Below, one piece after another: positions 1 through 64,000 of a stretch of DNA of 64,000 bases. The stretch is taken from NCBI RefSeq assembly GCF_003711225.1, contig NZ_CP031030.1, forward strand, positions 5,394,001 through 5,458,000, given 5' to 3'. The translations under genes were made by a program, and so were the position numbers. The notes under the pieces are model-generated. The model did not search any database and had not been told where the DNA came from. It saw only the letters and a list, made by a program, of their open reading frames with translations. Position 1 is the stretch's first letter. The number at the start of each line of letters is the position of its first letter. Origin of the DNA: Runella sp. SP2. Its GTDB lineage: Bacteria > Bacteroidota > Bacteroidia > Cytophagales > Spirosomataceae.

Positions 1-38
1 GTTTCAAATTGGATAGTCAGTTTACGAAAAGTTGCCAT
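1..38 (-). CDS. 5' end of an unidentified protein gene, cut by the window edge
   Basis: An ATG on the minus strand (positions 38-36) directly follows the TAA stop of menE (41-39) and opens a frame that stays open for 12 codons to the window edge. The visible start reads MATFRKLTIQFE. The tight spacing suggests translational coupling to menE. Twelve residues are too few to identify the product. Another menaquinone gene is possible from context only. Confidence 0.3.
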   Translation of the reverse strand, partial: MATFRKLTIQFE

Positions 39-1085
39 TTAGCGTATATTTTCCTCAAAGGTACGGCGCTTATCTACTTTGCCCGTGGGTGTTTCTACAA
101 ATTTTTTAACAAAATACACCTTTTTAGGGAGTTCGTAGGTCAAAAGCTCAGGTATTAATCTCGTTTGAAGTAGTTCGCTATCAAGTTTTTTTTCACTTTC
201 TACTACTAAAATCAGTTTTTGTCCTAAGCGTTCGTCGGATTCCGACCATGCAAAAAACCGCGAAGCAATCAGCTCCGTTTTTTCAACGGCACGTTCTACT
301 TTCTCCAGCTGAATTTTGACTCCTCCCGAATTAATAATGTTATCAGCGCGCCCCACTATGATGAATTTTCGAGGCGCCAAAAACTCCACCACATCGTTGG
401 TTTGAATCCATTGGTGGTTGGTTACTGCCCCGCGCAGACGAAGGCAGCGGCGTTCGTCGGTAGCGGCTTCAACTCCTTCCAAAAGCCGATAGCTATCTGT
501 TGCCTCTACTCCGTTTAGTCTTCGCAGCGCCACGTGCGATACCGTTTCGGTCATGCCATAAGTACTAAATATGGGCACGCTAAGCCGCTGAATACCTTCG
601 AGCAATTGTTGGGAAACAGGAGCTCCTCCCACAATGATAACGCCCAAGGTATTTAGAACCGAGGCTTGTCCTGCATCCAACATTGCTTGCAATTGGAGCG
701 GCACTACCGCCACAAAATCTATTGATAAATCATGGGGCAGCGAGGCAAACGGCTGCGAAGAAGGCGCGACGATGTGCATCGTCAGGCCTAATTCCATTCC
801 ACGCACGAGCATCATCGTTCCTGCAATGTAACCCACATTGAGGCACACCAAGGCTTGCTGACCCGTCCGCAAATCCAACGCACGCTGCGTAACGCGGGCA
901 CTGGCTTGCATTTGGACGCGCGTCAAGGTAATAGGCTTAGGAGTGCCCGTCGAACCCGATGTATGCAGCACAAAAGTCTCTTGCCCCGAGGCGTACAAAC
1001 GACAAAACTCCCACGCCTGTCGAAAATAAGCATCCTCGGGCACGGGAGTTTCAAAAATATGTTGGGGTACTAAAGTATAGAACAT
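39..1085 (-). CDS. menE: o-succinylbenzoate--CoA ligase-like AMP-binding enzyme
   Basis: Member of the acyl-CoA synthetase/AMP-binding superfamily, 348 aa. The P-loop-like motif HTSGSTGTPKP lies near residues 42-52, STYGMTETV near 175, and the C-terminal hinge with a TPTGKVDKRRTF ending supplies the catalytic lysine. The short length (about 350 aa, against 450-550 for typical acyl-CoA ligases) matches the compact MenE of Bacteroidota, which activates o-succinylbenzoate in menaquinone synthesis. menA lies 7 kb away on the same strand. A Rieske gene sits 3 bp upstream and another frame follows immediately, so it is probably in an operon. The MenE assignment rests on size and context; another small ligase is possible. 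Confidence 0.72.
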   Translation of the reverse strand: MFYTLVPQHIFETPVPEDAYFRQAWEFCRLYASGQETFVLHTSGSTGTPKPITLTRVQMQASARVTQRALDLRTGQQALVCLNVGYIAGTMMLVRGMELGLTMHIVAPSSQPFASLPHDLSIDFVAVVPLQLQAMLDAGQASVLNTLGVIIVGGAPVSQQLLEGIQRLSVPIFSTYGMTETVSHVALRRLNGVEATDSYRLLEGVEAATDERRCLRLRGAVTNHQWIQTNDVVEFLAPRKFIIVGRADNIINSGGVKIQLEKVERAVEKTELIASRFFAWSESDERLGQKLILVVESEKKLDSELLQTRLIPELLTYELPKKVYFVKKFVETPTGKVDKRRTFEENIR

Positions 1086-1088
1086 AGA

Positions 1089-1535
1089 CTATGGGTAAAT
1101 ACGAATATCGCCCGTCGATGGGTCGTACGAGGTTTTGTACCGCGTCAATGGCTTAGTGGCTGGCCCAGTTTGCACTTCTCCCTCGCTCGAAAACACTGAG
1201 CCGTGGTTAGGGCACAGAAAAGTATTGTTTGAGACAATGTAGTTGACCGCCGTTCCTTCGTGGGTACAGGCTTGCGAAACCGCGATAAACCCACCCTGCT
1301 GCGTACGTGCAATAATTACTCCATTGGTTCGGACAAAGCCTCCTGCATTGCGCAAAGCCGTAAATGTACCATTATTGATGTTCACAGAAAAATCAGTGGG
1401 AGTCGTCGGATTGGGGTCGGGACTAGCACCTGTATTACATCCCGACAAACACTGTTGAAGTACAATAGCTCCAAAACTTACCCCCACTAGGCGAAAAAAC
1501 TCTTTTCGGTCAATCGTCGTTGCTTCCGTTTCCAT
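1089..1535 (-). CDS. Rieske [2Fe-2S] lipoprotein
   Basis: 148 aa. A hydrophobic N-terminus ends in a lipobox-like LSGC, so an exported lipoprotein is likely. The N-terminus also carries DRKEFFRL, a Tat-like stretch lacking the twin arginine. After a Pro/Thr-rich linker the Rieske cluster ligands are visible as CTHEG and CPNHGS, the two Cys-x-His/Cys-x-x-His pairs that hold the cluster. The size fits a stand-alone ferredoxin-like Rieske protein and not a quinol oxidase subunit with its own membrane anchor helix. Its stop lies 3 bp before menE, suggesting co-transcription with a quinone synthesis gene. The electron partner is unknown. Confidence 0.85.
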   Translation of the reverse strand: METEATTIDRKEFFRLVGVSFGAIVLQQCLSGCNTGASPDPNPTTPTDFSVNINNGTFTALRNAGGFVRTNGVIIARTQQGGFIAVSQACTHEGTAVNYIVSNNTFLCPNHGSVFSSEGEVQTGPATKPLTRYKTSYDPSTGDIRIYP

Positions 1536-1651
1536 AGCGTTATTGATATTTTTTTGTAGTTTTCAATGTTTTTTAATAATCGAACTTAGCATTATAAACG
1601 CTCACTTCCGTAGCTCTTTAAAAACGTAACTGAAACAAAAAGATTGTAACT

Positions 1652-3262
1652 ATGAGAACTTGGCTTGGGATGGTATTGAATTTATTTTTTTGTGCGGTGG
1701 TGTCGGCCCAAAACCTTGTGACTTCCAATTTGCCCCTTGTCATTATTGATACCCAAGGGCGGTTGATTGTGGATTCGCCCAAAATCAACGCGCAAATGAA
1801 AATTATTTACAACGGCCCTGCCCAACGAACAGCCCCCTCAGATGCAGCCAACGTTTATCAAGGCATCGCAGGAATTGAGTTTCGCGGGTCATCGTCTCAG
1901 CTTTTCCCAAAAAAATCGTACGGATTTGAATTTCGGGACGAAAAAGGCGACGGTAAAGAAGTTGCGCTGTGTGGGATGCCCAAGGAAGAAGACTGGCTTT
2001 TGTTTGCTTCTTACAACGAAAAAAGCCTTTTACATAACGTCCTTGCCATGAAAATGGCCCGCGATTTGGGGGTGTATGCCAGCCGTACGCAGTTCGTCGA
2101 AGTCATCGTTAATGGACGTTATGAAGGGGTGTATGTTCTTATGGAAAAAATCAAACGGGTCAATGGGCGATTGAACATTACCAAGTTATCTGACCAAGAC
2201 AACAGCGGCGATGCGCTTACGGGGGGGTATATCTTTAAGGTTGACAAACCAACGGGTTCGGGCGGGTCGATAGGTTGGTTTTCTAAAGTCAACTACAGTG
2301 GCCGCATCCAGTACTTGTACGAATATCCCGATTTTGACGAAATTACCCCGAACCAAAAAGCTTACCTCATCGCCAAAGTAGATAGTGCCGAAGCAGCTTT
2401 GAATGGTACTCAGTTCAGAGATCCTCAAGTAGGCTACCGTCGGTTTTATGATGGAATTTCTTTTGCGCGCATCTTTTTGGTCAACGAAGTCTCCCGCAAC
2501 GTGGACGGCTACCGCATCAGTACGTTTTTTCACAAAGACCGCGACAGCAAAGGCGGAAAAATAAAAGCAGGTCCCGCTTGGGACTACGACTTGGCCTTTG
2601 GGAATGCCGACTATTGTGAAGCACCACTTACTTACGGCTGGGCGTATTTGTTTGGAAACGTCTGCCCTAGAGACAATTGGCAAGTACCCTTTCATTGGAA
2701 GCGAATGCTCGAAGACCCCGCTTATGTCTCGGAGCTCAACGACGAATACCAACGAATGCGCAAAGGTGCTTGGAAAACCGAAACGCTTATGTCGTATATC
2801 GACTCACTGGCGACCGTTCTTCAAGAGGCTCAACAGCGGAATTTTCAGCGGTGGCCCGTTTTGGGTCAATATGTTTGGCCCAACCCTACGCCCATTCCAT
2901 CCACTTGGGCAGGCGAAGTCCTTGAACTCAAACAATGGCTCACGCAGCGCCTCGCTTGGATGGACATGAACATACCCGGTACGCTCACCGCCGCTGACCC
3001 CACTCCCATCCACGAAGTAATCGTCGAAGTAGCGCCCAATCCTTTTACTGACGACGCCCGACTTCTCTTTAAAGCTCCGCGCCCAATGGAGATTTTGGCA
3101 GAAGTTTTTGACCTCAATGGCAAGCTAATTACCAGTAAGTTTCAGTACTTGTCGGTCGTTCCAACCACCGTCAGTATTCCTATTCAAGGACCTTCGGGCA
3201 CGTACGTATTACGCGTTCATACGCCTACCGAAATCATCCGAAAGCAGTTGGTAAAACAATAG
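1652..3262 (+). CDS. CotH kinase family protein with T9SS type A sorting tail
   Basis: 536 aa with a signal peptide ending near SAQ. Residues about 30-400 match the CotH family: FRGSSSQLFPKKSYGFEFRD, the LLFASYNEKSLLHNVLA block, and GPAWDYDLAFGN, whose Asp-rich motif is typical of the kinase-like fold. In Bacillus CotH is a spore-coat protein kinase; in Bacteroidota these are secreted proteins of unknown substrate. The last roughly 80 residues (VAPNPFTDDARLLF, then an ending with GTYVLRVHT and KQLVKQ) look like the type A sorting domain recognised by the type IX secretion system. Secretion to the surface or medium is therefore inferred. It stands alone between divergent or convergent neighbours. 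Confidence 0.85.
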   Translation: MRTWLGMVLNLFFCAVVSAQNLVTSNLPLVIIDTQGRLIVDSPKINAQMKIIYNGPAQRTAPSDAANVYQGIAGIEFRGSSSQLFPKKSYGFEFRDEKGDGKEVALCGMPKEEDWLLFASYNEKSLLHNVLAMKMARDLGVYASRTQFVEVIVNGRYEGVYVLMEKIKRVNGRLNITKLSDQDNSGDALTGGYIFKVDKPTGSGGSIGWFSKVNYSGRIQYLYEYPDFDEITPNQKAYLIAKVDSAEAALNGTQFRDPQVGYRRFYDGISFARIFLVNEVSRNVDGYRISTFFHKDRDSKGGKIKAGPAWDYDLAFGNADYCEAPLTYGWAYLFGNVCPRDNWQVPFHWKRMLEDPAYVSELNDEYQRMRKGAWKTETLMSYIDSLATVLQEAQQRNFQRWPVLGQYVWPNPTPIPSTWAGEVLELKQWLTQRLAWMDMNIPGTLTAADPTPIHEVIVEVAPNPFTDDARLLFKAPRPMEILAEVFDLNGKLITSKFQYLSVVPTTVSIPIQGPSGTYVLRVHTPTEIIRKQLVKQ

Positions 3263-3276
3263 AACCGTTCATTGCC

Positions 3277-3714
3277 TCATTCAAAAGGCGGGATTATTTC
3301 TAGCGCATTCGCTTCTCCTTCTTTTATTTCAAACAATAGATGTTCGAGTCCATTGCTAATCAGCAAATAGGGTGCTTTTAGCACGGCGTTGTAGCGAATG
3401 GCTTGGTCGAGGACGGCATCCGTGAGGGGAATGTGAACAGCCTTACACTCCACCAACAAAAAAGGCGCACCCGAGCGGTCGTACACCAAAATATCGGTAC
3501 GCTTAGCAAGTTGGTTGTACTGCAAGCCACTTTCGGTACGAATCAAGGATTTTGGGTACTGATGGTGCCCTATCAACCAGTGCAAGACGTGCTGCCTCAC
3601 CCACTCTTCGGGCGTGATAAGCAGGTACTTACGCCGAATTACGTCGAAGATATGAGGTTTTCCCGCAATTTTCGTAACTTTGTAATCAAAGGGGGGCAAA
3701 TTTAGCTCAACCAT
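3277..3714 (-). CDS. HsdR_N-like PD-(D/E)xK domain protein
   Basis: About 145 aa. An upstream in-frame ATG would add eight residues; the start MVELNLPPFDYKV is preferred because the family begins there. The body resembles the type I restriction enzyme R N-terminal domain (HSDR_N_2). RTDILVYDRSG followed by FLLVECKA supplies the Asp...Glu-x-Lys of a PD-(D/E)xK nuclease fold. It is not attached to a helicase, and no restriction or modification genes are nearby. Stand-alone copies are common in Bacteroidota and their role is unknown. The short 3' gap to CotH (14 bp) means the two genes are convergent. Confidence 0.75.
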   Translation of the reverse strand: MVELNLPPFDYKVTKIAGKPHIFDVIRRKYLLITPEEWVRQHVLHWLIGHHQYPKSLIRTESGLQYNQLAKRTDILVYDRSGAPFLLVECKAVHIPLTDAVLDQAIRYNAVLKAPYLLISNGLEHLLFEIKEGEANALEIIPPFE

Positions 3715-3789
3715 ACAGAGGAGGATTTGTAAGGGCATCTTACAAATCTTTTTTTTAACCTATTCTCCCCAAAAATCAACACAAAACCA

Positions 3790-4560
3790 ATGAAAAGCAA
3801 AGAAGAAATCGTAGAAAATTGGCTCCCACGCTACACAGGAACTCCGCTGGAGGTCTTCGGAGAATACATTTTGTTGACCAACTTCATCAATTACGTACAA
3901 ATGTTTGCCGATAAGTACGGGGTCGAAGTGTATGGTCGCGACCGTGCCATGCAAACCGCAACTGCCGATAACATCACCATCATTAACTTTGGGATGGGCA
4001 GCGCCATGGCGGCCACGGTGATGGATTTATTGTCGGCCATCAATCCCAAGGCAGTGCTGTTTTTGGGAAAATGTGGTGGATTGAAAAAAACGCAAATCGG
4101 GGACTTGGTACTTCCGATTGCGGCCATTCGCGGCGAAGGAACAAGCAACGATTACATGCGACCAGAGATTCCTGCGTTGCCCTCTTTTCGTTTGCAACGG
4201 GCCGTGTCGTCCATGATTAAAAAGCACGAGTTAGATTACTGGACAGGTACGGTCTATACCACCAACCGCCGAATTTGGGAACACGACGAGACATTTAAAG
4301 AATACCTTCGCGAAATCAGAGCGATGGCGATTGACATGGAAACGGCGACCATATTTACCGTTGGGTTTGTCAACCAAATCCCCCATGGCGCATTGTTGTT
4401 GGTTTCTGATAACCCACTGGTGCCAGAAGGGGTAAAAACCGAAGAGAGTGACAAAAAAGTAACTTCTCAGTTTGTAAACCGTCACCTACAGCTTGGCATC
4501 GACTCCTTGGTGGAACTAGCCAGTTCAGGCGAATCGGTCAAGCACTTACGTTTTGAATAA
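3790..4560 (+). CDS. amn: AMP nucleosidase (short form)
   Basis: 256 aa, phosphorylase/MTAN fold. INFGMGSAMAATVMDLL and LFLGKCGGLKKTQIGDLVLP are the glycine-rich substrate pocket, and AIDMETATIFTVGF contains the ribose-binding Met-Glu followed by LLLVSDNP, whose Asp acts on the base. It is expected to split AMP into adenine and ribose 5-phosphate in the cytoplasm. E. coli Amn is near 480 aa with an extra N-terminal regulatory domain; the half-length form here is the usual Bacteroidota version. It has its own transcript, with no co-directional gene close upstream. Confidence 0.85.
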   Translation: MKSKEEIVENWLPRYTGTPLEVFGEYILLTNFINYVQMFADKYGVEVYGRDRAMQTATADNITIINFGMGSAMAATVMDLLSAINPKAVLFLGKCGGLKKTQIGDLVLPIAAIRGEGTSNDYMRPEIPALPSFRLQRAVSSMIKKHELDYWTGTVYTTNRRIWEHDETFKEYLREIRAMAIDMETATIFTVGFVNQIPHGALLLVSDNPLVPEGVKTEESDKKVTSQFVNRHLQLGIDSLVELASSGESVKHLRFE

Positions 4561-4739
4561 GTGCTTGCGCGTGGTTAGTTCTTAACAATTAGCCGTTACG
4601 TAGTTGGGCAAAAGTTTTTGGGTTTTATTATTTTGGCTGTATGCGACCTAAAAAATTTTACTCTACTCAGCTACAATTGCCATAAATAAAAGGAAGTGAG
4701 ATTTTTGTAGCGACCAAACTGCAAAAAACTCCACTTCCC
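4561..4739. other. intergenic stretch with imperfect inverted repeat
   Basis: The 323 bp between amn and the GNAT-nitrilase gene hold no recognised gene. GGAAGTG at 4692-4698 pairs with CACTTCC at 4732-4738, and the pairing extends imperfectly (AGATTTTTG against CAAAAAACT) around a loop. A 41-codon frame begins two bases after the right arm. The arrangement could be a transcription terminator for amn, or the end of a decayed mobile element. Nothing else is recognised. Confidence 0.4.
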
Positions 4740-4865
4740 ATGATCCAACGGCTCACCGACGAAATTATGAGCGTTTTATCAGCGTACAAAACAAATCAAA
4801 TACTTAAAAACCAAATTGGTTACATAAAACCAATCTACGACCTACTCCCTGCTAAAGGCAGATAA
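4740..4865 (+). CDS. small ORF, 41 codons, function unknown
   Basis: ATG at 4740 opens a 41-residue frame (start MIQRLTDEIMSVLSAYK, end LLPAKGR) stopping at 4865, 18 bp before the next gene. The predicted peptide is helical, basic and soluble-looking, with no signal peptide or cysteines. No family was recognised. It may be a real small protein, a leader peptide or a transposase remnant; the inverted repeat just upstream keeps the last option open. Confidence 0.25.
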   Translation: MIQRLTDEIMSVLSAYKTNQILKNQIGYIKPIYDLLPAKGR

Positions 4866-4883
4866 AACGGAGAGAAATCCACT

Positions 4884-6443
4884 ATGGAGACAAACAAAGA
4901 CCTAAAATCAATTGGGAATATTGAGTTGGTTTTTCTAAAACCAGAAGATTACCAAGAGATTAAAGAAATGATGATTGAGACCTATTCCAGTATGCCTAAT
5001 GCCTACTGGAAAGAACATCACATCAAAACCTTGATCACTATTTTTCACGAGGGGCAAGTGGGCATCAGAGTAGATAATGAGTTGGCTGGGTGTGCCTTAT
5101 CCATAATTGTTGACTACGAAAAAGTTGACTCTAAACATACATACAAAGCAATCACGGGAAATTACAGCTTTAAGACCCATACCAACGAAGGAGATGTTTT
5201 GTACGGAATCGACGTATTTATAAAACCAAAGTTTCGGGGCCTGCGATTGGGAAGGCGTTTGTATGATTACCGAAAAGAGCTTTGTGAAAAATTAAACCTT
5301 AAAGGAATAGTGTTTGGAGGCCGAATTCCTAATTATCATAACTATTCCGCTGCCATTTCTCCTAAAGAGTATATTGATAAGGTGCGAAACAAGGAAATAC
5401 ACGACCCTGTGTTGAATTTTCAATTGTCGAACGACTTTCACCCTGCCCGCATCCTGCAAGGGTATTTGGAAGGCGATAAAGACTCCAACGAATATGCCGT
5501 ACTGCTGGAGTGGGATAATGTTTACTACGAGAAAATCACTGATCAGGCGGCCTTTAAAAAGTCAATTATCCGATTAGGCCTGATACAATGGCAAATGAGG
5601 TTATACAATAACTTTGAGGAACTTATGCAGCAGGCTGAATACTTTGTGGATGCCGTATCGGGCTACAGGTCTGATTTTGCCCTGTTTCCTGAGTTCTTCA
5701 ATGCCCCTTTGATGTCTGATTATAATCATCTCTCCGAACCAAAAGCCATCAGAAAGTTAGCCGAATATACGGAGCGCATTGTGAATCGCTTTTCTGAACT
5801 TGCCATCTCCTACAATATCAACATCATTACCGGCAGTATGCCGGAGGTCGTTGATAATCATCTGTACAATGTGGGGTATTTATGCAAAAGAGACGGGGGA
5901 ATTGAGCGATTCGAAAAATTGCACGTAACCCCCGATGAAGCAAAGATATGGGGCATGCAGGGCGGCAACACCATCAAAACCTTTGATACCGATTGCGGAA
6001 AAATAGGCATCCTTATTTGCTATGATGTGGAATTTCCCGAGTTAAGCCGCATTTTAGCTGAGGAAGGAATGCATATTCTATTTGTGCCCTTTCTGACCGA
6101 CACTCAAAACGGATATTCAAGGGTGAGAAACTGCGCTCAGGCAAGAGCCATCGAAAACGAATGTTATGTCGCCATCGCTGGAAGCGTAGGAAACTTGCCG
6201 AAAGTACACAACATGGATATTCAATATGCTCAATCCATGGTTTTTACCCCCTGCGATTTTTCGTTTCCTACTAATGGAATAAAAGCGGAAGCTACCCCCA
6301 ATACCGAAATGATTTTAATTGCTGATGTGGATATTGATATGTTACGGGAATTAAATCAATTTGGAAGTGTTCGAAATTTAAAAGACAGAAGAACGGATAT
6401 TTATTCAATAATACGTAAAAACGAGGTCAAAGAGAAGCAATAA
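4884..6443 (+). CDS. GNAT acetyltransferase - carbon-nitrogen hydrolase (nitrilase) fusion
   Basis: 519 aa in two domains. Residues about 12-215 are GNAT-like, with IDVFIKPKFRGLRLGRRLYDYR as the acetyl-CoA binding motif A. Residues about 225-510 are a nitrilase-superfamily amidohydrolase with its catalytic triad: Glu in FPEFFN (about 270), Lys in EKLHVTPDE (about 345) and Cys in LICYDVEFPE (about 379). The fusion matches a known family (Bacillus YhcX type) of unknown substrate; an amide or nitrile made or masked by acetylation would fit. Full length, no signal peptide, hence cytoplasmic. A strong terminator follows 97 bp downstream. Confidence 0.88.
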   Translation: METNKDLKSIGNIELVFLKPEDYQEIKEMMIETYSSMPNAYWKEHHIKTLITIFHEGQVGIRVDNELAGCALSIIVDYEKVDSKHTYKAITGNYSFKTHTNEGDVLYGIDVFIKPKFRGLRLGRRLYDYRKELCEKLNLKGIVFGGRIPNYHNYSAAISPKEYIDKVRNKEIHDPVLNFQLSNDFHPARILQGYLEGDKDSNEYAVLLEWDNVYYEKITDQAAFKKSIIRLGLIQWQMRLYNNFEELMQQAEYFVDAVSGYRSDFALFPEFFNAPLMSDYNHLSEPKAIRKLAEYTERIVNRFSELAISYNINIITGSMPEVVDNHLYNVGYLCKRDGGIERFEKLHVTPDEAKIWGMQGGNTIKTFDTDCGKIGILICYDVEFPELSRILAEEGMHILFVPFLTDTQNGYSRVRNCAQARAIENECYVAIAGSVGNLPKVHNMDIQYAQSMVFTPCDFSFPTNGIKAEATPNTEMILIADVDIDMLRELNQFGSVRNLKDRRTDIYSIIRKNEVKEKQ

Positions 6444-6494
6444 GGGTGCCGACACGCTGCGAAGCCAATGGCGAAAAAGCAGGCAATCGAAATA

Positions 6495-6532
6495 TTTATT
6501 GCTCCAGAGGAGCCAAATCTTCGCAGAAAGAA
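6495..6532 (+). repeat. interspersed repeat, copy 1 (GCTCC-AGA-GGAGC core)
   Basis: TTTATTGCTCCAGAGGAGC is followed by an ATCTT...AGAA tail. The same sequence returns at 16416-16452 with a few changes (CCAAATCTTCGCAGAA here against CTACATCTTAGTAGAA there). The core GCTCC-AGA-GGAGC is a 5-bp hairpin. Both copies lie just downstream of, or between, genes. Confidence 0.6.
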
Positions 6533-6539
6533 GCAGGCT

Positions 6540-6596
6540 AAAAACAAAGCCCCATTGAGTTGACCAATGGTCAACTCAATGGGGCTTTGTTTTTTT
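6540..6596 (+). terminator. strong bidirectional-type intrinsic terminator
   Basis: A perfect hairpin: left arm 6540-6565 and right arm 6569-6594 pair completely across a 3-nt loop (AAT). A run of T follows on the plus strand and matching A residues precede it. It sits between the GNAT-nitrilase gene (plus) and the TPR gene (minus), whose ends converge here, so it can stop transcription from both sides. Confidence 0.85.
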
Positions 6597-6630
6597 GCAG
6601 CTAACGACACGATTAACTGCGTACAAGCGC

Positions 6631-7971
6631 TTAGTTACAGTAATCGCTGATTACTTTATAAGCCTGGGTATATCCTAATTCTCCCGCTTTCGACAAGTCT
6701 AAACAGCCGCCATTTTCGTCGCCAAGGCTGTGTTTGATAAGCCCACGCACGTAGTATGCTTCTGCGTGTTTAGGGCTCAATTTGATGGCACTTGTACAAT
6801 CTTGGATAGCTCCTCTTTGGTCGCCAATGGCAGACTTAATCATTCCACGCGTAAAATATGCTTCTGCGTAAGTAGGGTTAAACTCAATTGCTTTGTTCAA
6901 GTCGATAATCGCACCTTTGCCATCGCCCTGTTTGTTTTTACCAACTCCCCGCGCAAAAAACGCCTCCGAACGCTCAGTCGAAAGCTCGTTGATTTTGTTT
7001 TTCTCTTGCACTACTTCACGAAGCTGGTCTAAAATAGAGCGGCTAATGCTTCCCATATAAACCACTTTTGTATCAGTAGGTGTGTTGTTAATATCAACGG
7101 CTTTGTTCAAATCAGAGATAGCATCGCGTTGGTTACCCAATTTGCTTTTGCTAAACCCACGTCCATAATAAGCACGGTGGTTTTGTGGATCAAGACGAAT
7201 CGCTTGGTCAAAATCAACAATTGCTTCTTCGTATTTCTCTAACTTACTACGAGAAAAACCACGGTTGTAAAACGACTCAGCATCCTCTGGTTTCAATTCG
7301 ATGGCTTTGCTGTAATCGTTTACGGCACCCGCAAAATCGTTCAATTTAATTTTCACATAACCACGTCCTGACAATGCTGATGGGCTTTTAGGGGTCAAAT
7401 CCAATACGCGAGAGAAATCAACCAAAGCACTTGGATAATCTTCCAATTTTGTTTTGACCGTACCACGGGCAAAAAGCGCGCCTGCGTTGTTTGGTTCCAA
7501 CTCAATCGTACGGTTCAAATCTTGCAATGCTCCACGGTAGTTTTCTACGCGAGCACGGTTAACCCCGCGTTGATAATACCCTTGTGGATCGTCAGGGTTC
7601 AATTCAATAGCCCGTGAAAAGTCTTGAATGGCAGAACGAAAATCGTCTTGTTTGGCTTTGCTCGCCCCACGGTAGAGGTACGCGTCCGAATACTTAGGAT
7701 TTAATTCGATAGAACGGTCAAAATCTAAAATTGCCCCACGGTGGTCTTTCAGATTCGCCTTCGCCATGGCGCGGTTGTAGTAGCTAGGGGCGTTTTCTGG
7801 GCTCATCGTGATAGCCAAGTTAAAGGCTTGGAGAGCGGCTACAAAATCGCCTGATTTACTTTTATTAACACCTTCTTCAAAATACTCCGCGGCAGTTTTT
7901 TGAGCTTTCAAAACATGAGTAAATGCCATAATACAGGCAAAAACAAACATAAAAGTTGAGCGTTGCTTCAT
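6631..7971 (-). CDS. exported tetratricopeptide repeat protein
   Basis: 447 aa from the chosen ATG at 7971, which gives a clear signal peptide ending VLKAQ; the longer frame would put 26 charged residues ahead of it. The rest is a near-continuous array of about eleven 34-residue TPR units with recurring A-Y-Y-x-R-G-x-x-K...DF-x-x-A-I-x-L-x-P spacing (examples: SYYNRAMAKANLKDHRGAI, GYYQRGVNRARVENYRGAL). One break, around PTDTKVVYMGSI, separates two TPR blocks. TPR arrays hold protein partners; the site is likely periplasm or outer membrane. No enzymatic domain is present. The partner is unknown. Confidence 0.85.
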   Translation of the reverse strand: MKQRSTFMFVFACIMAFTHVLKAQKTAAEYFEEGVNKSKSGDFVAALQAFNLAITMSPENAPSYYNRAMAKANLKDHRGAILDFDRSIELNPKYSDAYLYRGASKAKQDDFRSAIQDFSRAIELNPDDPQGYYQRGVNRARVENYRGALQDLNRTIELEPNNAGALFARGTVKTKLEDYPSALVDFSRVLDLTPKSPSALSGRGYVKIKLNDFAGAVNDYSKAIELKPEDAESFYNRGFSRSKLEKYEEAIVDFDQAIRLDPQNHRAYYGRGFSKSKLGNQRDAISDLNKAVDINNTPTDTKVVYMGSISRSILDQLREVVQEKNKINELSTERSEAFFARGVGKNKQGDGKGAIIDLNKAIEFNPTYAEAYFTRGMIKSAIGDQRGAIQDCTSAIKLSPKHAEAYYVRGLIKHSLGDENGGCLDLSKAGELGYTQAYKVISDYCN

Positions 7972-8080
7972 AGCAATACGTAAAAAAAGTTTGATGAATA
8001 TTGGGATTGGCTTGCCAAAACTACCGATTTTTAGACGCCTAGCCAACATGACCCCTAAAATATTTATGCCGAAAAGCAGA

Positions 8081-8977
8081 TTATCCTATCCAAAATCCTA
8101 TTCCAAATAATAGAACAAAAAGTAATGTGGAGAGCGCCATCTGTTTTAAGTAAGGGTCTAACTCTCTTGGGTTTGTCAGTCGGGTAACGGCAAGACCATT
8201 CCTCACAAAGAGCGGAAAGCTAAGTACGAACACCCATTGACTCCATGTCCATTCGGTAAGGAGTAAATAGGCAATACTTGCCAACATCCCGACCGTCAAC
8301 AATACCCAATGATACACAATTGCCTTTTGGCGCCCTATTCGCACTGGTACCGAACGCTTGCCCGTCAAGGTATCAGATTCAATGTCTCGGATGTTATTAA
8401 TATTTAACACACCTACGGCAAACAACCCACAACTTGTAGCGGGTAATAACAACGTTGGATCAAAAGTTTTGGTATGCAAATAATACACACCCAGCACACC
8501 TACCCAACCAAAAAAGATAAGCACGGACAAATCTCCCAGCCCTTCGTAACCATACGGACGCTTGCCTGCAGTGTAGGTGATAGCCGCGATAATGGCGAGA
8601 ATACCCAACCCCAAAAAAGCCAAAAACGACTGCCAAGTAGCATCTTTGAGGGCTTCGTACAACAACCCTATTCCGCTCACCAGCGATACTACCGAAAACA
8701 AAATCACGGCGTTTCGCATCGAACTAGCCGAAATAGCTCCCGACTGTACCGCCCGCTGAGGCCCTTGCCGCGCATCGGTGTCTTTTCCGTTTACGGCATC
8801 GCCGTAGTCATTGGCAAAGTTGGAAAGTACTTGCAAACAAATGGTGGTTACAACCGCCAAAATAGCCACTGTCCAGCTAAATTGATGGTGTGCAGCGGCC
8901 AAAAAACACCCCATTAGAATACTCGATAACGCCAAAGGCAACGTCCGCAAACGCGCCGCTTCTATCCATTTTTTCAT
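8081..8977 (-). CDS. menA: 1,4-dihydroxy-2-naphthoate polyprenyltransferase
   Basis: 298 aa integral membrane UbiA-family prenyltransferase with about eight to nine hydrophobic helices. The first Asp-rich motif is NDYGDAVNGKDTDARQGP (about residues 55-72) and the second is NNIRDIESDTLTGKRSVPVRIG (about 193-214); these bind the Mg-diphosphate of the prenyl donor. MenA attaches the isoprenoid tail to DHNA, the step that makes demethylmenaquinone. The opening RLRTLPLALSSILMG is typical of MenA and not of UbiA or heme O synthase. It stands apart from the menE cluster at the window start. Confidence 0.9.
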   Translation of the reverse strand: MKKWIEAARLRTLPLALSSILMGCFLAAAHHQFSWTVAILAVVTTICLQVLSNFANDYGDAVNGKDTDARQGPQRAVQSGAISASSMRNAVILFSVVSLVSGIGLLYEALKDATWQSFLAFLGLGILAIIAAITYTAGKRPYGYEGLGDLSVLIFFGWVGVLGVYYLHTKTFDPTLLLPATSCGLFAVGVLNINNIRDIESDTLTGKRSVPVRIGRQKAIVYHWVLLTVGMLASIAYLLLTEWTWSQWVFVLSFPLFVRNGLAVTRLTNPRELDPYLKQMALSTLLFVLLFGIGFWIG

Positions 8978-9091
8978 CAGTTAGTCCATTGTTTTTAGCC
9001 TATAATCCATAGAAAATCGAATTTTTATAAAATCTAAAAGTATAATTATCAAGCAATTAACAGTGAACAGTCAATGATTAACAATTAACTT

Positions 9092-9123
9092 TTTGCATCT
9101 CTCTTCACAATTTCCTAATTTTG
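9092..9123 (+). promoter_or_regulatory. promoter of SRP RNA
   Basis: TTTG at 9092-9095 and TAATTTTG at 9116-9123 are separated by 20 bp, an exact match to the Bacteroidota -33/-7 consensus (TTTG, TAnnTTTG). The predicted start, 4-5 nt past the -7 box, falls on the GGCAAATC that begins the RNA stem at 9128. Confidence 0.85.
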
Positions 9124-9127
9124 CATC

Positions 9128-9218
9128 GGCAAATCGGAACTACCAGCTCCTACTGAATCCCCCAGGTCTTGACCGAAGCAAGGGTAGGTGGTTGTAGCGG
9201 TGAGATTCTCGGTTTGCC
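9128..9218 (+). ncRNA. ffs: signal recognition particle RNA, small bacterial type (4.5S)
   Basis: About 91 nt. GGCAAATCG at the 5' end pairs with CGGTTTGCC at the 3' end (one G-U pair). The apical region carries the conserved SRP domain IV elements, CCAGGTCTTGACCGAAGCAAGG, matching the Ffh-binding internal loops and capping loop of 4.5S RNA. A T-rich stretch follows from 9220. It lacks an Alu domain, as expected for the small form. It guides Ffh to ribosomes making membrane proteins. The convergent oxidase gene ends 10 bp downstream. Confidence 0.85.
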
Positions 9219-9228
9219 ATTTTTTGTT

Positions 9229-12192
9229 TTAGCGTAATGCTTCCCACAAAATTTCTACTGGGTGCAGCGCATGACGGCCCGTTCCATCGTGAATTTGATG
9301 ACGACAACTCGTGCCAGGAGCCGCAATAATCACTTCTTCGGGTTGTTGACGTACGGTTGGAAATAATACCATCTCCCCGATTTTCATCGACAAGTCGTAG
9401 TGCTCTTTTTCGTAACCAAAGCTTCCTGCCATTCCACAACAACCGCTTGGAATCAACTGTACTTCGTAGTTTTTGGGCAACGAAAGCATTTTTTTCGTCG
9501 GCACCATCGAAGCAATGGCTTTCTGCTGACAATGACCGTGCAGTTTTATGCGTTTGGGTTCTTCGGTAAATTGCTTGCTGGTAATGCGTTTGGCGTCGAT
9601 TTCGCGGGCGATGAACTCATCAAACTGTAAAGCATTTTTAGCCAAACGTTTGGCATCCTCGACCAATTTTTCGCTCACCAAATCAGGATATTCGTCGCGG
9701 AATGTCAAAATAGCCGACGGCTCAATTCCCACCAACGGTGTTTGGTCTGAAATTAACCCTTTGAGTAGCTGCACATTTTGCTCCGCAATCTTCTTAGCAT
9801 CTTTCAACAACCCCTTCGACAACTGCGGACGCCCACTCGGCCCGTGTTCAGGTATCACCACTTCATACCCTAATTTTTCCAACAATTGAATGGCTTTTTT
9901 TCCAATCTCAACGTCGTTATAATTGGTAAATTCATCACAAAAAAGATACACTTTGCCACTTGCTTGTCCTTTGCCCCTTGCCCCTTGCTCTCTGCTACTT
10001 GTCCAGTTCTTCAAGGTAGTATTGTGCAACAGCGGCATGGTTCGGTCGGGGTGAAAACCGACAATTTGGTTGGCAATGCGGCGCAAGGGAGCGTTTTTAA
10101 ACACCAAATTGTACGCCCAAGGCACGTAGCTCGCAATTCCCGTCATTTTAGAAAAATTACCCACCAACCACGAACGCATTGGTACGCCGTTGGCATCGTA
10201 GTAATGCTGCAAAAACTCCATTTTCAGTTTGGCAACGTCCACATTCGACGGACATTCTCCTTTACAACCCTTGCAGGCCAAGCACAAATCATATACTTCT
10301 TTGACAGCCGCCATCCCAGTGGAGCTGTTTTTATCATCACTAAATTTCCCATTCGGCGTTTGGGGACTGTGCGTCAAAAACTCGCGCAATATGTTAGCCC
10401 GAGCCCGCGTGGTATCCTTTTCGTTGCGCGTAGCCATAAAGCTAGGACACATCGTTCCACCCGACAACTGCGTTTTGCGGCAGTCGCCAGAGCCATTACA
10501 CTGCTCAGCGTGTTGGAGGATGGTTTGGTTTGGATAGCGGAAATATGTTTTAACATCAGGCGTTTGTTGGTCGGCTTCGTAGCGCAAAAACGTATCCATT
10601 GGCGCCGTATCCACAATTTTGCCTGGGTTGAAAATCGCATTAGGATCCCAGGTTCGTTTAAGCTCTTTAAACAACGCGTAATTTTTTTCTCCCACCATCT
10701 GCGGAATAAATTCTCCGCGCAAACGCCCGTCGCCGTGCTCGCCCGACAGCGAACCGTCGTATTTTTTCACCAAAGTAGCAATCTCCTCCGCAATCATTCG
10801 GAATTGGCGGTGGCCCTCCTTGGTTTTTAGATTAATAATAGGACGAAGGTGGATTTCGCCCGAGCCAGCGTGCGCGTAATGCACGGCTGACATGCCGTTT
10901 TTGTGCAAAATCTCGTTAAAATCACGGATAAAATACGGTTGGTCTTGTACATCCACGGCCGTATCTTCAATCACGGCTACGGCCTTTTCATCGCCAGGCA
11001 GATTGGCCAAAAGCCCCAAACCTGCCTTCCGAAGCGTCCATATTTTTTTGGTGTCGTCGGCATGGAGGAGCGGATAATGAAACCCTTTTCCTTCTTTTTT
11101 GTAGTCCTCAATCAAAGCTGCCGCTACCCGTTCTACTTCCTCTTTGGTATCCTGAGAAACATCCACCACCAAAATGATAGGATACGAGCCATCGGCTTTT
11201 TTCTGAACAAAAAACGCGTTTTTGCTTTGTTCGGGATTCTCAGCCGCACATTCTAAGATATAGTTATCAATTAGCTCAACGGCCTGCGGTTTGTATTTTA
11301 GCGCCGTGAGGGTGGCATGAAGCGCGTCGTCGATGGTATCGAAATGCACACACACCAAGCCTTGCGCTTTGGGCGGCGGCGGAATAATGTTCAACTTAAT
11401 TTCGGTCAAAAAACAAAGTGTTCCTTCCGAACCCGCAATCAGTTTACACATATTGAAAGCCTCCGTTCCCCCAAAAGGAGCAGAGTCTAATAGCATATCC
11501 AACGCATAGCCCGTATTGCGGCGTTCAATTGACTTTTTGGGGAAGTTTTTGCGTATTTCTTCCTGATTTTCAGGGTTAGATAGAATTTCAAAGGTTTTTG
11601 CATAAATGGCGCCCTCCAATCCATCCGTCGGGAAAGAAGTAATTCCCCCATTAGCTGCTAGGGGGCCGAATGTAACCTCGCTTCCATCGGCAAGTAGCGC
11701 TTTCACTTCCAACAAATGTTCACGCGTGGAGCCATACACCACCGAATTAGACCCGCAAGAGTTGTTTCCTACCATCCCCCCAATCATCGCTCGGTTGGCG
11801 GTAGAAGTCTCGGGGCCAAAATACAAACCATACGGCTTCAGTGCCATGTTTAGCTCATCGCGTACAACGCCTGGCTGCACGCGCACCCAGCGTTCTTCGG
11901 CGTTGATTTCCAAAATCTTTGTAAACGTCCGCGATACATCGACAACGATGCCGTTTCCAACCACTTGCCCCGCCAACGACGTTCCAGCCGTACGCGGAAT
12001 GAGGGATGTTTTATGGGTATTTGCAAAACGGATGAGCACTTTTAAATCCTCAATATCCTGCGGAATCGCCACGGCCAGAGGCATCTCACGATACGCCGAC
12101 GCATCGGTAGCGTAGAGCGTTCGCATGGTTGTATCGTCGTACAGTTCGCCCTTAAAACGTTGGGCTAATTCAGAAAGTGGTAGGTGAGTCAT
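9229..12192 (-). CDS. FAD-linked oxidase fused to Fe-S (GlcF/CCG) domain, D-lactate dehydrogenase-like
   Basis: 987 aa. Residues 1-520 form an FAD_binding_4 (PCMH) dehydrogenase of the GlcD/D-2-hydroxyacid type (PRTAGTSLAGQVVGNGIVVDVSR, GGMVGNNSCGSNS, GEHGDGR). Residues about 560-680 hold ferredoxin-like cysteines (EQCNGSGDCRK...CPS and CLACKGCKGECP). The C-terminus has a CCG domain (SGCCGMAGSFGYE). This layout fits quinone-linked D-lactate or 2-hydroxyglutarate dehydrogenases; the substrate is not decided by sequence. Residues about 729-745 are a low-complexity insert (SSREQGARGKGQASGK) encoded by a repeat resembling intergenic DNA elsewhere in the window. Convergent with the SRP RNA gene. 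Confidence 0.85.
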   Translation of the reverse strand: MTHLPLSELAQRFKGELYDDTTMRTLYATDASAYREMPLAVAIPQDIEDLKVLIRFANTHKTSLIPRTAGTSLAGQVVGNGIVVDVSRTFTKILEINAEERWVRVQPGVVRDELNMALKPYGLYFGPETSTANRAMIGGMVGNNSCGSNSVVYGSTREHLLEVKALLADGSEVTFGPLAANGGITSFPTDGLEGAIYAKTFEILSNPENQEEIRKNFPKKSIERRNTGYALDMLLDSAPFGGTEAFNMCKLIAGSEGTLCFLTEIKLNIIPPPPKAQGLVCVHFDTIDDALHATLTALKYKPQAVELIDNYILECAAENPEQSKNAFFVQKKADGSYPIILVVDVSQDTKEEVERVAAALIEDYKKEGKGFHYPLLHADDTKKIWTLRKAGLGLLANLPGDEKAVAVIEDTAVDVQDQPYFIRDFNEILHKNGMSAVHYAHAGSGEIHLRPIINLKTKEGHRQFRMIAEEIATLVKKYDGSLSGEHGDGRLRGEFIPQMVGEKNYALFKELKRTWDPNAIFNPGKIVDTAPMDTFLRYEADQQTPDVKTYFRYPNQTILQHAEQCNGSGDCRKTQLSGGTMCPSFMATRNEKDTTRARANILREFLTHSPQTPNGKFSDDKNSSTGMAAVKEVYDLCLACKGCKGECPSNVDVAKLKMEFLQHYYDANGVPMRSWLVGNFSKMTGIASYVPWAYNLVFKNAPLRRIANQIVGFHPDRTMPLLHNTTLKNWTSSREQGARGKGQASGKVYLFCDEFTNYNDVEIGKKAIQLLEKLGYEVVIPEHGPSGRPQLSKGLLKDAKKIAEQNVQLLKGLISDQTPLVGIEPSAILTFRDEYPDLVSEKLVEDAKRLAKNALQFDEFIAREIDAKRITSKQFTEEPKRIKLHGHCQQKAIASMVPTKKMLSLPKNYEVQLIPSGCCGMAGSFGYEKEHYDLSMKIGEMVLFPTVRQQPEEVIIAAPGTSCRHQIHDGTGRHALHPVEILWEALR

Positions 12193-12320
12193 TGGTGAGT
12201 TTTCGAAATCATCTGCGAAAGCGCAAAGTTACGACCTACGCGTTTGTTATGCTAATTTGATTTTATCTCAACACATGCTTTATAGTGCAATTTACTCTAC
12301 CAGAAATATATACTCTTTTC

Positions 12321-12351
12321 TTGACTATCATTGGAGATAGGAATATATTTG
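12321..12351 (+). promoter_or_regulatory. promoter of the phospholipase-cyclase operon
   Basis: TTG at 12321-12323, a 20-bp spacer and TATATTTG at 12344-12351 match the Bacteroidota promoter. The -7 box ends 4 bp before the ATG at 12355, so the predicted transcript starts at or next to that ATG. The longer reading frame starting at 12331 would begin inside the promoter and is therefore unlikely. Confidence 0.75.
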
Positions 12352-12354
12352 ACT

Positions 12355-14190
12355 ATGCAAAAAGCAGTTTACTACGAATTACTCCAAATTACGCTGACCC
12401 GTATTTTTGGAGAACTCCCAATGGATGTCTTTGAATCAGTTGTTGATTTATTGGAATGGAAAGAAGTAGCGGGGGGAGAAATTTTATTCCACAAAAACGA
12501 CGAAGCAGATTGTTTATACGGCGTACTCAGCGGACGGCTACGGGCGTACGTTCCGAACGATGATGGGTCTGAAATCTCCTTGGGGGAAATTCCGCCAGGA
12601 GAAACTGTGGGGGAAATGGGTATTTTTACGGAGTCTCCACGCAGTGCAAGCATTATCGCCATCCGTGATTCTGTTTTGGTAAAAATTAGTAAAAGTGCCT
12701 TTGAAAAAATCATCATGGTGTCGCCCAAAGTCGTTCTCAATATCACCAATTTGATTATTGAGCGACTGAATCGGCAAAATCTTTCCAAAAAAACGAACTA
12801 CAAAATCACCAACGTTGCCCTCGTTTGTTTGCATCATTCTCCTACCGAAAAAGCATTTTGTCAAGCTGTTTTCAAAGCACTTAACCAAAAGGCAAGTTGT
12901 TCCTATTTATCCATTGAGCGGATTAGCCAGCACTTCAACGACCCACACATTGCGAATGTAGAAAAAACGGACGTGGCTAATTACCGACTGCTTAGTAATT
13001 GGTTCGACGAACAAGAAGCTCAGTACAATTATGTTTTTTACGAGGCCGACAACCTCAGCAGTGAATGGGCCAAACGTTGCATTCGTCAGGCGGACAAGGT
13101 GCTGATTATTTCTGAAAGTCAATACGGCTCGGGGCCGAGCGCTGCCGAAATGGCCTTATTACACACGGGTTCTTCTAGTGTCAACAAAACGCTGGTGTTG
13201 CTTCATCCTCCCATGGCTGATTTTCCGACCAAGACCTCCAGTTGGCTACGAAGCAGGCGAGTTCAGCGGCATTTTCACGTAGAACAAGATAACCCCTCAG
13301 ACGTTGAGCGCATTCGACGTTACCTCATGGGTCAATCTGTCGGGTTGGTGCTGTCGGGAGGTGGGGCGCGGGGCTTCGTACACGTAGGGGTTTATCGTGC
13401 CTTGGAAGAACGAGGCATTCCCGTCGATTTTGTGGGAGGAACGAGCATGGGTTCTATCATTGGCAGTTTTATTGCCATGGGATATTCTGCCGAAATGCTT
13501 GACAAAGTCATGCGTAAAATCTACGTAGAAGGCAAAAATCCGACGGCTGATTTTAACCTGATTCCCTACTTCTCGCTCATTAAAGGCAAGAAAGTGGAAC
13601 AAATTTTAGAAAAATATTGCGGTGAAATCGAAATCGAAGATTTGTGGCGCAATTTTTATTGTATTTCTAGCAACCTCACCAAAGCCGAAGCCATGATTCA
13701 CCAAGCGGGAAAGTTGCGAAAATACGTACGGGCCAGCATCTCGTTGCCAGGTATTTTACCCCCTGTGATTGACGAAGAAGGCTTACTGGTGGACGGTGGA
13801 ATTTTTAATAATACGCCTGTAGATGTCATGCTGGCGCAGGGGGTTGGAAAAGTAATTTCGGTCGATATGAATGTGCAACGTACGCTTCAAAAAAATGAAA
13901 ATTACCAATCAGGTGGTACGTGGCAGGCGTTCAAAGGGCGAGTTATGGGGCAAAGTACGGGAACTAGAATCCCCAATATGATGTCCGTAATTTTTCAATC
14001 AACCACCATTTCTAGTGATTTTAAAGCCAATCAATACAAGCCTTACTGCGATCTTTACATCAACCCCAATGTGACCAATTTTGGCATCATAGATTGGAAA
14101 TCGTACGAAAAAATCGTTGAAATCGGCTACCAAACTGCCATTGAAGCAATAGATGAACAGTTAAAAACGACACTTGAGTCCTTCAAGTAA
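12355..14190 (+). CDS. cyclic-nucleotide-binding patatin-like phospholipase (NTE family)
   Basis: 611 aa from the ATG at 12355. Residues about 30-140 are a cNMP-binding domain whose phosphate-binding cassette (VGEMGIFTESPRSAS) keeps the ribose-contacting Glu (about 87) and phosphate-binding Arg (about 96). Residues about 160-320 are the linker region usual in neuropathy-target-esterase relatives (RCIRQADKVLIIS). Residues about 330-540 are a patatin lipase: oxyanion loop SGGGARGF, nucleophile elbow GTSMGS (Ser about 364) and the dyad Asp in VDGGIFNN (about 480). All catalytic residues are present. It is expected to hydrolyse lysophospholipid or phospholipid at the membrane, gated by cAMP or a related ligand. 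The cyclase gene follows after 11 bp. Confidence 0.9.
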   Translation: MQKAVYYELLQITLTRIFGELPMDVFESVVDLLEWKEVAGGEILFHKNDEADCLYGVLSGRLRAYVPNDDGSEISLGEIPPGETVGEMGIFTESPRSASIIAIRDSVLVKISKSAFEKIIMVSPKVVLNITNLIIERLNRQNLSKKTNYKITNVALVCLHHSPTEKAFCQAVFKALNQKASCSYLSIERISQHFNDPHIANVEKTDVANYRLLSNWFDEQEAQYNYVFYEADNLSSEWAKRCIRQADKVLIISESQYGSGPSAAEMALLHTGSSSVNKTLVLLHPPMADFPTKTSSWLRSRRVQRHFHVEQDNPSDVERIRRYLMGQSVGLVLSGGGARGFVHVGVYRALEERGIPVDFVGGTSMGSIIGSFIAMGYSAEMLDKVMRKIYVEGKNPTADFNLIPYFSLIKGKKVEQILEKYCGEIEIEDLWRNFYCISSNLTKAEAMIHQAGKLRKYVRASISLPGILPPVIDEEGLLVDGGIFNNTPVDVMLAQGVGKVISVDMNVQRTLQKNENYQSGGTWQAFKGRVMGQSTGTRIPNMMSVIFQSTTISSDFKANQYKPYCDLYINPNVTNFGIIDWKSYEKIVEIGYQTAIEAIDEQLKTTLESFK

Positions 14191-14201
14191 TCCACACATT
14201 T

Positions 14202-15470
14202 ATGAAAAGACGTCTTTGGATATTGGTATTGGTATTGACACTTGCCCATCCTTTAGCAGCACAAAAAAGCAAAACCGACTCGGCTACGACGAAAAAAAAG
14301 GGGTGGCGACTTTTTGGCAACAAAAAAAATAAAGAGTTAGAAGCCGTTTCAAAGGAAAAAGACAAAGTTTCGGCAGAGAAGAAAAAGGTAGAAAACGAAA
14401 AGCAATTTTTAGAGTGGAAAAATCAAAATTTGTCCTCTCAAATAGACGCCCTTGATGCGCAAAAAAAGGCATTGGATGTTCAACAGCACTTTCTGGATTC
14501 GCAGCTTGTTGTCCGCAACCAAAGCCTCAAACTCATGACCGAGACGCAAATGAAAATCCAATTGATGCTCTTGCGGCAAAAACAGCTACTCGACTCCGTT
14601 TCGTTTACCAAAGTCATTGACTCCCTCAAAATCAGCGACCAACAGAAAATATTGGCCCAAAAAGAAGACCAACTTCGACGGCAAGAAGCGGAAGTCGAAC
14701 TTCAACAAAGCCAACGAAATTTACTGATTGTGGTGGTATTAGGGGTTTTGGTAGTAGCTCTTGGCATTTACCGAAGCCTACTGAATGTCAAAAAATATTC
14801 TAAAATTATTGAGGAAGAAAAAAACAAATCGGAATACTTACTGCTCAATATCCTGCCCAAAGAAGTCGCCGACGAACTCAAGAAAAGCGGCGCCGCCGAA
14901 GCAAAACATTACGAAGAAGTAAGCGTATTATTCTCTGATTTTGTGGGCTTTACCTTTTTGGCCGAAAAACTCCCGCCCCAAGAACTGGTCGCCGAGCTGG
15001 ACTATTGTTTCAAGCGTTTTGACCGAATTATGGGCAACAATAAAATTGAAAAAATAAAGACCATCGGCGATGCCTACATGGCCGCAGGTGGCGTACCTGT
15101 GCCCGACTCCGACGCTCACGTGCGCATTGTCCGAGCTGCACTTGAACTACAAGAATTTATCGAAGCCCGAAAACAGCAACGACTCCACGAAAATTTGCCT
15201 TTTTTTGAAGCCCGCGTCGGGATTCACACGGGGGAAGTAGTGGCAGGAATTGTGGGGGAAAAGAAATTTGCCTTCGACCTTTGGGGCGATACTGTCAACA
15301 TTGCGTCTCGCGTGGAATCAGCGAGTCTTCCTGGCAAAGTCAACATTTCGGAAGATACCTACGAGCTGGTCAAAGCGCATTTTATTTGCTCCGACCGTGG
15401 CAAAAAAGACATCAAAAATCGCGGAGAAAAAGGAATGTATTTTGTTGAAAGGGAGATTTTGGGAGATTAG
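14202..15470 (+). CDS. membrane-anchored class III adenylate cyclase
   Basis: 422 aa. A signal peptide (to LAAQ, about residue 21) is followed by a long charged coiled coil (about 40-170), one transmembrane helix (LLIVVVLGVLVVALGIY, about 174-190), a short signalling helix (EEKNKSEYLLLNILPKEVADEL) and a class III cyclase domain. Catalytic residues are complete: metal Asp246 (FSDFVGF) and Asp290 (KTIGDA), adenine-selecting Lys286 and Asp359 (FDLWGD), and transition-state Asn366 and Arg370. This pattern predicts ATP to cAMP, not GTP. The coiled coil would face the periplasm. The 11-bp spacing to the cNMP-binding phospholipase gene indicates one operon. Confidence 0.9.
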   Translation: MKRRLWILVLVLTLAHPLAAQKSKTDSATTKKKGWRLFGNKKNKELEAVSKEKDKVSAEKKKVENEKQFLEWKNQNLSSQIDALDAQKKALDVQQHFLDSQLVVRNQSLKLMTETQMKIQLMLLRQKQLLDSVSFTKVIDSLKISDQQKILAQKEDQLRRQEAEVELQQSQRNLLIVVVLGVLVVALGIYRSLLNVKKYSKIIEEEKNKSEYLLLNILPKEVADELKKSGAAEAKHYEEVSVLFSDFVGFTFLAEKLPPQELVAELDYCFKRFDRIMGNNKIEKIKTIGDAYMAAGGVPVPDSDAHVRIVRAALELQEFIEARKQQRLHENLPFFEARVGIHTGEVVAGIVGEKKFAFDLWGDTVNIASRVESASLPGKVNISEDTYELVKAHFICSDRGKKDIKNRGEKGMYFVEREILGD

Positions 15471-15555
15471 TAGTTTATCTTGCTTTTGAGAAGTTAAGCC
15501 CTTGATGTACTTCAAAATCGCTAAGACCAAAAGCATTTCGCGATATACAAACGTA

Positions 15556-16380
15556 TCAGTTTAAACTTTCACAAACTTCAATTATATCCAGTTTTTGAAA
15601 CTCAGGCACTTCCGTAAACTCACCCGTCTTTTTGAAACATCTTTCAGTTATGATCCAATAAAAGAAAGAAGCTATTAAATAAGAGCCAACTTTGGAAGGG
15701 TGCCCATCGTCACTTAATAAGTCATACCGAGGGTTTAATCTCTTCAATTGTTCAAATGCTTGGCCAATCGGGGTTATTTTTGCTCCGATTCGGTTGCCAA
15801 TTTCAGTACAAGCTTTCACTAAAATTTCTACTTCTTGCTTGCTATTCAACAACTCTTCACTACAGTAGAAAGCATCACTATCATATTTAAACTTGACAGG
15901 ATCAGGCAGGCAATAAGAATGGGGATAGTTGTAAATGGGATAATTTTGATAAAGTACTGTTTTTCCTCCATTTTCTTTGATTAAGCTATCCAATTGTTCT
16001 ATGCACCTGAATGACTGTTTCCTTATCTCAGGAATCAGCATTCTTACGGTTGCTTCCTGTAAAATAACGTAATCAAATTTCCTTTTCTGAAAAGTATCTT
16101 TACCAAGCACCAATTGTCTTCCAGTCGAAACTTTCTCGTCAGTATTACTCAGAAGTAATTCTAAATGTTGTTCTAAAGTAATTCCTGGCAAAGTGGCAGA
16201 ATAGAGGATGTAGTTTTTGTCTTTACCAGTCTCAAACATCTGCTGTAAAATGGCAGGCATGTCATTAGAATAGGTCAGGCTATTACCAATAAAAAGTACG
16301 TGAGACGTGTCTTTTTGGGCAATGCAAGGAGAAAAACTCAGAAAAAGCAAGACAAAAAATCTTTTCCTACAAACCATCAT
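15556..16380 (-). CDS. secreted SGNH/GDSL-type hydrolase
   Basis: 274 aa with a signal peptide (FFVLLFLSFSPCIAQ). Block I is LFIGNSLTYSND with the Ser nucleophile. An Asn/Gln-containing block follows (VILQEATVRML), and the C-terminal block V is DDGHPSKVGSYL with the Asp-x-x-His pair. This combination marks an SGNH esterase acting in the periplasm, often on acylated glycans. The substrate cannot be told. The protein starts MM; either Met may serve. Confidence 0.75.
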   Translation of the reverse strand: MMVCRKRFFVLLFLSFSPCIAQKDTSHVLFIGNSLTYSNDMPAILQQMFETGKDKNYILYSATLPGITLEQHLELLLSNTDEKVSTGRQLVLGKDTFQKRKFDYVILQEATVRMLIPEIRKQSFRCIEQLDSLIKENGGKTVLYQNYPIYNYPHSYCLPDPVKFKYDSDAFYCSEELLNSKQEVEILVKACTEIGNRIGAKITPIGQAFEQLKRLNPRYDLLSDDGHPSKVGSYLIASFFYWIITERCFKKTGEFTEVPEFQKLDIIEVCESLN

Positions 16381-16415
16381 TTCGGTATTTTACCTAAGTG
16401 AAACGCATTAAAATG

Positions 16416-16452
16416 TTTATTGCTCCAGAGGAGCTACATCTTAGTAGAAGAA
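16416..16452 (+). repeat. interspersed repeat, copy 2 (GCTCC-AGA-GGAGC core)
   Basis: Second copy of the element at 6495-6532, beginning TTTATTGCTCCAGAGGAGC and continuing with an ATCTTAGTAGAA tail. It lies in the 133-bp gap between the SGNH hydrolase and Uma2 genes. Confidence 0.6.
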
Positions 16453-16513
16453 TAGCGTCTGTGCATTTGGCACATCCATTTACAATCACAGATTCGTGGA
16501 AGTTTATCCGAAT

Positions 16514-17128
16514 TTAACCCTTATCATTTGGCAAAATTTCTTCGTCTTCTAAAATTTGTTGCAAGCAAAACGTATAATCCTCAAACAGCGGAACACTTTC
16601 GCTCCAAGCATATACTTCTACATTTTTGTGGGTACGTATCACCAAAATTTGACGACTTTTTGTCAAAATCCATACGATACCTTCTACCCCAAAAGTCAAC
16701 AGTTCTTGGGATTTTTGAAGAATATAATCCGCTTCCGTCCCCCCTTCTTCTTCGTTTTCGGCTTTGGCGTCAATTTTCACGTCCACCTCTATGATGAATT
16801 TTGGGGGAACGGTATTGTATTTATCAGAAACAGGCTCTACGAGCTTTGATTTTTCTACAATGGCAATGTCATTTGCAAAATTTTTACTTCGGTATAAATG
16901 CAAGCCTGCTTCATTGGTAGGTACCCAAAATTTCTTTTTGGGCAAAATGGATTTTAAATAAAAGACAAAAGCCTGAATAATAAGCGATTGAAAAATACTA
17001 CTTCCCATAATTTCATCTTCCGTTTTGAGTCCAAGCAATACTTTACGATACCCTTTTCGGTAATAGACACGACCGCCAAACTCTTCGTAAATAAGGCTTT
17101 GAGGAATGGTTTGTGTTGTAGTAGCCAT
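16514..17128 (-). CDS. Uma2 family endonuclease-like protein (DUF820)
   Basis: 204 aa. The Uma2 fold is a PD-(D/E)xK nuclease relative. NDIAIVEK gives the metal-binding Asp, PKFIIEVDVK the Glu-x-x-Lys-like strand, and TFGVEGIVWILTKSRQILVI the C-terminal core. A purine-rich AAGGAG lies about 7 nt before the ATG, a clearer ribosome binding site than most in this window. The family is expanded in Cyanobacteria and Cytophagales; no biological role has been shown. It is a single gene with no toxin-antitoxin partner visible. Confidence 0.78.
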   Translation of the reverse strand: MATTTQTIPQSLIYEEFGGRVYYRKGYRKVLLGLKTEDEIMGSSIFQSLIIQAFVFYLKSILPKKKFWVPTNEAGLHLYRSKNFANDIAIVEKSKLVEPVSDKYNTVPPKFIIEVDVKIDAKAENEEEGGTEADYILQKSQELLTFGVEGIVWILTKSRQILVIRTHKNVEVYAWSESVPLFEDYTFCLQQILEDEEILPNDKG

Positions 17129-17183
17129 AGCGTTTCTCCTTTTCTGAACTTACGTAAAGTTACAACATTTTTACATTGACTGG

Positions 17184-18638
17184 TTACTCAAACGCCGCTC
17201 GCAACTCCTCCCTATCATCGAAATGATGCTTTACGCCTTTGATTTCTTGGTAGGTTTCGTGGCCTTTGCCCGCTACCAAAATAATATCGTGCGGCTGGAC
17301 CAATGACACCGCGTACCGAATGGCTTCGCGGCGGTCTTCGATGGTTTTGGTTTTCTTAAAGTCAACGGGCGAAACGCCTGCTTGCATTTGTTCCAAAATC
17401 GCGAACGGGTCTTCATTGCGCGGATTATCGGACGTTAGAATCACTTTATTGCTCAATTCGCAGGCAATTCGCGCCATTTCGGGGCGCTTGGTTGCATCGC
17501 GATTTCCGCCACAACCCACCACCGTAATCACTTGCTGGTTGCCTTCGCGCAGTTCGTTGATGGTTTCCAATACATTTTGTAGGGCATCGGGTGTGTGGGC
17601 ATAATCCACGATTCCCACCACTTCGTTCGGACTTACCACCTGCTCAAAACGGCCTGGCGGCGGCGTAACTGCCGAAAGCGCCGTCAACACCTGTTCGGTA
17701 TCTTCGCCCAACAAAATAGCCGCGCCATATACGCCCAATAGGTTGTAGGCATTGAATCTCCCAATCAATTTAAACCAAACTTCCTGCCCGTCAACCTCCA
17801 TTTGAAGCCCAAAAAGGCTATCCGCAATGAGTTTACCTTTAAAGGTAGCAACGGTTTGTAACGAATAGGTTTCTTTACGGGCTGCGGTGTTTTGCACCAT
17901 TACTCCCCCACGGCGGTCGTCGATGTTTACCAGCGCGAAGGCTGTTTTAGGCAACTGGTCAAAGAACCCTTTTTTGGCTTTGATGTAGTTATCGAACGTT
18001 TTATGAAAATCGAGGTGGTCGTGGGTAATGTTGGTAAAGATTCCTCCCGCAAACGTCAGCCCTGCGATGCGTTCCTGTGCCACCGCGTGTGAACTCACTT
18101 CCATAAAGCAATACGCACACCCACGGCGAACCATTTCGGCCAACAACTCATTGATTTTAACTGAATCTGGTGTTGTATGCGTCGAAGGAATAATATCGTC
18201 GTCAATTTGGTTTTGCACCGTCGAAAGTAATCCTACGCGATGCCCTAATTGGCGGAATAGTTTGAACAACAACGTCACGGACGATGTTTTCCCGTTGGTT
18301 CCTGTAACCCCTACTAATTTAAGCTTCGCCGATGGATTATCGTAAAAATTAGATGCCATTTGCCCCATCGCTCGGGCGGAGTCCGCCACTTGAATGTAGG
18401 CAATTCCTTCGGCCAAATTGTTGGGTATATCTTGACATAAAATAGCCACTGCGCCCATTTCAATGACTTTCGGGATAAACTCATGCCCATCTACCTGCGT
18501 CCCTTTTTGAGCCACAAACAAACTTCCCGAAGTTACTTTTCGAGAATCAAATTCGATGGAACTGATTTCAATATCGGTATTTCCAATTACTGAGCTAATC
18601 GGAACGCCCGCTAGTAGGTTTTGAAGTGTCTTTGCCAT
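17184..18638 (-). CDS. murE: UDP-N-acetylmuramoyl-L-alanyl-D-glutamate--2,6-diaminopimelate ligase
   Basis: 484 aa from the ATG at 18638; the frame is open six bases further to a TTG. Mur ligase domains in order: N-terminal UDP-binding, the central ATPase with VTGTNGKTSSVTLLF (P-loop, about 111-125), and a C-terminal domain with the DAP-selecting motif TSDNPRNEDPF. The DNPR motif predicts meso-diaminopimelate and not lysine as substrate, as usual in Bacteroidota. It adds the third amino acid of the peptidoglycan stem in the cytoplasm. Unusually it is not in a dcw cluster here. Two tetraloop hairpins lie just upstream. Confidence 0.95.
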   Translation of the reverse strand: MAKTLQNLLAGVPISSVIGNTDIEISSIEFDSRKVTSGSLFVAQKGTQVDGHEFIPKVIEMGAVAILCQDIPNNLAEGIAYIQVADSARAMGQMASNFYDNPSAKLKLVGVTGTNGKTSSVTLLFKLFRQLGHRVGLLSTVQNQIDDDIIPSTHTTPDSVKINELLAEMVRRGCAYCFMEVSSHAVAQERIAGLTFAGGIFTNITHDHLDFHKTFDNYIKAKKGFFDQLPKTAFALVNIDDRRGGVMVQNTAARKETYSLQTVATFKGKLIADSLFGLQMEVDGQEVWFKLIGRFNAYNLLGVYGAAILLGEDTEQVLTALSAVTPPPGRFEQVVSPNEVVGIVDYAHTPDALQNVLETINELREGNQQVITVVGCGGNRDATKRPEMARIACELSNKVILTSDNPRNEDPFAILEQMQAGVSPVDFKKTKTIEDRREAIRYAVSLVQPHDIILVAGKGHETYQEIKGVKHHFDDREELRAAFE

Positions 18639-18663
18639 TGTCAATTGAATCTTTGATTAAAAA

Positions 18664-18705
18664 CGAGGATGTGAGCATCCTCGGGGTTGGTTTTGAGAAA
18701 CCAAC
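18664..18705. repeat. two adjacent hairpins with TGAG tetraloops
   Basis: CGAGGATG-TGAG-CATCCTCG at 18664-18683 and GTTGGTTT-TGAG-AAACCAAC at 18686-18705 each have perfect 8-bp stems around the same loop. The stems are unrelated in sequence. They sit between the LOG gene and murE, both read on the minus strand, where the loops read CTCA. No T run follows in the minus direction, so a simple terminator is not obvious. Confidence 0.7.
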
Positions 18706-18729
18706 TGCACTTGTTATTCGCTCTATTAG

Positions 18730-19329
18730 TTAAACAGCCCCCCCATTCTCGTGCTGAATGTTCTTCAGTTCCAGTTTGGTTTCATTCCGTTCAAACGCCA
18801 TCATTTTATCCAATAATTCGTCAATCGTATCCGCCACCAAGAGCAATGCACGGTTTTCGGCTTTCAAAAATCCTTCTTGCACCATGTGGTCGATGTGGGC
18901 TAGTAAGTGATTATAGAAACCGTTGACATTCAACACCCCGACGGGTCCATGAAAAATTTTCAACTGCGCCCACGTCAGGATTTCAAACAGTTCGTCGAGG
19001 GTCCCGAATCCACCAGGGAGCGCAATCACCCCGTCAGACATAGAGACCATTTTGGCTTTGCGCTCGTGCATTGTGTCCACAAAATGGATTTCGGTAAGCG
19101 TTTTATGCGCCACTTCCAATTCGGCCAAGAAATTAGGAATAATTCCCGTTACTTTTTGTCCTCCTGCCAATACCCCATCGGCAACGGCTCCCATCAACCC
19201 CAAATTTCCTCCCCCATAGACCAGACTTATCCCTCGGTTGGCCAACGCGCGCCCAGCTTCCTCGGCTGCTTGAAAATATTCAGGTCGCTTGCCTGCGTTT
19301 GCCCCACAATACACAACAATTGTCTTCAT
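18730..19329 (-). CDS. LOG family protein (TIGR00730)
   Basis: 199 aa. The nucleotide-binding signature is complete: VYGGGNLGLMGAVADGVL near residue 38 and the catalytic PGGFGTLDELFEILTW near 105. LOG proteins cleave nucleoside 5'-monophosphates such as cytokinin ribotides to base and ribose 5-phosphate; in non-plant bacteria the physiological substrate is probably a common nucleotide. Full length for the family. It is co-directional with murE but separated by a hairpin-bearing 91-bp gap, and divergent from xdhC. Confidence 0.88.
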   Translation of the reverse strand: MKTIVVYCGANAGKRPEYFQAAEEAGRALANRGISLVYGGGNLGLMGAVADGVLAGGQKVTGIIPNFLAELEVAHKTLTEIHFVDTMHERKAKMVSMSDGVIALPGGFGTLDELFEILTWAQLKIFHGPVGVLNVNGFYNHLLAHIDHMVQEGFLKAENRALLLVADTIDELLDKMMAFERNETKLELKNIQHENGGAV

Positions 19330-19399
19330 TCTCGGTTTGTTAATAATTGCTTTGGCCGCAAATATCGCGAACGAAATCGACCAATGCTAACGAATATCA

Positions 19400-19429
19400 T
19401 TGGTGGGAATTGGGAATCCTCTATTTTTG
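19400..19429 (+). promoter_or_regulatory. promoter of the xdhC-moeA operon
   Basis: TTG at 19400-19402, a 19-bp spacer and TATTTTTG at 19422-19429 fit the Bacteroidota promoter. The predicted transcription start (about 19433) is about 30 nt before the xdhC ATG. Confidence 0.7.
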
Positions 19430-19464
19430 TTGTGACTCTTACCAAGATAAATTAGCACATTCAC

Positions 19465-20586
19465 ATGAAAGAAATCAAAGCCATCATCGAAGCCTACGAC
19501 CGCATCGACCGCAGCACTACCAAAGCCGCCCTCGCCACCGTTGTGCGCGTCGAAGGGTCGTCGTATCGTCGTACGGGTGCCCGTATGCTTGTTATGGACG
19601 ACGGCGTGTGGGTAGGGGGCATCAGTGGCGGATGTTTGGAGGGCGATGCTCTCAAGCGGGCACGCCTTGCCATTGCCAAATCGAAAGCGAGTTTAGTGAC
19701 CTACGATACCACGGAAGACGACCAACACCAAATCGGCGTCGGATTGGGATGCAACGGGGTGATTGACGTTTTATTGACTCCCCTTTCTTTTGAGGATGCG
19801 AATAATCCCGTTGAAATTCTCAAAAGCTGCATGAACGAGCGCCGTCAGACGCATATTTTATTGACGGTAATTGGGTTAGAAGATGACTATCAAGGCTTAC
19901 AAGCAGGAACGATGCTCCGCTATACGGGACCTGAAAGCATTGCATTTTTAGGCAACCCAAGCCTTCAGACAGAACTTAGCCATACCATAGAGATCTATGC
20001 CGAAAAAGGGCGCTCACGTCCCAAGGCGTTTGACCTCCCCGACGGCCGAACGCTTGAATTGTTCATCGAAATTCTTCCCCCCGAAATTCACCTTGTATTG
20101 ATGGGGCACCAATACGATGTGTTGCCGTTGGCTCGTCTTACGAAAGAAATTGGCTGGCGGGCGACCATCGTTGCCAATCCTCAGAAACTGATGTCTAAAT
20201 TGCTGGCTGTCACCGATGCAATTGTTGCACCTGCCGATTTTAGCACCATTTTAATCGACGAACACACGGCAATTATTCTCATGTCGCACGATTTTAAGAC
20301 CGACAAATACAACCTTCCCAAAGTGCTACAAACGGCAGCGAGTTACGTGGGGATGTTGGGTCCGAAAGTCCGTTCCGAAAAAATCCTTAAAGAACTTTCT
20401 GACGAAGGGATTGTTATTTCAAATGCCGAAAGCGAACGAATTCACGCCCCCGTAGGTTTGGACATAGGCGCTATTTCACCCGAAGAAATTGCCTTGTCGA
20501 TTTTAGCCGAAATACGGGCCGTTTTTTCCCAACGTACGGGAGAAGCTTTACGCCTTCGCACAACCCCTATTCACGAACGCGATTGA
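19465..20586 (+). CDS. XdhC/CoxI family molybdenum-enzyme maturation protein
   Basis: 373 aa. The N-terminal XdhC_CoxI domain carries VRVEGSSYRRTGARMLV and GGISGGCLEGD (about 27-61) and a DTTEDD...GLGCNGVIDVLL block. The C-terminal Rossmann-like XdhC_C domain includes LVLMGHQYDVLPLARL and ASYVGMLGPKVRSEKIL. XdhC binds molybdenum cofactor, helps sulfurate it and inserts it into xanthine dehydrogenase or CO dehydrogenase-type enzymes. moeA begins 10 bp after its stop, which supports this role. The client enzyme is not in the window. Confidence 0.87.
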   Translation: MKEIKAIIEAYDRIDRSTTKAALATVVRVEGSSYRRTGARMLVMDDGVWVGGISGGCLEGDALKRARLAIAKSKASLVTYDTTEDDQHQIGVGLGCNGVIDVLLTPLSFEDANNPVEILKSCMNERRQTHILLTVIGLEDDYQGLQAGTMLRYTGPESIAFLGNPSLQTELSHTIEIYAEKGRSRPKAFDLPDGRTLELFIEILPPEIHLVLMGHQYDVLPLARLTKEIGWRATIVANPQKLMSKLLAVTDAIVAPADFSTILIDEHTAIILMSHDFKTDKYNLPKVLQTAASYVGMLGPKVRSEKILKELSDEGIVISNAESERIHAPVGLDIGAISPEEIALSILAEIRAVFSQRTGEALRLRTTPIHERD

Positions 20587-20596
20587 TTTATTTGCT

Positions 20597-21796
20597 ATGG
20601 AATTGACCTCTGTAAACGACGCCACGCGCATTATTTTAGAAAATACCCTCGACTACGGTGCTGAGTCCGTTGCTTTCACTGACGCTTATCGTCGCGTACT
20701 GGCCGAACCGCTGGTAGCTGACCGCGATTTTCCTCCTTTCGACCGCGTGACAATGGACGGAATTGCGATTCAATGGCAAAGTTACCAAAAGGGCCAACGT
20801 GACTTTCGGATTGAAAGTACCCAAACCGCGGGCGACGTCCAGCACACGCTTCAAAATCCTGCGGCTTGTATTGAGGTAATGACAGGGGCGTCGCTTCCCA
20901 TCAATACCGATACAGTCATCAAATACGAGGACGTGGCCATCGAAAACGGAGTAGCTCAGCTCAAATTTACCGTTCGTGAGAAACAAAATGTGCACTTTCG
21001 GGGCGAAGACCGCATGGCAGGCAGCGCTATTGTACCTACAGGTACGCTGTTGGGGCCGCCCGAAATCGCCATAGCCGCTAGCGTTGGGGCAACAAAGGTA
21101 AAGGTAAAAAAACTACCTTCGGTGGTGATTATTACTTCGGGCGACGAGCTGGTTCCTGTAGAGGCCACCCCGCTCCCTCACCAGATTCGCAGCTCCAACG
21201 TACATTGCATTGCTACTTTGCTCAAACCGTACCAAATCGAGGTGGATTTTATCCATATTCCCGATGATTTGGCTACCACGCAGGAGGCCATTCAACAAGC
21301 ACTCCAACAATACGACGTCCTTATTTTGTGCGGTGGGGTATCGCAGGGAAAGAAAGATTTTATTCCAAAAGCCCTTCAAGCCGAAGGCGTGCAGAAGTAT
21401 TTTCATAAACTGAGCCAACAACCTGGCAAACCTTTCTGGTTTGGGCGAAAAGACCGTAACGTTGTCTTTGCTTTGCCAGGAAATCCCGTATCTTCGTTTC
21501 TGTGCGCGCGTCGGTATTTTATCCCGTGGCTACGACAATCGTTGGGACTGGTAGCTTTCGACCACACCTACGCGGCCTTGAGCGCAGACTATGTTTATAC
21601 CTCTCCATTGACTTATTTTTTGCAAGTTCAACTATACCAAGAGAATGCCACATTGATGGCACGTCCAGTGATGGGACATGGCTCGGGAGATTTTGCCAAT
21701 TTGGTTGAAAATCAAGGGTTTTTAGAGCTACCCAAGGAGCAAACCGAGTTCAAAAAGGGAGACATTTTTCCCCTTTGGCGGTACGACACCCTGTAA
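20597..21796 (+). CDS. moeA: molybdopterin molybdenumtransferase
   Basis: 399 aa, full length. MoeA hallmarks: FPPFDRVTMDGIAI near 46, the GEDRMAGSAIVPTGTLLGPPEIA block, SGDELV near 194, GGVSQGKKDFIPKAL near 250 and FALPGNPVSSFLC near 294. It inserts molybdate into adenylylated molybdopterin to give active cofactor. It follows xdhC within 10 bp, so cofactor synthesis and delivery are likely co-expressed. Other moa/mob genes are not present here. Confidence 0.92.
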   Translation: MELTSVNDATRIILENTLDYGAESVAFTDAYRRVLAEPLVADRDFPPFDRVTMDGIAIQWQSYQKGQRDFRIESTQTAGDVQHTLQNPAACIEVMTGASLPINTDTVIKYEDVAIENGVAQLKFTVREKQNVHFRGEDRMAGSAIVPTGTLLGPPEIAIAASVGATKVKVKKLPSVVIITSGDELVPVEATPLPHQIRSSNVHCIATLLKPYQIEVDFIHIPDDLATTQEAIQQALQQYDVLILCGGVSQGKKDFIPKALQAEGVQKYFHKLSQQPGKPFWFGRKDRNVVFALPGNPVSSFLCARRYFIPWLRQSLGLVAFDHTYAALSADYVYTSPLTYFLQVQLYQENATLMARPVMGHGSGDFANLVENQGFLELPKEQTEFKKGDIFPLWRYDTL

Positions 21797-22255
21797 TATC
21801 CTTTTTGAATATGCCTAATAAATAGCGGGAAAATACCGTTTGATAAATTCATCGAAAAAAAAACTCCCAAAAAGTTGAATGAGCCCAAAGGTTCGTCGTA
21901 AATTGTACCACGAAAAGCTCCCAACATTGCAATTTAATGGGCTACGATACTCTCTTATAATTTTTGTATTTTTTTCTTATTTTTTCAAAAGTGAATGCCC
22001 TAACCAAGAGACTCGTAACCTGCTAATAGCAAATTCGTTACTAATTTCAGAACACTATACGACGGCCTAAAAAGTGATTCAACATCTGTTTTTTTGATTA
22101 GGGTCACTCATAAAACGTTTGTAATTTCGCAAAACCAATGACAAGCTATTTGCCCTTTCAGGTGCTCTTTTGGGCACGTGCAAAAGTGAATTGTGCTTTT
22201 CAAACCAAAATCAGTACAAAACAGACAATCACCCCAATAAAAATACGAAGTACCT
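21797..22255. other. long AT-rich gap upstream of nrdA
   Basis: 459 bp without a convincing gene. It contains a weak -7-like TAATTTCG near 22120 (one mismatch to consensus, no -33 box at the right spacing) and several short A/T runs. A 63-codon frame at 21879-22070 has no recognisable features and is not accepted. A long 5' leader with regulatory structure for nrdA is possible, but no known riboswitch was recognised. Confidence 0.4.
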
Positions 22256-24676
22256 ATGTATGTTGTTAAACGCGATGGCCGCCGTGAATCGGTCAAATTT
22301 GATAAAATCACTTCCCGCATAGAGAAGTTGTGCTACGGACTGGAAGCTGCTTACGTTCAGCCAATTGAAGTGGCGAAAAAAGTGGTATCTGGTATCTACG
22401 ACGGTGTAACTACGGCCGAATTGGACGTGTTAGCCGCCGAAACCGCCGCCTCTATGACCACGAAGCACCCCGATTACGCCATCTTGGCCGCGCGTATTGC
22501 TATCTCCAATTTGCACAAAAACACGCTGAAGTCGTTCTCCGCAACGATGAAGCAACTTTATACTTACACTGACCCTAAAACGAACGAAAATGCTTCGTTG
22601 ATTTCGAAAGAAGCTTACGACGTGATTCGCAAACACGCTGCTTTGCTCGACTCAACAATCATTTACGACCGCGATTACGGCTACGACTATTTTGGGTATA
22701 AAACGCTTGAAAAATCATACCTTTTGAAGTTAAACGGCAAAATCGCCGAACGCCCTCAGCACATGCTGATGCGGGTAGCAGTAGGGATTCACTTGGACGA
22801 TTTAGATTCAGTCATTGAAACCTACAATTTGCTTTCTGAAAGATGGTTTACGCACGCAACTCCTACGCTTTTCAACGCAGGAACACCGAAACCACAGATG
22901 TCGAGCTGCTTCTTGTTGACGATGAAAGAAGATAGCATCGCGGGTATCTATGACACCCTCAAGCAATGCGCGCTCATTTCGCAGTCGGCAGGAGGAATCG
23001 GGGTAAGCATTCATAATATCCGTGCAAAAGGTAGCTACATCAAAGGGACCAATGGTAATTCTAACGGTATCGTACCGATGTTGCGCGTATTCAACGACAC
23101 TGCCCGCTACGTGGACCAAGGCGGTGGTAAGCGTAAAGGCTCGTTTGCCATTTATTTGGAACCTTGGCACGCCGACATTTTTGATTTCTTAGAATTGAAG
23201 AAAAACCACGGGAAAGAAGAACTCCGCGCTCGCGATTTGTTCTACGCCATGTGGATTCCTGACTTGTTTATGAAGCGCGTAGAAGCCAACGATACTTGGT
23301 CGTTGCTTTGCCCTCACGAATGCCCAGGTTTAGCAGATACGTATGGCGATGAGTTTGAGGCATTATATACTCAATACGAACGCGATGGGAAAGCCCGCAA
23401 AACGGTAAAAGCCCAAGACCTTTGGTTTGCGATTATGGAGTCGCAAATCGAGACAGGGACGCCTTACATGCTCTACAAAGACCACGCTAACCGCAAGTCG
23501 AACCAAAAGAACTTGGGAACCATCAAGTCGTCGAACTTGTGTACTGAAATCATGGAATTCACCTCTCCTGACGAAGTAGCGGTTTGTAATTTGGCCTCGA
23601 TTTCATTGCCAAAATTTGTAGAACAAGGTCCCGACGGATTCTTACATTTCAACCATGAGAAGTTGTTTGAAATCACAAAAGTGGTAACGCGCAACCTCAA
23701 CAAAATCATTGACCTCAACTACTATCCCGTACCTGAAGCAGAACGTAGTAACAAACGCCACCGCCCCATCGGTATTGGTATCCAAGGGTTGGCCGATGCG
23801 TTCTTGTTGATGCGTATGCCGTTTGAATCCGAAGAAGCCCGCCGCCTCAATGAAGATATCCACGAAACGATTTACCACGGCTCGTTGGTAGCCTCGATGG
23901 AGTTGGCTCAAAACGACGGTGCTTACGAAACGTGGAAAGGCTCACCAATTTCTGAGGGTATCTTCCAATTTGATATGTGGAACGTAACGCCTAAGAGTGG
24001 CCGCTGGAACTGGGAACAGCTTCGCAAAGATGTGGTGAAACACGGTGTTCGCAATTCACTTTTGTTGGCACCTATGCCAACAGCTTCTACCAGCCAAATT
24101 TTGGGTAACAACGAATGTTTCGAACCATTTACTTCTAACCTCTACGTTCGTCGCGTATTGTCGGGTGAGTTTGTGGTTGTTAATAAATACCTCCTCAAAG
24201 ACCTCGTAAAAGAAGGTTTGTGGAACGATTCGATGAAGAACAAGTTGATGATGCACAACGGTTCGGTTCAGAAAATCGCCGAAATACCACAACACCTCAA
24301 AGACCTTTACAAAACAGCTTGGGAGATCAAACAAAAGACGATTGTTGACATGGCTGCCGACCGTGGTGCCTATATTTGTCAGTCGCAGTCGTTGAATATT
24401 TTCATGGAAAATGCCAACTACGGCAAACTTACGTCGATGCACTTCTACGCGTGGAAAAAAGGCTTAAAAACGGGTATGTATTACCTCCGTACCCAAGCTG
24501 CCGTTGACGCTGTGAAGTTTACGGTTGAAAAACACGTAGAAGCCGTGTTGGAACCTGTAACGACGAAAGTTTCTGAAAAAGACCTCAATTACGAGAAATA
24601 CGCGCAAGAGCACGCTCCTCAGGTAGCGCCAAAAGAAGATACGCAGTATCCTCTGAACTCACCTAAGGACAATTAA
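22256..24676 (+). CDS. nrdA: ribonucleoside-diphosphate reductase subunit alpha (class Ia)
   Basis: 806 aa. An N-terminal ATP-cone ([20 protein letters not shown]) provides allosteric control. Catalytic residues are present: Cys218 (MSSCFLL) and Cys444 (VCNLASI) as the reducing pair, thiyl Cys429 and Glu431 (LCTEI), and the radical-transfer pair in TGMYYLRT. It reduces ribonucleoside diphosphates together with a beta subunit that is not in the window. Oddly, the last cysteine is near 708: the roughly 98-residue tail has none, so the usual C-terminal Cys pair that relays electrons from thioredoxin is absent. No frameshift restoring it was found in the other two forward frames. Confidence 0.93.
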
Positions 24677-24745
24677 TCTTTCGCTTTCTACCTACCCCTT
24701 GCAAGCCCGAGCCTTTGTGTTCGGGCTATTTTTTTCTCTATAGTC

Positions 24746-24990
24746 CTCAGGGTATGAGTACCCTGAGACACGACGCAAGTACCCTGAGGCACAACGCGTG
24801 CGGAGGGATACTCATATCCCGACCAAGCAATCCTGACATTTCTCAGGGTATGAGTACCCTGAGACACAACGCGAGTACCCTGAGGCACGACGCGTGAGGA
24901 GGGATACTCATATCCCGACCAAGCAATCCTGACAGTCCTCAGGGTATGAGTACCCTGAGACACGATGCGAGTACCCTGAGGCACAATCCA
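24746..24990. repeat. 96-bp tandem repeat array (about 2.5 copies) with paired hairpins
   Basis: CTCAGGG starts at 24746, 24842 and 24938, giving an exact 96-bp period with few substitutions. Each unit holds CTCAGGGTA-TGAG-TACCCTGAG, a second AGTACCCTGAGGCAC stretch, and GGGATA-CTCA-TATCCC (24805-24820, 24901-24916). The two hairpin loops, TGAG and CTCA, are complementary. The third copy is cut short before the CTCA hairpin. Open frames crossing the array on both strands are by-products of the period being divisible by three. Confidence 0.85.
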
Positions 24991-25040
24991 ACGTTATGCT
25001 TCTTTTTTGCGTCTTCTCAAAAACTAGACTCACCTCTTCT

Positions 25041-26093
25041 ATGAACCGCCTCTTATCTTTTGGAATTGCTGCTGCAATTATATGTTTAATGACTGCATGC
25101 CCCAATGGTCTTTTTAATGACCGCAATGGAAAATTTCTTTCCCAGCCCGTCAATTTAGAAGCCTTTAATTCTGAATTTGACGATTATAATTCTGCTTTGC
25201 CAGGCAACCGCTACGGAAATGGCTACCTTATTTTTTCCTCAAAACGTGACCTTAAAGAGCTTTTTAACCTTGTTGCTAAACCTTTTGAGCTCGAATACGA
25301 CGATAAAACCAATTTACTCAATGCCAAAGTCGGCATTCAATCCAACCTCGACATTGCCAAAGACGAACCTTACTACCAGCTTTTAGTACGGAAGGCCAAT
25401 CAATCGTGCAATGTGCTAGGGCCAGTGGTTTATTCATTCGACCGACAAATTATCAACAGCGGAAGTAGTCGCCATGAGGGTAAATTTTTGTTGCTTTATG
25501 CCGACGATTCATCGGGGGATTTACAAATTAAGTTTGTGCATAATTTCAACGACAAAAACACCGCTGAAGGCCCTTTTGAAGTAGCATGGCTCAACAGCAC
25601 CAACGACGACGCCTATCCTTCTTTCAATTCAGATTTTAGCAAAGTCTATTTTTGCTCCAACCGCGAGGGGAATTTTGACATTTTTGAGGCCGATTTGCCC
25701 AACGACAAAACCCAGCTTTTGTCCACCTTATTAGCCAGGGCGATTCTACCCGTTAAGAAAAATACGCAGCTTTCTTCACCCGCCGACGACAAATGTCCGC
25801 ACTTTGCAACAAGCTATTGGGACAATACCCTATACTTTACTTCCAATCGTGCGGGTGGTTTGGGAGGTTTTGATATTTATTCTGCTCAACTCACCAACGG
25901 AACGTGGTCACAACCCGAAAACATGGGAAGTCATGTGAATACTTCTTACGATGAGTACCGCCCAATAACCCTTCCAAACTACGATTTTAACTATCATTTA
26001 GGGGTCTTTTCATCCAACCGTCCCCAAGGCAAAGGTGGCTTTGATTTATACATGGTAGGATTTTTGACGGGTGAGCAAACGCGGCCTAAATAG
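25041..26093 (+). CDS. PD40/WD40-like beta-propeller lipoprotein
   Basis: 350 aa from the ATG at 25041; the longer frame starts at 24996, too far ahead of the signal peptide. AAAIICLMTAC is a clear lipoprotein signal with the acylated Cys. PD40 (TolB-like) repeats are visible: AYPSFNSDFSKVYFCSNREGNFDIFEADL, TLYFTSNRAGGLGGFDIYSAQL and GVFSSNRPQGKGGFDLYMV. The fold is a beta-propeller, periplasmic or outer-membrane. Similar domains occur in OmpA/T9SS-associated proteins of Bacteroidota, but no OmpA domain is attached here. Function unknown. Confidence 0.8.
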   Translation: MNRLLSFGIAAAIICLMTACPNGLFNDRNGKFLSQPVNLEAFNSEFDDYNSALPGNRYGNGYLIFSSKRDLKELFNLVAKPFELEYDDKTNLLNAKVGIQSNLDIAKDEPYYQLLVRKANQSCNVLGPVVYSFDRQIINSGSSRHEGKFLLLYADDSSGDLQIKFVHNFNDKNTAEGPFEVAWLNSTNDDAYPSFNSDFSKVYFCSNREGNFDIFEADLPNDKTQLLSTLLARAILPVKKNTQLSSPADDKCPHFATSYWDNTLYFTSNRAGGLGGFDIYSAQLTNGTWSQPENMGSHVNTSYDEYRPITLPNYDFNYHLGVFSSNRPQGKGGFDLYMVGFLTGEQTRPK

Positions 26094-26210
26094 GCAACTT
26101 TCAGGGTTTTTATACCGCAAGATAAAGGATGCAAAATTGATTGGTCAAAATCATTACATTTGTGGATGTAACCAATCTTTTTTGCTCATTTTTAACTCTT
26201 GCATCATTCC

Positions 26211-27764
26211 GTGAAAAAACACCTCGCTTGGCTCTGCCTGCTGCTGTTTTTAGTGTTAGAAGGTTGCAAATCATCCAAAAAACCGCGTACCACGCCTCGT
26301 GATTTTGGCCCAATGGGAATGAAACGCGAAATGCGGGCGGTTTGGATTGCAACGGTCGATAACATTGATTGGCCCAGCCGCAAAAACCTTCCTCCCGCTG
26401 AACAACGGGAGGAGTTTATTCGGCTCATTGAAACACACAAACGGATGGGTATCAACGCGGTATTTGTGCAAGTACGGGCGGCAGCCGATGCTTTTTATGC
26501 GCGCGGGGAAGAACCTTGGTCAGAGTGGCTGACGGGAAAACAAGGCAAAGCCCCCGAGCCTTTTTACGACCCCCTCGATTTTATGATTGAAGAATGCCAC
26601 CGTCGGGGCATTGAATTTCATGCGTGGCTCAACCTCAACCGCACGGCTCACCGAGCGAGTAAGAGTATTTCCAACGATAACATTGGCCGCAAGCATCCTG
26701 AATGGGTATTTGACTACGATGGCTATAAGCTATTCAACTTTGGCCTCCCTGAAGTTAGGGATTATATTACGTCGGTAACGACCAATATTGTCCACGAATA
26801 CGACGTGGATGGCATTCATTTCGACGATTATTTTTATCCCTACACCGTCACTGGCCAAACGCTCAAAGACGAAGAAGCCTACCAACAATACGGCGGTCGA
26901 TTTCGTAACAAGGACGACTGGCGCCGCGACAACGTTGATAAACTTATCAAACAAATCAGCGATGCGATTACGGCCGAAAAACCGTACGTTAAGTTTGGGG
27001 TAAGTCCATTTGGGGTATGGAGAAATCGCAAAGACGACCCTTCGGGTTCAGCAACGGAGGCTGGGCAAACATCCTACGATAATCTGTATGCTGATACGAA
27101 AAAATGGATGAAAGCGGGCTGGATTGATTACCTCGTTCCACAGATTTATTTTTCAACCAAATTTGACAAAGTCCCTTTTAAAATTGTGACTTCTTGGTGG
27201 TTGCCTTATACCTACGGCCGTCATTTGTACATTGGTCAAGGCCCGTATCGGATTGGCACCGAGGACAAAGATAGAACTTGGGCAAATCCATCTGAATTTC
27301 CCAATCAAATGCGGTTTATTCGCCTCAATCCAGAAATCCTAGGGAGCGTTTTCTTTAGTTCAAAGTCATTGATTGGAAACAAACTAGGGCACGCCGACTC
27401 CTTGCGTACCAATTTCTACAAAGAGCCTGCATTTCCTCCTACCATGCCGTGGAAAGACCATACGGCCCCTCTGACTCCCAAAAATTTACAGGTAAAAGAT
27501 ACCCGCGACGGCGTCGAACTGCGTTGGGCGGCCTCTGAAGCAGCCCGCGACGGCAGTTTTGCTCACTATTATGCCGTCTATCGTTATTCCGACAGTGAAG
27601 CCCCTCGCCTATTGGCAGGTTGTTACGAAGGTCAAACACGTGCGCTTGATAAAAGTGCCAAACGTGGCAGGCGCTATACCTACGCTGTTACGGCCCTCGA
27701 CCGCCTCCACAACGAAAGTGAGCCTGTGTTAGCGACAGTCTATGCTCGTTTGGCGCGGAAATAA
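26211..27764 (+). CDS. GHL10 (DUF187) glycoside hydrolase-like lipoprotein
   Basis: About 517 aa with a GTG start at 26211 chosen because it directly precedes the signal peptide KKHLAWLCLLLFLVLEGC (lipobox LEGC); a TTG four codons upstream is the alternative and there is no ATG. Residues about 45-390 are the YngK-type TIM barrel: MRAVWIATVDNIDWPS, GINAVFVQVRAAADAFY, FHAWLNLNR and DVDGIHFDDYFYP, whose acidic pair is probably catalytic. A fibronectin-III-like domain ends the protein. It is expected to cut a cell-wall or extracellular glycan outside the cytoplasm. A perfect -7 box TACATTTG at 26155-26162 lies upstream. Confidence 0.85.
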   Translation: MKKHLAWLCLLLFLVLEGCKSSKKPRTTPRDFGPMGMKREMRAVWIATVDNIDWPSRKNLPPAEQREEFIRLIETHKRMGINAVFVQVRAAADAFYARGEEPWSEWLTGKQGKAPEPFYDPLDFMIEECHRRGIEFHAWLNLNRTAHRASKSISNDNIGRKHPEWVFDYDGYKLFNFGLPEVRDYITSVTTNIVHEYDVDGIHFDDYFYPYTVTGQTLKDEEAYQQYGGRFRNKDDWRRDNVDKLIKQISDAITAEKPYVKFGVSPFGVWRNRKDDPSGSATEAGQTSYDNLYADTKKWMKAGWIDYLVPQIYFSTKFDKVPFKIVTSWWLPYTYGRHLYIGQGPYRIGTEDKDRTWANPSEFPNQMRFIRLNPEILGSVFFSSKSLIGNKLGHADSLRTNFYKEPAFPPTMPWKDHTAPLTPKNLQVKDTRDGVELRWAASEAARDGSFAHYYAVYRYSDSEAPRLLAGCYEGQTRALDKSAKRGRRYTYAVTALDRLHNESEPVLATVYARLARK

Positions 27765-27768
27765 GAAA

Positions 27769-27799
27769 GACATTCCAAGTTTTTGAAACTTGGAATGTC
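27769..27799. terminator. bidirectional hairpin terminator
   Basis: GACATTCCAAGTTT (27769-27782) pairs perfectly with AAACTTGGAATGTC (27786-27799) across a TTG loop. It lies 4 bp after the GHL10 stop and overlaps the stop codon of the convergent SAM hydrolase gene by two bases. A GCGTTTTT stretch follows on the plus strand. Confidence 0.75.
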
Positions 27800-28691
27800 A
27801 GCGTTTTTCTAGCTTTACTTTCCAATTAGGACCGCTTTTTACACTGTATTTAGTAGAAAAATCACCCATATTGACAGCAAAAGAGAAGTTCATCAAGCTA
27901 TTCAAATAACAAAGATTTTGCCCTTCGGGCACTTCCCCAAACGTATTGGCAAAAGGCATTTCTCCTCGAAACACTTCTTTGTCGCCATCCCAAACCGTCA
28001 CCATTATCTTTTTACCTGCCGTTAAACCCCACTTTTTCACCATTTCAGCGGGGATATTTGTCCAAACGTTGCCGTACTGAACGTCCAAAATTGGGATAGT
28101 TCCAATAATGGCATCTTCCTCCACCACCGCTTTTTGATAAGGAATTTGAACCACTTCGTTGGACAGACGCGTCCCTACTTGCCCCAGCGTAATGACACCC
28201 GCGGCCAACCGCGCCGCCGTAAACGCATACACATCGCGCCCATGAAAGGTATAAGAGCCTTGTGAATTACGTCTTCGATTGATGGCTTCGTCAATCTCTC
28301 GCACTTCCTGAATCCCCAACGACTCTGCCACCAAAGAAAAACTCCCGTTGTCGGGCCCTACAAAAAAATGCCCGCTTTTAGTTTTTAGCACTACCGATTT
28401 ACGGTCGGTTCCCACGCCTGGGTCCACCACCGACACAAATACCGTTCCTTTGGGCCAGTAGGTTGCAGTTTGTTCGAGGCGGTACGCAGCTTCCCAAATG
28501 TTATATGCAGGAATTTCGTGGGTCAAATCAAACAACCGTAACGCGGAGTTTACGCCCATGGCCACGCCCTTCATGGCCGATACAGCCCCGTCTTTCAAGC
28601 CAAAATCAGTTTGAAAAACCACGGTTTTGGGTTGGGCGTACAGGGTAAAGGCAAAAATCCATGCTGTGATTGCAGTGATGAGTTTTTTCAT
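27798..28691 (-). CDS. S-adenosyl-L-methionine hydrolase / DUF62 family protein with signal peptide
   Basis: 297 aa. FQTDFGLKDGAVSAMKGV is the N-terminal motif of the chlorinase/fluorinase/SAM hydroxide adenosyltransferase family. The water-activating triad is present as Asp and Arg in VDPGVGTDRKSV and His in FHGRDVYA. Known members split SAM to adenosine and methionine. The N-terminus (KKLITAITAWIFAFTLYAQ) is a convincing signal peptide, so the enzyme should act in the periplasm, where SAM is not expected; family members are normally cytoplasmic. It follows prs by 13 bp as the last gene of the NAD operon. Confidence 0.85.
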   Translation of the reverse strand: MKKLITAITAWIFAFTLYAQPKTVVFQTDFGLKDGAVSAMKGVAMGVNSALRLFDLTHEIPAYNIWEAAYRLEQTATYWPKGTVFVSVVDPGVGTDRKSVVLKTKSGHFFVGPDNGSFSLVAESLGIQEVREIDEAINRRRNSQGSYTFHGRDVYAFTAARLAAGVITLGQVGTRLSNEVVQIPYQKAVVEEDAIIGTIPILDVQYGNVWTNIPAEMVKKWGLTAGKKIMVTVWDGDKEVFRGEMPFANTFGEVPEGQNLCYLNSLMNFSFAVNMGDFSTKYSVKSGPNWKVKLEKR

Positions 28692-28704
28692 TGAAAACCT
28701 ATAT

Positions 28705-29541
28705 TTACAGAACTGATTCTACGGGGAAGATTCGTAGCGAAGACGGAGTTTCAGTAAATTCTTTGAAAGAATTGGTACTAAATATGCCATCTATTCCTGC
28801 AATATCAAACCCTCGGCTAAAAATACCATGACTGACAATCAATATTACTTTGCCAGCGTTTCGACTTTTTAAAAGTGCGGCCAGTCCCGCAAAAGTACCG
28901 CCACCGTCACAAATATCATCAATGATAAAACAAGGTCGTTGGCCAAAATCTTCTTCAAACGTCTTAAAACCTGACAATTGTCCCGTTTTTACATCCCTAA
29001 ATTTGATACATTCCGCCACCCGCTCTGCACCTATCGATGCTGCAATTTTATATACCTTTTTTAATGCACCTGAATCGGGCGAAACCAAATAATAACCGTC
29101 GTTATTGGTAAGATTGAGAAATGTTTTCATTGCCATTTTTACCAACGTTACGTTAGAAATTGCTACCGAACGATGAACAAGCGCCGTAGCAACGTCGGAA
29201 TGTGGGTCAAAAATGTGGACTTTACGAAATTGCCCTGCATTGAGCATATCAGCCACAATTTTCAGCGAAAACGGCTCTCCTTCCGTCATCACTCGGTCCA
29301 TACGAGCTGCCATTAGGTAAGATATAGTCACATCTACCGCCTCAACGCCTGCATAATCGAGGGCATTTTTGGCGGCAAGGCAGAGAAATACATCGTTCAT
29401 GGTTGATAAACGTGTCAAAATATGCACGTGCTTGGTGTCGGCGGGAAGAGCCTCCAATTGAAGGTGCGGCTGTCCGTCGGGAAAAGTAAAGCTTTTGAAA
29501 GCTATTTCGCTTTTTTGTGGCGTAATTAAGTTAAGGTTCAT
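28705..29541 (-). CDS. divergent short ribose-phosphate pyrophosphokinase-like protein
   Basis: About 278 aa from the ATG at 29541. The ATG eight codons upstream lies inside a flanking repeat, so the shorter start is preferred. Two phosphoribosyltransferase-type domains: FTFPDGQPHLQL, the loop SYLMAARMDRVMTEGEPFSLK, the ribose-binding FDPHSDV, and the PRPP loop FIIDDICDGGGTFAGLA. Usual Prs is about 310 aa with FGYARQDR and TMDLHA in these positions, so this is a distinct branch like the Prs-type genes found with nadV in phage NAD-salvage cassettes. It may make PRPP for the NAMPT gene in the same operon; pyrophosphorylation of ADP-ribose is an alternative. Confidence 0.75.
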   Translation of the reverse strand: MNLNLITPQKSEIAFKSFTFPDGQPHLQLEALPADTKHVHILTRLSTMNDVFLCLAAKNALDYAGVEAVDVTISYLMAARMDRVMTEGEPFSLKIVADMLNAGQFRKVHIFDPHSDVATALVHRSVAISNVTLVKMAMKTFLNLTNNDGYYLVSPDSGALKKVYKIAASIGAERVAECIKFRDVKTGQLSGFKTFEEDFGQRPCFIIDDICDGGGTFAGLAALLKSRNAGKVILIVSHGIFSRGFDIAGIDGIFSTNSFKEFTETPSSLRIFPVESVL

Positions 29542-29551
29542 TTGAGTTTTG

Positions 29552-29613
29552 TTTTTTTGAACCATATAAGAACAAAAACTTATAATCCCTTATGTGTCTT
29601 ATATGGTTCAAAA
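29552..29613. repeat. palindromic repeat flanking GxxExxY gene, downstream copy
   Basis: TTTTTTTGAACCATATAAG starts the element and CTTATATGGTTCAAAA ends it, so the ends are inverted repeats. It matches the copy at 30096-30176 almost base for base, except that it lacks about 20 bp of extra internal ATATAAG sequence. It lies between the GxxExxY gene and prs. Confidence 0.8.
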
Positions 29614-29617
29614 TAAG

Positions 29618-30031
29618 CTATTTATCAGCTAATTCTCTGTAATACTCGTTCACGTACGTTTTTTGCCCTTGACTGAAAATATGAGTAGCGTTAAAATTGA
29701 TTAACAACCCCAGTGGAGCTTTAAGTAATTTCATATAGGTCATCAATTGCGCTTCAAACAGCGGCAAAACGGCATCAACAGCTTTTAACTCAACGACTAG
29801 GCAGTTTTCAACAAACAAATCACATCGTAAGTCAGCTTGCACGTTCACACCTTTGTACAAAACGGGCACAAGCATTTCTGATTGGAAAATGATACCACGT
29901 AGCTGTAACTCGTGTTTTAGGCACTTATGATACACATTTTCTAGCAGTCCAGGGCCGAGGGCTTTGTGTACTTCAATTGCCGCTCCATTGACTTGGTATG
30001 TCAAATCTTTTAGGTATGTCTTGGTTGGCAT
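29618..30031 (-). CDS. GxxExxY family protein
   Basis: 137 aa. The name-giving motif appears as GLLENVY within GPGLLENVYHKCL. The nuclease-like core follows: LRCDLFVENCLVVELKAV, with Asp and Glu-x-Lys in PD-(D/E)xK order. The protein ends in the usual LINFN...I-type segment. The family is common and scattered in Bacteroidota and Cyanobacteria, with no proven function. The gene lies inside the NAD operon and is bracketed by two copies of one palindromic repeat, which suggests it arrived as a unit. Confidence 0.85.
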   Translation of the reverse strand: MPTKTYLKDLTYQVNGAAIEVHKALGPGLLENVYHKCLKHELQLRGIIFQSEMLVPVLYKGVNVQADLRCDLFVENCLVVELKAVDAVLPLFEAQLMTYMKLLKAPLGLLINFNATHIFSQGQKTYVNEYYRELADK

Positions 30032-30095
30032 TTTGTCTAAAAAGTGGTTTTCACTTTGACCTATGCCAAGTTTGGGTCGTCACATTTCTGCTTTA

Positions 30096-30176
30096 TTTTT
30101 TTGAACCATATAAGACATATAAGGGCATATAAGAACAAAAACTTATAATCTCTTATATGACTTATATGGTTTAAAA
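30096..30176. repeat. palindromic repeat flanking GxxExxY gene, upstream copy
   Basis: Starts TTTTTTGAACCATATAAG and ends CTTATATGGTTTAAAA, the same ends as the copy at 29552-29613. The middle carries tandem ATATAAG-type words (GACATATAAGGGCATATAAG) that the other copy lacks. It lies between nadV and the GxxExxY gene. Confidence 0.8.
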
Positions 30177-30183
30177 TGTGGGG

Positions 30184-31659
30184 TTAAAGCTGTTGCTGCA
30201 CCCGTGTTCGTATCTCCGACAGTGTCCAATCAATAGTAAGTTTTCCATCCAAAAAGACCGTTTTAAGCTCACCTTGGGCTTCTTCCTCCCACGTACATTG
30301 GTCTTGCAATACGTACTTGCCCGTAATAGCATCCCGATGCACCGCCATCAGTCCTTTGGCCGATTTTTTAGTCCCATCGTCGGTTTTAGGGTCTTTAAAA
30401 ATATCACGCCCTTCGCCATCTACTTCGCCGTAAGTCGCCTTCATCGCAAAACCAAATGTATCGCGTGTCACGTATTCGTAGGTGTATGAACCTATTCCGA
30501 GTACCACATTATAACTGGCAAACCCTTTTTGTTTTAGTCCTTCTAAAATGGCTAGTTGCCGCGCAGGCGTAATGCTATCTCCGTAAATAAGGCCAATATG
30601 CGCATCCAATAGCTTAAAACCCTGAGGCGTAACGCTCCCCCCAAACGTTTCCCACATACACGCTATCGCCCCTTTGTATTCGGGTGAACCGACGGGCGCT
30701 GCTGGGTCACCAACGATAATTTTTATAGGATCACCGCTATCAGGGCGAATGACTACTTTTCCCTCACGGGCCAAAATTTGGTGTTTGAGTTTAGGTAAAA
30801 ACTCCGTAATCACTTGCCAAAAATCCCACGTATCGCTCACGATAGAAACAATTCCAGCGGGATACACCTCCGTAATCAATCGCTCAAAGGTCTCTATTTC
30901 ACCATCTTTTGTCCCCATACACATCACGCTATGCTCTGTAGCAGGCACCGAACCACCAATCAATTCTGCTTCACAATCTGCGTTATAGTAATTTTCCAAG
31001 AAATCAATGGCAGGAATAGTATCGGTTCCCGTAAAGCTCAGCAGATGTCCTGCCCCACTCATCACCGCATCTTCAATACCAGACATCCCTCTAAAACTGA
31101 AATCGTGGCCTTGCCAAGGCACAAAACTAAGGTCATCCCCCACGGTTTCGTGGGCATAATTGATAAACGTTTGGAAGTATTCAAATGCCGTTGTGGCCGA
31201 GGTGCTCGGTTTCCATAAAATGGTACTCATCAAGGTTTCGAGCATGTTGGTCAACCAAAAAAATTCAGGTTTTGTATTGCGAATCGTCAGAACAGGCACG
31301 CGCATTGACACAAGGCTACCTTCGGGTAATGCCTTGATTTCGAGCGGCAAATACCCCAAGTCATGCAATGCTTCTACGTGGTCGTATGGAATACAATCTT
31401 TTCCCAAATAGTTATCAATACGACGCTTGTATTGTTGGATAACTTCGGCTTTGGGGCGTTGAAAGAAATTTTCATCAAACTGGCGAATGAGGTATTCTTT
31501 GATAAAATACTGCAACCCAAAAAATACAATTTCGTTTTGTTCTGGGTTTCGTGATTTACGAGGCGTAAAGTTAGAATACACCAACGTCGTCCCGTCGGGA
31601 TATTGGAATTTGTGTCCTACTTTGTAACCGTCTTTTAGTAAAATGGGAAGTGTTTTCAT
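30184..31659 (-). CDS. nadV: nicotinamide phosphoribosyltransferase (NAMPT)
   Basis: 491 aa, the same length as human NAMPT and colinear with it. Active-site elements: DGYKVGH near the N-terminus, FRGMSGIEDAV, GTDTIPAI with the nicotinamide-contacting Asp, the phosphorylated His in ATEHSVM, and the PRPP-binding IRPDSGDP. It joins nicotinamide and PRPP to give NMN in a one-step salvage route. The gene lies 28 bp behind nrtR and shares an operon with a Prs-like gene that could supply PRPP. The close relative that uses ADP-ribose pyrophosphate (Namat) cannot be excluded by eye. Confidence 0.92.
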   Translation of the reverse strand: MKTLPILLKDGYKVGHKFQYPDGTTLVYSNFTPRKSRNPEQNEIVFFGLQYFIKEYLIRQFDENFFQRPKAEVIQQYKRRIDNYLGKDCIPYDHVEALHDLGYLPLEIKALPEGSLVSMRVPVLTIRNTKPEFFWLTNMLETLMSTILWKPSTSATTAFEYFQTFINYAHETVGDDLSFVPWQGHDFSFRGMSGIEDAVMSGAGHLLSFTGTDTIPAIDFLENYYNADCEAELIGGSVPATEHSVMCMGTKDGEIETFERLITEVYPAGIVSIVSDTWDFWQVITEFLPKLKHQILAREGKVVIRPDSGDPIKIIVGDPAAPVGSPEYKGAIACMWETFGGSVTPQGFKLLDAHIGLIYGDSITPARQLAILEGLKQKGFASYNVVLGIGSYTYEYVTRDTFGFAMKATYGEVDGEGRDIFKDPKTDDGTKKSAKGLMAVHRDAITGKYVLQDQCTWEEEAQGELKTVFLDGKLTIDWTLSEIRTRVQQQL

Positions 31660-31687
31660 GGTAACTGTAAACGTATCTATTTAATTT

Positions 31688-32335
31688 TCAAGGGATAAAC
31701 TCAAACAATTCAGCAGGACGACTTTTTAGCCCTTCTCGGCGCTCGCCTGTGCTTCGCAATAGGCCCGAAGCCATCATGCGTTTGTGAAAATTGCGGCGGT
31801 CGAGGGGTTCGTCCAAAATACATTCGTGCAAAGCCTGCAATTCGCTCATTGTAAATTGGGCATTCAACAATTCAAAACCAATGGGTCGGTACTGAATTTT
31901 GGCAGCTAAACGCGCCTGCGCCACCTGAGCAATGTTCTCGTGGTCAAACCCAAGCGAAGGGAGCTGTTTCCAATTAAACCACCGTAAGTCATTCGCCATT
32001 TGCCCGACCATCAATTGGTATTTTGCAGGGTTGACCAACGCGTAATAGGCCACCGAAAGGACCCGACCTCTAGGGTCACGCGAAAGCCCTCCAAAGGTGT
32101 ATAATTGCTCTAAAAATAGATTTTCAATCCCCGTTTTCTCCTTCAAAATCCGTTGTGCTGCCTCTTCAAACGTTTCTTCCAAGCGTAAAAAACCACCTGG
32201 TAGCGTCCATTGATTGGCAAATGGTTCAGCTCGGCGATTGAGCAACAAAATCGAAAGCTGTTCGCCATCGTAACCAAATACAACGCAGTCGATAGTAACC
32301 GAAGGGCGAGGATATGTTGATAGTTCGTCTTGCAT
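31688..32335 (-). CDS. nrtR: NrtR-type Nudix-related transcriptional regulator
   Basis: 215 aa: N-terminal Nudix-like domain (about 10-140) and C-terminal winged helix (about 150-215, MSELQALHECILDEPLDRRNFHKRMM). The Nudix box is degenerate: where hydrolases have REUxEExGU this protein has RILKEKTGI, so the catalytic Glu residues are lost and ligand binding, not hydrolysis, is expected. NrtR proteins bind ADP-ribose or related ligands and repress NAD genes. Its position at the head of the nadV operon, with two palindromes over the promoter, supports an autoregulated local regulator. Confidence 0.87.
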   Translation of the reverse strand: MQDELSTYPRPSVTIDCVVFGYDGEQLSILLLNRRAEPFANQWTLPGGFLRLEETFEEAAQRILKEKTGIENLFLEQLYTFGGLSRDPRGRVLSVAYYALVNPAKYQLMVGQMANDLRWFNWKQLPSLGFDHENIAQVAQARLAAKIQYRPIGFELLNAQFTMSELQALHECILDEPLDRRNFHKRMMASGLLRSTGERREGLKSRPAELFEFIP

Positions 32336-32339
32336 TTGC

Positions 32340-32413
32340 TTTGCGTATTAACAACACAAAGTAAATTACTACAATTCAAACCTGCAAAATATTTTGCGTA
32401 TTTATTACACGAA
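32340..32413 (-). promoter_or_regulatory. NAD operon promoter with two putative NrtR operators
   Basis: Operator 1 (32340-32360) reads TTTGCGTATTAACAACACAAA and operator 2 (32393-32413) reads TTTGCGTATTTATTACACGAA; each is TTTGCGT-N7-ACACRAA, an imperfect inverted repeat. Starts are 53 bp apart, about five helical turns. On the minus strand a -33 TTTTG (32389-32385), a 20-bp spacer and a -7 TTACTTTG (32364-32357, one mismatch) lie between and across them. Operator 1 covers the predicted start and ends 5 bp from the nrtR ATG. Binding by NrtR is inferred. Confidence 0.65.
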
Positions 32414-32439
32414 GTTATTTAACGGTCCACCTAAAAGCA

Positions 32440-33624
32440 CTAAAGCAACGAAAAAAGAGGTTCTTTTGACAAATGCCTAACAGAATTAATCCATTGACTT
32501 TCAGAACCTTTTAAACAAGAAACTACCTCTAAAAGCGGCTGTTTACCCTGTACAAAATCAATCAACAATTCGTCCCCAACCAAAATCTCCGACGCCGTAC
32601 GCGGATTCCCTTTTTCGTAAGCGCCTGCTCGCCAAAGATTCGGAACGTATTCGTTAAAGACGCGTAGCAACAGCAGTGAACTCAACAATGAATGGTTTTT
32701 TGCTTGCGTAGAAAGGTGTATTTGAAAACCACCGCAGAGTTCGTTGGCATATTTATGAAAAGTAGGAATAAACTGGAGCGGCCTCAACACGTAATTGAAC
32801 CAACCGTACTCTTTGCTTAGGTGTTCAACATCATGTTTGATGCGGTGGAGGGTTTCCCAGCGCAAAAAAGGGGCGCCCACTATTTCAAAAGGGCGCGTAG
32901 TGCCACGTCCTTCGCTCAAAATGGTGGCTTCAAACAAACACTGACCGCTGTAAAGCTTGGCAGTTTGCAACGAAGGGAAATTGGGAGAAGGGTAAATTTG
33001 CATAAAATAGTCGGGAGACGCCCCCATAAGCACCTGTAAGTCAAACGTCCCTCCATAAAACCCCTTTAGCCACAGTGCGATTTCACCGAGCGTCAGGCCG
33101 TGGCGGTGCAATAGCCCCTCATGCCCTATGAAGGACGCATAAGTAGCCGAAATGGGAGAGCCTTCCACTTGGCGACCTGCGGGATTAGGGTGGTCTATCA
33201 CCCACACGCGCGGCGGGCGTTGGCAACGGGTAAGCGTCTCAAACAAATACGCAATGGTCGTCAAATAGGTAAAATACCGACACCCAACATCCTGAATATC
33301 AATCAGAATATCATCCAATTCCTCCACCTTTTCGGGCGAAACTTTCAAACTCAGCTCATCGTGTCCATACAACGAAACGCAGCTGACATCTTCCCAAAAA
33401 TGATAGATTTCGGCATTTTCCAAGGCTTCTTGATCTTGTAATTCAGAAAAAAGGCCATGTTCGGGCACAAAAATCGTTTTCAGCACTTTTTCTTTGGCCA
33501 ACCAATCCATCAAATACATTTTTTCTTCAAACAAAAAGGCGGTTTGGTTGCACAAAAGCCCTACGTTTTGGTGGTTGGTTTTGAGGGTATCAATGAGCGC
33601 ACGTAACGAACGAGGTGATGTCAT
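32440..33624 (-). CDS. NamZ-like exo-beta-N-acetylmuramidase family protein (DUF1343)
   Basis: 394 aa. Conserved DUF1343 blocks: VGLLCNQTAF, FVPEHGLFSELQDQEA, VSLYGHDEL, ILIDIQDVGCRYFTYLTT, VIDHPNPAGRQVEG and LSEGRGTTRPFEIVGAPF. NamZ removes MurNAc from the non-reducing end of peptidoglycan fragments. Most relatives are exported; this one starts MTSPRSLRALIDTLK with no signal peptide, and no upstream in-frame start gives one, so a cytoplasmic wall-recycling role is suggested. Divergent from the trans-sulfuration gene. Confidence 0.8.
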   Translation of the reverse strand: MTSPRSLRALIDTLKTNHQNVGLLCNQTAFLFEEKMYLMDWLAKEKVLKTIFVPEHGLFSELQDQEALENAEIYHFWEDVSCVSLYGHDELSLKVSPEKVEELDDILIDIQDVGCRYFTYLTTIAYLFETLTRCQRPPRVWVIDHPNPAGRQVEGSPISATYASFIGHEGLLHRHGLTLGEIALWLKGFYGGTFDLQVLMGASPDYFMQIYPSPNFPSLQTAKLYSGQCLFEATILSEGRGTTRPFEIVGAPFLRWETLHRIKHDVEHLSKEYGWFNYVLRPLQFIPTFHKYANELCGGFQIHLSTQAKNHSLLSSLLLLRVFNEYVPNLWRAGAYEKGNPRTASEILVGDELLIDFVQGKQPLLEVVSCLKGSESQWINSVRHLSKEPLFSLL

Positions 33625-33703
33625 ACAGTGAAGTAAAAGTAGTAAGACAGCAAATTAACAGAATCGGTTATCTTCGCGGAGTTTTGTTCCTTTTTTTATT
33701 CCC

Positions 33704-34864
33704 ATGCACTACTCCCAAATCATTAACGAACTCGCCGAAGACCGCGAACAGTACTTCAACGCCGTCAGCCCGCCGATTGTCCAAACCAGCAATTTTGCCT
33801 TCAACGACTTTGCTTCATTACGCAGCGCTTTTGAAGACGAAATGTCGGATTACCTCTATACACGAGGCATGAACCCTACGGTGGATATTCTCCGTAAAAA
33901 ACTCGCTGCCCTCGACGAAGCCGAAGATGCCCTTGTTCTCAACAGCGGTGCTTCGGCTATTTTTTGCGCCGTCATGTCCAACGTCCAAGCGGGCGACCAC
34001 ATCGTTAGTGTTCAGAAACCCTACACTTGGGCCTGGAAACTGTTTGACAACGTACTGACTCGCTACAACGTCACAACTACTTACATCGATGGCACACGTA
34101 TCGAACATTTTGAAGAGGCCCTTCAGCCCAACACCAAAGTCATTTATCTCGAATCGCCTAATAGCTTAACCTTCGAACTTCAAGACATTGAGGCCGTAGC
34201 GAAGTTGGCCAAATCGCGGGGCATCATTACCATTATCGACAACAGCTATTGCACCCCTATTTTCCAAAAACCGCACCGCCTTGGCATTGACCTTTGTCTG
34301 CAATCGGCCACCAAGTACATTGGCGGGCACTCCGACACGGTGGCGGGTGTGCTCACGGGCAGTAAAGCCATGATAAAACAGATTTTTGACCGTGAAGCCC
34401 ACAATACAGGGGCTTTTGTGTCGCCTTTCAATGCGTGGTTGTTGCTGCGGGGCTTACGTACGTTGCCAATTCGCCTCAAACAAAGCGCAGAAAGCACCCA
34501 AAAAGTGTTGTCTTTTTTCAAAACTCACCCCAAAATTGAGAAAGTCTATTTTCCACTTGACCCCGATTTCCCTCAATACGAGCTTGCTAAAAAACAAATG
34601 ACGGGCGCAAGCGGCCTACTCACAGTGGCCATCAAAGCCGAATCGCACGCCCAAATCGAACGTTTTACTTTTGATCTCCAACACTTTTTGTTGGCCGTAA
34701 GCTGGGGCGGGCACGAATCGCTGGTATTGCCCAAATGCGCAGGGTTACACCCCGACGACTTTGACCCTAATGAGCAAGAACACCGATTGATACGTTTTTA
34801 CATTGGGCTGGAAGAAGCCGATTTTCTCATTGAAGATTTGGCTCAAGCATTAGACAAATTGTAG
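33704..34864 (+). CDS. trans-sulfuration family PLP enzyme (cystathionine gamma-synthase/lyase type)
   Basis: 386 aa, fold type I. The PLP lysine lies in QSATKYIGGHSD, and the cofactor pocket is marked by YTRGMNPTVDILRKKLAALDEAEDAL and NSGASAIFCAV. The C-terminal substrate region has SWGGHESLVLP. The family includes cystathionine gamma-synthase, cystathionine beta/gamma-lyases and methionine gamma-lyase; sequence alone does not separate them here. No methionine or cysteine genes are adjacent. Confidence 0.85.
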   Translation: MHYSQIINELAEDREQYFNAVSPPIVQTSNFAFNDFASLRSAFEDEMSDYLYTRGMNPTVDILRKKLAALDEAEDALVLNSGASAIFCAVMSNVQAGDHIVSVQKPYTWAWKLFDNVLTRYNVTTTYIDGTRIEHFEEALQPNTKVIYLESPNSLTFELQDIEAVAKLAKSRGIITIIDNSYCTPIFQKPHRLGIDLCLQSATKYIGGHSDTVAGVLTGSKAMIKQIFDREAHNTGAFVSPFNAWLLLRGLRTLPIRLKQSAESTQKVLSFFKTHPKIEKVYFPLDPDFPQYELAKKQMTGASGLLTVAIKAESHAQIERFTFDLQHFLLAVSWGGHESLVLPKCAGLHPDDFDPNEQEHRLIRFYIGLEEADFLIEDLAQALDKL

Positions 34865-34957
34865 GAACATCTGGTTTTCTATGCATAACAGTACAGGAGG
34901 GTTGAGCCCAAAGATTCTTTTTGGTTTGTTATCTTTTATTCCTTACCCAAAACACAC

Positions 34958-35272
34958 ATGGAAAAAGTTGCTTTTTTAATGAAACTAAAGCCTGGTTTTG
35001 AGGCTGAGTATAAAAAACGCCACGACGAAATCTGGCCCGAACTCTCCGCAGTGCTCACCGAGGCGGGAGTTTATGATTATTCGATTTATTTAGACCGTGC
35101 CACGGGTATTTTGTTTGCCGTTCAAAAACGTACCGAAAACAACACCGCCGACGACCTCCCCAACCACCCTGTTGTCAAAAAATGGTGGGCATACATGGCC
35201 GACATCATGGACACCAACCCCGACAACTCACCCGTGAGTACGTCCATCGAGTGTGTATTTCACATGGATTAA
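34958..35272 (+). CDS. rhaM: L-rhamnose mutarotase-like protein
   Basis: 104 aa, exactly the family size. The motif [12 protein letters not shown] carries the active-site His, YSIYLD supplies the Tyr, and [14 protein letters not shown] is the conserved Trp-Trp/Met helix. It interconverts the anomers of L-rhamnose in the cytoplasm. No other rhamnose genes are nearby; instead a Gfo/Idh/MocA oxidoreductase starts 29 bp downstream, so it may serve another deoxy- or related sugar. Confidence 0.88.
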
Positions 35273-35301
35273 TTTCGTTTTATAAACCACCTATTTTATA
35301 C

Positions 35302-36654
35302 ATGAACACTCCTCAAGAAACGTTTAATCGCCGCGAGTTTATTCAGAAATCTTCGTTGGCAACAGCAGGAATGCTCGCTTCTTCGACCTTGTTTGCCAAT
35401 GCAACCCCCAACGCCAAACGCAAAGTAGCGATGGTCGGAACGGGTCACCGTGGGACGAGTATGTGGGGCATACCTGTGGTAAAAGAATTTGGTGACGTCA
35501 TCGAATTTGTGGGCCTGTGCGACATCAACCCTGGCCGCGCCGAAACCGCCCGCAAAATGCTCAATGTCACCTGCCCGCTTTATACTGACTTTGAGAAAAT
35601 GATGGCCGAAACCAAGCCTGATATTCTCATTGTAACAACGGTCGATGCTACGCACGATAAGTTTATTGTACGGGGGATGGAACTGGGTGCGGATATTGTT
35701 ACCGAAAAGCCCATGACCACCGACGAAGCCAAGTGCCAGGCCATTTTGGATACCGAAAAACGTACGGGTAAAAAAGTGACAGTTACGTTCAACTACCGTT
35801 ATTCACCGCACCGCCAAAAAATCTACGAACTCCTCCGTGAAGGCGCCATCGGGACTGTCACCTCCGTTGATTTCCACTGGTATTTGGACGTTCGCCACGG
35901 GGCAGACTACTTCCGCCGTTGGCACCGCCTCAAAGAAAACAGTGGTTCGTTATGGGTACACAAAGCCAGTCACCATTTTGATTTGCTCAACTGGTGGTTA
36001 GAATCGGAACCTGAGAGCGTTTTTGCGCAAGGTTCTTTGGAGCATTACGGTAAAAATGGAGCACTTAGAGGCAACAATTGCCGCAGTTGTGCCCACAAAA
36101 ACGACTGTAAGTTTTACTGGGACGTGACGAAAGACAAACGTCTTGTCTCTCTATACGTCGATAATGAAAAGCACGATGGCTACTTACGCGATGGCTGTGT
36201 TTTCAAGGAAGACATCAATATTTTTGACAAAATGGCGGCAACCATTCATTATGCCAATGGCGTCAACGTAAGTTATTCACTGACGACTTATTCGCCTTAC
36301 GAGGGCTACCGCATTGCTTTCAACGGAACAAAAGGCCGTTTGGAAGCTTGGATTAAGGAATCGGGCAAAATGACAATTGAACCGTACGATGAATTGATGT
36401 TGTCGAAGAACTTTGGCGATGTCGAATACATCAAAATTCCGCAAGCCGAAGGGCACGGCGGTGGAGATGCGCGCCTACGAGATAAGATTTTCCGCAACCC
36501 GAACGCGCCAGATACTTACCGCCAGTCGGCAGGTAGCCGCGACGGTGCCATGGCGATTTTGGTCGGAATCGGTGCTCGAAAAAGCATTCAAACGGGTCAA
36601 CCTGTTAAAATTTCAGACCTTACCGACTTGAAGCCCAAAGCGGTGAAGGCATAG
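35302..36654 (+). CDS. Gfo/Idh/MocA family oxidoreductase with exported-type N-terminus
   Basis: 450 aa from ATG 35302; the frame is open further upstream into rhaM but only this start gives the leader FNRREFIQKSSLATAGMLASS, a Tat-like twin-arginine signal. A Rossmann NAD(P) domain follows (VAMVGTGHRGTSMWG), then the family motif VTEKPMTTDEA. A four-Cys patch (NNCRSCAHKNDCKFYWD) could bind a metal and is not general to the family. These proteins oxidise or reduce sugars; the Tat signal implies export with a bound cofactor. Probably co-transcribed with rhaM. Confidence 0.85.
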   Translation: MNTPQETFNRREFIQKSSLATAGMLASSTLFANATPNAKRKVAMVGTGHRGTSMWGIPVVKEFGDVIEFVGLCDINPGRAETARKMLNVTCPLYTDFEKMMAETKPDILIVTTVDATHDKFIVRGMELGADIVTEKPMTTDEAKCQAILDTEKRTGKKVTVTFNYRYSPHRQKIYELLREGAIGTVTSVDFHWYLDVRHGADYFRRWHRLKENSGSLWVHKASHHFDLLNWWLESEPESVFAQGSLEHYGKNGALRGNNCRSCAHKNDCKFYWDVTKDKRLVSLYVDNEKHDGYLRDGCVFKEDINIFDKMAATIHYANGVNVSYSLTTYSPYEGYRIAFNGTKGRLEAWIKESGKMTIEPYDELMLSKNFGDVEYIKIPQAEGHGGGDARLRDKIFRNPNAPDTYRQSAGSRDGAMAILVGIGARKSIQTGQPVKISDLTDLKPKAVKA

Positions 36655-36817
36655 GTTTTAGTTTAGGGTTTGAGGTTTCCAGTTTGGGGTTTGCCATTTC
36701 TTGGTTTTAGGCTATTAAATAGTGAGTCGGGTTGCTTACAACCCGACATTTTTATTACCCTACCAAAGCTTATTCCATTTTTAAACTCGAAACCTAAAAC
36801 CCTAAACCTCAAACACC
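36655..36817. repeat. TTTAGGG-type inverted repeat surrounding a hairpin
   Basis: On the plus strand TTTAGGGTTTGAGG and TTTGGGGTTT words near 36662-36700 are mirrored by CCTAAAACCCTAAACCTC near 36790-36812, giving a long imperfect inverted repeat. Inside lies GTCGGGTTG-CTTA-CAACCCGAC (36726-36747), a perfect 9-bp hairpin followed by ATTTTTATT, which can terminate the Gfo/Idh transcript. Confidence 0.65.
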
Positions 36818-37576
36818 CTACTTCCCATTCAACTCCCAATCATAATCCATGTAAGATACGGGGGTACTTTTGTCTATTTTTACCGTCGAGTATTTATTCA
36901 CCCACTCCACTATCGGCATTTTTTTGGTAAAATCGCCGCCGTACCACGTCAAAATCTTCGATAATTCTGCTTTGTCTTTGCGGATGTTGTTTTTAGACTT
37001 ATCATTCAAGAAATCTCTCCCTTGCTCATCAAGTTGCTTGTTGAGTTGATCGGCTGTAAACGCCTCATTACGCAGCGGTGGGCACGATTTTGCCGCGCAA
37101 ACCAACGCAAAGTGAATACGAGGTTCGTCAAATTTTTTGCGAATAATTCCGTGTTCGATGTCGTTCAGGTTCATTTTTTTTCCACCAATGACGATAAAAT
37201 TGACCGTCCACGCATCGCTCACAAACGGGATTTTAATTTTAGAGCCAATGTCTTTGATAGTAGAAATCCCAGGGTAGTGGTCAAGAATAAGCTGAACCGT
37301 AAAGGCATTGTAGGCATTAATCCAGTACGCCAACTGCTCTTCTTTCGTCCATTTATTGTTAGGAGCGCTTGCACTAAGCATATCCAAGTACTTTTTGAGC
37401 TCGTCGTAATCCTTTTTAAACGCCGTATAATTGACAAATCCTTTGTCGTTTACGTGTTTTTTGAGAAGTTTGTCCCACGCCGAATGATCTACGGGAGCGG
37501 CCGTTGAGGTTGGCGTAGCAGTACAACTACCAAATAGCCCCACGACAAAAAACAGAATAAAAGCGAAACTGCGCAT
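36818..37576 (-). CDS. DUF547 domain lipoprotein
   Basis: 252 aa. Lipoprotein signal ends LFGSC. The DUF547 core is recognisable: FVNYTAFKKDYDELKKYLDML, QLAYWINAYNAFTVQLILDHYP, LNDIEHGIIR, HFALVCAAKSCPPLRNEAFTADQLNKQL and FLND. The invariant Cys-Pro-Pro motif and the transglutaminase-like fold suggest a thiol active site, but no reaction is established. Single gene, envelope-located. Confidence 0.85.
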   Translation of the reverse strand: MRSFAFILFFVVGLFGSCTATPTSTAAPVDHSAWDKLLKKHVNDKGFVNYTAFKKDYDELKKYLDMLSASAPNNKWTKEEQLAYWINAYNAFTVQLILDHYPGISTIKDIGSKIKIPFVSDAWTVNFIVIGGKKMNLNDIEHGIIRKKFDEPRIHFALVCAAKSCPPLRNEAFTADQLNKQLDEQGRDFLNDKSKNNIRKDKAELSKILTWYGGDFTKKMPIVEWVNKYSTVKIDKSTPVSYMDYDWELNGK

Positions 37577-37663
37577 AATTTTCGATGGTTTTACTTAACA
37601 AACGTAAATCTTTGAAAAACGGTTTTACTATCGTCCAAACGCGCTAACTATTTTTAGAACCAA

Positions 37664-38452
37664 ATGAATCTTGACTTAACCCACAAAACTGCCATTGTCT
37701 GCGGAAGTACCCAAGGAATTGGGCGTGCTTCGGCCGTCGAGCTTGCCCTTTTAGGAGCCAATGTCACGCTCATGGCACGTAATGAAGCCTCGTTACAAGC
37801 AACTTTGTCGGCACTTGACACAAGCAAAGGACAAATCCACCGCTATCTTGTCGCCGATTTTGCCAGTAGTAGTTTGGTAAAAAACGCCATCGACGCCTAT
37901 TTAGCCGAATTTCCTGAAGTTCACATTTTGGTCAACAATACAGGTGGCCCCACGGGTGGCCCTATCATCGACGCTGCCCCCGAGCAATTTTTGGCTACTT
38001 TTGAAATGCACCTCGTCAACAACCAACTTTTGGCGCAAGCCGTTGTCCCTGCCATGAAAAAAGCAGGTTTTGGCCGAATTATCAACGTCATTTCAACTTC
38101 CGTAAAACAACCTATTGTGGGGTTGGGCGTGTCTAATACAATTCGTTGGGCGGTAGCGAGTTGGGCAAAAACGCTTTCGCTCGAAATCGGCAAATTTGGC
38201 ATTACGGTCAACAACGTTTTGCCTGGTTATACCAAAACGGGGCGCTTGGATTCGGTGAACAAGATGCGCGCCCAAGCGACGGGCAAAACGGTCGAAGAAA
38301 TCGCCACTCAACTCGAAGCTGAAATACCCATTGGTCGTTTTGCCGAAGCCGAAGAAGTCGCCGCCGCCGTGGCCTTTTTGTGCAGTCCCGCTGCCGCTGC
38401 CATCAGCGGTATCAACCTGCCCGTAGATGGCGGAAAAACCGCAAACCTTTAA
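37664..38452 (+). CDS. atypical short-chain dehydrogenase/reductase lacking the catalytic Tyr-Lys
   Basis: 262 aa, FabG-like SDR fold. The nucleotide motif is CGSTQGIG and the NNTGGPTGG strand replaces NNAG. At the YxxxK position the protein reads SNTIR (Ser157, Arg161), so neither catalytic Tyr nor Lys is present; TSVKQ keeps the Ser region. This matches the known subgroup of beta-ketoacyl-reductase-like SDRs with altered motif and tetrad (GLGVSNTIRWAVASWAKTLS). Activity is therefore doubtful or uses different chemistry. Not in an obvious operon. Confidence 0.85.
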   Translation: MNLDLTHKTAIVCGSTQGIGRASAVELALLGANVTLMARNEASLQATLSALDTSKGQIHRYLVADFASSSLVKNAIDAYLAEFPEVHILVNNTGGPTGGPIIDAAPEQFLATFEMHLVNNQLLAQAVVPAMKKAGFGRIINVISTSVKQPIVGLGVSNTIRWAVASWAKTLSLEIGKFGITVNNVLPGYTKTGRLDSVNKMRAQATGKTVEEIATQLEAEIPIGRFAEAEEVAAAVAFLCSPAAAAISGINLPVDGGKTANL

Positions 38453-38472
38453 AAATGAATGTCGAGTCATTA

Positions 38473-38591
38473 TTTTACCCGCAGATGTCCGCTGAATAAA
38501 ACAAACGCAGATTTTCGCTGATAAGGATTTAATAAAGCCATTCATCTGCGGTTATCTGCGCCTCTCAGTCTGCGCCAATCGGCGGGTAAAA
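38473..38591. repeat. CGCAGAT-rich inverted repeat element
   Basis: TTTTACCCGC at 38473-38482 is mirrored by GCGGGTAAAA at 38582-38591. Between them are GCAGAT, GCTGA, CGCAGAT and CGCTGAT on the left and CATCTGCG, ATCTGCG and TCTGCG on the right, so the whole 119 bp can fold back. It fills the gap between the SDR and MaoC genes. Confidence 0.7.
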
Positions 38592-38652
38592 CTTTAAATA
38601 AATTTAGCTAACGCTTTAACAAACTTGATATTACCTCTAAATCTTTATAAAA

Positions 38653-39060
38653 ATGAAACTTTCCATTGGCGATACGTACGAGTACGAATTCCGTTTTTCA
38701 CAAGAAGAAGTAATTGCGTTTGCTCAGCTTACGGGCGACGACAATCCTTTGCACTTAGACCACGACTACGCTGCTACAACGCCCTTCAAACGCCCGATTA
38801 TCCACGGGATGCTAGGCGCTAGTGTTTTCACCAAAATCATTGGTACTCGTTTTCCTGGGTACGGTTCGATTTATGTGGGACAAACATTTCAGTTTTTACG
38901 CCCTATGTTTGTCGATACCGACTACAAAGTGAAGTTTACCGTACAAAGCCTCAACCCCGAAAAGCACACAGGCGAAATTCTAGGTGAGGTATTTGACGTA
39001 ACGACGGGCAAAATCACAACCAAAGGCGTCGCAACGCTTATGCACAAAGAGAAGATATGA
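38653..39060 (+). CDS. MaoC-like (R)-specific enoyl-CoA hydratase
   Basis: 135 aa hot-dog fold. The hydratase 2 motif is TGDDNPLHLDHDYA, with Asp and His as catalytic pair, followed by RPIIHGML. It hydrates trans-2-enoyl-CoA to (R)-3-hydroxyacyl-CoA or acts in a related dehydration. No PHA genes are adjacent. The gene overlaps maf by 4 bp (ATGA), so translation of the two is coupled. Confidence 0.85.
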   Translation: MKLSIGDTYEYEFRFSQEEVIAFAQLTGDDNPLHLDHDYAATTPFKRPIIHGMLGASVFTKIIGTRFPGYGSIYVGQTFQFLRPMFVDTDYKVKFTVQSLNPEKHTGEILGEVFDVTTGKITTKGVATLMHKEKI

Positions 39061-39635
39061 TAAACCTCTCTCACGCTCTCGTTCTTGCTTCCAACTCTCC
39101 ACGCCGTCAGCAATTACTGCGGGAAATGGGGGTTGAATTTACGGTGCAAGTTCGCCCCACCGACGAGCTTTTTCCCTCGAATATGCCCGTTTCGGACGTG
39201 GCTGGGTACTTGGCCCAACACAAAGCCGAACAATTTGCCCATGATTTAGGCGATAAACTCATTCTTTGTGCCGATACAGTCGTGGTCGTCGATGATACTA
39301 TTCTGAACAAACCAGCCGATGCCGCCGAAGCGCGCAATATGTTACAGCTATTGTCGGGGAGGTCGCATCAAGTCATTACAGGCGTGTGTTTACTAAGTCC
39401 TCAAGGCTATAAAACCCTCAGCGATGTAGCCCATGTCACGTTCAAAACGCTCACCGACAGTGAAATTGAGTACTACATCACCCACTATCGCCCTTTCGAC
39501 AAGGCGGGAGCGTATGGGGTACAAGAATGGATTGGTATGATAGGAATTCCTCGTATCGAAGGTTCGTTTTATACCATCATGGGCTTGCCGCTTCACAAAG
39601 TTTACGAACTTTTGCAGCCTTTTATGGTCGCTTAA
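39057..39635 (+). CDS. maf: Maf family nucleoside triphosphate pyrophosphatase
   Basis: 192 aa. The signature LASNSPRRQQLLREMG is at the N-terminus, LCADTVVVVDDTILNKPAD near residue 68, and DKAGAYGVQEWIG near 150. Maf proteins remove non-canonical nucleotides (dTTP/UTP-type in this subgroup) and restrain septation in some bacteria. Its start overlaps the MaoC stop. Confidence 0.9.
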   Translation: MINLSHALVLASNSPRRQQLLREMGVEFTVQVRPTDELFPSNMPVSDVAGYLAQHKAEQFAHDLGDKLILCADTVVVVDDTILNKPADAAEARNMLQLLSGRSHQVITGVCLLSPQGYKTLSDVAHVTFKTLTDSEIEYYITHYRPFDKAGAYGVQEWIGMIGIPRIEGSFYTIMGLPLHKVYELLQPFMVA

Positions 39636-39653
39636 CCGTTCGTCAAAAAATTA

Positions 39654-39684
39654 TTTGAAAGCGAGTTTTCTGTGTGTATTTTTG
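39654..39684 (+). promoter_or_regulatory. promoter of the lipoprotein gene
   Basis: TTTG (39654-39657), a 19-bp spacer and TATTTTTG (39677-39684) match the Bacteroidota consensus exactly. The predicted start at about 39688 leaves a leader of roughly 26 nt before the ATG at 39714. Confidence 0.8.
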
Positions 39685-39713
39685 TTGTACAGCACTGAAA
39701 ATTCGCTTTTGCC

Positions 39714-40490
39714 ATGAAACACCTACGACTCGTTTTGTTTTTAGTTGCCGCTTCGCTCATGTCGGGTTGCAGCACGTATTTTTACCAATGGAAACCCGCT
39801 TCGGGCGACATTGCTTGGATAGAAGGAAGAGAAGTGACGCGCGCCGAACAAAACGGCGTTGTTTTGGTCGCCTCCTACGAGTTTGAAGATGCCCATAATA
39901 TTGTTTTGGACGTCGAAGTCAAAAATCGGACTCAGACCTCGCTCTTGGTTGACCCCAACGATTTTCACTACATTCCTTTCGATACTAAAAATGACACCCT
40001 GCGCAGTGCTATCAACGCTTCCTATACGGCTTTTTACCGCGCCCTCAATCCCGAAGAAAAAATTAAACAAGCGACCTTGGACATCCAACGGGAAAAACGA
40101 CGCCTTGCCGCAGCTTCTATTCTGAACGGCGTGTTGTTGGTGGCAACCGTTGCCAGCGACATCAACTCATCCAACCGCCGCGATAAGTCGTGGACGCAAC
40201 GCGCCAACTCGCAATATGCCCACGCTCAAGCCTACAATTTTATCATCCAAAAACAAATTGCCGACGTAAATCTCCAACGAATCCGCACGGAACGACTACA
40301 ACACGAACGCGCCAATTGGCAAGAAATGGCCCTGCGAAAAACTACTCTTCCGCCCAACGAATCCATCCGCGGCTTGGTGTTTTTGCCCAAAGATGAACGT
40401 GCTTCTTCGGTTTGGCTAACTTACATTTCTCCCAACGACTCCACCCAAATGCAACTGAAATTTTTACAGGAAAAGATAAAAGGAAACTAA
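39714..40490 (+). CDS. lipoprotein of unknown function
   Basis: 258 aa; the signal MKHLRLVLFLVAASLMSGC gives a lipoprotein. The middle (about 100-140) is a charged helix followed by a hydrophobic stretch (AAASILNGVLLVATVAS), then a second long helix rich in Gln, Arg and His (about 160-205). The beta-rich N-terminal part contains VLDVEVKNRTQTSLLVDPNDF, reminiscent of domains that bind peptides or ions, but no family is recognised. It has its own strong promoter. Confidence 0.7.
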   Translation: MKHLRLVLFLVAASLMSGCSTYFYQWKPASGDIAWIEGREVTRAEQNGVVLVASYEFEDAHNIVLDVEVKNRTQTSLLVDPNDFHYIPFDTKNDTLRSAINASYTAFYRALNPEEKIKQATLDIQREKRRLAAASILNGVLLVATVASDINSSNRRDKSWTQRANSQYAHAQAYNFIIQKQIADVNLQRIRTERLQHERANWQEMALRKTTLPPNESIRGLVFLPKDERASSVWLTYISPNDSTQMQLKFLQEKIKGN

Positions 40491-40582
40491 GTGAAGAGGC
40501 TAAAGGGCAAGTAGGCAAATGAGCAAAGGCAAAAGAGCAAGAGGCAAGTTTGCATGAGGCAAATGGCAAATGAGCAAAGGGG
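40491..40582. repeat. purine-rich GGCAAA/GAGCAAAGG repeat
   Basis: The 92 bp between the lipoprotein and GT87 genes are built from words such as AAAGGGCAAG, GGCAAATGAGCAAAGG and GAGCAAGAGGCAAG, with AAATGAGCAAAGG occurring twice. A similar GAGCAAGGGGCAAGG run occurs inside the FAD/Fe-S oxidase gene on the minus strand near 9960-10000. Confidence 0.65.
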
Positions 40583-41977
40583 TTAGTTCGTTTGCCAATC
40601 AATTCCTTTTAGAAATACTTCGTACGCAAAAAGCCCAAACACAAGTATGTATTCAAGCCCTACTACTCGAAGGTTTTCTTGGTAGGGAGACGAAGCGTAG
40701 GCAACGTACGTCAATGGCAACAACAGCGACCAAACCACAGGATACCAATACCTTGTAATCGCGCCCAATGCTACCAGCGTCGTGATATACCACGGATGTA
40801 CGGTCGTGGCCAAAAAGAAATATATGGTCAAAGAAAGGAGCATTTTTTCGGCAAGACTTCGTTTTTGAAACGCTAACCAGCTCACCGTTCCTAAAGTAAT
40901 CAAAGACAACACAGGGCCCAACGATTGGATGAGGTTATAACCCGTTATCCAATAGCCAACTTCACGTAGGAGGTAATAGACACTGGCATTAAACTCAAAC
41001 TTCTGAAAATACAAATCAAGGCTTTTTCCTACGTTGATAAAAAGGCTTTTACTCAAAAAAGGGAGAAATAAACCAACCATTGTTGCCCCAACTATTGCAC
41101 CGTAAATTATTCCTTTCTGCCAACCTATCCGCCGTACCAGTAATGGTAGAAAAATCAGCGGCAGCAGCTTCACCGATGCCCCCAGTCCTAATGCCACGGC
41201 TGAAGGTATAAAATAGGAATCCTTGCCACAAGGGCGGTTAAGCCAACGCAAAGCCAGCAACACAAAAAACAACGTCACTGCTTCGAAATGTAAATTGCCA
41301 GTCAGTTCCACAATCACCAGCGGATTCAAAGCATAGACCAAACCGTTGATTTTCCGCTTTGCCGCTGGTTGAATTCCAAGATTTTGAGGTGATGATAACA
41401 GCCAGCAATTCCCCACCTCAGCCATGAGAATAATAACCCGCATCACAACCACCGAAAGTTGAATATTGTCGCCTCCTATCCAAGCCGCAATTCCAAAGAA
41501 CAACTGATTAAGAGGTGGATAAACTGTAAAGTAATTCGGGGAATTAAGCCCTTCATACAGAGTTGTGGTTAGGTTTGCTGATAAAAAAATGGAAGAAGGA
41601 AGCAAGTCAGAAGGAAGATACAGGTATGGATTAAAACCCGCCACCAACAGACGTCCGTCCCACACAAAACGAAAAAAATCATCGGACAATACAGGCGTAG
41701 AACACAGCAAAATGAGCCGAAAAAGCACGGCGACTCCCATCCACCAACGGATTTGAATGGCATTCCAAAAGCGAGTTACAACAAGCCCATATACCAAAAA
41801 CAGGCTTCCATACACCAAAATCAACGTTTTTGACTGTGTACGTTCTATTTCATAACCAATCCACCAATAACCAATGCCACTACTCACCAAAACCAGCAAC
41901 ATCCACCCTATCGGCTGTTTGTCAGGCAAGGTGAACAGGGGTGAGTTGGGGCTCTTATGAGGCTGAAAGAAGGGCAT
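40583..41977 (-). CDS. GT87-like (DUF2029) polyprenol-phosphate-dependent mannosyltransferase
   Basis: 464 aa with about 11-12 transmembrane helices. The first extracytoplasmic loop has SDDFFRFVWDGRLLVAGFNPYLYLP, where the Asp pair is typical of GT-C glycosyltransferases; NLHFEAVTLFFVLLALRWL and ASVKLLPLIFLPLL resemble GT87/DUF2029 members. Such enzymes transfer mannose or another hexose from a lipid carrier to a glycan outside the membrane. Acceptor unknown; no polysaccharide cluster nearby. Confidence 0.7.
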   Translation of the reverse strand: MPFFQPHKSPNSPLFTLPDKQPIGWMLLVLVSSGIGYWWIGYEIERTQSKTLILVYGSLFLVYGLVVTRFWNAIQIRWWMGVAVLFRLILLCSTPVLSDDFFRFVWDGRLLVAGFNPYLYLPSDLLPSSIFLSANLTTTLYEGLNSPNYFTVYPPLNQLFFGIAAWIGGDNIQLSVVVMRVIILMAEVGNCWLLSSPQNLGIQPAAKRKINGLVYALNPLVIVELTGNLHFEAVTLFFVLLALRWLNRPCGKDSYFIPSAVALGLGASVKLLPLIFLPLLVRRIGWQKGIIYGAIVGATMVGLFLPFLSKSLFINVGKSLDLYFQKFEFNASVYYLLREVGYWITGYNLIQSLGPVLSLITLGTVSWLAFQKRSLAEKMLLSLTIYFFLATTVHPWYITTLVALGAITRYWYPVVWSLLLPLTYVAYASSPYQENLRVVGLEYILVFGLFAYEVFLKGIDWQTN

Positions 41978-42033
41978 AAAGTCGTTGAATGTAAGTAAGC
42001 AAAAACAAAGGTCGGTTTTTTATTCAAAATTAG

Positions 42034-42065
42034 TTTGTAAACTTTTAAAAGTTTCCGTACCTTTG
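42034..42065 (+). promoter_or_regulatory. promoter of rpmH-rnpA
   Basis: TTTG (42034-42037), a 20-bp spacer and TACCTTTG (42058-42065) match the consensus exactly. The predicted start (about 42069) gives a leader of about 47 nt before the rpmH ATG. Confidence 0.85.
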
Positions 42066-42115
42066 CGGACTCGTTTTGAAATCAAGGATTTACAAGAAAT
42101 AAAAGGCTTAGAGAA

Positions 42116-42274
42116 ATGAAACGTACATATCAACCATCAAACCGCAAAAGACGTAACAAGCACGGGTTCCGTGAGCGTATGTCTTCTGCTAACGGTCGTA
42201 AAGTATTAGCAGCTCGTCGCAAAAAAGGCCGTTGGAAATTGACAGTTTCTGACGAAAAGCGTCACAAGCAATAA
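42116..42274 (+). CDS. rpmH: 50S ribosomal protein L34
   Basis: 52 codons beginning [18 protein letters not shown] and continuing [19 protein letters not shown], the unmistakable L34 sequence. It sits at the surface of the large subunit. It is followed 76 bp later by rnpA, the near-universal bacterial pairing. The gene extends slightly beyond the usual 44-46 residues with the tail [11 protein letters not shown], common in Bacteroidota. Confidence 0.97.
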
Positions 42275-42350
42275 AAGTCAGTAGTTTAGAGTTTGAAGTT
42301 GAGCGTTTTTGCTTTTAAGCCAATGCTTTAACTTGATACTCGATGCTAAG

Positions 42351-42761
42351 ATGAAGCAAACTTTCCCAAAAACTGAACGCCTCTGTAGTCGAAAAACCAT
42401 AGGGCGTTTGTTCGAAAAAGGTAGTACGGAAACAAAAACGTCCTACCTTTTTCCATTTAAGGTATTTTACCTATTCGACTCGGAGATTCCTTCGGGTCAG
42501 CCTCCTCAAGTCTTGTTTTCGATTTCAAAGCGCAACTTCAAAAAAGCGGTTGATCGCAACCTCCTTCGCCGTCGTTGTCGTGAGGCTTATCGAAAAAACA
42601 AACATCTTTTCTTTTCTTCGCCCGAGCAGCGCCCCCCCAGTGCCATTGCATTTATTTTGATTGCCAAAGAAAAAGTCGATTACGAGCATATTGAGCGTAG
42701 CTTGCAAAAGCTTATTGTTCGCCTTAGTCAAGAAACAACACCTCCGCCCCAAAACGCCTAA
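42351..42761 (+). CDS. rnpA: ribonuclease P protein component
   Basis: 136 aa from the ATG at 42351; the longer frame from a TTG at 42309 is unlikely. KTERLCSRKTIGRLFEKG opens the fold, and FSISKRNFKKAVDRNLLRRRCREAYRKNK is the RNR motif that contacts the RNA subunit. It supports 5' processing of tRNA precursors. The catalytic RNA gene rnpB is not in the window. Confidence 0.93.
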   Translation: MKQTFPKTERLCSRKTIGRLFEKGSTETKTSYLFPFKVFYLFDSEIPSGQPPQVLFSISKRNFKKAVDRNLLRRRCREAYRKNKHLFFSSPEQRPPSAIAFILIAKEKVDYEHIERSLQKLIVRLSQETTPPPQNA

Positions 42762-42955
42762 TTTAACTGACATTCTAAAAAAATCGTTTTCTTCTATAAC
42801 TTTCATAGTCAACCTTTTACCCGTGGGCACTGGTTTCTTGTTTTCTACTTTTGGAAAAGTGACTTCTACTGTTAAATTTGTGTTAAGAATACGTTTTGAG
42901 TGTTAAAATTGTTGACACGACTCGTAATTTCGTCGCCGTAATAAAAATCCATGCT

Positions 42956-43657
42956 ATGAGCGCTGCCAAATCGGCTCAAATCGCACACAAAGTTTTAGTC
43001 GTTGACGACGACCCAGATATTGTTGAGCTACTTGAATACAATTTAGAAAAAGAAGGTTACGAAGTAGCCACCGCTGCCAACGGAAAAATGGCCATTGAAA
43101 CAGCACGCTCATTTATCCCTGAGCTGGTCGTTCTTGATATTATGATGCCCCAAATGGACGGCATCGAAACCGCCCGCCAGCTGCGAGAAATCCCCGATTT
43201 TAGAAATACCTACATCTTATTTTTGACCGCTCGCTCGGAAGAATATTCGGAAGTAGCAGCGTTTGAAATTGGCGCCGACGACTACCTGACCAAGCCCATC
43301 AAGCCCCGCGCGCTGATGAGCCGCATCAATGCGCTTTTTAGAAGAGAAGCCCAAAAATCCGAGCCAGAATCCCAAATTGAGATTGCGGGCTTGCATATCA
43401 ACCGTAAAAACTACACGGTGACCAAAGGCGATAAAGCGGTTGTTTTGCCCAAAAAAGAATTTGAGTTGTTGTTTTTCTTGGCCAATCACCCCAATAAGGT
43501 CTTCAATCGAGAAGAATTACTTCAAAAAATTTGGGGAGCAGATATTTATGTACTCGAACGCACTGTCGATGTGCACATTCGTAAAGTCCGCGAAAAGGTC
43601 GGTGAAAATTACATCAAGACCCTCAAAGGTGTAGGGTATATGTTTACCGACGAATAG
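42956..43657 (+). CDS. OmpR/PhoB family response regulator
   Basis: 233 aa from the ATG at 42956; the frame extends 60 bp upstream. The receiver has DDDPDIVELL, the phospho-acceptor Asp in VVLDIMMPQMDG, and Lys in LTKPIKP. The winged-helix DNA-binding domain ends ERTVDVHIRKVREKVGENYIKTLKGVGYMF. No histidine kinase is adjacent, so its partner lies elsewhere. A TAATTTCG-like box (one mismatch) occurs near 42925. Confidence 0.92.
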   Translation: MSAAKSAQIAHKVLVVDDDPDIVELLEYNLEKEGYEVATAANGKMAIETARSFIPELVVLDIMMPQMDGIETARQLREIPDFRNTYILFLTARSEEYSEVAAFEIGADDYLTKPIKPRALMSRINALFRREAQKSEPESQIEIAGLHINRKNYTVTKGDKAVVLPKKEFELLFFLANHPNKVFNREELLQKIWGADIYVLERTVDVHIRKVREKVGENYIKTLKGVGYMFTDE

Positions 43658-43666
43658 AAAACTTTA

Positions 43667-44887
43667 TCACCTATCCACTTCGCCCATGACGACGTCGATA
43701 GAACCGATAATAGCTACCAAGTCAGCGAGCATAGCACCGCGTGAGATTTCGGCAATGACCGATAAGTTGTTGAACGAACACGCCCGTGCTTTGCATCGCA
43801 CAGGAATATCCGACTTTCCATCGGTACGGAAGAAAAAGCCTAATTCACCTTTGGGGTTTTCCGCGCGTACATAAAAATCCATCGCCTGTGGGCGAATTTT
43901 CTTCGGCACTACTGCCTGCGGGTCAAAGTCAGGCGTGCGACGGTGCTCTCCCAACAGTTTTTCAACACATTGTTCAATAAGGCCAAGGGATTCCCAACAT
44001 TCCTGCACCCGAACGTAGTTCCTATCCCAACAATCGCCCACGGTTCCTACAAGCCCTTCACCAATCGGTACGTTAAATTCCAACTCAGGATAAACCGAAT
44101 AGCCATCTACTTTACGCAAGTCCCAACGCAAGCCCGAGCCACGCAACACGGGCCCCGAGCACCCATAATTAATAGCGACAGGCAATGGCAAAACGCCTAC
44201 ATTGGCCGTACGTTCCACAAAAATCTTATTGTCAATGACAAGCTGTTGAAGCTCCTTCAATTTAGGTTTGAGATAACTCACAAACTCTTGGCAACGCTCT
44301 TCAAAACCCACTGGTAAATCGTAAAACAAGCCTCCAACCCAAACGTAGTTATAGAGCATTCGAGCGCCTGAGAGCCATTCCAACATCCGCAAAATATGTT
44401 CGCGGTCGCGCATGAGCCACAAAAAAGGCGTGTACGCCCCAATATCCATGGCGTACGTACCAATAGCTACGAAGTGCGAAGCCAGGCGGTTTAACTCTGC
44501 CACCAACACCCGAATGTATTCAATGCGTTTTGGAATATCTTTCTCAATACCCAACATTCGTTCAACACCCATCACATAAGCATGTTCGGAGTTGATAGCC
44601 GCCACGTAGTCCATCCGATCCACGTACGGGATGATTTGGTTGAAAGGCAGCGATTCGGCGTGTTTCTCAAAACAACGGTGCAAGTACCCAAGGTGCGGCA
44701 CTACGTCCACGATAATTTCACCATCCGACACCACTTCTAAGCGCAACACTCCGTGGGTAGAAGGGTGCTGCGGGCCTAAGTTAATCACCATTTCTTCCGA
44801 CTTTAGCTGGTCGGCAGTGTATTTACTTGGCTCCGAAATGTTCAAATGCTCGGGTTGGTAATCGTATTGTACCGTTGAAGTAGCCAT
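43667..44887 (-). CDS. nuoD: NADH-quinone oxidoreductase subunit D
   Basis: 406 aa. [19 protein letters not shown] is the 49-kDa subunit signature, followed by [30 protein letters not shown], which forms part of the quinone cavity, and [18 protein letters not shown]. It belongs to the peripheral arm of complex I. Here it has no other nuo gene within view: the neighbours are a response regulator (convergent) and an unrelated gene (divergent). Confidence 0.95.
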
Positions 44888-44995
44888 AACAATGGGTCAA
44901 ATTGAGGATGCAAGTTAGTAAGAAAATCCTTCCACCTCGCCCTTATTGACCTTTGGCGTTTGTATATTTGTCACGGACGAAGAGAAGAAAGCGCT

Positions 44996-45562
44996 ATGCA
45001 CGAGATAGAACCTTTTTATAATTGGGAAAAACATTATGTCGCTGCCAACGACCGCAAATCCCCTTTTTACGGTCGAGACTATAATTTAAACCAGTACGAG
45101 CACGACATATACGGGTATTATATTCACCCTTTGTGGGACGAAATAGACTCCGAGACGCTCTATGTCAAGATTTTATTTGCTGACTACAAGAAGAAATTTG
45201 CCGTCATTGAGCTTTTTGGAGAATGGAACGACACGCTGCACAACGACATCATGCACTTCAAACGCAATGTCATCGACCATTTGCTGGCTCAAGGCATCAA
45301 TAAGTACATTCTTATTGCCGAAAACATCCTTAATTTTCACGGCTCCGACGATGAATATTATGCCGAATGGTTTGACGAAATCGAAGACGGCTGGATTGCC
45401 GTAGTGGGCTCGCGCGACCATACCGAACGCGAATGGAAACGCTACCGCCTTGACTATTATCTCAATTTTGGGGGCACACTTCACCTCGATAACTGGCGAA
45501 CGCTGCAACCTCAGCCTTTTTTTGAGTTAGTCAAAAGTTTGATTGTGAGGCGCTTGATGTAG
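44996..45562 (+). CDS. conserved protein of unknown function
   Basis: 188 aa from the ATG at 44996. It is acidic and aromatic-rich (HEIEPFYNWEKHYVAANDRKSPFYGRDY, HPLWDEIDSETLYVKILFADY, DDEYYAEWFDEIEDGWIAVVG). No signal peptide or membrane segment, so it is cytoplasmic. I do not recognise a named domain. A perfect -7 box TATATTTG lies at 44963-44970 but no -33 box is at the right distance. Convergent with marR: the stops are adjacent. Confidence 0.65.
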   Translation: MHEIEPFYNWEKHYVAANDRKSPFYGRDYNLNQYEHDIYGYYIHPLWDEIDSETLYVKILFADYKKKFAVIELFGEWNDTLHNDIMHFKRNVIDHLLAQGINKYILIAENILNFHGSDDEYYAEWFDEIEDGWIAVVGSRDHTEREWKRYRLDYYLNFGGTLHLDNWRTLQPQPFFELVKSLIVRRLM

Positions 45563-46048
45563 CTATTCTTCGGCATCAAGCACTGCCAGCAAATCGCACA
45601 TAGTATCCACCATTTGGTTATACTTTTTGGCACTTACAGCTTTTTCAAAACGCGCTTGCATTCCTTCCATTTCTTCGTTTAAGTCCAGCAAAAACTCTTT
45701 GCCACGATCGTCCAAAAAAATGATGCTTGCTCGGGCATCTTTTTCGCTTGGGCAGCTGTAAACGTAACCCGTTTCTTCTAACTCTTTAACGGCTTTACTC
45801 ATGGCTTGCTTGGTCACTTCTAGCTTTTTGGCCAACTCACTACTCGTAATCCCTTCCTCCCCGATGTTGACCAACAGCGAAATCGAGCTCATCTTAATAT
45901 CTGTGTAGCCACGTTTCTCTAAAAGTGGGGCAATGTGAAGATGAACGTGGCGTTTGAGCCGCCACAACAAGCGCCCAATGGAACGCTGACGCATTGATTC
46001 AAACTTCTCAAAGCTATATATCCGTCCTGATGCAAGTACTTTTTCCAT
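45563..46048 (-). CDS. MarR family transcriptional regulator
   Basis: 161 aa. The winged-helix core is SLLVNIGEEGITSSELAKKLEVTKQAMSKAVKELEETGYVYSCPSEKDARASIIFLDDRGKEFL, with the typical Asp-x-Arg wing. It sits divergently upstream of an EmrAB-TolC operon, and three similar palindromes cover that promoter, so it is the likely local repressor, released by the pump substrates. The longer than usual N-terminus (about 55 residues) is helical and would form the dimer interface. Confidence 0.9.
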   Translation of the reverse strand: MEKVLASGRIYSFEKFESMRQRSIGRLLWRLKRHVHLHIAPLLEKRGYTDIKMSSISLLVNIGEEGITSSELAKKLEVTKQAMSKAVKELEETGYVYSCPSEKDARASIIFLDDRGKEFLLDLNEEMEGMQARFEKAVSAKKYNQMVDTMCDLLAVLDAEE

Positions 46049-46110
46049 GTTACAAATCTATTGGAATACAGGTTATTAAAAAATAGCACTCAAATTTTAA
46101 TCCAATTTTT

Positions 46111-46183
46111 AGTCAACTTATTTGACTTTTTTGGTCAACTTAGTTTACCTTTGCTGCCACAAATATAGTCAACCAAGTTTACT
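46111..46183 (+). promoter_or_regulatory. emr operon promoter with three MarR-type operators
   Basis: Promoter: TTTG (46121-46124), 21-bp spacer, TACCTTTG (46146-46153). Three 17-bp inverted repeats of the form RGTCAAC-N3-KTTKACY-like: AGTCAACTTATTTGACT (46111-46127) over the -33 box, GGTCAACTTAGTTTACC (46133-46149) over the -7 box, and AGTCAACCAAGTTTACT (46167-46183) downstream of the start. The first is a near-perfect palindrome. Such an arrangement fits repression by the divergent MarR protein. Confidence 0.75.
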
Positions 46184-46239
46184 TATAAACTTATTTGTAA
46201 AACAACTTATTGCTCATCATCGAATAAAAACAAAACGCC

Positions 46240-47286
46240 ATGGATACCACTGCATCTAAAAGTCCTTTCAAAAAACTACTACCATTTGCCATTGTTATCG
46301 CCGTGCTCGGCGTAGGTAGTTTTTACGGTTTTCAATCGTACCGTTACAATCAAACCTACGAAACCACCGATAACGCTCAGATTGAAACCAAAAATTCGCC
46401 CGTACTCGCCCGCGTGGCAGGTTATGTACTTGAATCGAACCTAGAAGATTACAAAAGTGTACGCGCCAACGACCGTCTTATTGAGATTGACCCCCAAGAA
46501 TACCAAATTGCCGTAGCTCAAGCCGATGCCGACTTACAACAAGCCGTAGCCGACATCGAAACTGCCAAAGCAGCCCTCCGCAACGCTCAAGAAGCTTACA
46601 AAGTATCCAAGGCCAACGCCGACGTACAGGCCAGCCGCAAAACCAAGGCTACAGCAGACCTAACCCGCGACAAAAACTTGTACGAAGGCGGCTCTACCAC
46701 CAAAAAGGTCTTGGACGATAGCCAAGCCAACGTAGAAGTGCAAAGTCGCCAATACGATGCCGCTTTGGCCCAAGTCAACCAAGCCAAAGTAGCCGAAGGC
46801 GCAGCGATCGCAAACATCAAAAAAATGGAAGCCATGGTAAAAGTCAAACAAACGATTCTTGACCAAGCCAAATTACGTTTGTCATATACCCACATCGACG
46901 CACCTGTATCGGGAAAAACGGGCAAAATCAACGTTGCCAAAGGTCAATACGTACAACCTGGCCAAAACCTGTTCACGATTGTCAACGAAGCGGTTTACTG
47001 GGTAACGGCTAATTTTAAAGAAACCCAGCTCGAAAAAATGCGCGTAGGCCAACCCGTTGAGCTCAAACTTGATGCCTATCCGACGTTAAAAATCAGTGGT
47101 AAAATCCAAACCATTTCCGACGCAACAGGCGCAAAATTCTCGCTTCTCCCTCCCGATAACGCTTCGGGTAACTTCGTCAAACTTACGCAGCGCGTTCCCG
47201 TTAAAATCGAGATTGAGCACCCCGAACAATACAAAGAACTGCTTCGCGCTGGTTTGAGCGTCGAAGTAGCGGTCAAAGTACAGTAA
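46240..47286 (+). CDS. EmrA/HlyD family efflux adaptor
   Basis: 348 aa. One N-terminal membrane helix (LLPFAIVIAVLGVGSFYGF), then the lipoyl/barrel-sandwich half-motif (TDNAQIETKNSPVLARVAGYV), a long coiled-coil hairpin (about 90-200), and the second half with DAPVSGKTGKINVAKGQYVQPGQNLFTIV. It bridges the inner-membrane pump and the outer-membrane channel. Next in the operon is the DHA2 pump after 36 bp. Confidence 0.9.
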   Translation: MDTTASKSPFKKLLPFAIVIAVLGVGSFYGFQSYRYNQTYETTDNAQIETKNSPVLARVAGYVLESNLEDYKSVRANDRLIEIDPQEYQIAVAQADADLQQAVADIETAKAALRNAQEAYKVSKANADVQASRKTKATADLTRDKNLYEGGSTTKKVLDDSQANVEVQSRQYDAALAQVNQAKVAEGAAIANIKKMEAMVKVKQTILDQAKLRLSYTHIDAPVSGKTGKINVAKGQYVQPGQNLFTIVNEAVYWVTANFKETQLEKMRVGQPVELKLDAYPTLKISGKIQTISDATGAKFSLLPPDNASGNFVKLTQRVPVKIEIEHPEQYKELLRAGLSVEVAVKVQ

Positions 47287-47322
47287 ACGAGGTTCAATCA
47301 TCGGAGTTAGAAAACACACACT

Positions 47323-48882
47323 ATGAAAAGATGGATTGTTGTCATCACGGTCATCACAGCGGCCGTTATGGAACTGATAGATACCTCGATTGTGAACGTA
47401 GGTATTTATCAAATGGCGGGCAACTTAGGCGTAACCATTGAGGATATTTCGTGGGTGATTACGTCGTATGCCATCGCCAACGTAATTATTATTCCCCTTA
47501 CAGGATTTTTACAAAACTACTTTGGGCGGAAAAATTACTTCATCGTCTCCATTGCCCTTTTTACGTTTGCTTCGTATTTGTGTGGCATTGCCGATACCCT
47601 ACCGCTGCTTGTCTTAGCGCGTTTTTTACAAGGAGTAGGCGGTGGAGCTTTACTTTCAGTTTCCCAAGGGTTGTTGTACGATTCATTCCCGATTCAGCAA
47701 CGCGCCATAGCCTCGGCAGTATTTGGGATGGGTATTGTACTTGGGCCGACGTTTGGGCCGACCCTCGGCGGGTACATTATCGACAATTACCATTGGAGTT
47801 GGATGTTTTTTATCAACGTTCCGATTGGGATTGTCGCCTTCTTGTTAAGCTATATCTACATCGACAAGAAACCAGAAGAGCACCACATCGACCGCAGTAA
47901 AATCAAGATTGATTATTTGGGAATTGTGCTTCTTTCGATTGGCATCGGGTGCTTGCAGTACGTGCTCGAACGCGGCGAAGCCAACGACTGGTTTGAAGAC
48001 CAAAACATTGTCATTTGTACCATTGCGCTGGTTGTTTCACTGACTTCGTTCATTTGGTGGGAATTAAAAATCCCCAATCCCGTTGTGAACCTGCGGGTGC
48101 TGAAAAACCGCAATCTTTTACTGGGCTCTATTCTGGTCTTTGTGATTGGTATCGGGCTTTTTACGTCCGTCTTTATGTACCCGTTGTTTGTACAACGGAT
48201 TATTGGCTACACTGCCACCCAAACGGGGCTTTTGCTTATCCCTGGCGCAGGAATTACGCTTTTTATTTTCCCAATTGTGGGACGATTAATTTCAAAAGGC
48301 GTTCCACCGCGCTCCATTGCCACCGTCGGTTACCTTGCATTTGCACTTTTTTGTTACCAAATGTCTATCATCGACCTCAACGCGTCTCCTGCCATTTTAA
48401 TGGGCGCCTTGATGATTCGCGGAGTAGGGCTTGCTCTTTCGAACGTCCCGCTTATTAACCAGTCGATTTCGACCTTGACACCCCAAGAAATGCCAATGGG
48501 TATCGCCATCACCAACATGATTCGGCAGATTGGCGGTGCTGTCGGGGTGGCACTTGTCAATACGTACATTGCCCAACGCCTCCCGCTCAATGCCATGAAT
48601 CTTTCGGCGCACCTACAGCCTGGCGATATGCTTACCCAAGAACGCCTCACGACCATGTCGCAAGGGCTCATAGCGCGTGGCATCAACCCACTCGACGCCC
48701 TTCAACTTTCGTACGGCAACCTCAACTTAGCCGTCCAAAAACAAGCCTTGATGCTATCTTATTTGGATGTATTTCAGGTGGCTACGATGTTCTTTATTGT
48801 CACATTTCCTTTATTATTTCTCCTAGAAAAGAAAAAAATGACGCCTCAAACTGCCAAAGCGGCGGCCGATGCTTCTCACTAA
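47323..48882 (+). CDS. EmrB-type DHA2 family MFS drug transporter
   Basis: 519 aa, 14 predicted membrane helices. Motif A-like NYFGRKNYF follows helix 2, with ITSYAIANVIIIPLTGFL and the motif C region GMGIVLGPTFGPTLGGYI. The protein belongs to the proton-driven EmrB/QacA group. With EmrA and TolC it forms a tripartite pump across both membranes for hydrophobic toxic compounds. Confidence 0.92.
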   Translation: MKRWIVVITVITAAVMELIDTSIVNVGIYQMAGNLGVTIEDISWVITSYAIANVIIIPLTGFLQNYFGRKNYFIVSIALFTFASYLCGIADTLPLLVLARFLQGVGGGALLSVSQGLLYDSFPIQQRAIASAVFGMGIVLGPTFGPTLGGYIIDNYHWSWMFFINVPIGIVAFLLSYIYIDKKPEEHHIDRSKIKIDYLGIVLLSIGIGCLQYVLERGEANDWFEDQNIVICTIALVVSLTSFIWWELKIPNPVVNLRVLKNRNLLLGSILVFVIGIGLFTSVFMYPLFVQRIIGYTATQTGLLLIPGAGITLFIFPIVGRLISKGVPPRSIATVGYLAFALFCYQMSIIDLNASPAILMGALMIRGVGLALSNVPLINQSISTLTPQEMPMGIAITNMIRQIGGAVGVALVNTYIAQRLPLNAMNLSAHLQPGDMLTQERLTTMSQGLIARGINPLDALQLSYGNLNLAVQKQALMLSYLDVFQVATMFFIVTFPLLFLLEKKKMTPQTAKAAADASH

Positions 48883-48897
48883 TTGCCGATATATCCA

Positions 48898-50214
48898 ATG
48901 AAAACCTTTGTAAAAATATCCGTCGTAGGGGTGCTTATGCTCGTTTTGAGAAACGCCGCAGTGGCCCAAACTCCTACCCCACTTTCCAAGTTGGTCCAGC
49001 AGTCTTTTGAACATTTCCCCAAACTCAAGGAAGCCGAACAACTCATCAAAGCAGGCGAATTGCGCGTGGATGTAGCCAAAACAGCGCTTTTGCCTTATGT
49101 TAATGCCAGTGCTTCCTATAACTACGTGGCTCCTACGATGAAAGCTACCTTGCCCCTTCCTGAGGGTTCACGCGAGATTCAGTTTATGCCCAACCACAAC
49201 CTAAACGTAGGAGTAAATGCAGGCTATGGTTTGTATGATTTTGGAAAAACAAACCTCAACATTCGTCAAGCCCAGGAAAATATCTTGAGCGCTCGTCATA
49301 CGTTGGAGTTGAATCGACATAATTTAGCTTACCAAATTGCCCAACTCTACTACACCATCGCCTTTCTGGAGAAAAGTAAGCAAGTACAGCAAGACGTCAT
49401 TCAAACCAGCGAAAACGTATTGAAACAAATCAGTAAACGGGTTCAAAATGGCGATGCGTTGGAGTTTGACGTTGTTTCGCAGCAAGTAAAATTGAAACTC
49501 GCCCAAAACCGTAAAGTGGATTTTGAGAACCAAATCGACAAACAAAAAATCACGTTGAGCTACCTTACGGGAATTCCGAGCAGTGAAATTAGCGTCGCAG
49601 ATTTGGCGCTTGGGCTTAATGCCAACCTACCAACGAAAGAAGCGTTGACCCAACTTTTCAACAATCAGAATAAAGAGGTACAGTTGGCCAAAGACCGCAT
49701 TCAAAATGCGGAAACAGAGGTGGCGATTGCCGCCAAAGCCCACTTACCAACGTTGATGCTTACAGGAAGTGCTGGCGAAAAAAATGGGTACATGCCCAAC
49801 GTCAACCAATTGCGTTTCAACGTTGCGGCTGGTCTTAGCGTGACCGTTCCCTTGTATTCGGGCAAGCGGTACGACATTCAGCGTAAGGCGGCCTTGGTAA
49901 ACTTGGAAGCCACAAAATACAACCTCGAATCGGTAAACGCATCGCTTCAAAAAGACGTCGAAATGGCTCTTTCTGACCTCAAAAGCAACGAACAACGCCT
50001 CGAAAACGTGCGAATTCAAGTGACCCAAGCCGAAAGAGCCCTGGCACTTGCCCAGAACCGTTTACAAAACGGAACCATTACTACCGTAGAGTTAGACAAT
50101 GCTCAAACTTCCATTGAAGAGGCTCGTTTGGCGGAACTCACCTATCAGTTTCAATGGTTTATCAATCAACTGGAATTAAAACGTTTGACGGGAGACGAAT
50201 TTTGGAAAAATTGA
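48898..50214 (+). CDS. TolC family outer-membrane efflux protein
   Basis: 438 aa from the ATG at 48898, 15 bp after emrB; a TTG five codons upstream is the only earlier start. The signal peptide ends RNAAVAQ. Two internally similar halves of long helices and beta strands are typical: QSFEHFPKLKEAEQLIKAGELRVDVAKTALLPYVNASASYNY and, later, VEVAIAAKAHLPTLMLTGSAG. It forms the trimeric exit duct for the EmrAB pump. Confidence 0.9.
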   Translation: MKTFVKISVVGVLMLVLRNAAVAQTPTPLSKLVQQSFEHFPKLKEAEQLIKAGELRVDVAKTALLPYVNASASYNYVAPTMKATLPLPEGSREIQFMPNHNLNVGVNAGYGLYDFGKTNLNIRQAQENILSARHTLELNRHNLAYQIAQLYYTIAFLEKSKQVQQDVIQTSENVLKQISKRVQNGDALEFDVVSQQVKLKLAQNRKVDFENQIDKQKITLSYLTGIPSSEISVADLALGLNANLPTKEALTQLFNNQNKEVQLAKDRIQNAETEVAIAAKAHLPTLMLTGSAGEKNGYMPNVNQLRFNVAAGLSVTVPLYSGKRYDIQRKAALVNLEATKYNLESVNASLQKDVEMALSDLKSNEQRLENVRIQVTQAERALALAQNRLQNGTITTVELDNAQTSIEEARLAELTYQFQWFINQLELKRLTGDEFWKN

Positions 50215-50276
50215 GTGTAGGCAACTAAAAGTATTTTTGTGGAGGCTTGTGCCTTTTTACTGAAAATGATACACTT

Positions 50277-51200
50277 ATGGCCACCTCTCGTCGTCGATTT
50301 ATCCAAACGCTTACTGCTACTAGCGCTGTTGTCGCGTCCAAGCCTTCTTGGTCTAATGCCTCAGCTGCACCCTTCATTTCGTGTAATCAATATTCGTGGT
50401 TTACCTTTTATGAACGCGAAAAACGCAGTTGGGGTGAAAACCTCGACGCCTCGCTTGCTGAATACGTGAAATCAGGATTGAAAGCCTTTGAACCCAGTTT
50501 TTATTCCACCAACGACGTCAAAACGCTGGCACCTCTCTTAAAAAAATACCAATTAGCCCTTCCTTCGGCTTACATCGGGAGTATTTTGCACGAAGACGCC
50601 GAAAGTCAAAAAACCATCGAAACGGCCATTGCCATTGCCAAAGAAGCCAAGCCGCTGGGGTTATCGATTTTAGTTACGAGTCCCAACCCCATTCGCTGGG
50701 GCGGAACCGAAATCAAAAGCGATGAACAGCTAATCAAACAAGCCAAAAACCTAGACCTGCTAGGTTCTGAGTTAAAAAAGCAAGGCATTACCCTCGCCTA
50801 TCATACCCACGACGCGGAGTTTAAAGCAGGCGCGCGGGAGTTTCACCACATGCTACAAAATACGCATCCGCAAAATGTCAGCTTGTGTTTGGACGCGCAT
50901 TGGATTTACCGAGGAGCTGGCAACTCCCAAGTGGCGCTGTTCGATATTGTAAAAATGTACGGAAAACGCGTAGTAGAACTTCACATACGGCAGTCGGTGG
51001 GGCAAATTTGGGGAGAAACCTTCGGCGAGGGCGACATCGATTACCCGCGGCTTGTCCGCGAATTGAAAACCATGAATATCAAGCCTTTACTCGTATTGGA
51101 ACAATGTTTAGAACCACAATCTCCCAACACACTCAACGCCATTCAAGCCCATCAACAAGACCTTGCTTACGCTCAAAAAGTTTTTAAAGGCTGGGTGTAA
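50277..51200 (+). CDS. exported sugar phosphate isomerase/epimerase-like TIM barrel protein
   Basis: 307 aa from ATG 50277, just behind a -7 box TATTTTTG at 50232-50239. A twin-arginine leader (TSRRRFIQTLTATSAVV) implies Tat export. The AP-endonuclease-2 type barrel has LKAFEPSF, GITLAYHTHDAEFK, VSLCLDAHWIYRGAG and VVELHIRQS, positions that bind metal in xylose-isomerase-like enzymes. Family members isomerise or epimerise sugars or inositols. The exported form is common in Bacteroidota; substrate unknown. Confidence 0.8.
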   Translation: MATSRRRFIQTLTATSAVVASKPSWSNASAAPFISCNQYSWFTFYEREKRSWGENLDASLAEYVKSGLKAFEPSFYSTNDVKTLAPLLKKYQLALPSAYIGSILHEDAESQKTIETAIAIAKEAKPLGLSILVTSPNPIRWGGTEIKSDEQLIKQAKNLDLLGSELKKQGITLAYHTHDAEFKAGAREFHHMLQNTHPQNVSLCLDAHWIYRGAGNSQVALFDIVKMYGKRVVELHIRQSVGQIWGETFGEGDIDYPRLVRELKTMNIKPLLVLEQCLEPQSPNTLNAIQAHQQDLAYAQKVFKGWV

Positions 51201-51205
51201 ACAAA

Positions 51206-51235
51206 AGAGCCAGAGAAGATATCTTCTCTGGCTCT
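51206..51235 (-). terminator. 30-bp perfect palindrome, probable terminator of the OmpA-family gene
   Basis: AGAGCCAGAGAAGAT directly followed by its exact reverse complement. On the minus strand it is followed by TTTTGTTT, and it lies about 115 nt beyond the stop of the minus-strand OmpA lipoprotein gene, so it may end that transcript. It is 5 bp beyond the stop of the plus-strand TIM-barrel gene as well. Confidence 0.6.
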
Positions 51236-51261
51236 CCGTCTATTCCTAAACCCTTTACCTT

Positions 51262-51294
51262 ATGAAAAAACAATTACTATTATTTTATTCTTGA
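51262..51294 (+). pseudogene. ten-codon signal-peptide-like frame, possible gene remnant
   Basis: ATG AAA AAA CAA begins a frame reading MKKQLLLFYS and then TGA. A CCTAAACCCTTTACCTT stretch stands just ahead. The start resembles the beginning of exported outer-membrane protein genes of Cytophagales, here with the remainder missing. It could also be a chance frame. Confidence 0.25.
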
Positions 51295-51349
51295 CGAAAT
51301 TTCTGATTTTTGGCCATAGCCATTAAAAACTTTGTGTACTTCCAGCTAA

Positions 51350-52048
51350 TTAGTTCTGAACTACGCTACCCGATTCTACGGCTTTCCGAACCTCCTCTTT
51401 CAAACGTTGGTTAGCCACAACAACTACTTCAACTCGCTGATTTTGACGGCGGCCATCCAGCGTTTTGTTTGAAGCTTTAGGCGTCGTTTCTCCAAAGCCT
51501 TCTGTTACGATTCGCAATTGAGGAACCCCATGTGCTTGCAAAAAATCCGCTAAAGCTTCCGCGCGTTTCTCAGAAAGCGCTTGATTCACTTTCAAACTTC
51601 CTTGAGAATCGGTATGTCCCGCTACCAATATTTCAGTGTCTTTGAAATCTTGTAATACCTGCGCAAGTTTCTTTACGAACGGTTGTGGGTCATTCGATAA
51701 CACATACGAGCCTTCAGGATATAAGATAGCGGATTGAAACGTAATTTTAATGCCTTCTCCCAAGCGTTCAATTTGGGCGATGCCTCCTAGCTGTTGGCGT
51801 AGCTGGATGGTTTGCTGTTCCATGTATTGTTCAATACGAGTACCTGGCAAACCACCCACTACTGAAGCGCTTATCGCGTAATTGGCAGGATCTTTCGATT
51901 TACTTTGCCCATGTTTGGCAGGTGAAACCGTTTTCCCCTTAGTTCTTGATAGAAAGGATGTGGACTTACAGTCGGAAAGCCCTATGATCAATAAAAAACT
52001 CATTGATACAAGCAAGAGACTTTTAACCGTTTTTTTTGTTGTATTCAT
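51350..52048 (-). CDS. OmpA family peptidoglycan-associated lipoprotein
   Basis: 232 aa from ATG 52048. A lipoprotein-like signal ends at LSDC. After a Lys/Ser-rich linker comes a YiaD-type middle region and the OmpA C-terminal domain with ILVAGHTDSQGSLKVNQALSEKRAEALADFL and GRRQNQRVEVVVV, including the Asp and Arg that bind diaminopimelate. It tethers the outer membrane to peptidoglycan. Confidence 0.9.
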   Translation of the reverse strand: MNTTKKTVKSLLLVSMSFLLIIGLSDCKSTSFLSRTKGKTVSPAKHGQSKSKDPANYAISASVVGGLPGTRIEQYMEQQTIQLRQQLGGIAQIERLGEGIKITFQSAILYPEGSYVLSNDPQPFVKKLAQVLQDFKDTEILVAGHTDSQGSLKVNQALSEKRAEALADFLQAHGVPQLRIVTEGFGETTPKASNKTLDGRRQNQRVEVVVVANQRLKEEVRKAVESGSVVQN

Positions 52049-52233
52049 GGCTGACAAAAAACTTTGTTAGTAAAAAAAGGAGCTTTTGAATTTTTAATGC
52101 TCAAAAGAGCCTTATTGATAAACTCCGTGTTATTGTCATTGCTGTTAATCTGATATTAGATGTAAAATACTTATGCCACGGTAGTTTTAGGCGTTCATTA
52201 GGGAGATATGGGGAATTTGGGGAATTTTTGGGC

Positions 52234-52264
52234 AAAAAAATCCCCACTCATTAACTAAGTGGGG
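52234..52264 (-). terminator. intrinsic terminator of the aldo/keto reductase gene
   Basis: CCCCACT (52242-52248) pairs with AGTGGGG (52258-52264) over a 9-nt loop. On the minus strand the hairpin is followed by ATTTTTTT (plus-strand A run 52234-52240). It lies 25 bp beyond the stop of the reductase gene. Confidence 0.8.
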
Positions 52265-52288
52265 AGGTTATCAAACGAAATTTGGCGT

Positions 52289-53275
52289 TTACCACAAATG
52301 ATGCACCTGCGGTTTTATGTATTTAGCATAGATTTCATTCACAGATTGTAATTGATCTTGGGTCAAATCAGGAATCGTGAGCGCTTCCAAATTGGCAGTT
52401 GCTTGCGTAGGATTGGACGCACCTGGTATAATAGTACTCACCGAAGAAAAGCCCAAAATCCAGCGTAAAGCCACTGGGGCAAGGTTTTCGTACGAAGGAA
52501 ATACCGCTTTGAGTTCTTCTACTGCGTCCAATCCTGTTTCATAATTAATGCCCGAAAACGTTTCTCCTTTATCAAAGTGTTCGCCATTGCGGTTAAAAAA
52601 GCGGTGGTCGCCTGCCGTGAAACTCGAAGATTTTGAGAATTTGCCCGTCAGCAAGCCACTGGCCAAAGGTACGCGCACGATGACACCGATATTTTTCTTT
52701 TGGGCTTGCTCAAAAAACAATTCCGACGGACGCTGGCGGAACATATTGAAGATGATTTGAACCGTAGTGACATTGTCGTACTCAATGCCTTTCAACGCCT
52801 CTTCTACTTTCTCAACGCTGATACCCAAATTCAAAATTTTACCTTCTTCTTTTAAGCGGTCAAACAACTCAAAAATTTCGGGGCGATAATACACCTCCGT
52901 GGGTGGACAATGGAGTTGAATCAAATCCAGGGTCTCTAACCCCATATTTGTGAGGCTATCTTCTACAAACTTACGCAATACCGCAGGCTGGTAGGCTTCA
53001 CTAACATGCGGGCTAAGTTGGCGGCCGCATTTGGTGGCGACATAAATACGTTCTGAGCGGCTTTTCACAAATTTACCCACGGCTTTTTCACTTTCTCCCG
53101 CACCATAAACATCAGCGGTGTCAATAAAATTGATGCCTGAATCCACTGCCGCGTGAAGAATTTTTTCTGCATTTTCGTGGCTAAAATCATCTCCCCATTT
53201 TCCTCCCACCTGCCACGTTCCTAAGCTGATTTCCGAAATCTCAAATCCTGTTTTTCCTAATTTTCTGTAATTCAT
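52289..53275 (-). CDS. aldo/keto reductase
   Basis: 328 aa from the ATG at 53275 (a TTG two codons earlier also opens the frame). The tetrad is present: Asp and Tyr in IDTADVYGAGESEKAVGKF, Lys in VATKCGRQ, His in LIQLHCPP. The C-terminal SSVSTIIPGASNPTQATANLEA binds the cofactor phosphate. It reduces aldehydes or ketones with NAD(P)H. Its upstream gap carries the GTCAGAC hairpin cluster. Confidence 0.9.
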   Translation of the reverse strand: MNYRKLGKTGFEISEISLGTWQVGGKWGDDFSHENAEKILHAAVDSGINFIDTADVYGAGESEKAVGKFVKSRSERIYVATKCGRQLSPHVSEAYQPAVLRKFVEDSLTNMGLETLDLIQLHCPPTEVYYRPEIFELFDRLKEEGKILNLGISVEKVEEALKGIEYDNVTTVQIIFNMFRQRPSELFFEQAQKKNIGVIVRVPLASGLLTGKFSKSSSFTAGDHRFFNRNGEHFDKGETFSGINYETGLDAVEELKAVFPSYENLAPVALRWILGFSSVSTIIPGASNPTQATANLEALTIPDLTQDQLQSVNEIYAKYIKPQVHHLW

Positions 53276-53299
53276 TGTCAATGTTGTTTTTGGGTTGCA

Positions 53300-53448
53300 G
53301 TCAGACGGTGGTCTAGTACGCAGTCAGACGGTAGTCAGACTGCTCTTTCGAGTGGTTATGGTCTTGACACACTACCGTCTGACCATTGTACGCTGTCAGA
53401 CGATAGTCAGACTGCGCTATCATGCTTACGGTCTGACTATCGTCTGAC
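53300..53448. repeat. GTCAGAC/GTCTGAC cluster forming two hairpins
   Basis: Eight heptamers: GTCAGAC at 53300, 53323, 53334, 53395 and 53406, GTCTGAC at 53377, 53431 and 53442. Three pairs are spaced exactly 11 bp. GTCAGACGATAGTCAGAC (53395-53412) and GTCTGACTATCGTCTGAC (53431-53448) are perfect 18-bp reverse complements around an 18-nt loop. GTCAGACGGTAGT (53323-53335) pairs with ACTACCGTCTGAC (53371-53383). It lies upstream of the aldo/keto reductase gene. Confidence 0.85.
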
Positions 53449-53454
53449 CTTGTC

Positions 53455-54048
53455 TTATTCATTCCATGCGTTCATGCCAAGTGTTAGCGGCATACACGCA
53501 ATGTATTTCCCTGGAATTGGGTCGTAGCCGAGTACTTCTTTACCAATTTTTTGGGACGTAAAATAGCCAAGGAGCGTCAGTTCCTTCACTCTTCTAAAAA
53601 ATGGCGTTGGAGAAGGCGGTGCCAGACGAATGCCCCATACCGATGGTGGTAACTTCTCCGCTTCCGCATCCAGTTTAGTCAAAAATTCCTTTCGCTGTTC
53701 GGGAGTACATTCCACAAACGACTTCCCATAAGCTTTTTCACAATCTTCTTCCAATTTTTCTAAACCACCCACAAAATCCTTTTGTTCTTCTTCCGACAAC
53801 AAATCTTTTAACATTTTGTCAATAAACTGCGGTACTCCTAGCTCTTTGGCGCCAGGCGTTTTGGTTTTGGGCAGAATAGTTTCCGCAATTTCAGCAATGC
53901 TTGCCGCTTGGTTATTGGTCAAAAAAGTAGGTTTCCAGTCCAATTTTGCTTCTTGCGAGCAGGCCATAAACGCCTCGCTCAACGTAGCCGTGGAAACAGC
54001 ATAGCCCAAAAACAGGGCCGACGACTTTATAATATCTCTGCGGTTCAT
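53455..54048 (-). CDS. gluconate 2-dehydrogenase subunit 3 family protein
   Basis: 197 aa. Tat-like leader NRRDIIKSSALFLGYAVS, followed by FMACSQEA. The family core is ASIAEIAETILPKTKTPGAKELGVPQFIDKMLKDLLS, with WGIRLAPPSPTPFFRRVKELTLLGYFTS. It is the small subunit that accompanies a GMC-type flavin dehydrogenase and carries it across the membrane by its Tat signal. The large subunit gene lies 11 bp upstream. Confidence 0.88.
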   Translation of the reverse strand: MNRRDIIKSSALFLGYAVSTATLSEAFMACSQEAKLDWKPTFLTNNQAASIAEIAETILPKTKTPGAKELGVPQFIDKMLKDLLSEEEQKDFVGGLEKLEEDCEKAYGKSFVECTPEQRKEFLTKLDAEAEKLPPSVWGIRLAPPSPTPFFRRVKELTLLGYFTSQKIGKEVLGYDPIPGKYIACMPLTLGMNAWNE

Positions 54049-54059
54049 CTGATTAGGGA

Positions 54060-55766
54060 TTAGAGATTTTTACGATTGAGTTCTTTTACGGCAAAATCAG
54101 CGGCACGCGCCGTGAGCGCCATGTACGTGATGGACGGATTGACACAACTTGAGGAAGTCATGCAGGCTCCATCTGTAACAAATACGTTAGGTACAGCATG
54201 AAGTTGGTTATTGGCATTGACCACCGACGTTTTCGGATCGCGGCCCATGCGTGCCGTTCCCATCTCGTGTACGCCTACGCCAATTCCTCCCGAATAATCA
54301 AATGGCGTCACATTTTTCAAGCCCGCATTTTCGAGCATTTCTACGGCATCCTCTTTCATTTGTTTACGCATCGCCATTTCATTTGCTTTAAATTCGGCAT
54401 CAATACTCAGCGTAGGTAAGCCCCATTTGTCTTTTACGTCATGGTTGAGGGTTACTTTGTTTTCGTGGTACGGCAAACATTCTCCAAAACCTACAAGTGA
54501 CATACCCCAGCTACTTGGCGCAAACAAACTATCTTTAAACTCAGCGCCTACTCCGCCTCCACCGATCCCAGCACCCCAATTTCCTCGTCCACCAGCACCT
54601 TGATAGTCATATCCTCGAATAAAATCTTTCATTTTGGAAGCTTCGTCGAGGTTGCGGTAACGCGGAATAAAAATCCCGTTGGGGCGGCGGCCTTTGTAGT
54701 ATTGGTCTTCAAACCCATCATAACTACCCATTGCTCCTACTCGATAGTGGTGATCCATTAAGTTATGTCCCAATTCGCCACTATCATTTCCTAGACCGTT
54801 AGGGAAACGACTTGACGTAGAATTCAACAAAATTTGGGTGGTTCCGAGCGTCGAAGCGTTCAAGAAGATGATTCGTGCATAAAACTCAATTTCTTCCTTG
54901 GTTTCCGAATCAATCACCTTTACGCCTTTTGCTTTGCCCAATTTTTCATCATAAATAATCGATGCTGCTTGCGAGTTGGGGCGGAGGGTTAATTTGCCTG
55001 TGGCATCGGCCGCAGGCAGCGTTACGGCATTGCTGCTAAAATACGCCCCAAAAGGGCAGCCCCTCGAACAACGGTTACGATTTTGGCATTGCCCCCGACC
55101 GTTGATAGGTTCGGTCAAGTGCGCTACGCGTCCAATGGTCAGGTGGCGGCCTTTGTACGTTTTTTCAATACTGCCTTTGACGTGTTTTTCGAGGCAATTT
55201 AGCTCCATCGGGGGCAAAAAATGCCCGTCGGGCAAGTGCGATAATCCTAGCTTCTCACCACTAATCCCGACATATTTCTCTACGTAGGTGTACCAATTTT
55301 CAAGGTCTTTGTATCGAATAGGCCAATCTACTCCGATGCTTTGTTTGGCATTAGCTTCAAAATCAAGGTCGCTCCAGCGGTAGCACTGTTTTCCCCAAAG
55401 CAACGAACGCCCTCCTACCTGATTTCCTCGAATCCAGTCAAAACGCTTTACTTCGGTGTAAGGGCTATCAAGGTCGTTGTTATAAAAATGCTTGTTGGAT
55501 TCATCAATAAAGCCACTCCGAACTTGAATATGGTATTTCTTTTTATCTTCATCGGTCAGCTTTCCACGGTGTTCAAAATCCCAGTGGTCGTTGTTCATCG
55601 TAGGGTAGTCTTCAACGTGACGCACCATCCGTCCTCTTTCCAAGACAAGCGTCTGCAACCCTTTCTCACACAGCTCCTTAGAGGCCCAACCGCCGCTAAT
55701 TCCTGACCCAATCACGATGGCATCGTAGGTATGGGTTTTGTTGACTTTTAAATTAAAACTTGGCAT
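54060..55766 (-). CDS. GMC family FAD-dependent oxidoreductase (gluconate 2-dehydrogenase large-subunit type)
   Basis: 568 aa. FAD dinucleotide motif YDAIVIGSGISGGWASKELCEKGLQTLVLERG at the N-terminus. WIRGNQVGGRSLLWGKQCYRWSD binds the flavin, and a four-Cys patch (GRGQCQNRNRCSRGCPFGAYF) is typical of the bacterial periplasmic subgroup. The C-terminal catalytic region has GVHEMGTARMG and NVFVTDGACMTSSSCVNPSITYMALTARAADFA. It oxidises a sugar or sugar acid; the substrate is not decided. It has no own signal peptide and pairs with the subunit 3 gene. Confidence 0.9.
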   Translation of the reverse strand: MPSFNLKVNKTHTYDAIVIGSGISGGWASKELCEKGLQTLVLERGRMVRHVEDYPTMNNDHWDFEHRGKLTDEDKKKYHIQVRSGFIDESNKHFYNNDLDSPYTEVKRFDWIRGNQVGGRSLLWGKQCYRWSDLDFEANAKQSIGVDWPIRYKDLENWYTYVEKYVGISGEKLGLSHLPDGHFLPPMELNCLEKHVKGSIEKTYKGRHLTIGRVAHLTEPINGRGQCQNRNRCSRGCPFGAYFSSNAVTLPAADATGKLTLRPNSQAASIIYDEKLGKAKGVKVIDSETKEEIEFYARIIFLNASTLGTTQILLNSTSSRFPNGLGNDSGELGHNLMDHHYRVGAMGSYDGFEDQYYKGRRPNGIFIPRYRNLDEASKMKDFIRGYDYQGAGGRGNWGAGIGGGGVGAEFKDSLFAPSSWGMSLVGFGECLPYHENKVTLNHDVKDKWGLPTLSIDAEFKANEMAMRKQMKEDAVEMLENAGLKNVTPFDYSGGIGVGVHEMGTARMGRDPKTSVVNANNQLHAVPNVFVTDGACMTSSSCVNPSITYMALTARAADFAVKELNRKNL

Positions 55767-55954
55767 AGGTTAATTAGATATTAGAATAGTGAAATATGTT
55801 TGCGAAGATAGGTATTTAACTGTCTATACGACAATTAAAATGATTTAATAGCAAGCAAAAATGAAGGGAGAACTATTTTGGAAAATTATATGTATCTACA
55901 TATATTTATAACATCCTAAGCTACTAGGCTCAAGGTGGTGTAAAATAGCGTGGT

Positions 55955-56827
55955 ATGAAAAGAAACGAATTTCTAAAAAGTGTTCTGGGAGGAACTATTG
56001 CAATGGACTCATTAAAAGACCTTTATAAATGGAACGAACAATTGGCAACCAAAGACTCGTTCATGCCCCTACTTTTTGTGGGGCACGGCTCGCCCATGAA
56101 CGGAATCGAAGAAAATGAGTTTAGCGGTGGCTGGAAACGGCTTGGCAAAGACATACCCGTCCCAACGGCCGTCTTGGTAGTGTCGGCGCACTGGTACACC
56201 CGTGGCACCAAAATAACGGCCATGAACGCCCCGCGTACCATCCACGATTTTGGTGGATTTCCGAGGGCTTTGTTTGAGGTTCAATACCCTGCGCCAGGTA
56301 GCCCTGCGTTGGCCAACGAAACAGCATCGCTCGTTAAAAAAGCGCAAGTCAGCCTTGACCATGAATGGGGCTTAGACCACGGAACGTGGACGGTCGTACG
56401 TCACATGTACCCTAAAGCCAACATTCCCGTATTACAATTGAGCATTGATTACACCCAACCACCTCGTTATCATTATGAGCTGGCAAAAGAATTAGCAGCT
56501 TTACGCAAAAAAGGGGTGCTAATTATTGGAAGCGGAAACATGGTTCATAACCTTGGTATCCTCAATTGGCAATACACCGAACGAGGTTACGATTGGGCCA
56601 TTGAAATGAATACCAAATTCAAAAAACTAATCGTCGAGAATGACCACGCTCCGCTGATTAATTACGAGAAATTGGGACAAGCAGCATTATTGTCGATTCC
56701 ATCCCCCGACCACTACTTACCATTGTTATATATTTTGGGCTTAAAAGAAGAAAAAGAGCCTATCAGTTTCTTTAACGACAAAACTGTTTTAGGCTCTATT
56801 TCAATGACTTCTGTAAAGATTGGATAA
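55955..56827 (+). CDS. ygiD: 4,5-DOPA-extradiol-dioxygenase (YgiD family)
   Basis: 290 aa. Metal-binding histidines: FVGHGSPMN, VVSAHWYTRG, GLDHGTWTVVRHMYP and SIPSPDHYLPLLYILG. The fold belongs to class III extradiol ring-cleavage dioxygenases. A Tat-unlike leader of about 40 residues precedes the domain (MKRNEFLKSVLGGTIAMDSL), resembling truncated exported forms. A promoter TTTTG-N20-TATATTTA lies upstream (last base off consensus). No aromatic degradation cluster is adjacent. Confidence 0.88.
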   Translation: MKRNEFLKSVLGGTIAMDSLKDLYKWNEQLATKDSFMPLLFVGHGSPMNGIEENEFSGGWKRLGKDIPVPTAVLVVSAHWYTRGTKITAMNAPRTIHDFGGFPRALFEVQYPAPGSPALANETASLVKKAQVSLDHEWGLDHGTWTVVRHMYPKANIPVLQLSIDYTQPPRYHYELAKELAALRKKGVLIIGSGNMVHNLGILNWQYTERGYDWAIEMNTKFKKLIVENDHAPLINYEKLGQAALLSIPSPDHYLPLLYILGLKEEKEPISFFNDKTVLGSISMTSVKIG

Positions 56828-56830
56828 AGG

Positions 56831-56883
56831 GTGCAGTTACTCATAACCGCACTCACGTACCTCTGGTTGTGAGCAACCAGAGG
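56831..56883. repeat. pair of hairpins with CTCA and TGAG tetraloops
   Basis: GTGCAGTTA-CTCA-TAACCGCAC (56831-56852, one mismatch) and CCTCTGGTTG-TGAG-CAACCAGAGG (56860-56883, perfect 10-bp stem). The two loops are complementary, as in the 96-bp array at 24746. They lie between the convergent ygiD and alcohol dehydrogenase genes, where they may also act as terminators. Confidence 0.75.
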
Positions 56884-56886
56884 CAC

Positions 56887-57906
56887 TTACAATTCAATTA
56901 CCGCTTTTATGACTCGACTTTCAGGAAGAAGAAGCGTTTCAAATGAGTCGATAAGGGAGTCAAACGAAACGCGGTGAGAAATCCAAGGTTGGGTATCTAA
57001 TGTCCCATTCTCCATCGCCGCGATGATGCTCGTAAAATCCTCTGGTAGGGCGTTACGACTGGCTAAAAGTGTCACTTCTTTTCGGTGAAATTCAGGGTCG
57101 TTAAAAGTTACCTCTCCCTGAAACAGCCCAACAAAAGTCAATCGACCACCGTGAGCTACATATTTGAAGGCTTGCATCATCGACGTTGGATTTCCTGTGG
57201 CATCAAACACCGCCGTTGGCAAGTCACCATTCAACACACCACGAATAGCCTCTACGGGGTCATTAGTTGTCAACAAAATGGTTTCGTCCACCTTCAATTG
57301 TTGTTTGCAAAACACCAACCGCCCTTCGTTCATGTCCATCACGGCCACTTTAGCGCCTTTGAGCTTGGCAAATTGAATTACAGAAAGGCCAATCGGCCCT
57401 GCTCCAATGACTAACACCAAATCGTTGGCTTGCACTTGTGCCCGATTGACCGCGTGTGAGCCAATGCCCAACGTTTCGACCAAGGCCAACTGCTCATAAC
57501 TCAACGTTTTTGACGTATATACTTTATTGGCAGGAACTTTCAGAAACTCGCGCATTCCACCATCGGAATGTACACCGAGTACTTGAAGTTTTTCGCAGCA
57601 ATTGGTTTTGCCCATACGACACGCTTGACATTTGCCGCAATTGATGTAAGGCTCCACCGATACTTTATCGCCTACCGTCACGTTGCCAACACCTGTACCT
57701 ATCGCTACTACCTCCGCTCCGAGTTCGTGACCAAGAATACGAGGGTACGAAAAAAACGGTTGCTTCCCACGGAAAGCATGGTAGTCGGTTCCACAAATAC
57801 CAATGCGATGAATTTTTAAAAGAACTTCGCCGTCTTGAAGTTCCGTGTTCAAGTCCGTTTCAGACTGCTGAAAATGGCCTGGACTAAGTAGAGTTAAAGT
57901 CTTCAC
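56887..57906 (-). CDS. zinc-containing alcohol dehydrogenase
   Basis: 339 aa, MDR family. Catalytic zinc: Cys in GICGTDYHAF, His in LGHELGAEVVAIG. Structural zinc: four Cys in NCGKCQACRMGKTNCC. Coenzyme motif VIGAGPIGLSVIQFAK and Asp in MDMNEGR suggest NAD. Related to sorbitol/threonine dehydrogenases and L-galactonate-type enzymes. A perfect -7 box (TAGGTTTG on the minus strand, 57937-57930) lies 24 bp upstream. Confidence 0.9.
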   Translation of the reverse strand: MKTLTLLSPGHFQQSETDLNTELQDGEVLLKIHRIGICGTDYHAFRGKQPFFSYPRILGHELGAEVVAIGTGVGNVTVGDKVSVEPYINCGKCQACRMGKTNCCEKLQVLGVHSDGGMREFLKVPANKVYTSKTLSYEQLALVETLGIGSHAVNRAQVQANDLVLVIGAGPIGLSVIQFAKLKGAKVAVMDMNEGRLVFCKQQLKVDETILLTTNDPVEAIRGVLNGDLPTAVFDATGNPTSMMQAFKYVAHGGRLTFVGLFQGEVTFNDPEFHRKEVTLLASRNALPEDFTSIIAAMENGTLDTQPWISHRVSFDSLIDSFETLLLPESRVIKAVIEL

Positions 57907-57981
57907 AAGATGTATTATTTAGGGGGTTACAAACCTAAAGAATCTTTATCAGACAACTTTACTGTTCCGTACTAAAACTTT

Positions 57982-58482
57982 TCACTTGTTTCCTACCTCC
58001 ATTGAATTTTCAATAAAAAGGTCGAGCGCTTTTTCTAGCCGCTTTGTTTCTAATGCTCCCACTACTCTACCTTGAAGTTGCAGGTATTGGTCAAAAAAAA
58101 CGGTGGTTGGGTAGCTCAGTTTTCCATTTTCGGTTCCTAGTACTTGTGCCAACTCGTGTACACCCGTTTTTACCCCCGTTGGCTTAAACTTGTACGTACG
58201 TTGCAAAAACGTAATGGGCTGCGCATCTTCCGCATTGAGGCGAACACAGTAAAATTTCTCATGAAGCTTGCTGACAACCTGTTGGTCTGCAAACGTTCGC
58301 AATTCCATCATTTTACAATACGTACACCAATCGGTATGAATAAACACCAGCACGGGTCGGCGCTCTTTGCGGAGGCTGTCGGTGAGGTGTTCAAACGACG
58401 TCCAACGCAATGTTTGGGCTTGGCATTCGACTGCCAAAAGCCCAAACAAGCCAAAAAGTGCTATCCAAACGTGCTTTTTCAT
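57982..58482 (-). CDS. exported thioredoxin-family protein
   Basis: 166 aa with signal peptide ending VECQAQ. The redox site is WCTYCK within VFIHTDWCTYCKMMELRTFAD, and the cis-Pro is in KLSYPTTVFFDQYLQ. It is the DUF255/thioredoxin-7 type found in the periplasm. Its start overlaps the TonB receptor stop by 4 bp (ATGA), so the two are translated together. A redox or metal-handling role for the receptor, whose plug has a CxxC, is plausible. Confidence 0.88.
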   Translation of the reverse strand: MKKHVWIALFGLFGLLAVECQAQTLRWTSFEHLTDSLRKERRPVLVFIHTDWCTYCKMMELRTFADQQVVSKLHEKFYCVRLNAEDAQPITFLQRTYKFKPTGVKTGVHELAQVLGTENGKLSYPTTVFFDQYLQLQGRVVGALETKRLEKALDLFIENSMEVGNK

Positions 58483-60773
58483 TTGAACAAATTGTATCTA
58501 ACACCTGCAAAGAAGCGAATACCTTGGTTGGGCGCATAGACGTACGACGGGTCGAAGGTCAAGGCGTAGGGGTTATTGGGAGTCGGCACTACTTGCCCCG
58601 TCGCATCAAACGTTACTTGTTTATCAAACGGGTCAAAAGCGCGGGCAATGGCATCAGGAGATGGGGTAAAATTCAATAGATTTTTCACCCCTCCGTAGAT
58701 TTCCAACCCATTGTTAAATTTCTTCCCTAATTGGATATTTTGAAGGCTCCACCAAGGCGAATACTCAGGGCGAGGGTCAAGTGGACCTAGTACGGGCAGT
58801 TTCATTGGGCCGTACAAATTGCCTGTATAATCGACCGACAGGCCAATTTGTGGGAAGGTATATGACACCGACCATACACCCGTAAACTTCTCTGTCAAAA
58901 GCTGGGTTTGCTTCACCAGCGTTCCGCTGCCGTCGTCTTCGCGCTGGAATACATCCATGGCTGTTGCGCCCGTCATAAATTTGAGCCCGTTGGCCAGCGA
59001 TACGTCGATATTTAACGACAAGCCGCGTGAAACGGCGTTTCCGCTCAAGTTGCTGTAAATGATTTTGTTGGGGTCAGTGAGGTAATCAGGAATAATACGG
59101 TTATTAAAAAACGTGTAGAAAGCCGTTGCATCCAGTCCTACGTATCCGCCGTTACCCAAGAAAAACTTCCGCACGTAGTTTAAATTTCCGTTCCAAGAGC
59201 GTTCAGGTTTCAATTCTTCGGTAAACTCTACTTTCCGCGCTCCAGTCAAGGCTGCGTGGTCTTCAGTGAATACGTTGGCCACCCGATACCCATTTCCGAC
59301 GCTTGCACGAAGCACGTTTTTCTTGTCGGTGGAAGTCCATTTGTAATTTAAACGAGGCGTAAAGATGCTCCCGTGGATAGAGTTATAATCATAGCGCGCT
59401 CCTAGCAACAACTTATGGTTGGTCGTAAGCGTGATTTCATCTTGGACAAACAACCCAGGCAATAGCACTTTCGACGGTGCATTCTTTCCATCGGCGTCCG
59501 TTGCAGGGGTATTATCATCGTAAAAAGTGTAGCGTAGAGCCGTTCCTACCAACAAATCGTGGCGCTCTTTGAGTTTTTTATCCCATGTAAATTGGCCAAA
59601 ACCAATGTACTGCTGCGCTTGGTACGGGGTTGTTCCGTAGTACGAATCCTGCAAATGCCCGTTGGCCGAAAACTGAAAGGTTATCTTTTCTTTCATGGGC
59701 AATTGATACGCTCCAATTACCTCCCAGCGCTTGGTATTGATACTTTCGGCATAAATCTCATTACTTCCACGGTACTTAGGCGTCCACTGAGTTTGCCCGC
59801 CCCAACGGTCTTCATAGACGTAGCGCCCACCTAGCGTGAACACCCGATTATCTTTACGGTCTATGCTAAATTTATTAAAAAGCGAGATTCGATTTTGAAG
59901 CGTAATGTCCGTAAAACCATCGCCATTTTTATCGGTCGGGCGTTGAAAATTAAAATAGTTAAGCCCAAATAATGATTGGATTTTTTCGCCCAACTTGTAC
60001 TTTAACCCCAAGTCTGCATTGAATTCTGCCCATGAAGTTCCCATCACATCTACTGAAACCAAAGGCGCTGACGACGGCTTTTTGGTAATGACGTTGATCA
60101 AACCACCCACCGCTTCCGAACCATACAAGGTAGAGGCAGGGCCTTTCACCACTTCGACCCGTTCGATGAGCGCACTTGGAATCCCGCTCAACCCATATAC
60201 TGTCGAAAGTCCTGATACAATGGGCATTCCATCAATCATAATCATGGTATAGGGACCTTCCAAACCATTGATGTGAATATCGCCCGTGTTACAGACGTTG
60301 CAGTTCAACTGCGGACGAATCCCGTTAATATTCTGTAATGATTCAAATAAGTTGGGAACAGGATTCCGCTTAAAAAATACGGGGGTATAGATTTCAACAG
60401 GAACGGGGCTATCTAGTTTTGAGACCTCTTTCATCGTTCCTGTCACTACAACTTCGGCCAGCGAATTTTCTAACTCATCCGTTTGAAGGGTCAATTCTTG
60501 GAAAAATTTAGCCTCCGAAATGGTCACGGCCTTGGTAATGGTACGATAACCAATGGCCGAAATCACCAACTGATACGAACCGTACTTGACATTTTTGATT
60601 TCGAAAACTCCTTTTTCGTCGGTCGTGGTACCGTATTGGGTATTTTTCAAAGCCGCCGTTCCAAATTCCAGAGGTTTACCTTTGACAGTTACCGTTCCTC
60701 GAATACTTCCAGTTTGTGCGAAAATAATGGTTGACACTAGCATGGACGCTAGTAATAAGAACAAATGCTTCAT
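58479..60773 (-). CDS. TonB-dependent receptor with CarboxypepD_reg-like domain
   Basis: 764 aa. Signal peptide (to IIFAQ), a carboxypeptidase regulatory-like domain (GSIRGTVTVKGKPLEFGTAAL), then plug (AEVVVTGTMKEV, GPYTMIMIDGMPIVSG, VEVVKGPASTLYGSEAVGGLINVITKKP) and a barrel ending GIRFFAGVRYNLF. The plug carries NCNVCNTGD, a CxxC seldom seen in siderophore receptors. It resembles receptors found beside CusA-type pumps. Ligand probably a metal or metal complex. Co-transcribed with the thioredoxin-like gene. Confidence 0.88.
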   Translation of the reverse strand: MKHLFLLLASMLVSTIIFAQTGSIRGTVTVKGKPLEFGTAALKNTQYGTTTDEKGVFEIKNVKYGSYQLVISAIGYRTITKAVTISEAKFFQELTLQTDELENSLAEVVVTGTMKEVSKLDSPVPVEIYTPVFFKRNPVPNLFESLQNINGIRPQLNCNVCNTGDIHINGLEGPYTMIMIDGMPIVSGLSTVYGLSGIPSALIERVEVVKGPASTLYGSEAVGGLINVITKKPSSAPLVSVDVMGTSWAEFNADLGLKYKLGEKIQSLFGLNYFNFQRPTDKNGDGFTDITLQNRISLFNKFSIDRKDNRVFTLGGRYVYEDRWGGQTQWTPKYRGSNEIYAESINTKRWEVIGAYQLPMKEKITFQFSANGHLQDSYYGTTPYQAQQYIGFGQFTWDKKLKERHDLLVGTALRYTFYDDNTPATDADGKNAPSKVLLPGLFVQDEITLTTNHKLLLGARYDYNSIHGSIFTPRLNYKWTSTDKKNVLRASVGNGYRVANVFTEDHAALTGARKVEFTEELKPERSWNGNLNYVRKFFLGNGGYVGLDATAFYTFFNNRIIPDYLTDPNKIIYSNLSGNAVSRGLSLNIDVSLANGLKFMTGATAMDVFQREDDGSGTLVKQTQLLTEKFTGVWSVSYTFPQIGLSVDYTGNLYGPMKLPVLGPLDPRPEYSPWWSLQNIQLGKKFNNGLEIYGGVKNLLNFTPSPDAIARAFDPFDKQVTFDATGQVVPTPNNPYALTFDPSYVYAPNQGIRFFAGVRYNLFK

Positions 60774-61049
60774 TGTGAGAATGCCGTTAGGAATGTATGT
60801 ACAGCTTGTTCGAAGCCACCTTCTGTTTCACAGAAAAAATGCGCCTTCGACATACTGATGTAAAATGATACGAAAATGAGTCGATGACAACCACAGCGCT
60901 TCGCGTGGATGACAACCAACAAGATTAAAAAGGGAGACGGTCTTCGTTTTTGAAGGAAAAAAATATGGCGTACATGTGCGATTTTATCCGTTTGATAAAA
61001 CCGATTTCACCTAGTTACGTGTGTGATTTATTTCCCATCAAATCAAAGA

Positions 61050-61433
61050 CTATGAGTGGGTAGTAGTAGGTGGCCCTCGAAGGGAGAAATCTCCGAAAAA
61101 AGGAGTTCGGTAGGCTGCTAATAAGTAAAATGAGGTACGTGGAGAATAATTGGTAACCAACCGCTTCAAAACTGCCAATGCCACCGATAGCGTAAGTGCG
61201 GCGTAGGTTGCGTTGGTCAACGAATCCAGCAAAAACAGTTCGTTTTTGGTGTGGTCGTTGGGCTGAAAAGGAGTATTAGAATTAGAGGCTTTGTAAGGGT
61301 GCGCGTGGGTAATAATCTTTCCACTTGAGAGCTTGTGCGCATGACGAAACACAATGCCGTTGAGAAGCATCAAGGTGAATAACACCAAGAAACCCTGAGC
61401 AATGGTTTGTCGTATGCGTTGATGAAACAACAT
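61050..61433 (-). CDS. small membrane-associated His-rich protein
   Basis: 127 aa. An N-terminal hydrophobic segment (FLVLFTLMLLNGIVFRHAH) is followed by HKLSSGKIITHAHPY, a histidine-rich motif seen in small Bacteroidota proteins near metal genes. A second hydrophobic segment (AALTLSVALAVLKRLV) lies near residue 85. The tail is Ser/Arg/Pro-rich. A metal-related periplasmic role is suggested only by histidines and position between CusA and a TonB receptor. Confidence 0.65.
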   Translation of the reverse strand: MLFHQRIRQTIAQGFLVLFTLMLLNGIVFRHAHKLSSGKIITHAHPYKASNSNTPFQPNDHTKNELFLLDSLTNATYAALTLSVALAVLKRLVTNYSPRTSFYLLAAYRTPFFGDFSLRGPPTTTHS

Positions 61434-61690
61434 GAAGTGGATGAATATTTCGTAAATCTAACCAGTATCTACGAGAAAAAGTTTATCTCTCGCAAATAAT
61501 TAGCGATTTCTCCTATTTTTTGTGCTTTCCCCCAATAATCTCTTGTAAACGTTCTATAAAACAGGTTTTTGGGAAAGTCAGGTAAGTGTTGAAGTCGGAG
61601 GGTGGGTGGGTTTTGGCAAAAAAGAAAAATTTTGATTTTGTTTATTTAATTTTGTTTTTTGTATTTTTATAACCCAAAGCAAAAACGCAA

Positions 61691-61984
61691 TTGGTCATCA
61701 TTTCAAAAACAATCATTCGTGAGTTTGGACTAAAGCACGCTGATGCAAACGATGCGCTTAATGATTGGTTTGCTACTGTCTCAGAAGCAAACTGGTCAAA
61801 TTTTACTGACATAAAACAAACTTTTAATTCAGTTGACTATGTGGGCAATGAGCGATTTGTTTTTAACATAAAAGGCAATCGTTATCGCCTAGTAACAATG
61901 ATTTTTTTAGACATTCGTACAGTATTTATTCGTTTCATAGGAACTCACGCAGAATACGACAAAATTGACTCAACCACTATTTAA
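61691..61984 (+). CDS. higB: HigB-type toxin (mRNA interferase)
   Basis: 97 aa, apparently starting with TTG at 61691; no ATG is available upstream. Aligns by eye with E. coli HigB: RFVFNIKGNRYRLVTMIFLDIRTVFIRFIGTHAEYDKID matches the conserved core and active-site region (FN-x-x-G-N-x-x-R, THxEYD). It cleaves translated mRNA on the ribosome. The antitoxin follows after 3 bp. Confidence 0.88.
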   Translation: MVIISKTIIREFGLKHADANDALNDWFATVSEANWSNFTDIKQTFNSVDYVGNERFVFNIKGNRYRLVTMIFLDIRTVFIRFIGTHAEYDKIDSTTI

Positions 61985-61987
61985 ACA

Positions 61988-62383
61988 ATGACTTCCCCAC
62001 TAAAAACCGAAGCTGAATACAAGCAAGTAATGGCTGAAATTGAGACGTTTTTACAAAAAGCTACTCATAATGAAGGTTTTACAAGCCTTTCTCCTGAAGA
62101 AACAGAACGTCTCCGAAATCTATCTTTACAAGCAGAAGCTTACGAAGACGCTATCCCAATCATGCCTTTACAAATTCCTACTCCTCAAACACTTTCTGAC
62201 ATGCTGAGTTTAAAAATGTTTCAGTTAAAATTGAAACAAAAAGACTTAGCAGCACTACTTGACATCACGCCTACCCGACTCTCGGAAGTGATGACGGGCA
62301 AGCGTAAGGTCAACATGGATTTAGCTAAACGACTTTATCAAAAATTAGCCATCGACCCTGCGTTTATTTTAGAACATGCTTAA
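61988..62383 (+). CDS. higA: HigA-type antitoxin with helix-turn-helix
   Basis: 131 aa. The C-terminal half holds the XRE-type helix-turn-helix: MLSLKMFQLKLKQKDLAALLDITPTRLSEVMTGKRKVNMDLAKRLYQKLAID. The N-terminal half is the toxin-contact region (EAEYKQVMAEIETFLQK). It neutralises HigB and likely represses the pair. Its TAA stop shares bases with the TAA of the convergent CusA gene (TTAA, 62380-62383). Confidence 0.88.
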   Translation: MTSPLKTEAEYKQVMAEIETFLQKATHNEGFTSLSPEETERLRNLSLQAEAYEDAIPIMPLQIPTPQTLSDMLSLKMFQLKLKQKDLAALLDITPTRLSEVMTGKRKVNMDLAKRLYQKLAIDPAFILEHA

Positions 62384-64000
62384 AACTCCCGAACCTTATT
62401 TTTCTCTTTGAAATAAGTGCCAAGGGCTTTTTGTCCAAAAACATAAAACACAGCGGGCGTTACCACCATATCAAGTAACGTACTCGAAATCAATCCCCCC
62501 AAGATAACCGTTGCCACAGGGTAGAGAATTTCTTTCCCTGCGGCTTGGGGATCGAGGGTAAGGGGAATGAGCGCTAAGGCTGCCACCAAGGCCGTCATTA
62601 GTACCGGAACGAGGCGTTCGAGCGAACCACGGATAATCATTTCTTTCCCAAAATGCTCACCTTCGTGCTCGATAAGGTGGATGTAATGCGAAATCATCAT
62701 GATTCCGTTGCGGCTTGCGATTCCCGTCAGGGTAATAAAACCCACCAACGTTGCTACCGAAAATACGCCCCCCGAAAGCAACACCGCCACCACACTCCCC
62801 ACCAGCGCCAATGGGACATTGAGCATGATTTGCAGCACAATGCGGCTTGATTTAAAATGGGTAAAAAGTACCAAGAAAATACTGACGATGGAAAGAATAC
62901 TCAAGAGGCTTATCAATTGCGTAGCTGACTCCTGGCTCTCAATCAGTCCCGAATAAACGACATACGTTCCTTGGGGAAGTTGCAACTTGCCCACTTGCTT
63001 TTTTATTTCTTCGACAGTACTTCCCAAATCTCGTTCTTGAACATTGGCCGAAATCACCATCCGCCGCTGGGTATTTTCGTGCATCACTTGGTTGACGGTC
63101 ACGGTTTGTTCGATGTCAGCAATCTGTTCCAAAGGCACCAATGTCCCATCAGGAGTACTGATTTGAGTGTTGCGGATGGCTTCAAGGTTTGAACGTTCGT
63201 GTTCGTTGGCACGAATGAGAATATCAAACGTTTTTTGTCCATCGTACATCTGACCTGTCACTTTTCCGTTGTAAAACACTTCGAGTTCCTCCGCCACTTT
63301 ACCCGCTTGCAGCCCAAAACGTTGGAGTGCGTCGCGTTTGACACGAATCTGCAACTGAGGTACCATCACTTGACGCTCGATACTCAAGTCCACCACTCCC
63401 TCAACGCCTTGCATCACATTTTTGATTTGCCCTGCGGTGGTACGAAGTTCGGCTAAATCATTTCCGTAGAGTTTAAGCGCTATTTGCGCCTGTACCCCCG
63501 AAAGCAAGTGCTCAATTCGGTGCGAAATAGGTTGTCCTACTGCAATTGTTACGCCTTTCATCACCGACAGTTTTTCGCGGATGTCAGCAATGATTTCATC
63601 CCGACTTCGCTTGGTATCAGATTTTAATTCTACTTCAATTTCGGAACGACTGACAGGTTCGACGTGCTCATCGAGTTCGGCTCGTCCTGTACGACGACTG
63701 GCATACTCCACTTCAGGTACTTGCAGCATGAGTTTTTCGGCCAAGGTTCCTAACCGATTCGACTCCTCCAACGAAGTTCCAGGCGGAGCAATGAGATTGA
63801 TGGTAAACGAACCTTCGTTGAAAGGTGGCAAAAACTCCGTTCCTAAAAAAGGAAGCGTGCCAACTGAAGCCATAATCAGTAATGTCGCCATAACTATAAT
63901 TGCCTTTGGCCGCTGCAATGCCCACTGCAACAGCTTCGTATCCTGCTTTTTAAGCCACCGCACCAGCCCCCCGTCCCCCGATGGGGGGGCAAAAATAGCT
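62380..64000 (-). CDS. CusA/CzcA family heavy-metal RND efflux pump, C-terminal part
   Basis: The frame is open to the window edge on the minus strand, so the 5' part lies outside; the GTG at 63963 is not a credible start. About 540 codons are visible, roughly half of a 1,000-residue pump. Features: periplasmic entry FLPPFNEGSFTINLIAPPGTSLEES, transmembrane block with SLLSILSIVSIFLVLFTHFKSSRI, LVGFITLTGIASRNGIMMISHYIHLIEHE and TPAVFYVFGQKAL. It exports Cu/Ag or Co/Zn/Cd. The segment APPSGDGG just before RWLKKQDTK is encoded by a GC-rich palindrome. Confidence 0.88.
   Translation of the reverse strand, partial: AIFAPPSGDGGLVRWLKKQDTKLLQWALQRPKAIIVMATLLIMASVGTLPFLGTEFLPPFNEGSFTINLIAPPGTSLEESNRLGTLAEKLMLQVPEVEYASRRTGRAELDEHVEPVSRSEIEVELKSDTKRSRDEIIADIREKLSVMKGVTIAVGQPISHRIEHLLSGVQAQIALKLYGNDLAELRTTAGQIKNVMQGVEGVVDLSIERQVMVPQLQIRVKRDALQRFGLQAGKVAEELEVFYNGKVTGQMYDGQKTFDILIRANEHERSNLEAIRNTQISTPDGTLVPLEQIADIEQTVTVNQVMHENTQRRMVISANVQERDLGSTVEEIKKQVGKLQLPQGTYVVYSGLIESQESATQLISLLSILSIVSIFLVLFTHFKSSRIVLQIMLNVPLALVGSVVAVLLSGGVFSVATLVGFITLTGIASRNGIMMISHYIHLIEHEGEHFGKEMIIRGSLERLVPVLMTALVAALALIPLTLDPQAAGKEILYPVATVILGGLISSTLLDMVVTPAVFYVFGQKALGTYFKEKNKVREF
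63966..63990. repeat. GC-rich palindromic sequence inside the CusA reading frame
   Basis: GCCCCCC (63966-63972) and GGGGGGC (63984-63990) are reverse complements separated by GTCCCCCGATG. The surrounding DNA is about 45% GC. It is translated in frame on the minus strand as part of APPSGDGG. Confidence 0.6.

Follow-up and report, generated by a model that had tools for sequence, protein, structure and literature searches.

Gene content and domain architecture of the locus

The window, a 64,000-nucleotide stretch of contig NZ_CP031030.1 of Runella sp. SP2, carries a lipase gene followed on the same strand by a cyclase gene, with a gap of 11 nt (14191-14201) between the lipase stop and the cyclase start. 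The features in window coordinates are as follows:

12355..14190, + strand: NTE-type phospholipase with cNMP-binding, NTE P-loop-like and patatin domains, 611 aa
12460..12717, + strand: cNMP-binding domain of the lipase (Pfam PF00027, E 1.5e-23)
12817..13302, + strand: NTE_Ploop domain of the lipase (Pfam PF24179, E 9e-24)
13345..13830, + strand: Patatin catalytic domain of the lipase (Pfam PF01734, E 8.3e-31)
14202..15470, + strand: predicted membrane-anchored class III adenylate cyclase, 422 aa (PF00211, Guanylate_cyc, E 9.7e-52)
14262..14720, + strand: predicted periplasmic coiled-coil region of the cyclase, judged by eye
14898..15449, + strand: class III catalytic domain of the cyclase (D246, K286, D290, D359, N366, R370)
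12266..17186, no strand assigned: accessory islet (lipase, cyclase, DUF4886-like and Uma2-like genes); the corresponding site of 7 other Runella genomes lacks it

The lipase reading frame starts with ATG at 12355 and its stop ends at 14190; a TTG is also present at 12331. The three domains lie in one chain and all score above the Pfam cut-off, an arrangement of the neuropathy target esterase (NTE/PNPLA6) type. The nucleophile Ser364 (GTSMG, codon 13444-13446), its dyad partner Asp480 (VDGG, codon 13792-13794) and the glycine-rich oxyanion motif SGGGARG are present, and by sequence the enzyme is intact. All 77 distinct NTE rows compared retain both dyad residues, the split copies L078 and L153 being excluded. 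No membrane span was detected in the lipase by hydropathy. By its domains and motifs, the protein is a predicted bacterial relative of NTE/PNPLA6, and its architecture is that of NTE rather than a bare patatin with a cNMP domain because the middle NTE_Ploop domain is present. This middle domain was overlooked in the earlier note, and a motif search found no Walker A motif in it. The same note had described an intact patatin Ser-Asp dyad and an intact cNMP cassette, and Ser364/Asp480 and Glu87/Arg96 are indeed in place.

Alignment to solved mammalian adenylate cyclases revealed that the cyclase keeps Asp246, Asp290, Lys286 (EKIKTIGD), Asp359, Asn366 and Arg370 (FDLWGDTVNIASR), which agrees with the previous description of a class III cyclase 11 bp downstream of the lipase with all catalytic residues and the Lys/Asp selectors. 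We take Asp246 and Asp290 to be the metal-binding residues, Lys286/Asp359 to be the adenine selector pair, and Asn366 and Arg370 to be the transition-state residues. A single strong hydrophobic segment covers residues 174-192 (14721-14777); the start resembles a signal peptide and a coiled coil occupies approximately residues 21-173, both recognised by eye and not by program. The product of 14202-15470 is accordingly annotated as a predicted membrane-anchored class III adenylate cyclase.

Distribution of the gene pair and its partners

The co-location of the two genes is conserved beyond Runella. In 200 genomes of the host family, 17 of 24 NTE genes had a same-strand cyclase that was adjacent or one HD gene away. 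A genome contig scan covered 62 full-length NTE loci; 16 of them had a same-strand cyclase no more than 900 bases away, and the record titles place all 16 in Bacteroidota. Conserved adjacency outside the genus, which had been set as a test, therefore holds: the family sample shows it in seven genus-level groups, one of them Runella, and it is also present in other Bacteroidota. Five gene orders were observed in the linked loci; in Runella, lipase and cyclase are separated by 11 nt in one pair and by 12 nt in the other. Lipase distances and cyclase distances, calculated for 15 of the 20 distinct pairs, were correlated (r 0.85; 0 of 5000 permutations as high). The sensors of linked cyclases vary, consisting of one membrane span, five spans, 7TMR-DISM or MASE2; this swapping had previously been overlooked.

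A second, diverged lipase–cyclase pair, also missed before, occurs in the same Runella genome, and its cyclase has a MASE2 sensor. The pairing is not attributable to chance because only 4 class III cyclases were found in this 7.6 Mb genome, yet the arrangement recurs at a second locus and in other genera. The two Runella lipases are 40-41% alike. A recent in-genome duplication of the pair was considered and rejected, since in the lipase tree the window lipase and Emticicia cluster together (100/100) and the second Runella lipase falls elsewhere; support for the deeper forks of this tree is only moderate.

A same-strand cyclase nearby was missing in 46 of the 62 contig-scan loci, some of which are cut by contig ends and 2 of which have a cyclase on the opposite strand, and in 6 of 6 non-family NTE loci of a second survey. 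Most bacterial NTE relatives were thus found without a same-strand cyclase nearby, which counts against a circuit. Genomes with unlinked lipases have 1 to 6 class III cyclase matches each elsewhere, with high-scoring ones in three (G490, G500, G516), so a missing neighbour does not equal missing cAMP.

Of the 20 distinct linked loci, 10 contain an HD-domain gene, which was overlooked in the earlier work; both Runella pairs lack an adjacent one. At L236 and L237, a gene of this HD family separates a response-regulator cyclase from a cNMP membrane protein. The His, His-Asp and Asp of the metal motif H...HD...D are invariant in 10 rows, and the confident protein model (pLDDT 97.0) is all-helical. 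Family matches comprised PF01966 for L075 and PF24391, below cut-off, for L035; no Pfam family matched the L147 protein, and PDB profile matches include predicted HD hydrolases. The HD protein is possibly a cAMP-degrading partner.

Predicted nucleotide pocket of the lipase and probable messenger

The phosphate cassette of the lipase reads GETVGEM...SPRSA and includes Glu87 and Arg96. The putative cAMP contacts are E87, M88, R96 and S97, together with R137 and the base contact N142, which sit in the C-helix, 3' of the domain range 12460..12717. These six residues are identical, at a constant offset of 29, to E58, M59, R67, S68, R108 and N113 of Bd1971, in which Asn113 takes the place of the CRP residues that read adenine, according to the extract of PMC6717892. 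In the Runella genome, the GE...R cassette is kept in 3 of 25 cNMP domains; two of these belong to the lipases and the third to a HEAT/cNMP membrane protein.

The pocket was compared between 20 linked and 57 unlinked rows. Both split lipases (L078, L153) were omitted, as were nine rows of the family sample whose genomes already figured in the contig scan; L051 and L059, with an opposite-strand cyclase, were counted as unlinked. E87 and R96 with Gln/Asn142 occurred in 20/20 distinct linked rows, and Gln/Asn142 in 14/57 unlinked rows; E+R alone gave no separation (20/20 versus 51/57, Fisher p 0.33). The full contact set, with Ser, Thr, Ala or Gly accepted at position 97, was kept in 18/20 linked and 12/57 unlinked rows, which are related rather than independent and, for the contig scan, partly selected by the GETVGEM pattern. 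Within the host family, E87, R96 and Gln/Asn142 are retained in 17/17 linked lipases, and each of the 7 unlinked lipases has lost at least one contact: R96 in L150, L151 and, by eye, L153; Met88 and Gln/Asn142 in L149, L152 and L154; and the entire cNMP domain in L155. These losses represent few events because the unlinked full-length family lipases fall into about two clades.

These data bear on the possibility that co-transcription of the two genes has a different cause, with cAMP acting elsewhere (e.g. on the HEAT/cNMP membrane protein) and the cNMP domain of the lipase being a structural element or having no sensing function. The frequency of NTE relatives without a linked cyclase, the third intact cNMP protein in the genome and the statement, in the extract of PMC6995513, that cAMP has not been shown to bind animal NTE directly all favour it. 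We nevertheless regard it as unlikely, given that within the host family the contacts are kept beside a cyclase and damaged when the cyclase is not adjacent, and that gene order was rearranged repeatedly with proximity retained.

A genuine circuit that uses cUMP, cCMP or cGMP is very unlikely. The extract describing PycTIR reports that it reads uracil with Asn at the equivalent position, which would allow another messenger; against this, the pocket equals that of the cAMP-sensing Bd1971, and the adenine Lys and Asp are retained in 14 of 15 pairs examined. The exception is the Saprospiraceae cyclase L028, which is not named an adenylate cyclase because its selectors differ; its pair stays in the adjacency and pocket counts.

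Possible roles in membrane-lipid turnover or defence, and known systems

The earlier note had also proposed a Pycsar-like or CBASS-like defence module. Pycsar requires a pyrimidine-specific PycC, and the Runella cyclase has the putative adenine pair Lys286/Asp359; PycC models match it (best E 5.3e-16) over the common cyclase domain. Pycsar effectors are of TIR or TM type, and the effector here is a patatin lipase. CBASS has a CD-NTase beside its effector; the neighbour here is a class III cyclase, and Pfam gave no CD-NTase match in the five other window genes checked. Membership in either system was rejected, as adenine selectors, effector type and neighbours are all contrary.

Anti-phage abortive infection, in which, in the manner of Pycsar or CBASS, infection or envelope damage would switch on the cyclase and a cNMP-activated lipase would wreck the membrane, is quite improbable. 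Besides the adenine selectors and sensor of the cyclase, two pairs are retained in one genome. A PADLOC search (1e-10) of the 97 proteins neighbouring 12 linked loci, a raw tally without a random-locus background, gave one Septu (PtuA/PtuB) system and a WYL protein among the 25 of 74 matched families listed. The Septu pair alone, which adjoins the Emticicia agri pair (PtuA neighbour in locus L145), accounts for about 70 of the 74 family matches. The neighbourhoods of linked loci do not favour defence. Plasmid relatives (20 records) were all below 60% identity and phage relatives comprised 3 weak records; a mobile element was rejected because close plasmid or phage relatives of the pair were not found. 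Because the islet is patchily distributed in Runella, it may still have a role in conflict. Of the initial interpretation, the coupling of an adenylate cyclase anchored in the membrane to a lipase gated by cNMP is kept as plausible, and the defence module is set aside.

We consider it probable that lipase and cyclase form one signalling unit, a sensor–cAMP–phospholipase circuit for membrane-lipid turnover. The cyclase would reside in the inner membrane with its periplasmic sensor facing an envelope or outside signal, which would turn it on to synthesise cytoplasmic cAMP. Bound in the cNMP domain of the NTE-type lipase made alongside, this cAMP would alter, most likely raise, the deacylation of inner-membrane phospholipids or lysophospholipids by that enzyme, and the HD-domain protein of the sister operons would probably clear the cAMP. 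The purpose would most likely be signal-driven turnover or repair of membrane lipids. More tentatively, an operon that makes, responds to and erases cAMP (sensor cyclase, NTE-type lipase, HD phosphodiesterase) may mean that these Bacteroidota use a phospholipase, and not a CRP-type regulator, as their main receptor of cAMP. Such an operon may also preserve the original cNMP gating of the NTE/PNPLA6 family, to which the human disease protein belongs.

No report of an NTE–cyclase operon was found in open-access PMC papers, which is weak evidence of absence. Direct control of NTE-family phospholipases by cyclic nucleotides is a long-standing question, and a compact relative with a single cNMP domain and its own cyclase makes it testable with two small proteins. 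Nearby lineages with a missing neighbouring cyclase, a damaged pocket and other cyclases elsewhere provide natural controls. The findings suggest that in some Bacteroidota an outside signal may change membrane lipids through a cAMP switch; cAMP would then act directly on bacterial membrane lipids without a CRP-type regulator.

Several known systems resemble the pair. The NTE family (PNPLA6/PNPLA7, fly Swiss cheese) and its bacterial relatives share the cNMP, NTE_Ploop and patatin domains with a Ser-Asp dyad, whereas the Runella lipase has a single cNMP domain rather than three, lacks a membrane span by hydropathy and has a cyclase in its operon. Evidence for direct cAMP binding to NTE or an effect on its activity was missing according to the extract of the 2019 paper (PMC6995513). 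Indirect effects on level, activity or location have nevertheless been described: cAMP-raising drugs are reported to increase the level and the activity of NTE in HeLa cells (PMC9025805), and cAMP is reported to promote the association of PNPLA7 with lipid droplets via its third cNMP domain. Bd1971, a Bdellovibrio cAMP-sensing c-di-GMP phosphodiesterase, likewise bears an N-terminal cNMP domain on an enzyme in the extract of PMC6717892, but the Runella output is a patatin lipase rather than an EAL domain, with the cyclase gene next to it. Pycsar (PycC with PycTIR or PycTM, the two effector types named in the extract of PMC11224242) is also a gene pair of a class III-fold cyclase and a cNMP-domain effector; the Runella cyclase differs in its adenine selectors and sensor, and its effector is a phospholipase. 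The CBASS proteins CapV/CapE are also nucleotide-controlled patatin lipases with the same catalytic fold. They respond to cyclic dinucleotides from CD-NTases and, to our knowledge, have no cNMP domain of the Runella-lipase kind. Bacterial MASE2 and 7TMR-DISM class III cyclases have the same sensor domains as those in the sister operons, in which the cyclases are instead tied to one lipase family.

The lipase–cyclase pair and its conservation

Two adjoining genes of the window were identified using Pfam:

12355–14190, lipase ORF, 611 residues; cNMP-binding, NTE_Ploop and patatin domains, each well over the Pfam cut-offs
14202–15470, class III cyclase ORF, 422 residues; 11 bases 3′ of the lipase

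The earlier note had described a lipase with a cNMP-binding cassette followed 11 bp later by an adenylate cyclase, and this observation was borne out by the domains, the 11-base gap and an alignment with mammalian enzymes, in which the cyclase shows the residues typical of adenylate cyclases. The sequence shows that the unit exists and that its parts are intact. The cyclase has a single strong hydrophobic segment (residues 174–192), and a motif search found no Walker A motif in the P-loop-like domain of the lipase. The closest named lipase relatives in a scan of genome contigs were those of R. defluvii (97% identity) and R. limosa (96%). The 7.6 Mb Runella genome carries a second lipase, 40–41% alike to the first; 12 nt behind it lies a cyclase that has a MASE2 membrane sensor at its N-terminus.

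NTE_Ploop matches were detected in 21 of 200 Spirosomataceae genomes (24 genes), and a same-strand class III cyclase adjoins, or sits one HD gene from, 17 of these genes, which are spread over seven genus-level groups. The contig scan, which overlaps this set in genomes, retained 80 loci, 62 with a full-length NTE relative, several on contigs that end early. Judged by record title, Bacteroidota account for 20 of the 62; a same-strand cyclase lies within 900 bases at 16, all Bacteroidota, and an opposite-strand cyclase at two more. A match of any kind was present in 7 of 394 genomes of the phylum sample, and no cyclase was found in the 13–14 kb covered around each of the six that lie outside the family. 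Separately, five Anaerolineales and Chloroflexi loci (L086, L087, L090, L091 and L098), not NTE-type, hold a cNMP-domain match with an opposite-strand class III cyclase frame nearby.

Five gene orders were observed (lipase–cyclase, lipase–cyclase–HD, cyclase–HD–lipase, cyclase–lipase–HD and cyclase–lipase); gene order is reshuffled while proximity is retained, which points to a task common to the two proteins. Lipase and cyclase distances were correlated (r 0.85 over 15 of 20 distinct pairs; 0 of 5000 permutations equally high), as expected if both travel together, although some correlation would arise from shared ancestry by itself.

Half of the distinct linked loci (10 of 20) also hold the gene of a small HD-domain protein, whose H, HD and D positions are invariant and whose model is all-helical and confident (pLDDT 97.0). 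Two genomes of the Spirosoma group have a second cAMP cluster (L236 1219–6270 and L237 1815–6703), in which a member of this HD family is flanked by a response-regulator cyclase on one side and by a HEAT/cNMP membrane protein on the other. The simplest reading is that the protein is a putative cAMP phosphodiesterase. The single HD relative elsewhere in the Runella genome is 40% alike, and no cyclase or cNMP gene was seen by eye in its flanking frames. Uma2-like genes lie beside the window pair (16514–17128, below the Pfam cut-off) and beside this solitary HD gene (L196 6604–7074, by eye).

Genomic setting and the question of defence

The lipase is present in 3 of 13 Runella genomes. Homologous flanks end near 12265 and restart near 17187, and 7 of 10 lipase-free genomes read through the site with no part of the intervening islet; contigs of two (L204 and L205) stop short of the far flank and one genome lay outside the comparison. 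Upstream, a Bacteroidales-type small SRP RNA lies at 9120–9223 (+) (RF04183, 82.3 bits). Two features near linked lipases, one in the window and one in Emticicia agri, were recorded:

15556–16380 (−), DUF4886-like gene of the islet; Pfam match below the cut-off, not found in the R. defluvii and R. limosa islets
L145 (Emticicia agri) 9705–11767 (+), Septu (PtuA/PtuB) system; on the strand opposite to the lipase, at a distance of some 1 kb

A role of the pair in defence is a rival explanation, and 97 neighbouring proteins from 12 linked loci were surveyed. PADLOC at 1e-10 matched them to 74 families (25 of 74 listed); the Septu pair accounts for about 70 (54 and 19, some shared) and a WYL protein for two further families. 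The same survey found no PtuB match at the Emticicia sp. C21 locus (L143). Pfam families of the 97 proteins were mostly metabolic and regulatory among the matches listed (25 of 99).

The cNMP pocket and its ligand

Lipase residues E87, M88, R96, S97, R137 and N142 are the same, at a constant offset of 29, as E58, M59, R67, S68, R108 and N113, given as contact positions of Bd1971 in PMC12750041. Bd1971 is a cAMP-sensing enzyme in which Asn113 stands in for adenine-recognising CRP residues, according to PMC6717892. Another cNMP as messenger is a rival reading: according to PMC11224242, PycTIR has Asn at the equivalent place and reads uracil, so the receptor pocket alone is no proof of cAMP. The Lys/Asp pair of the cyclase argues for cAMP, and the ligand of the lipase domain is strongly suggested to be cAMP.

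An idle cNMP domain is a further rival reading. Seventy-seven distinct lipase rows (20 linked to a cyclase, 57 unlinked) were compared, related to one another and partly picked by scan pattern, with two split copies excluded. E87 and R96 are kept in 20/20 linked versus 51/57 unlinked rows, Gln/Asn142 in 20/20 versus 14/57, and a stricter six-position rule is passed by 18/20 and 12/57. The contrast is sharper inside the family: E87, R96 and Gln/Asn142 are all retained in 17 of 17 linked lipases, and in all seven unlinked ones one contact or more is missing. R96 is lost in L150 and L151 (also in split L153, by eye), Met88 and Gln/Asn142 (Thr, Pro) in L149, L152 and L154, and the entire domain in L155; on the tree these losses trace back to a handful of events rather than to one for each lipase.

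Genomes with unlinked family lipases hold other class III cyclases, weaker-scoring only in G576, G594, G597 and G591 (best E 1e-24 to 1e-29), and high-scoring as well in G490, G500 and G516. Of 25 cNMP domains detected in the window's genome, three have the GE...R cassette, namely those of both lipases and that of a membrane protein whose frame spans 1061 residues (L158, C1:263836–264081), the sole non-lipase holder of this classical cAMP cassette; it was not seen in the remaining 22, CRP/FNR-like frames included.

A putative sensor–cAMP–lipase circuit

The sequence N-terminal to the catalytic domain varies between linked cyclases. A periplasmic region with one span and a signal-peptide-like start (by eye) occurs in those of the window, Emticicia, Flectobacillus, Fibrisoma and Spirosoma, a MASE2 sensor in those of the second Runella pair and L036, five membrane spans in L043 and L075, and a 7TMR-DISM sensor in L028 (Saprospiraceae). 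The best account is a circuit in which a sensor acts through cAMP on the lipase, thereby controlling membrane-lipid turnover; here we infer the activation of the lipase by cAMP, the identity of the lipid cut and the nature of the signal. The lipase has the same domain plan as neuropathy target esterase, but with a single cNMP domain.
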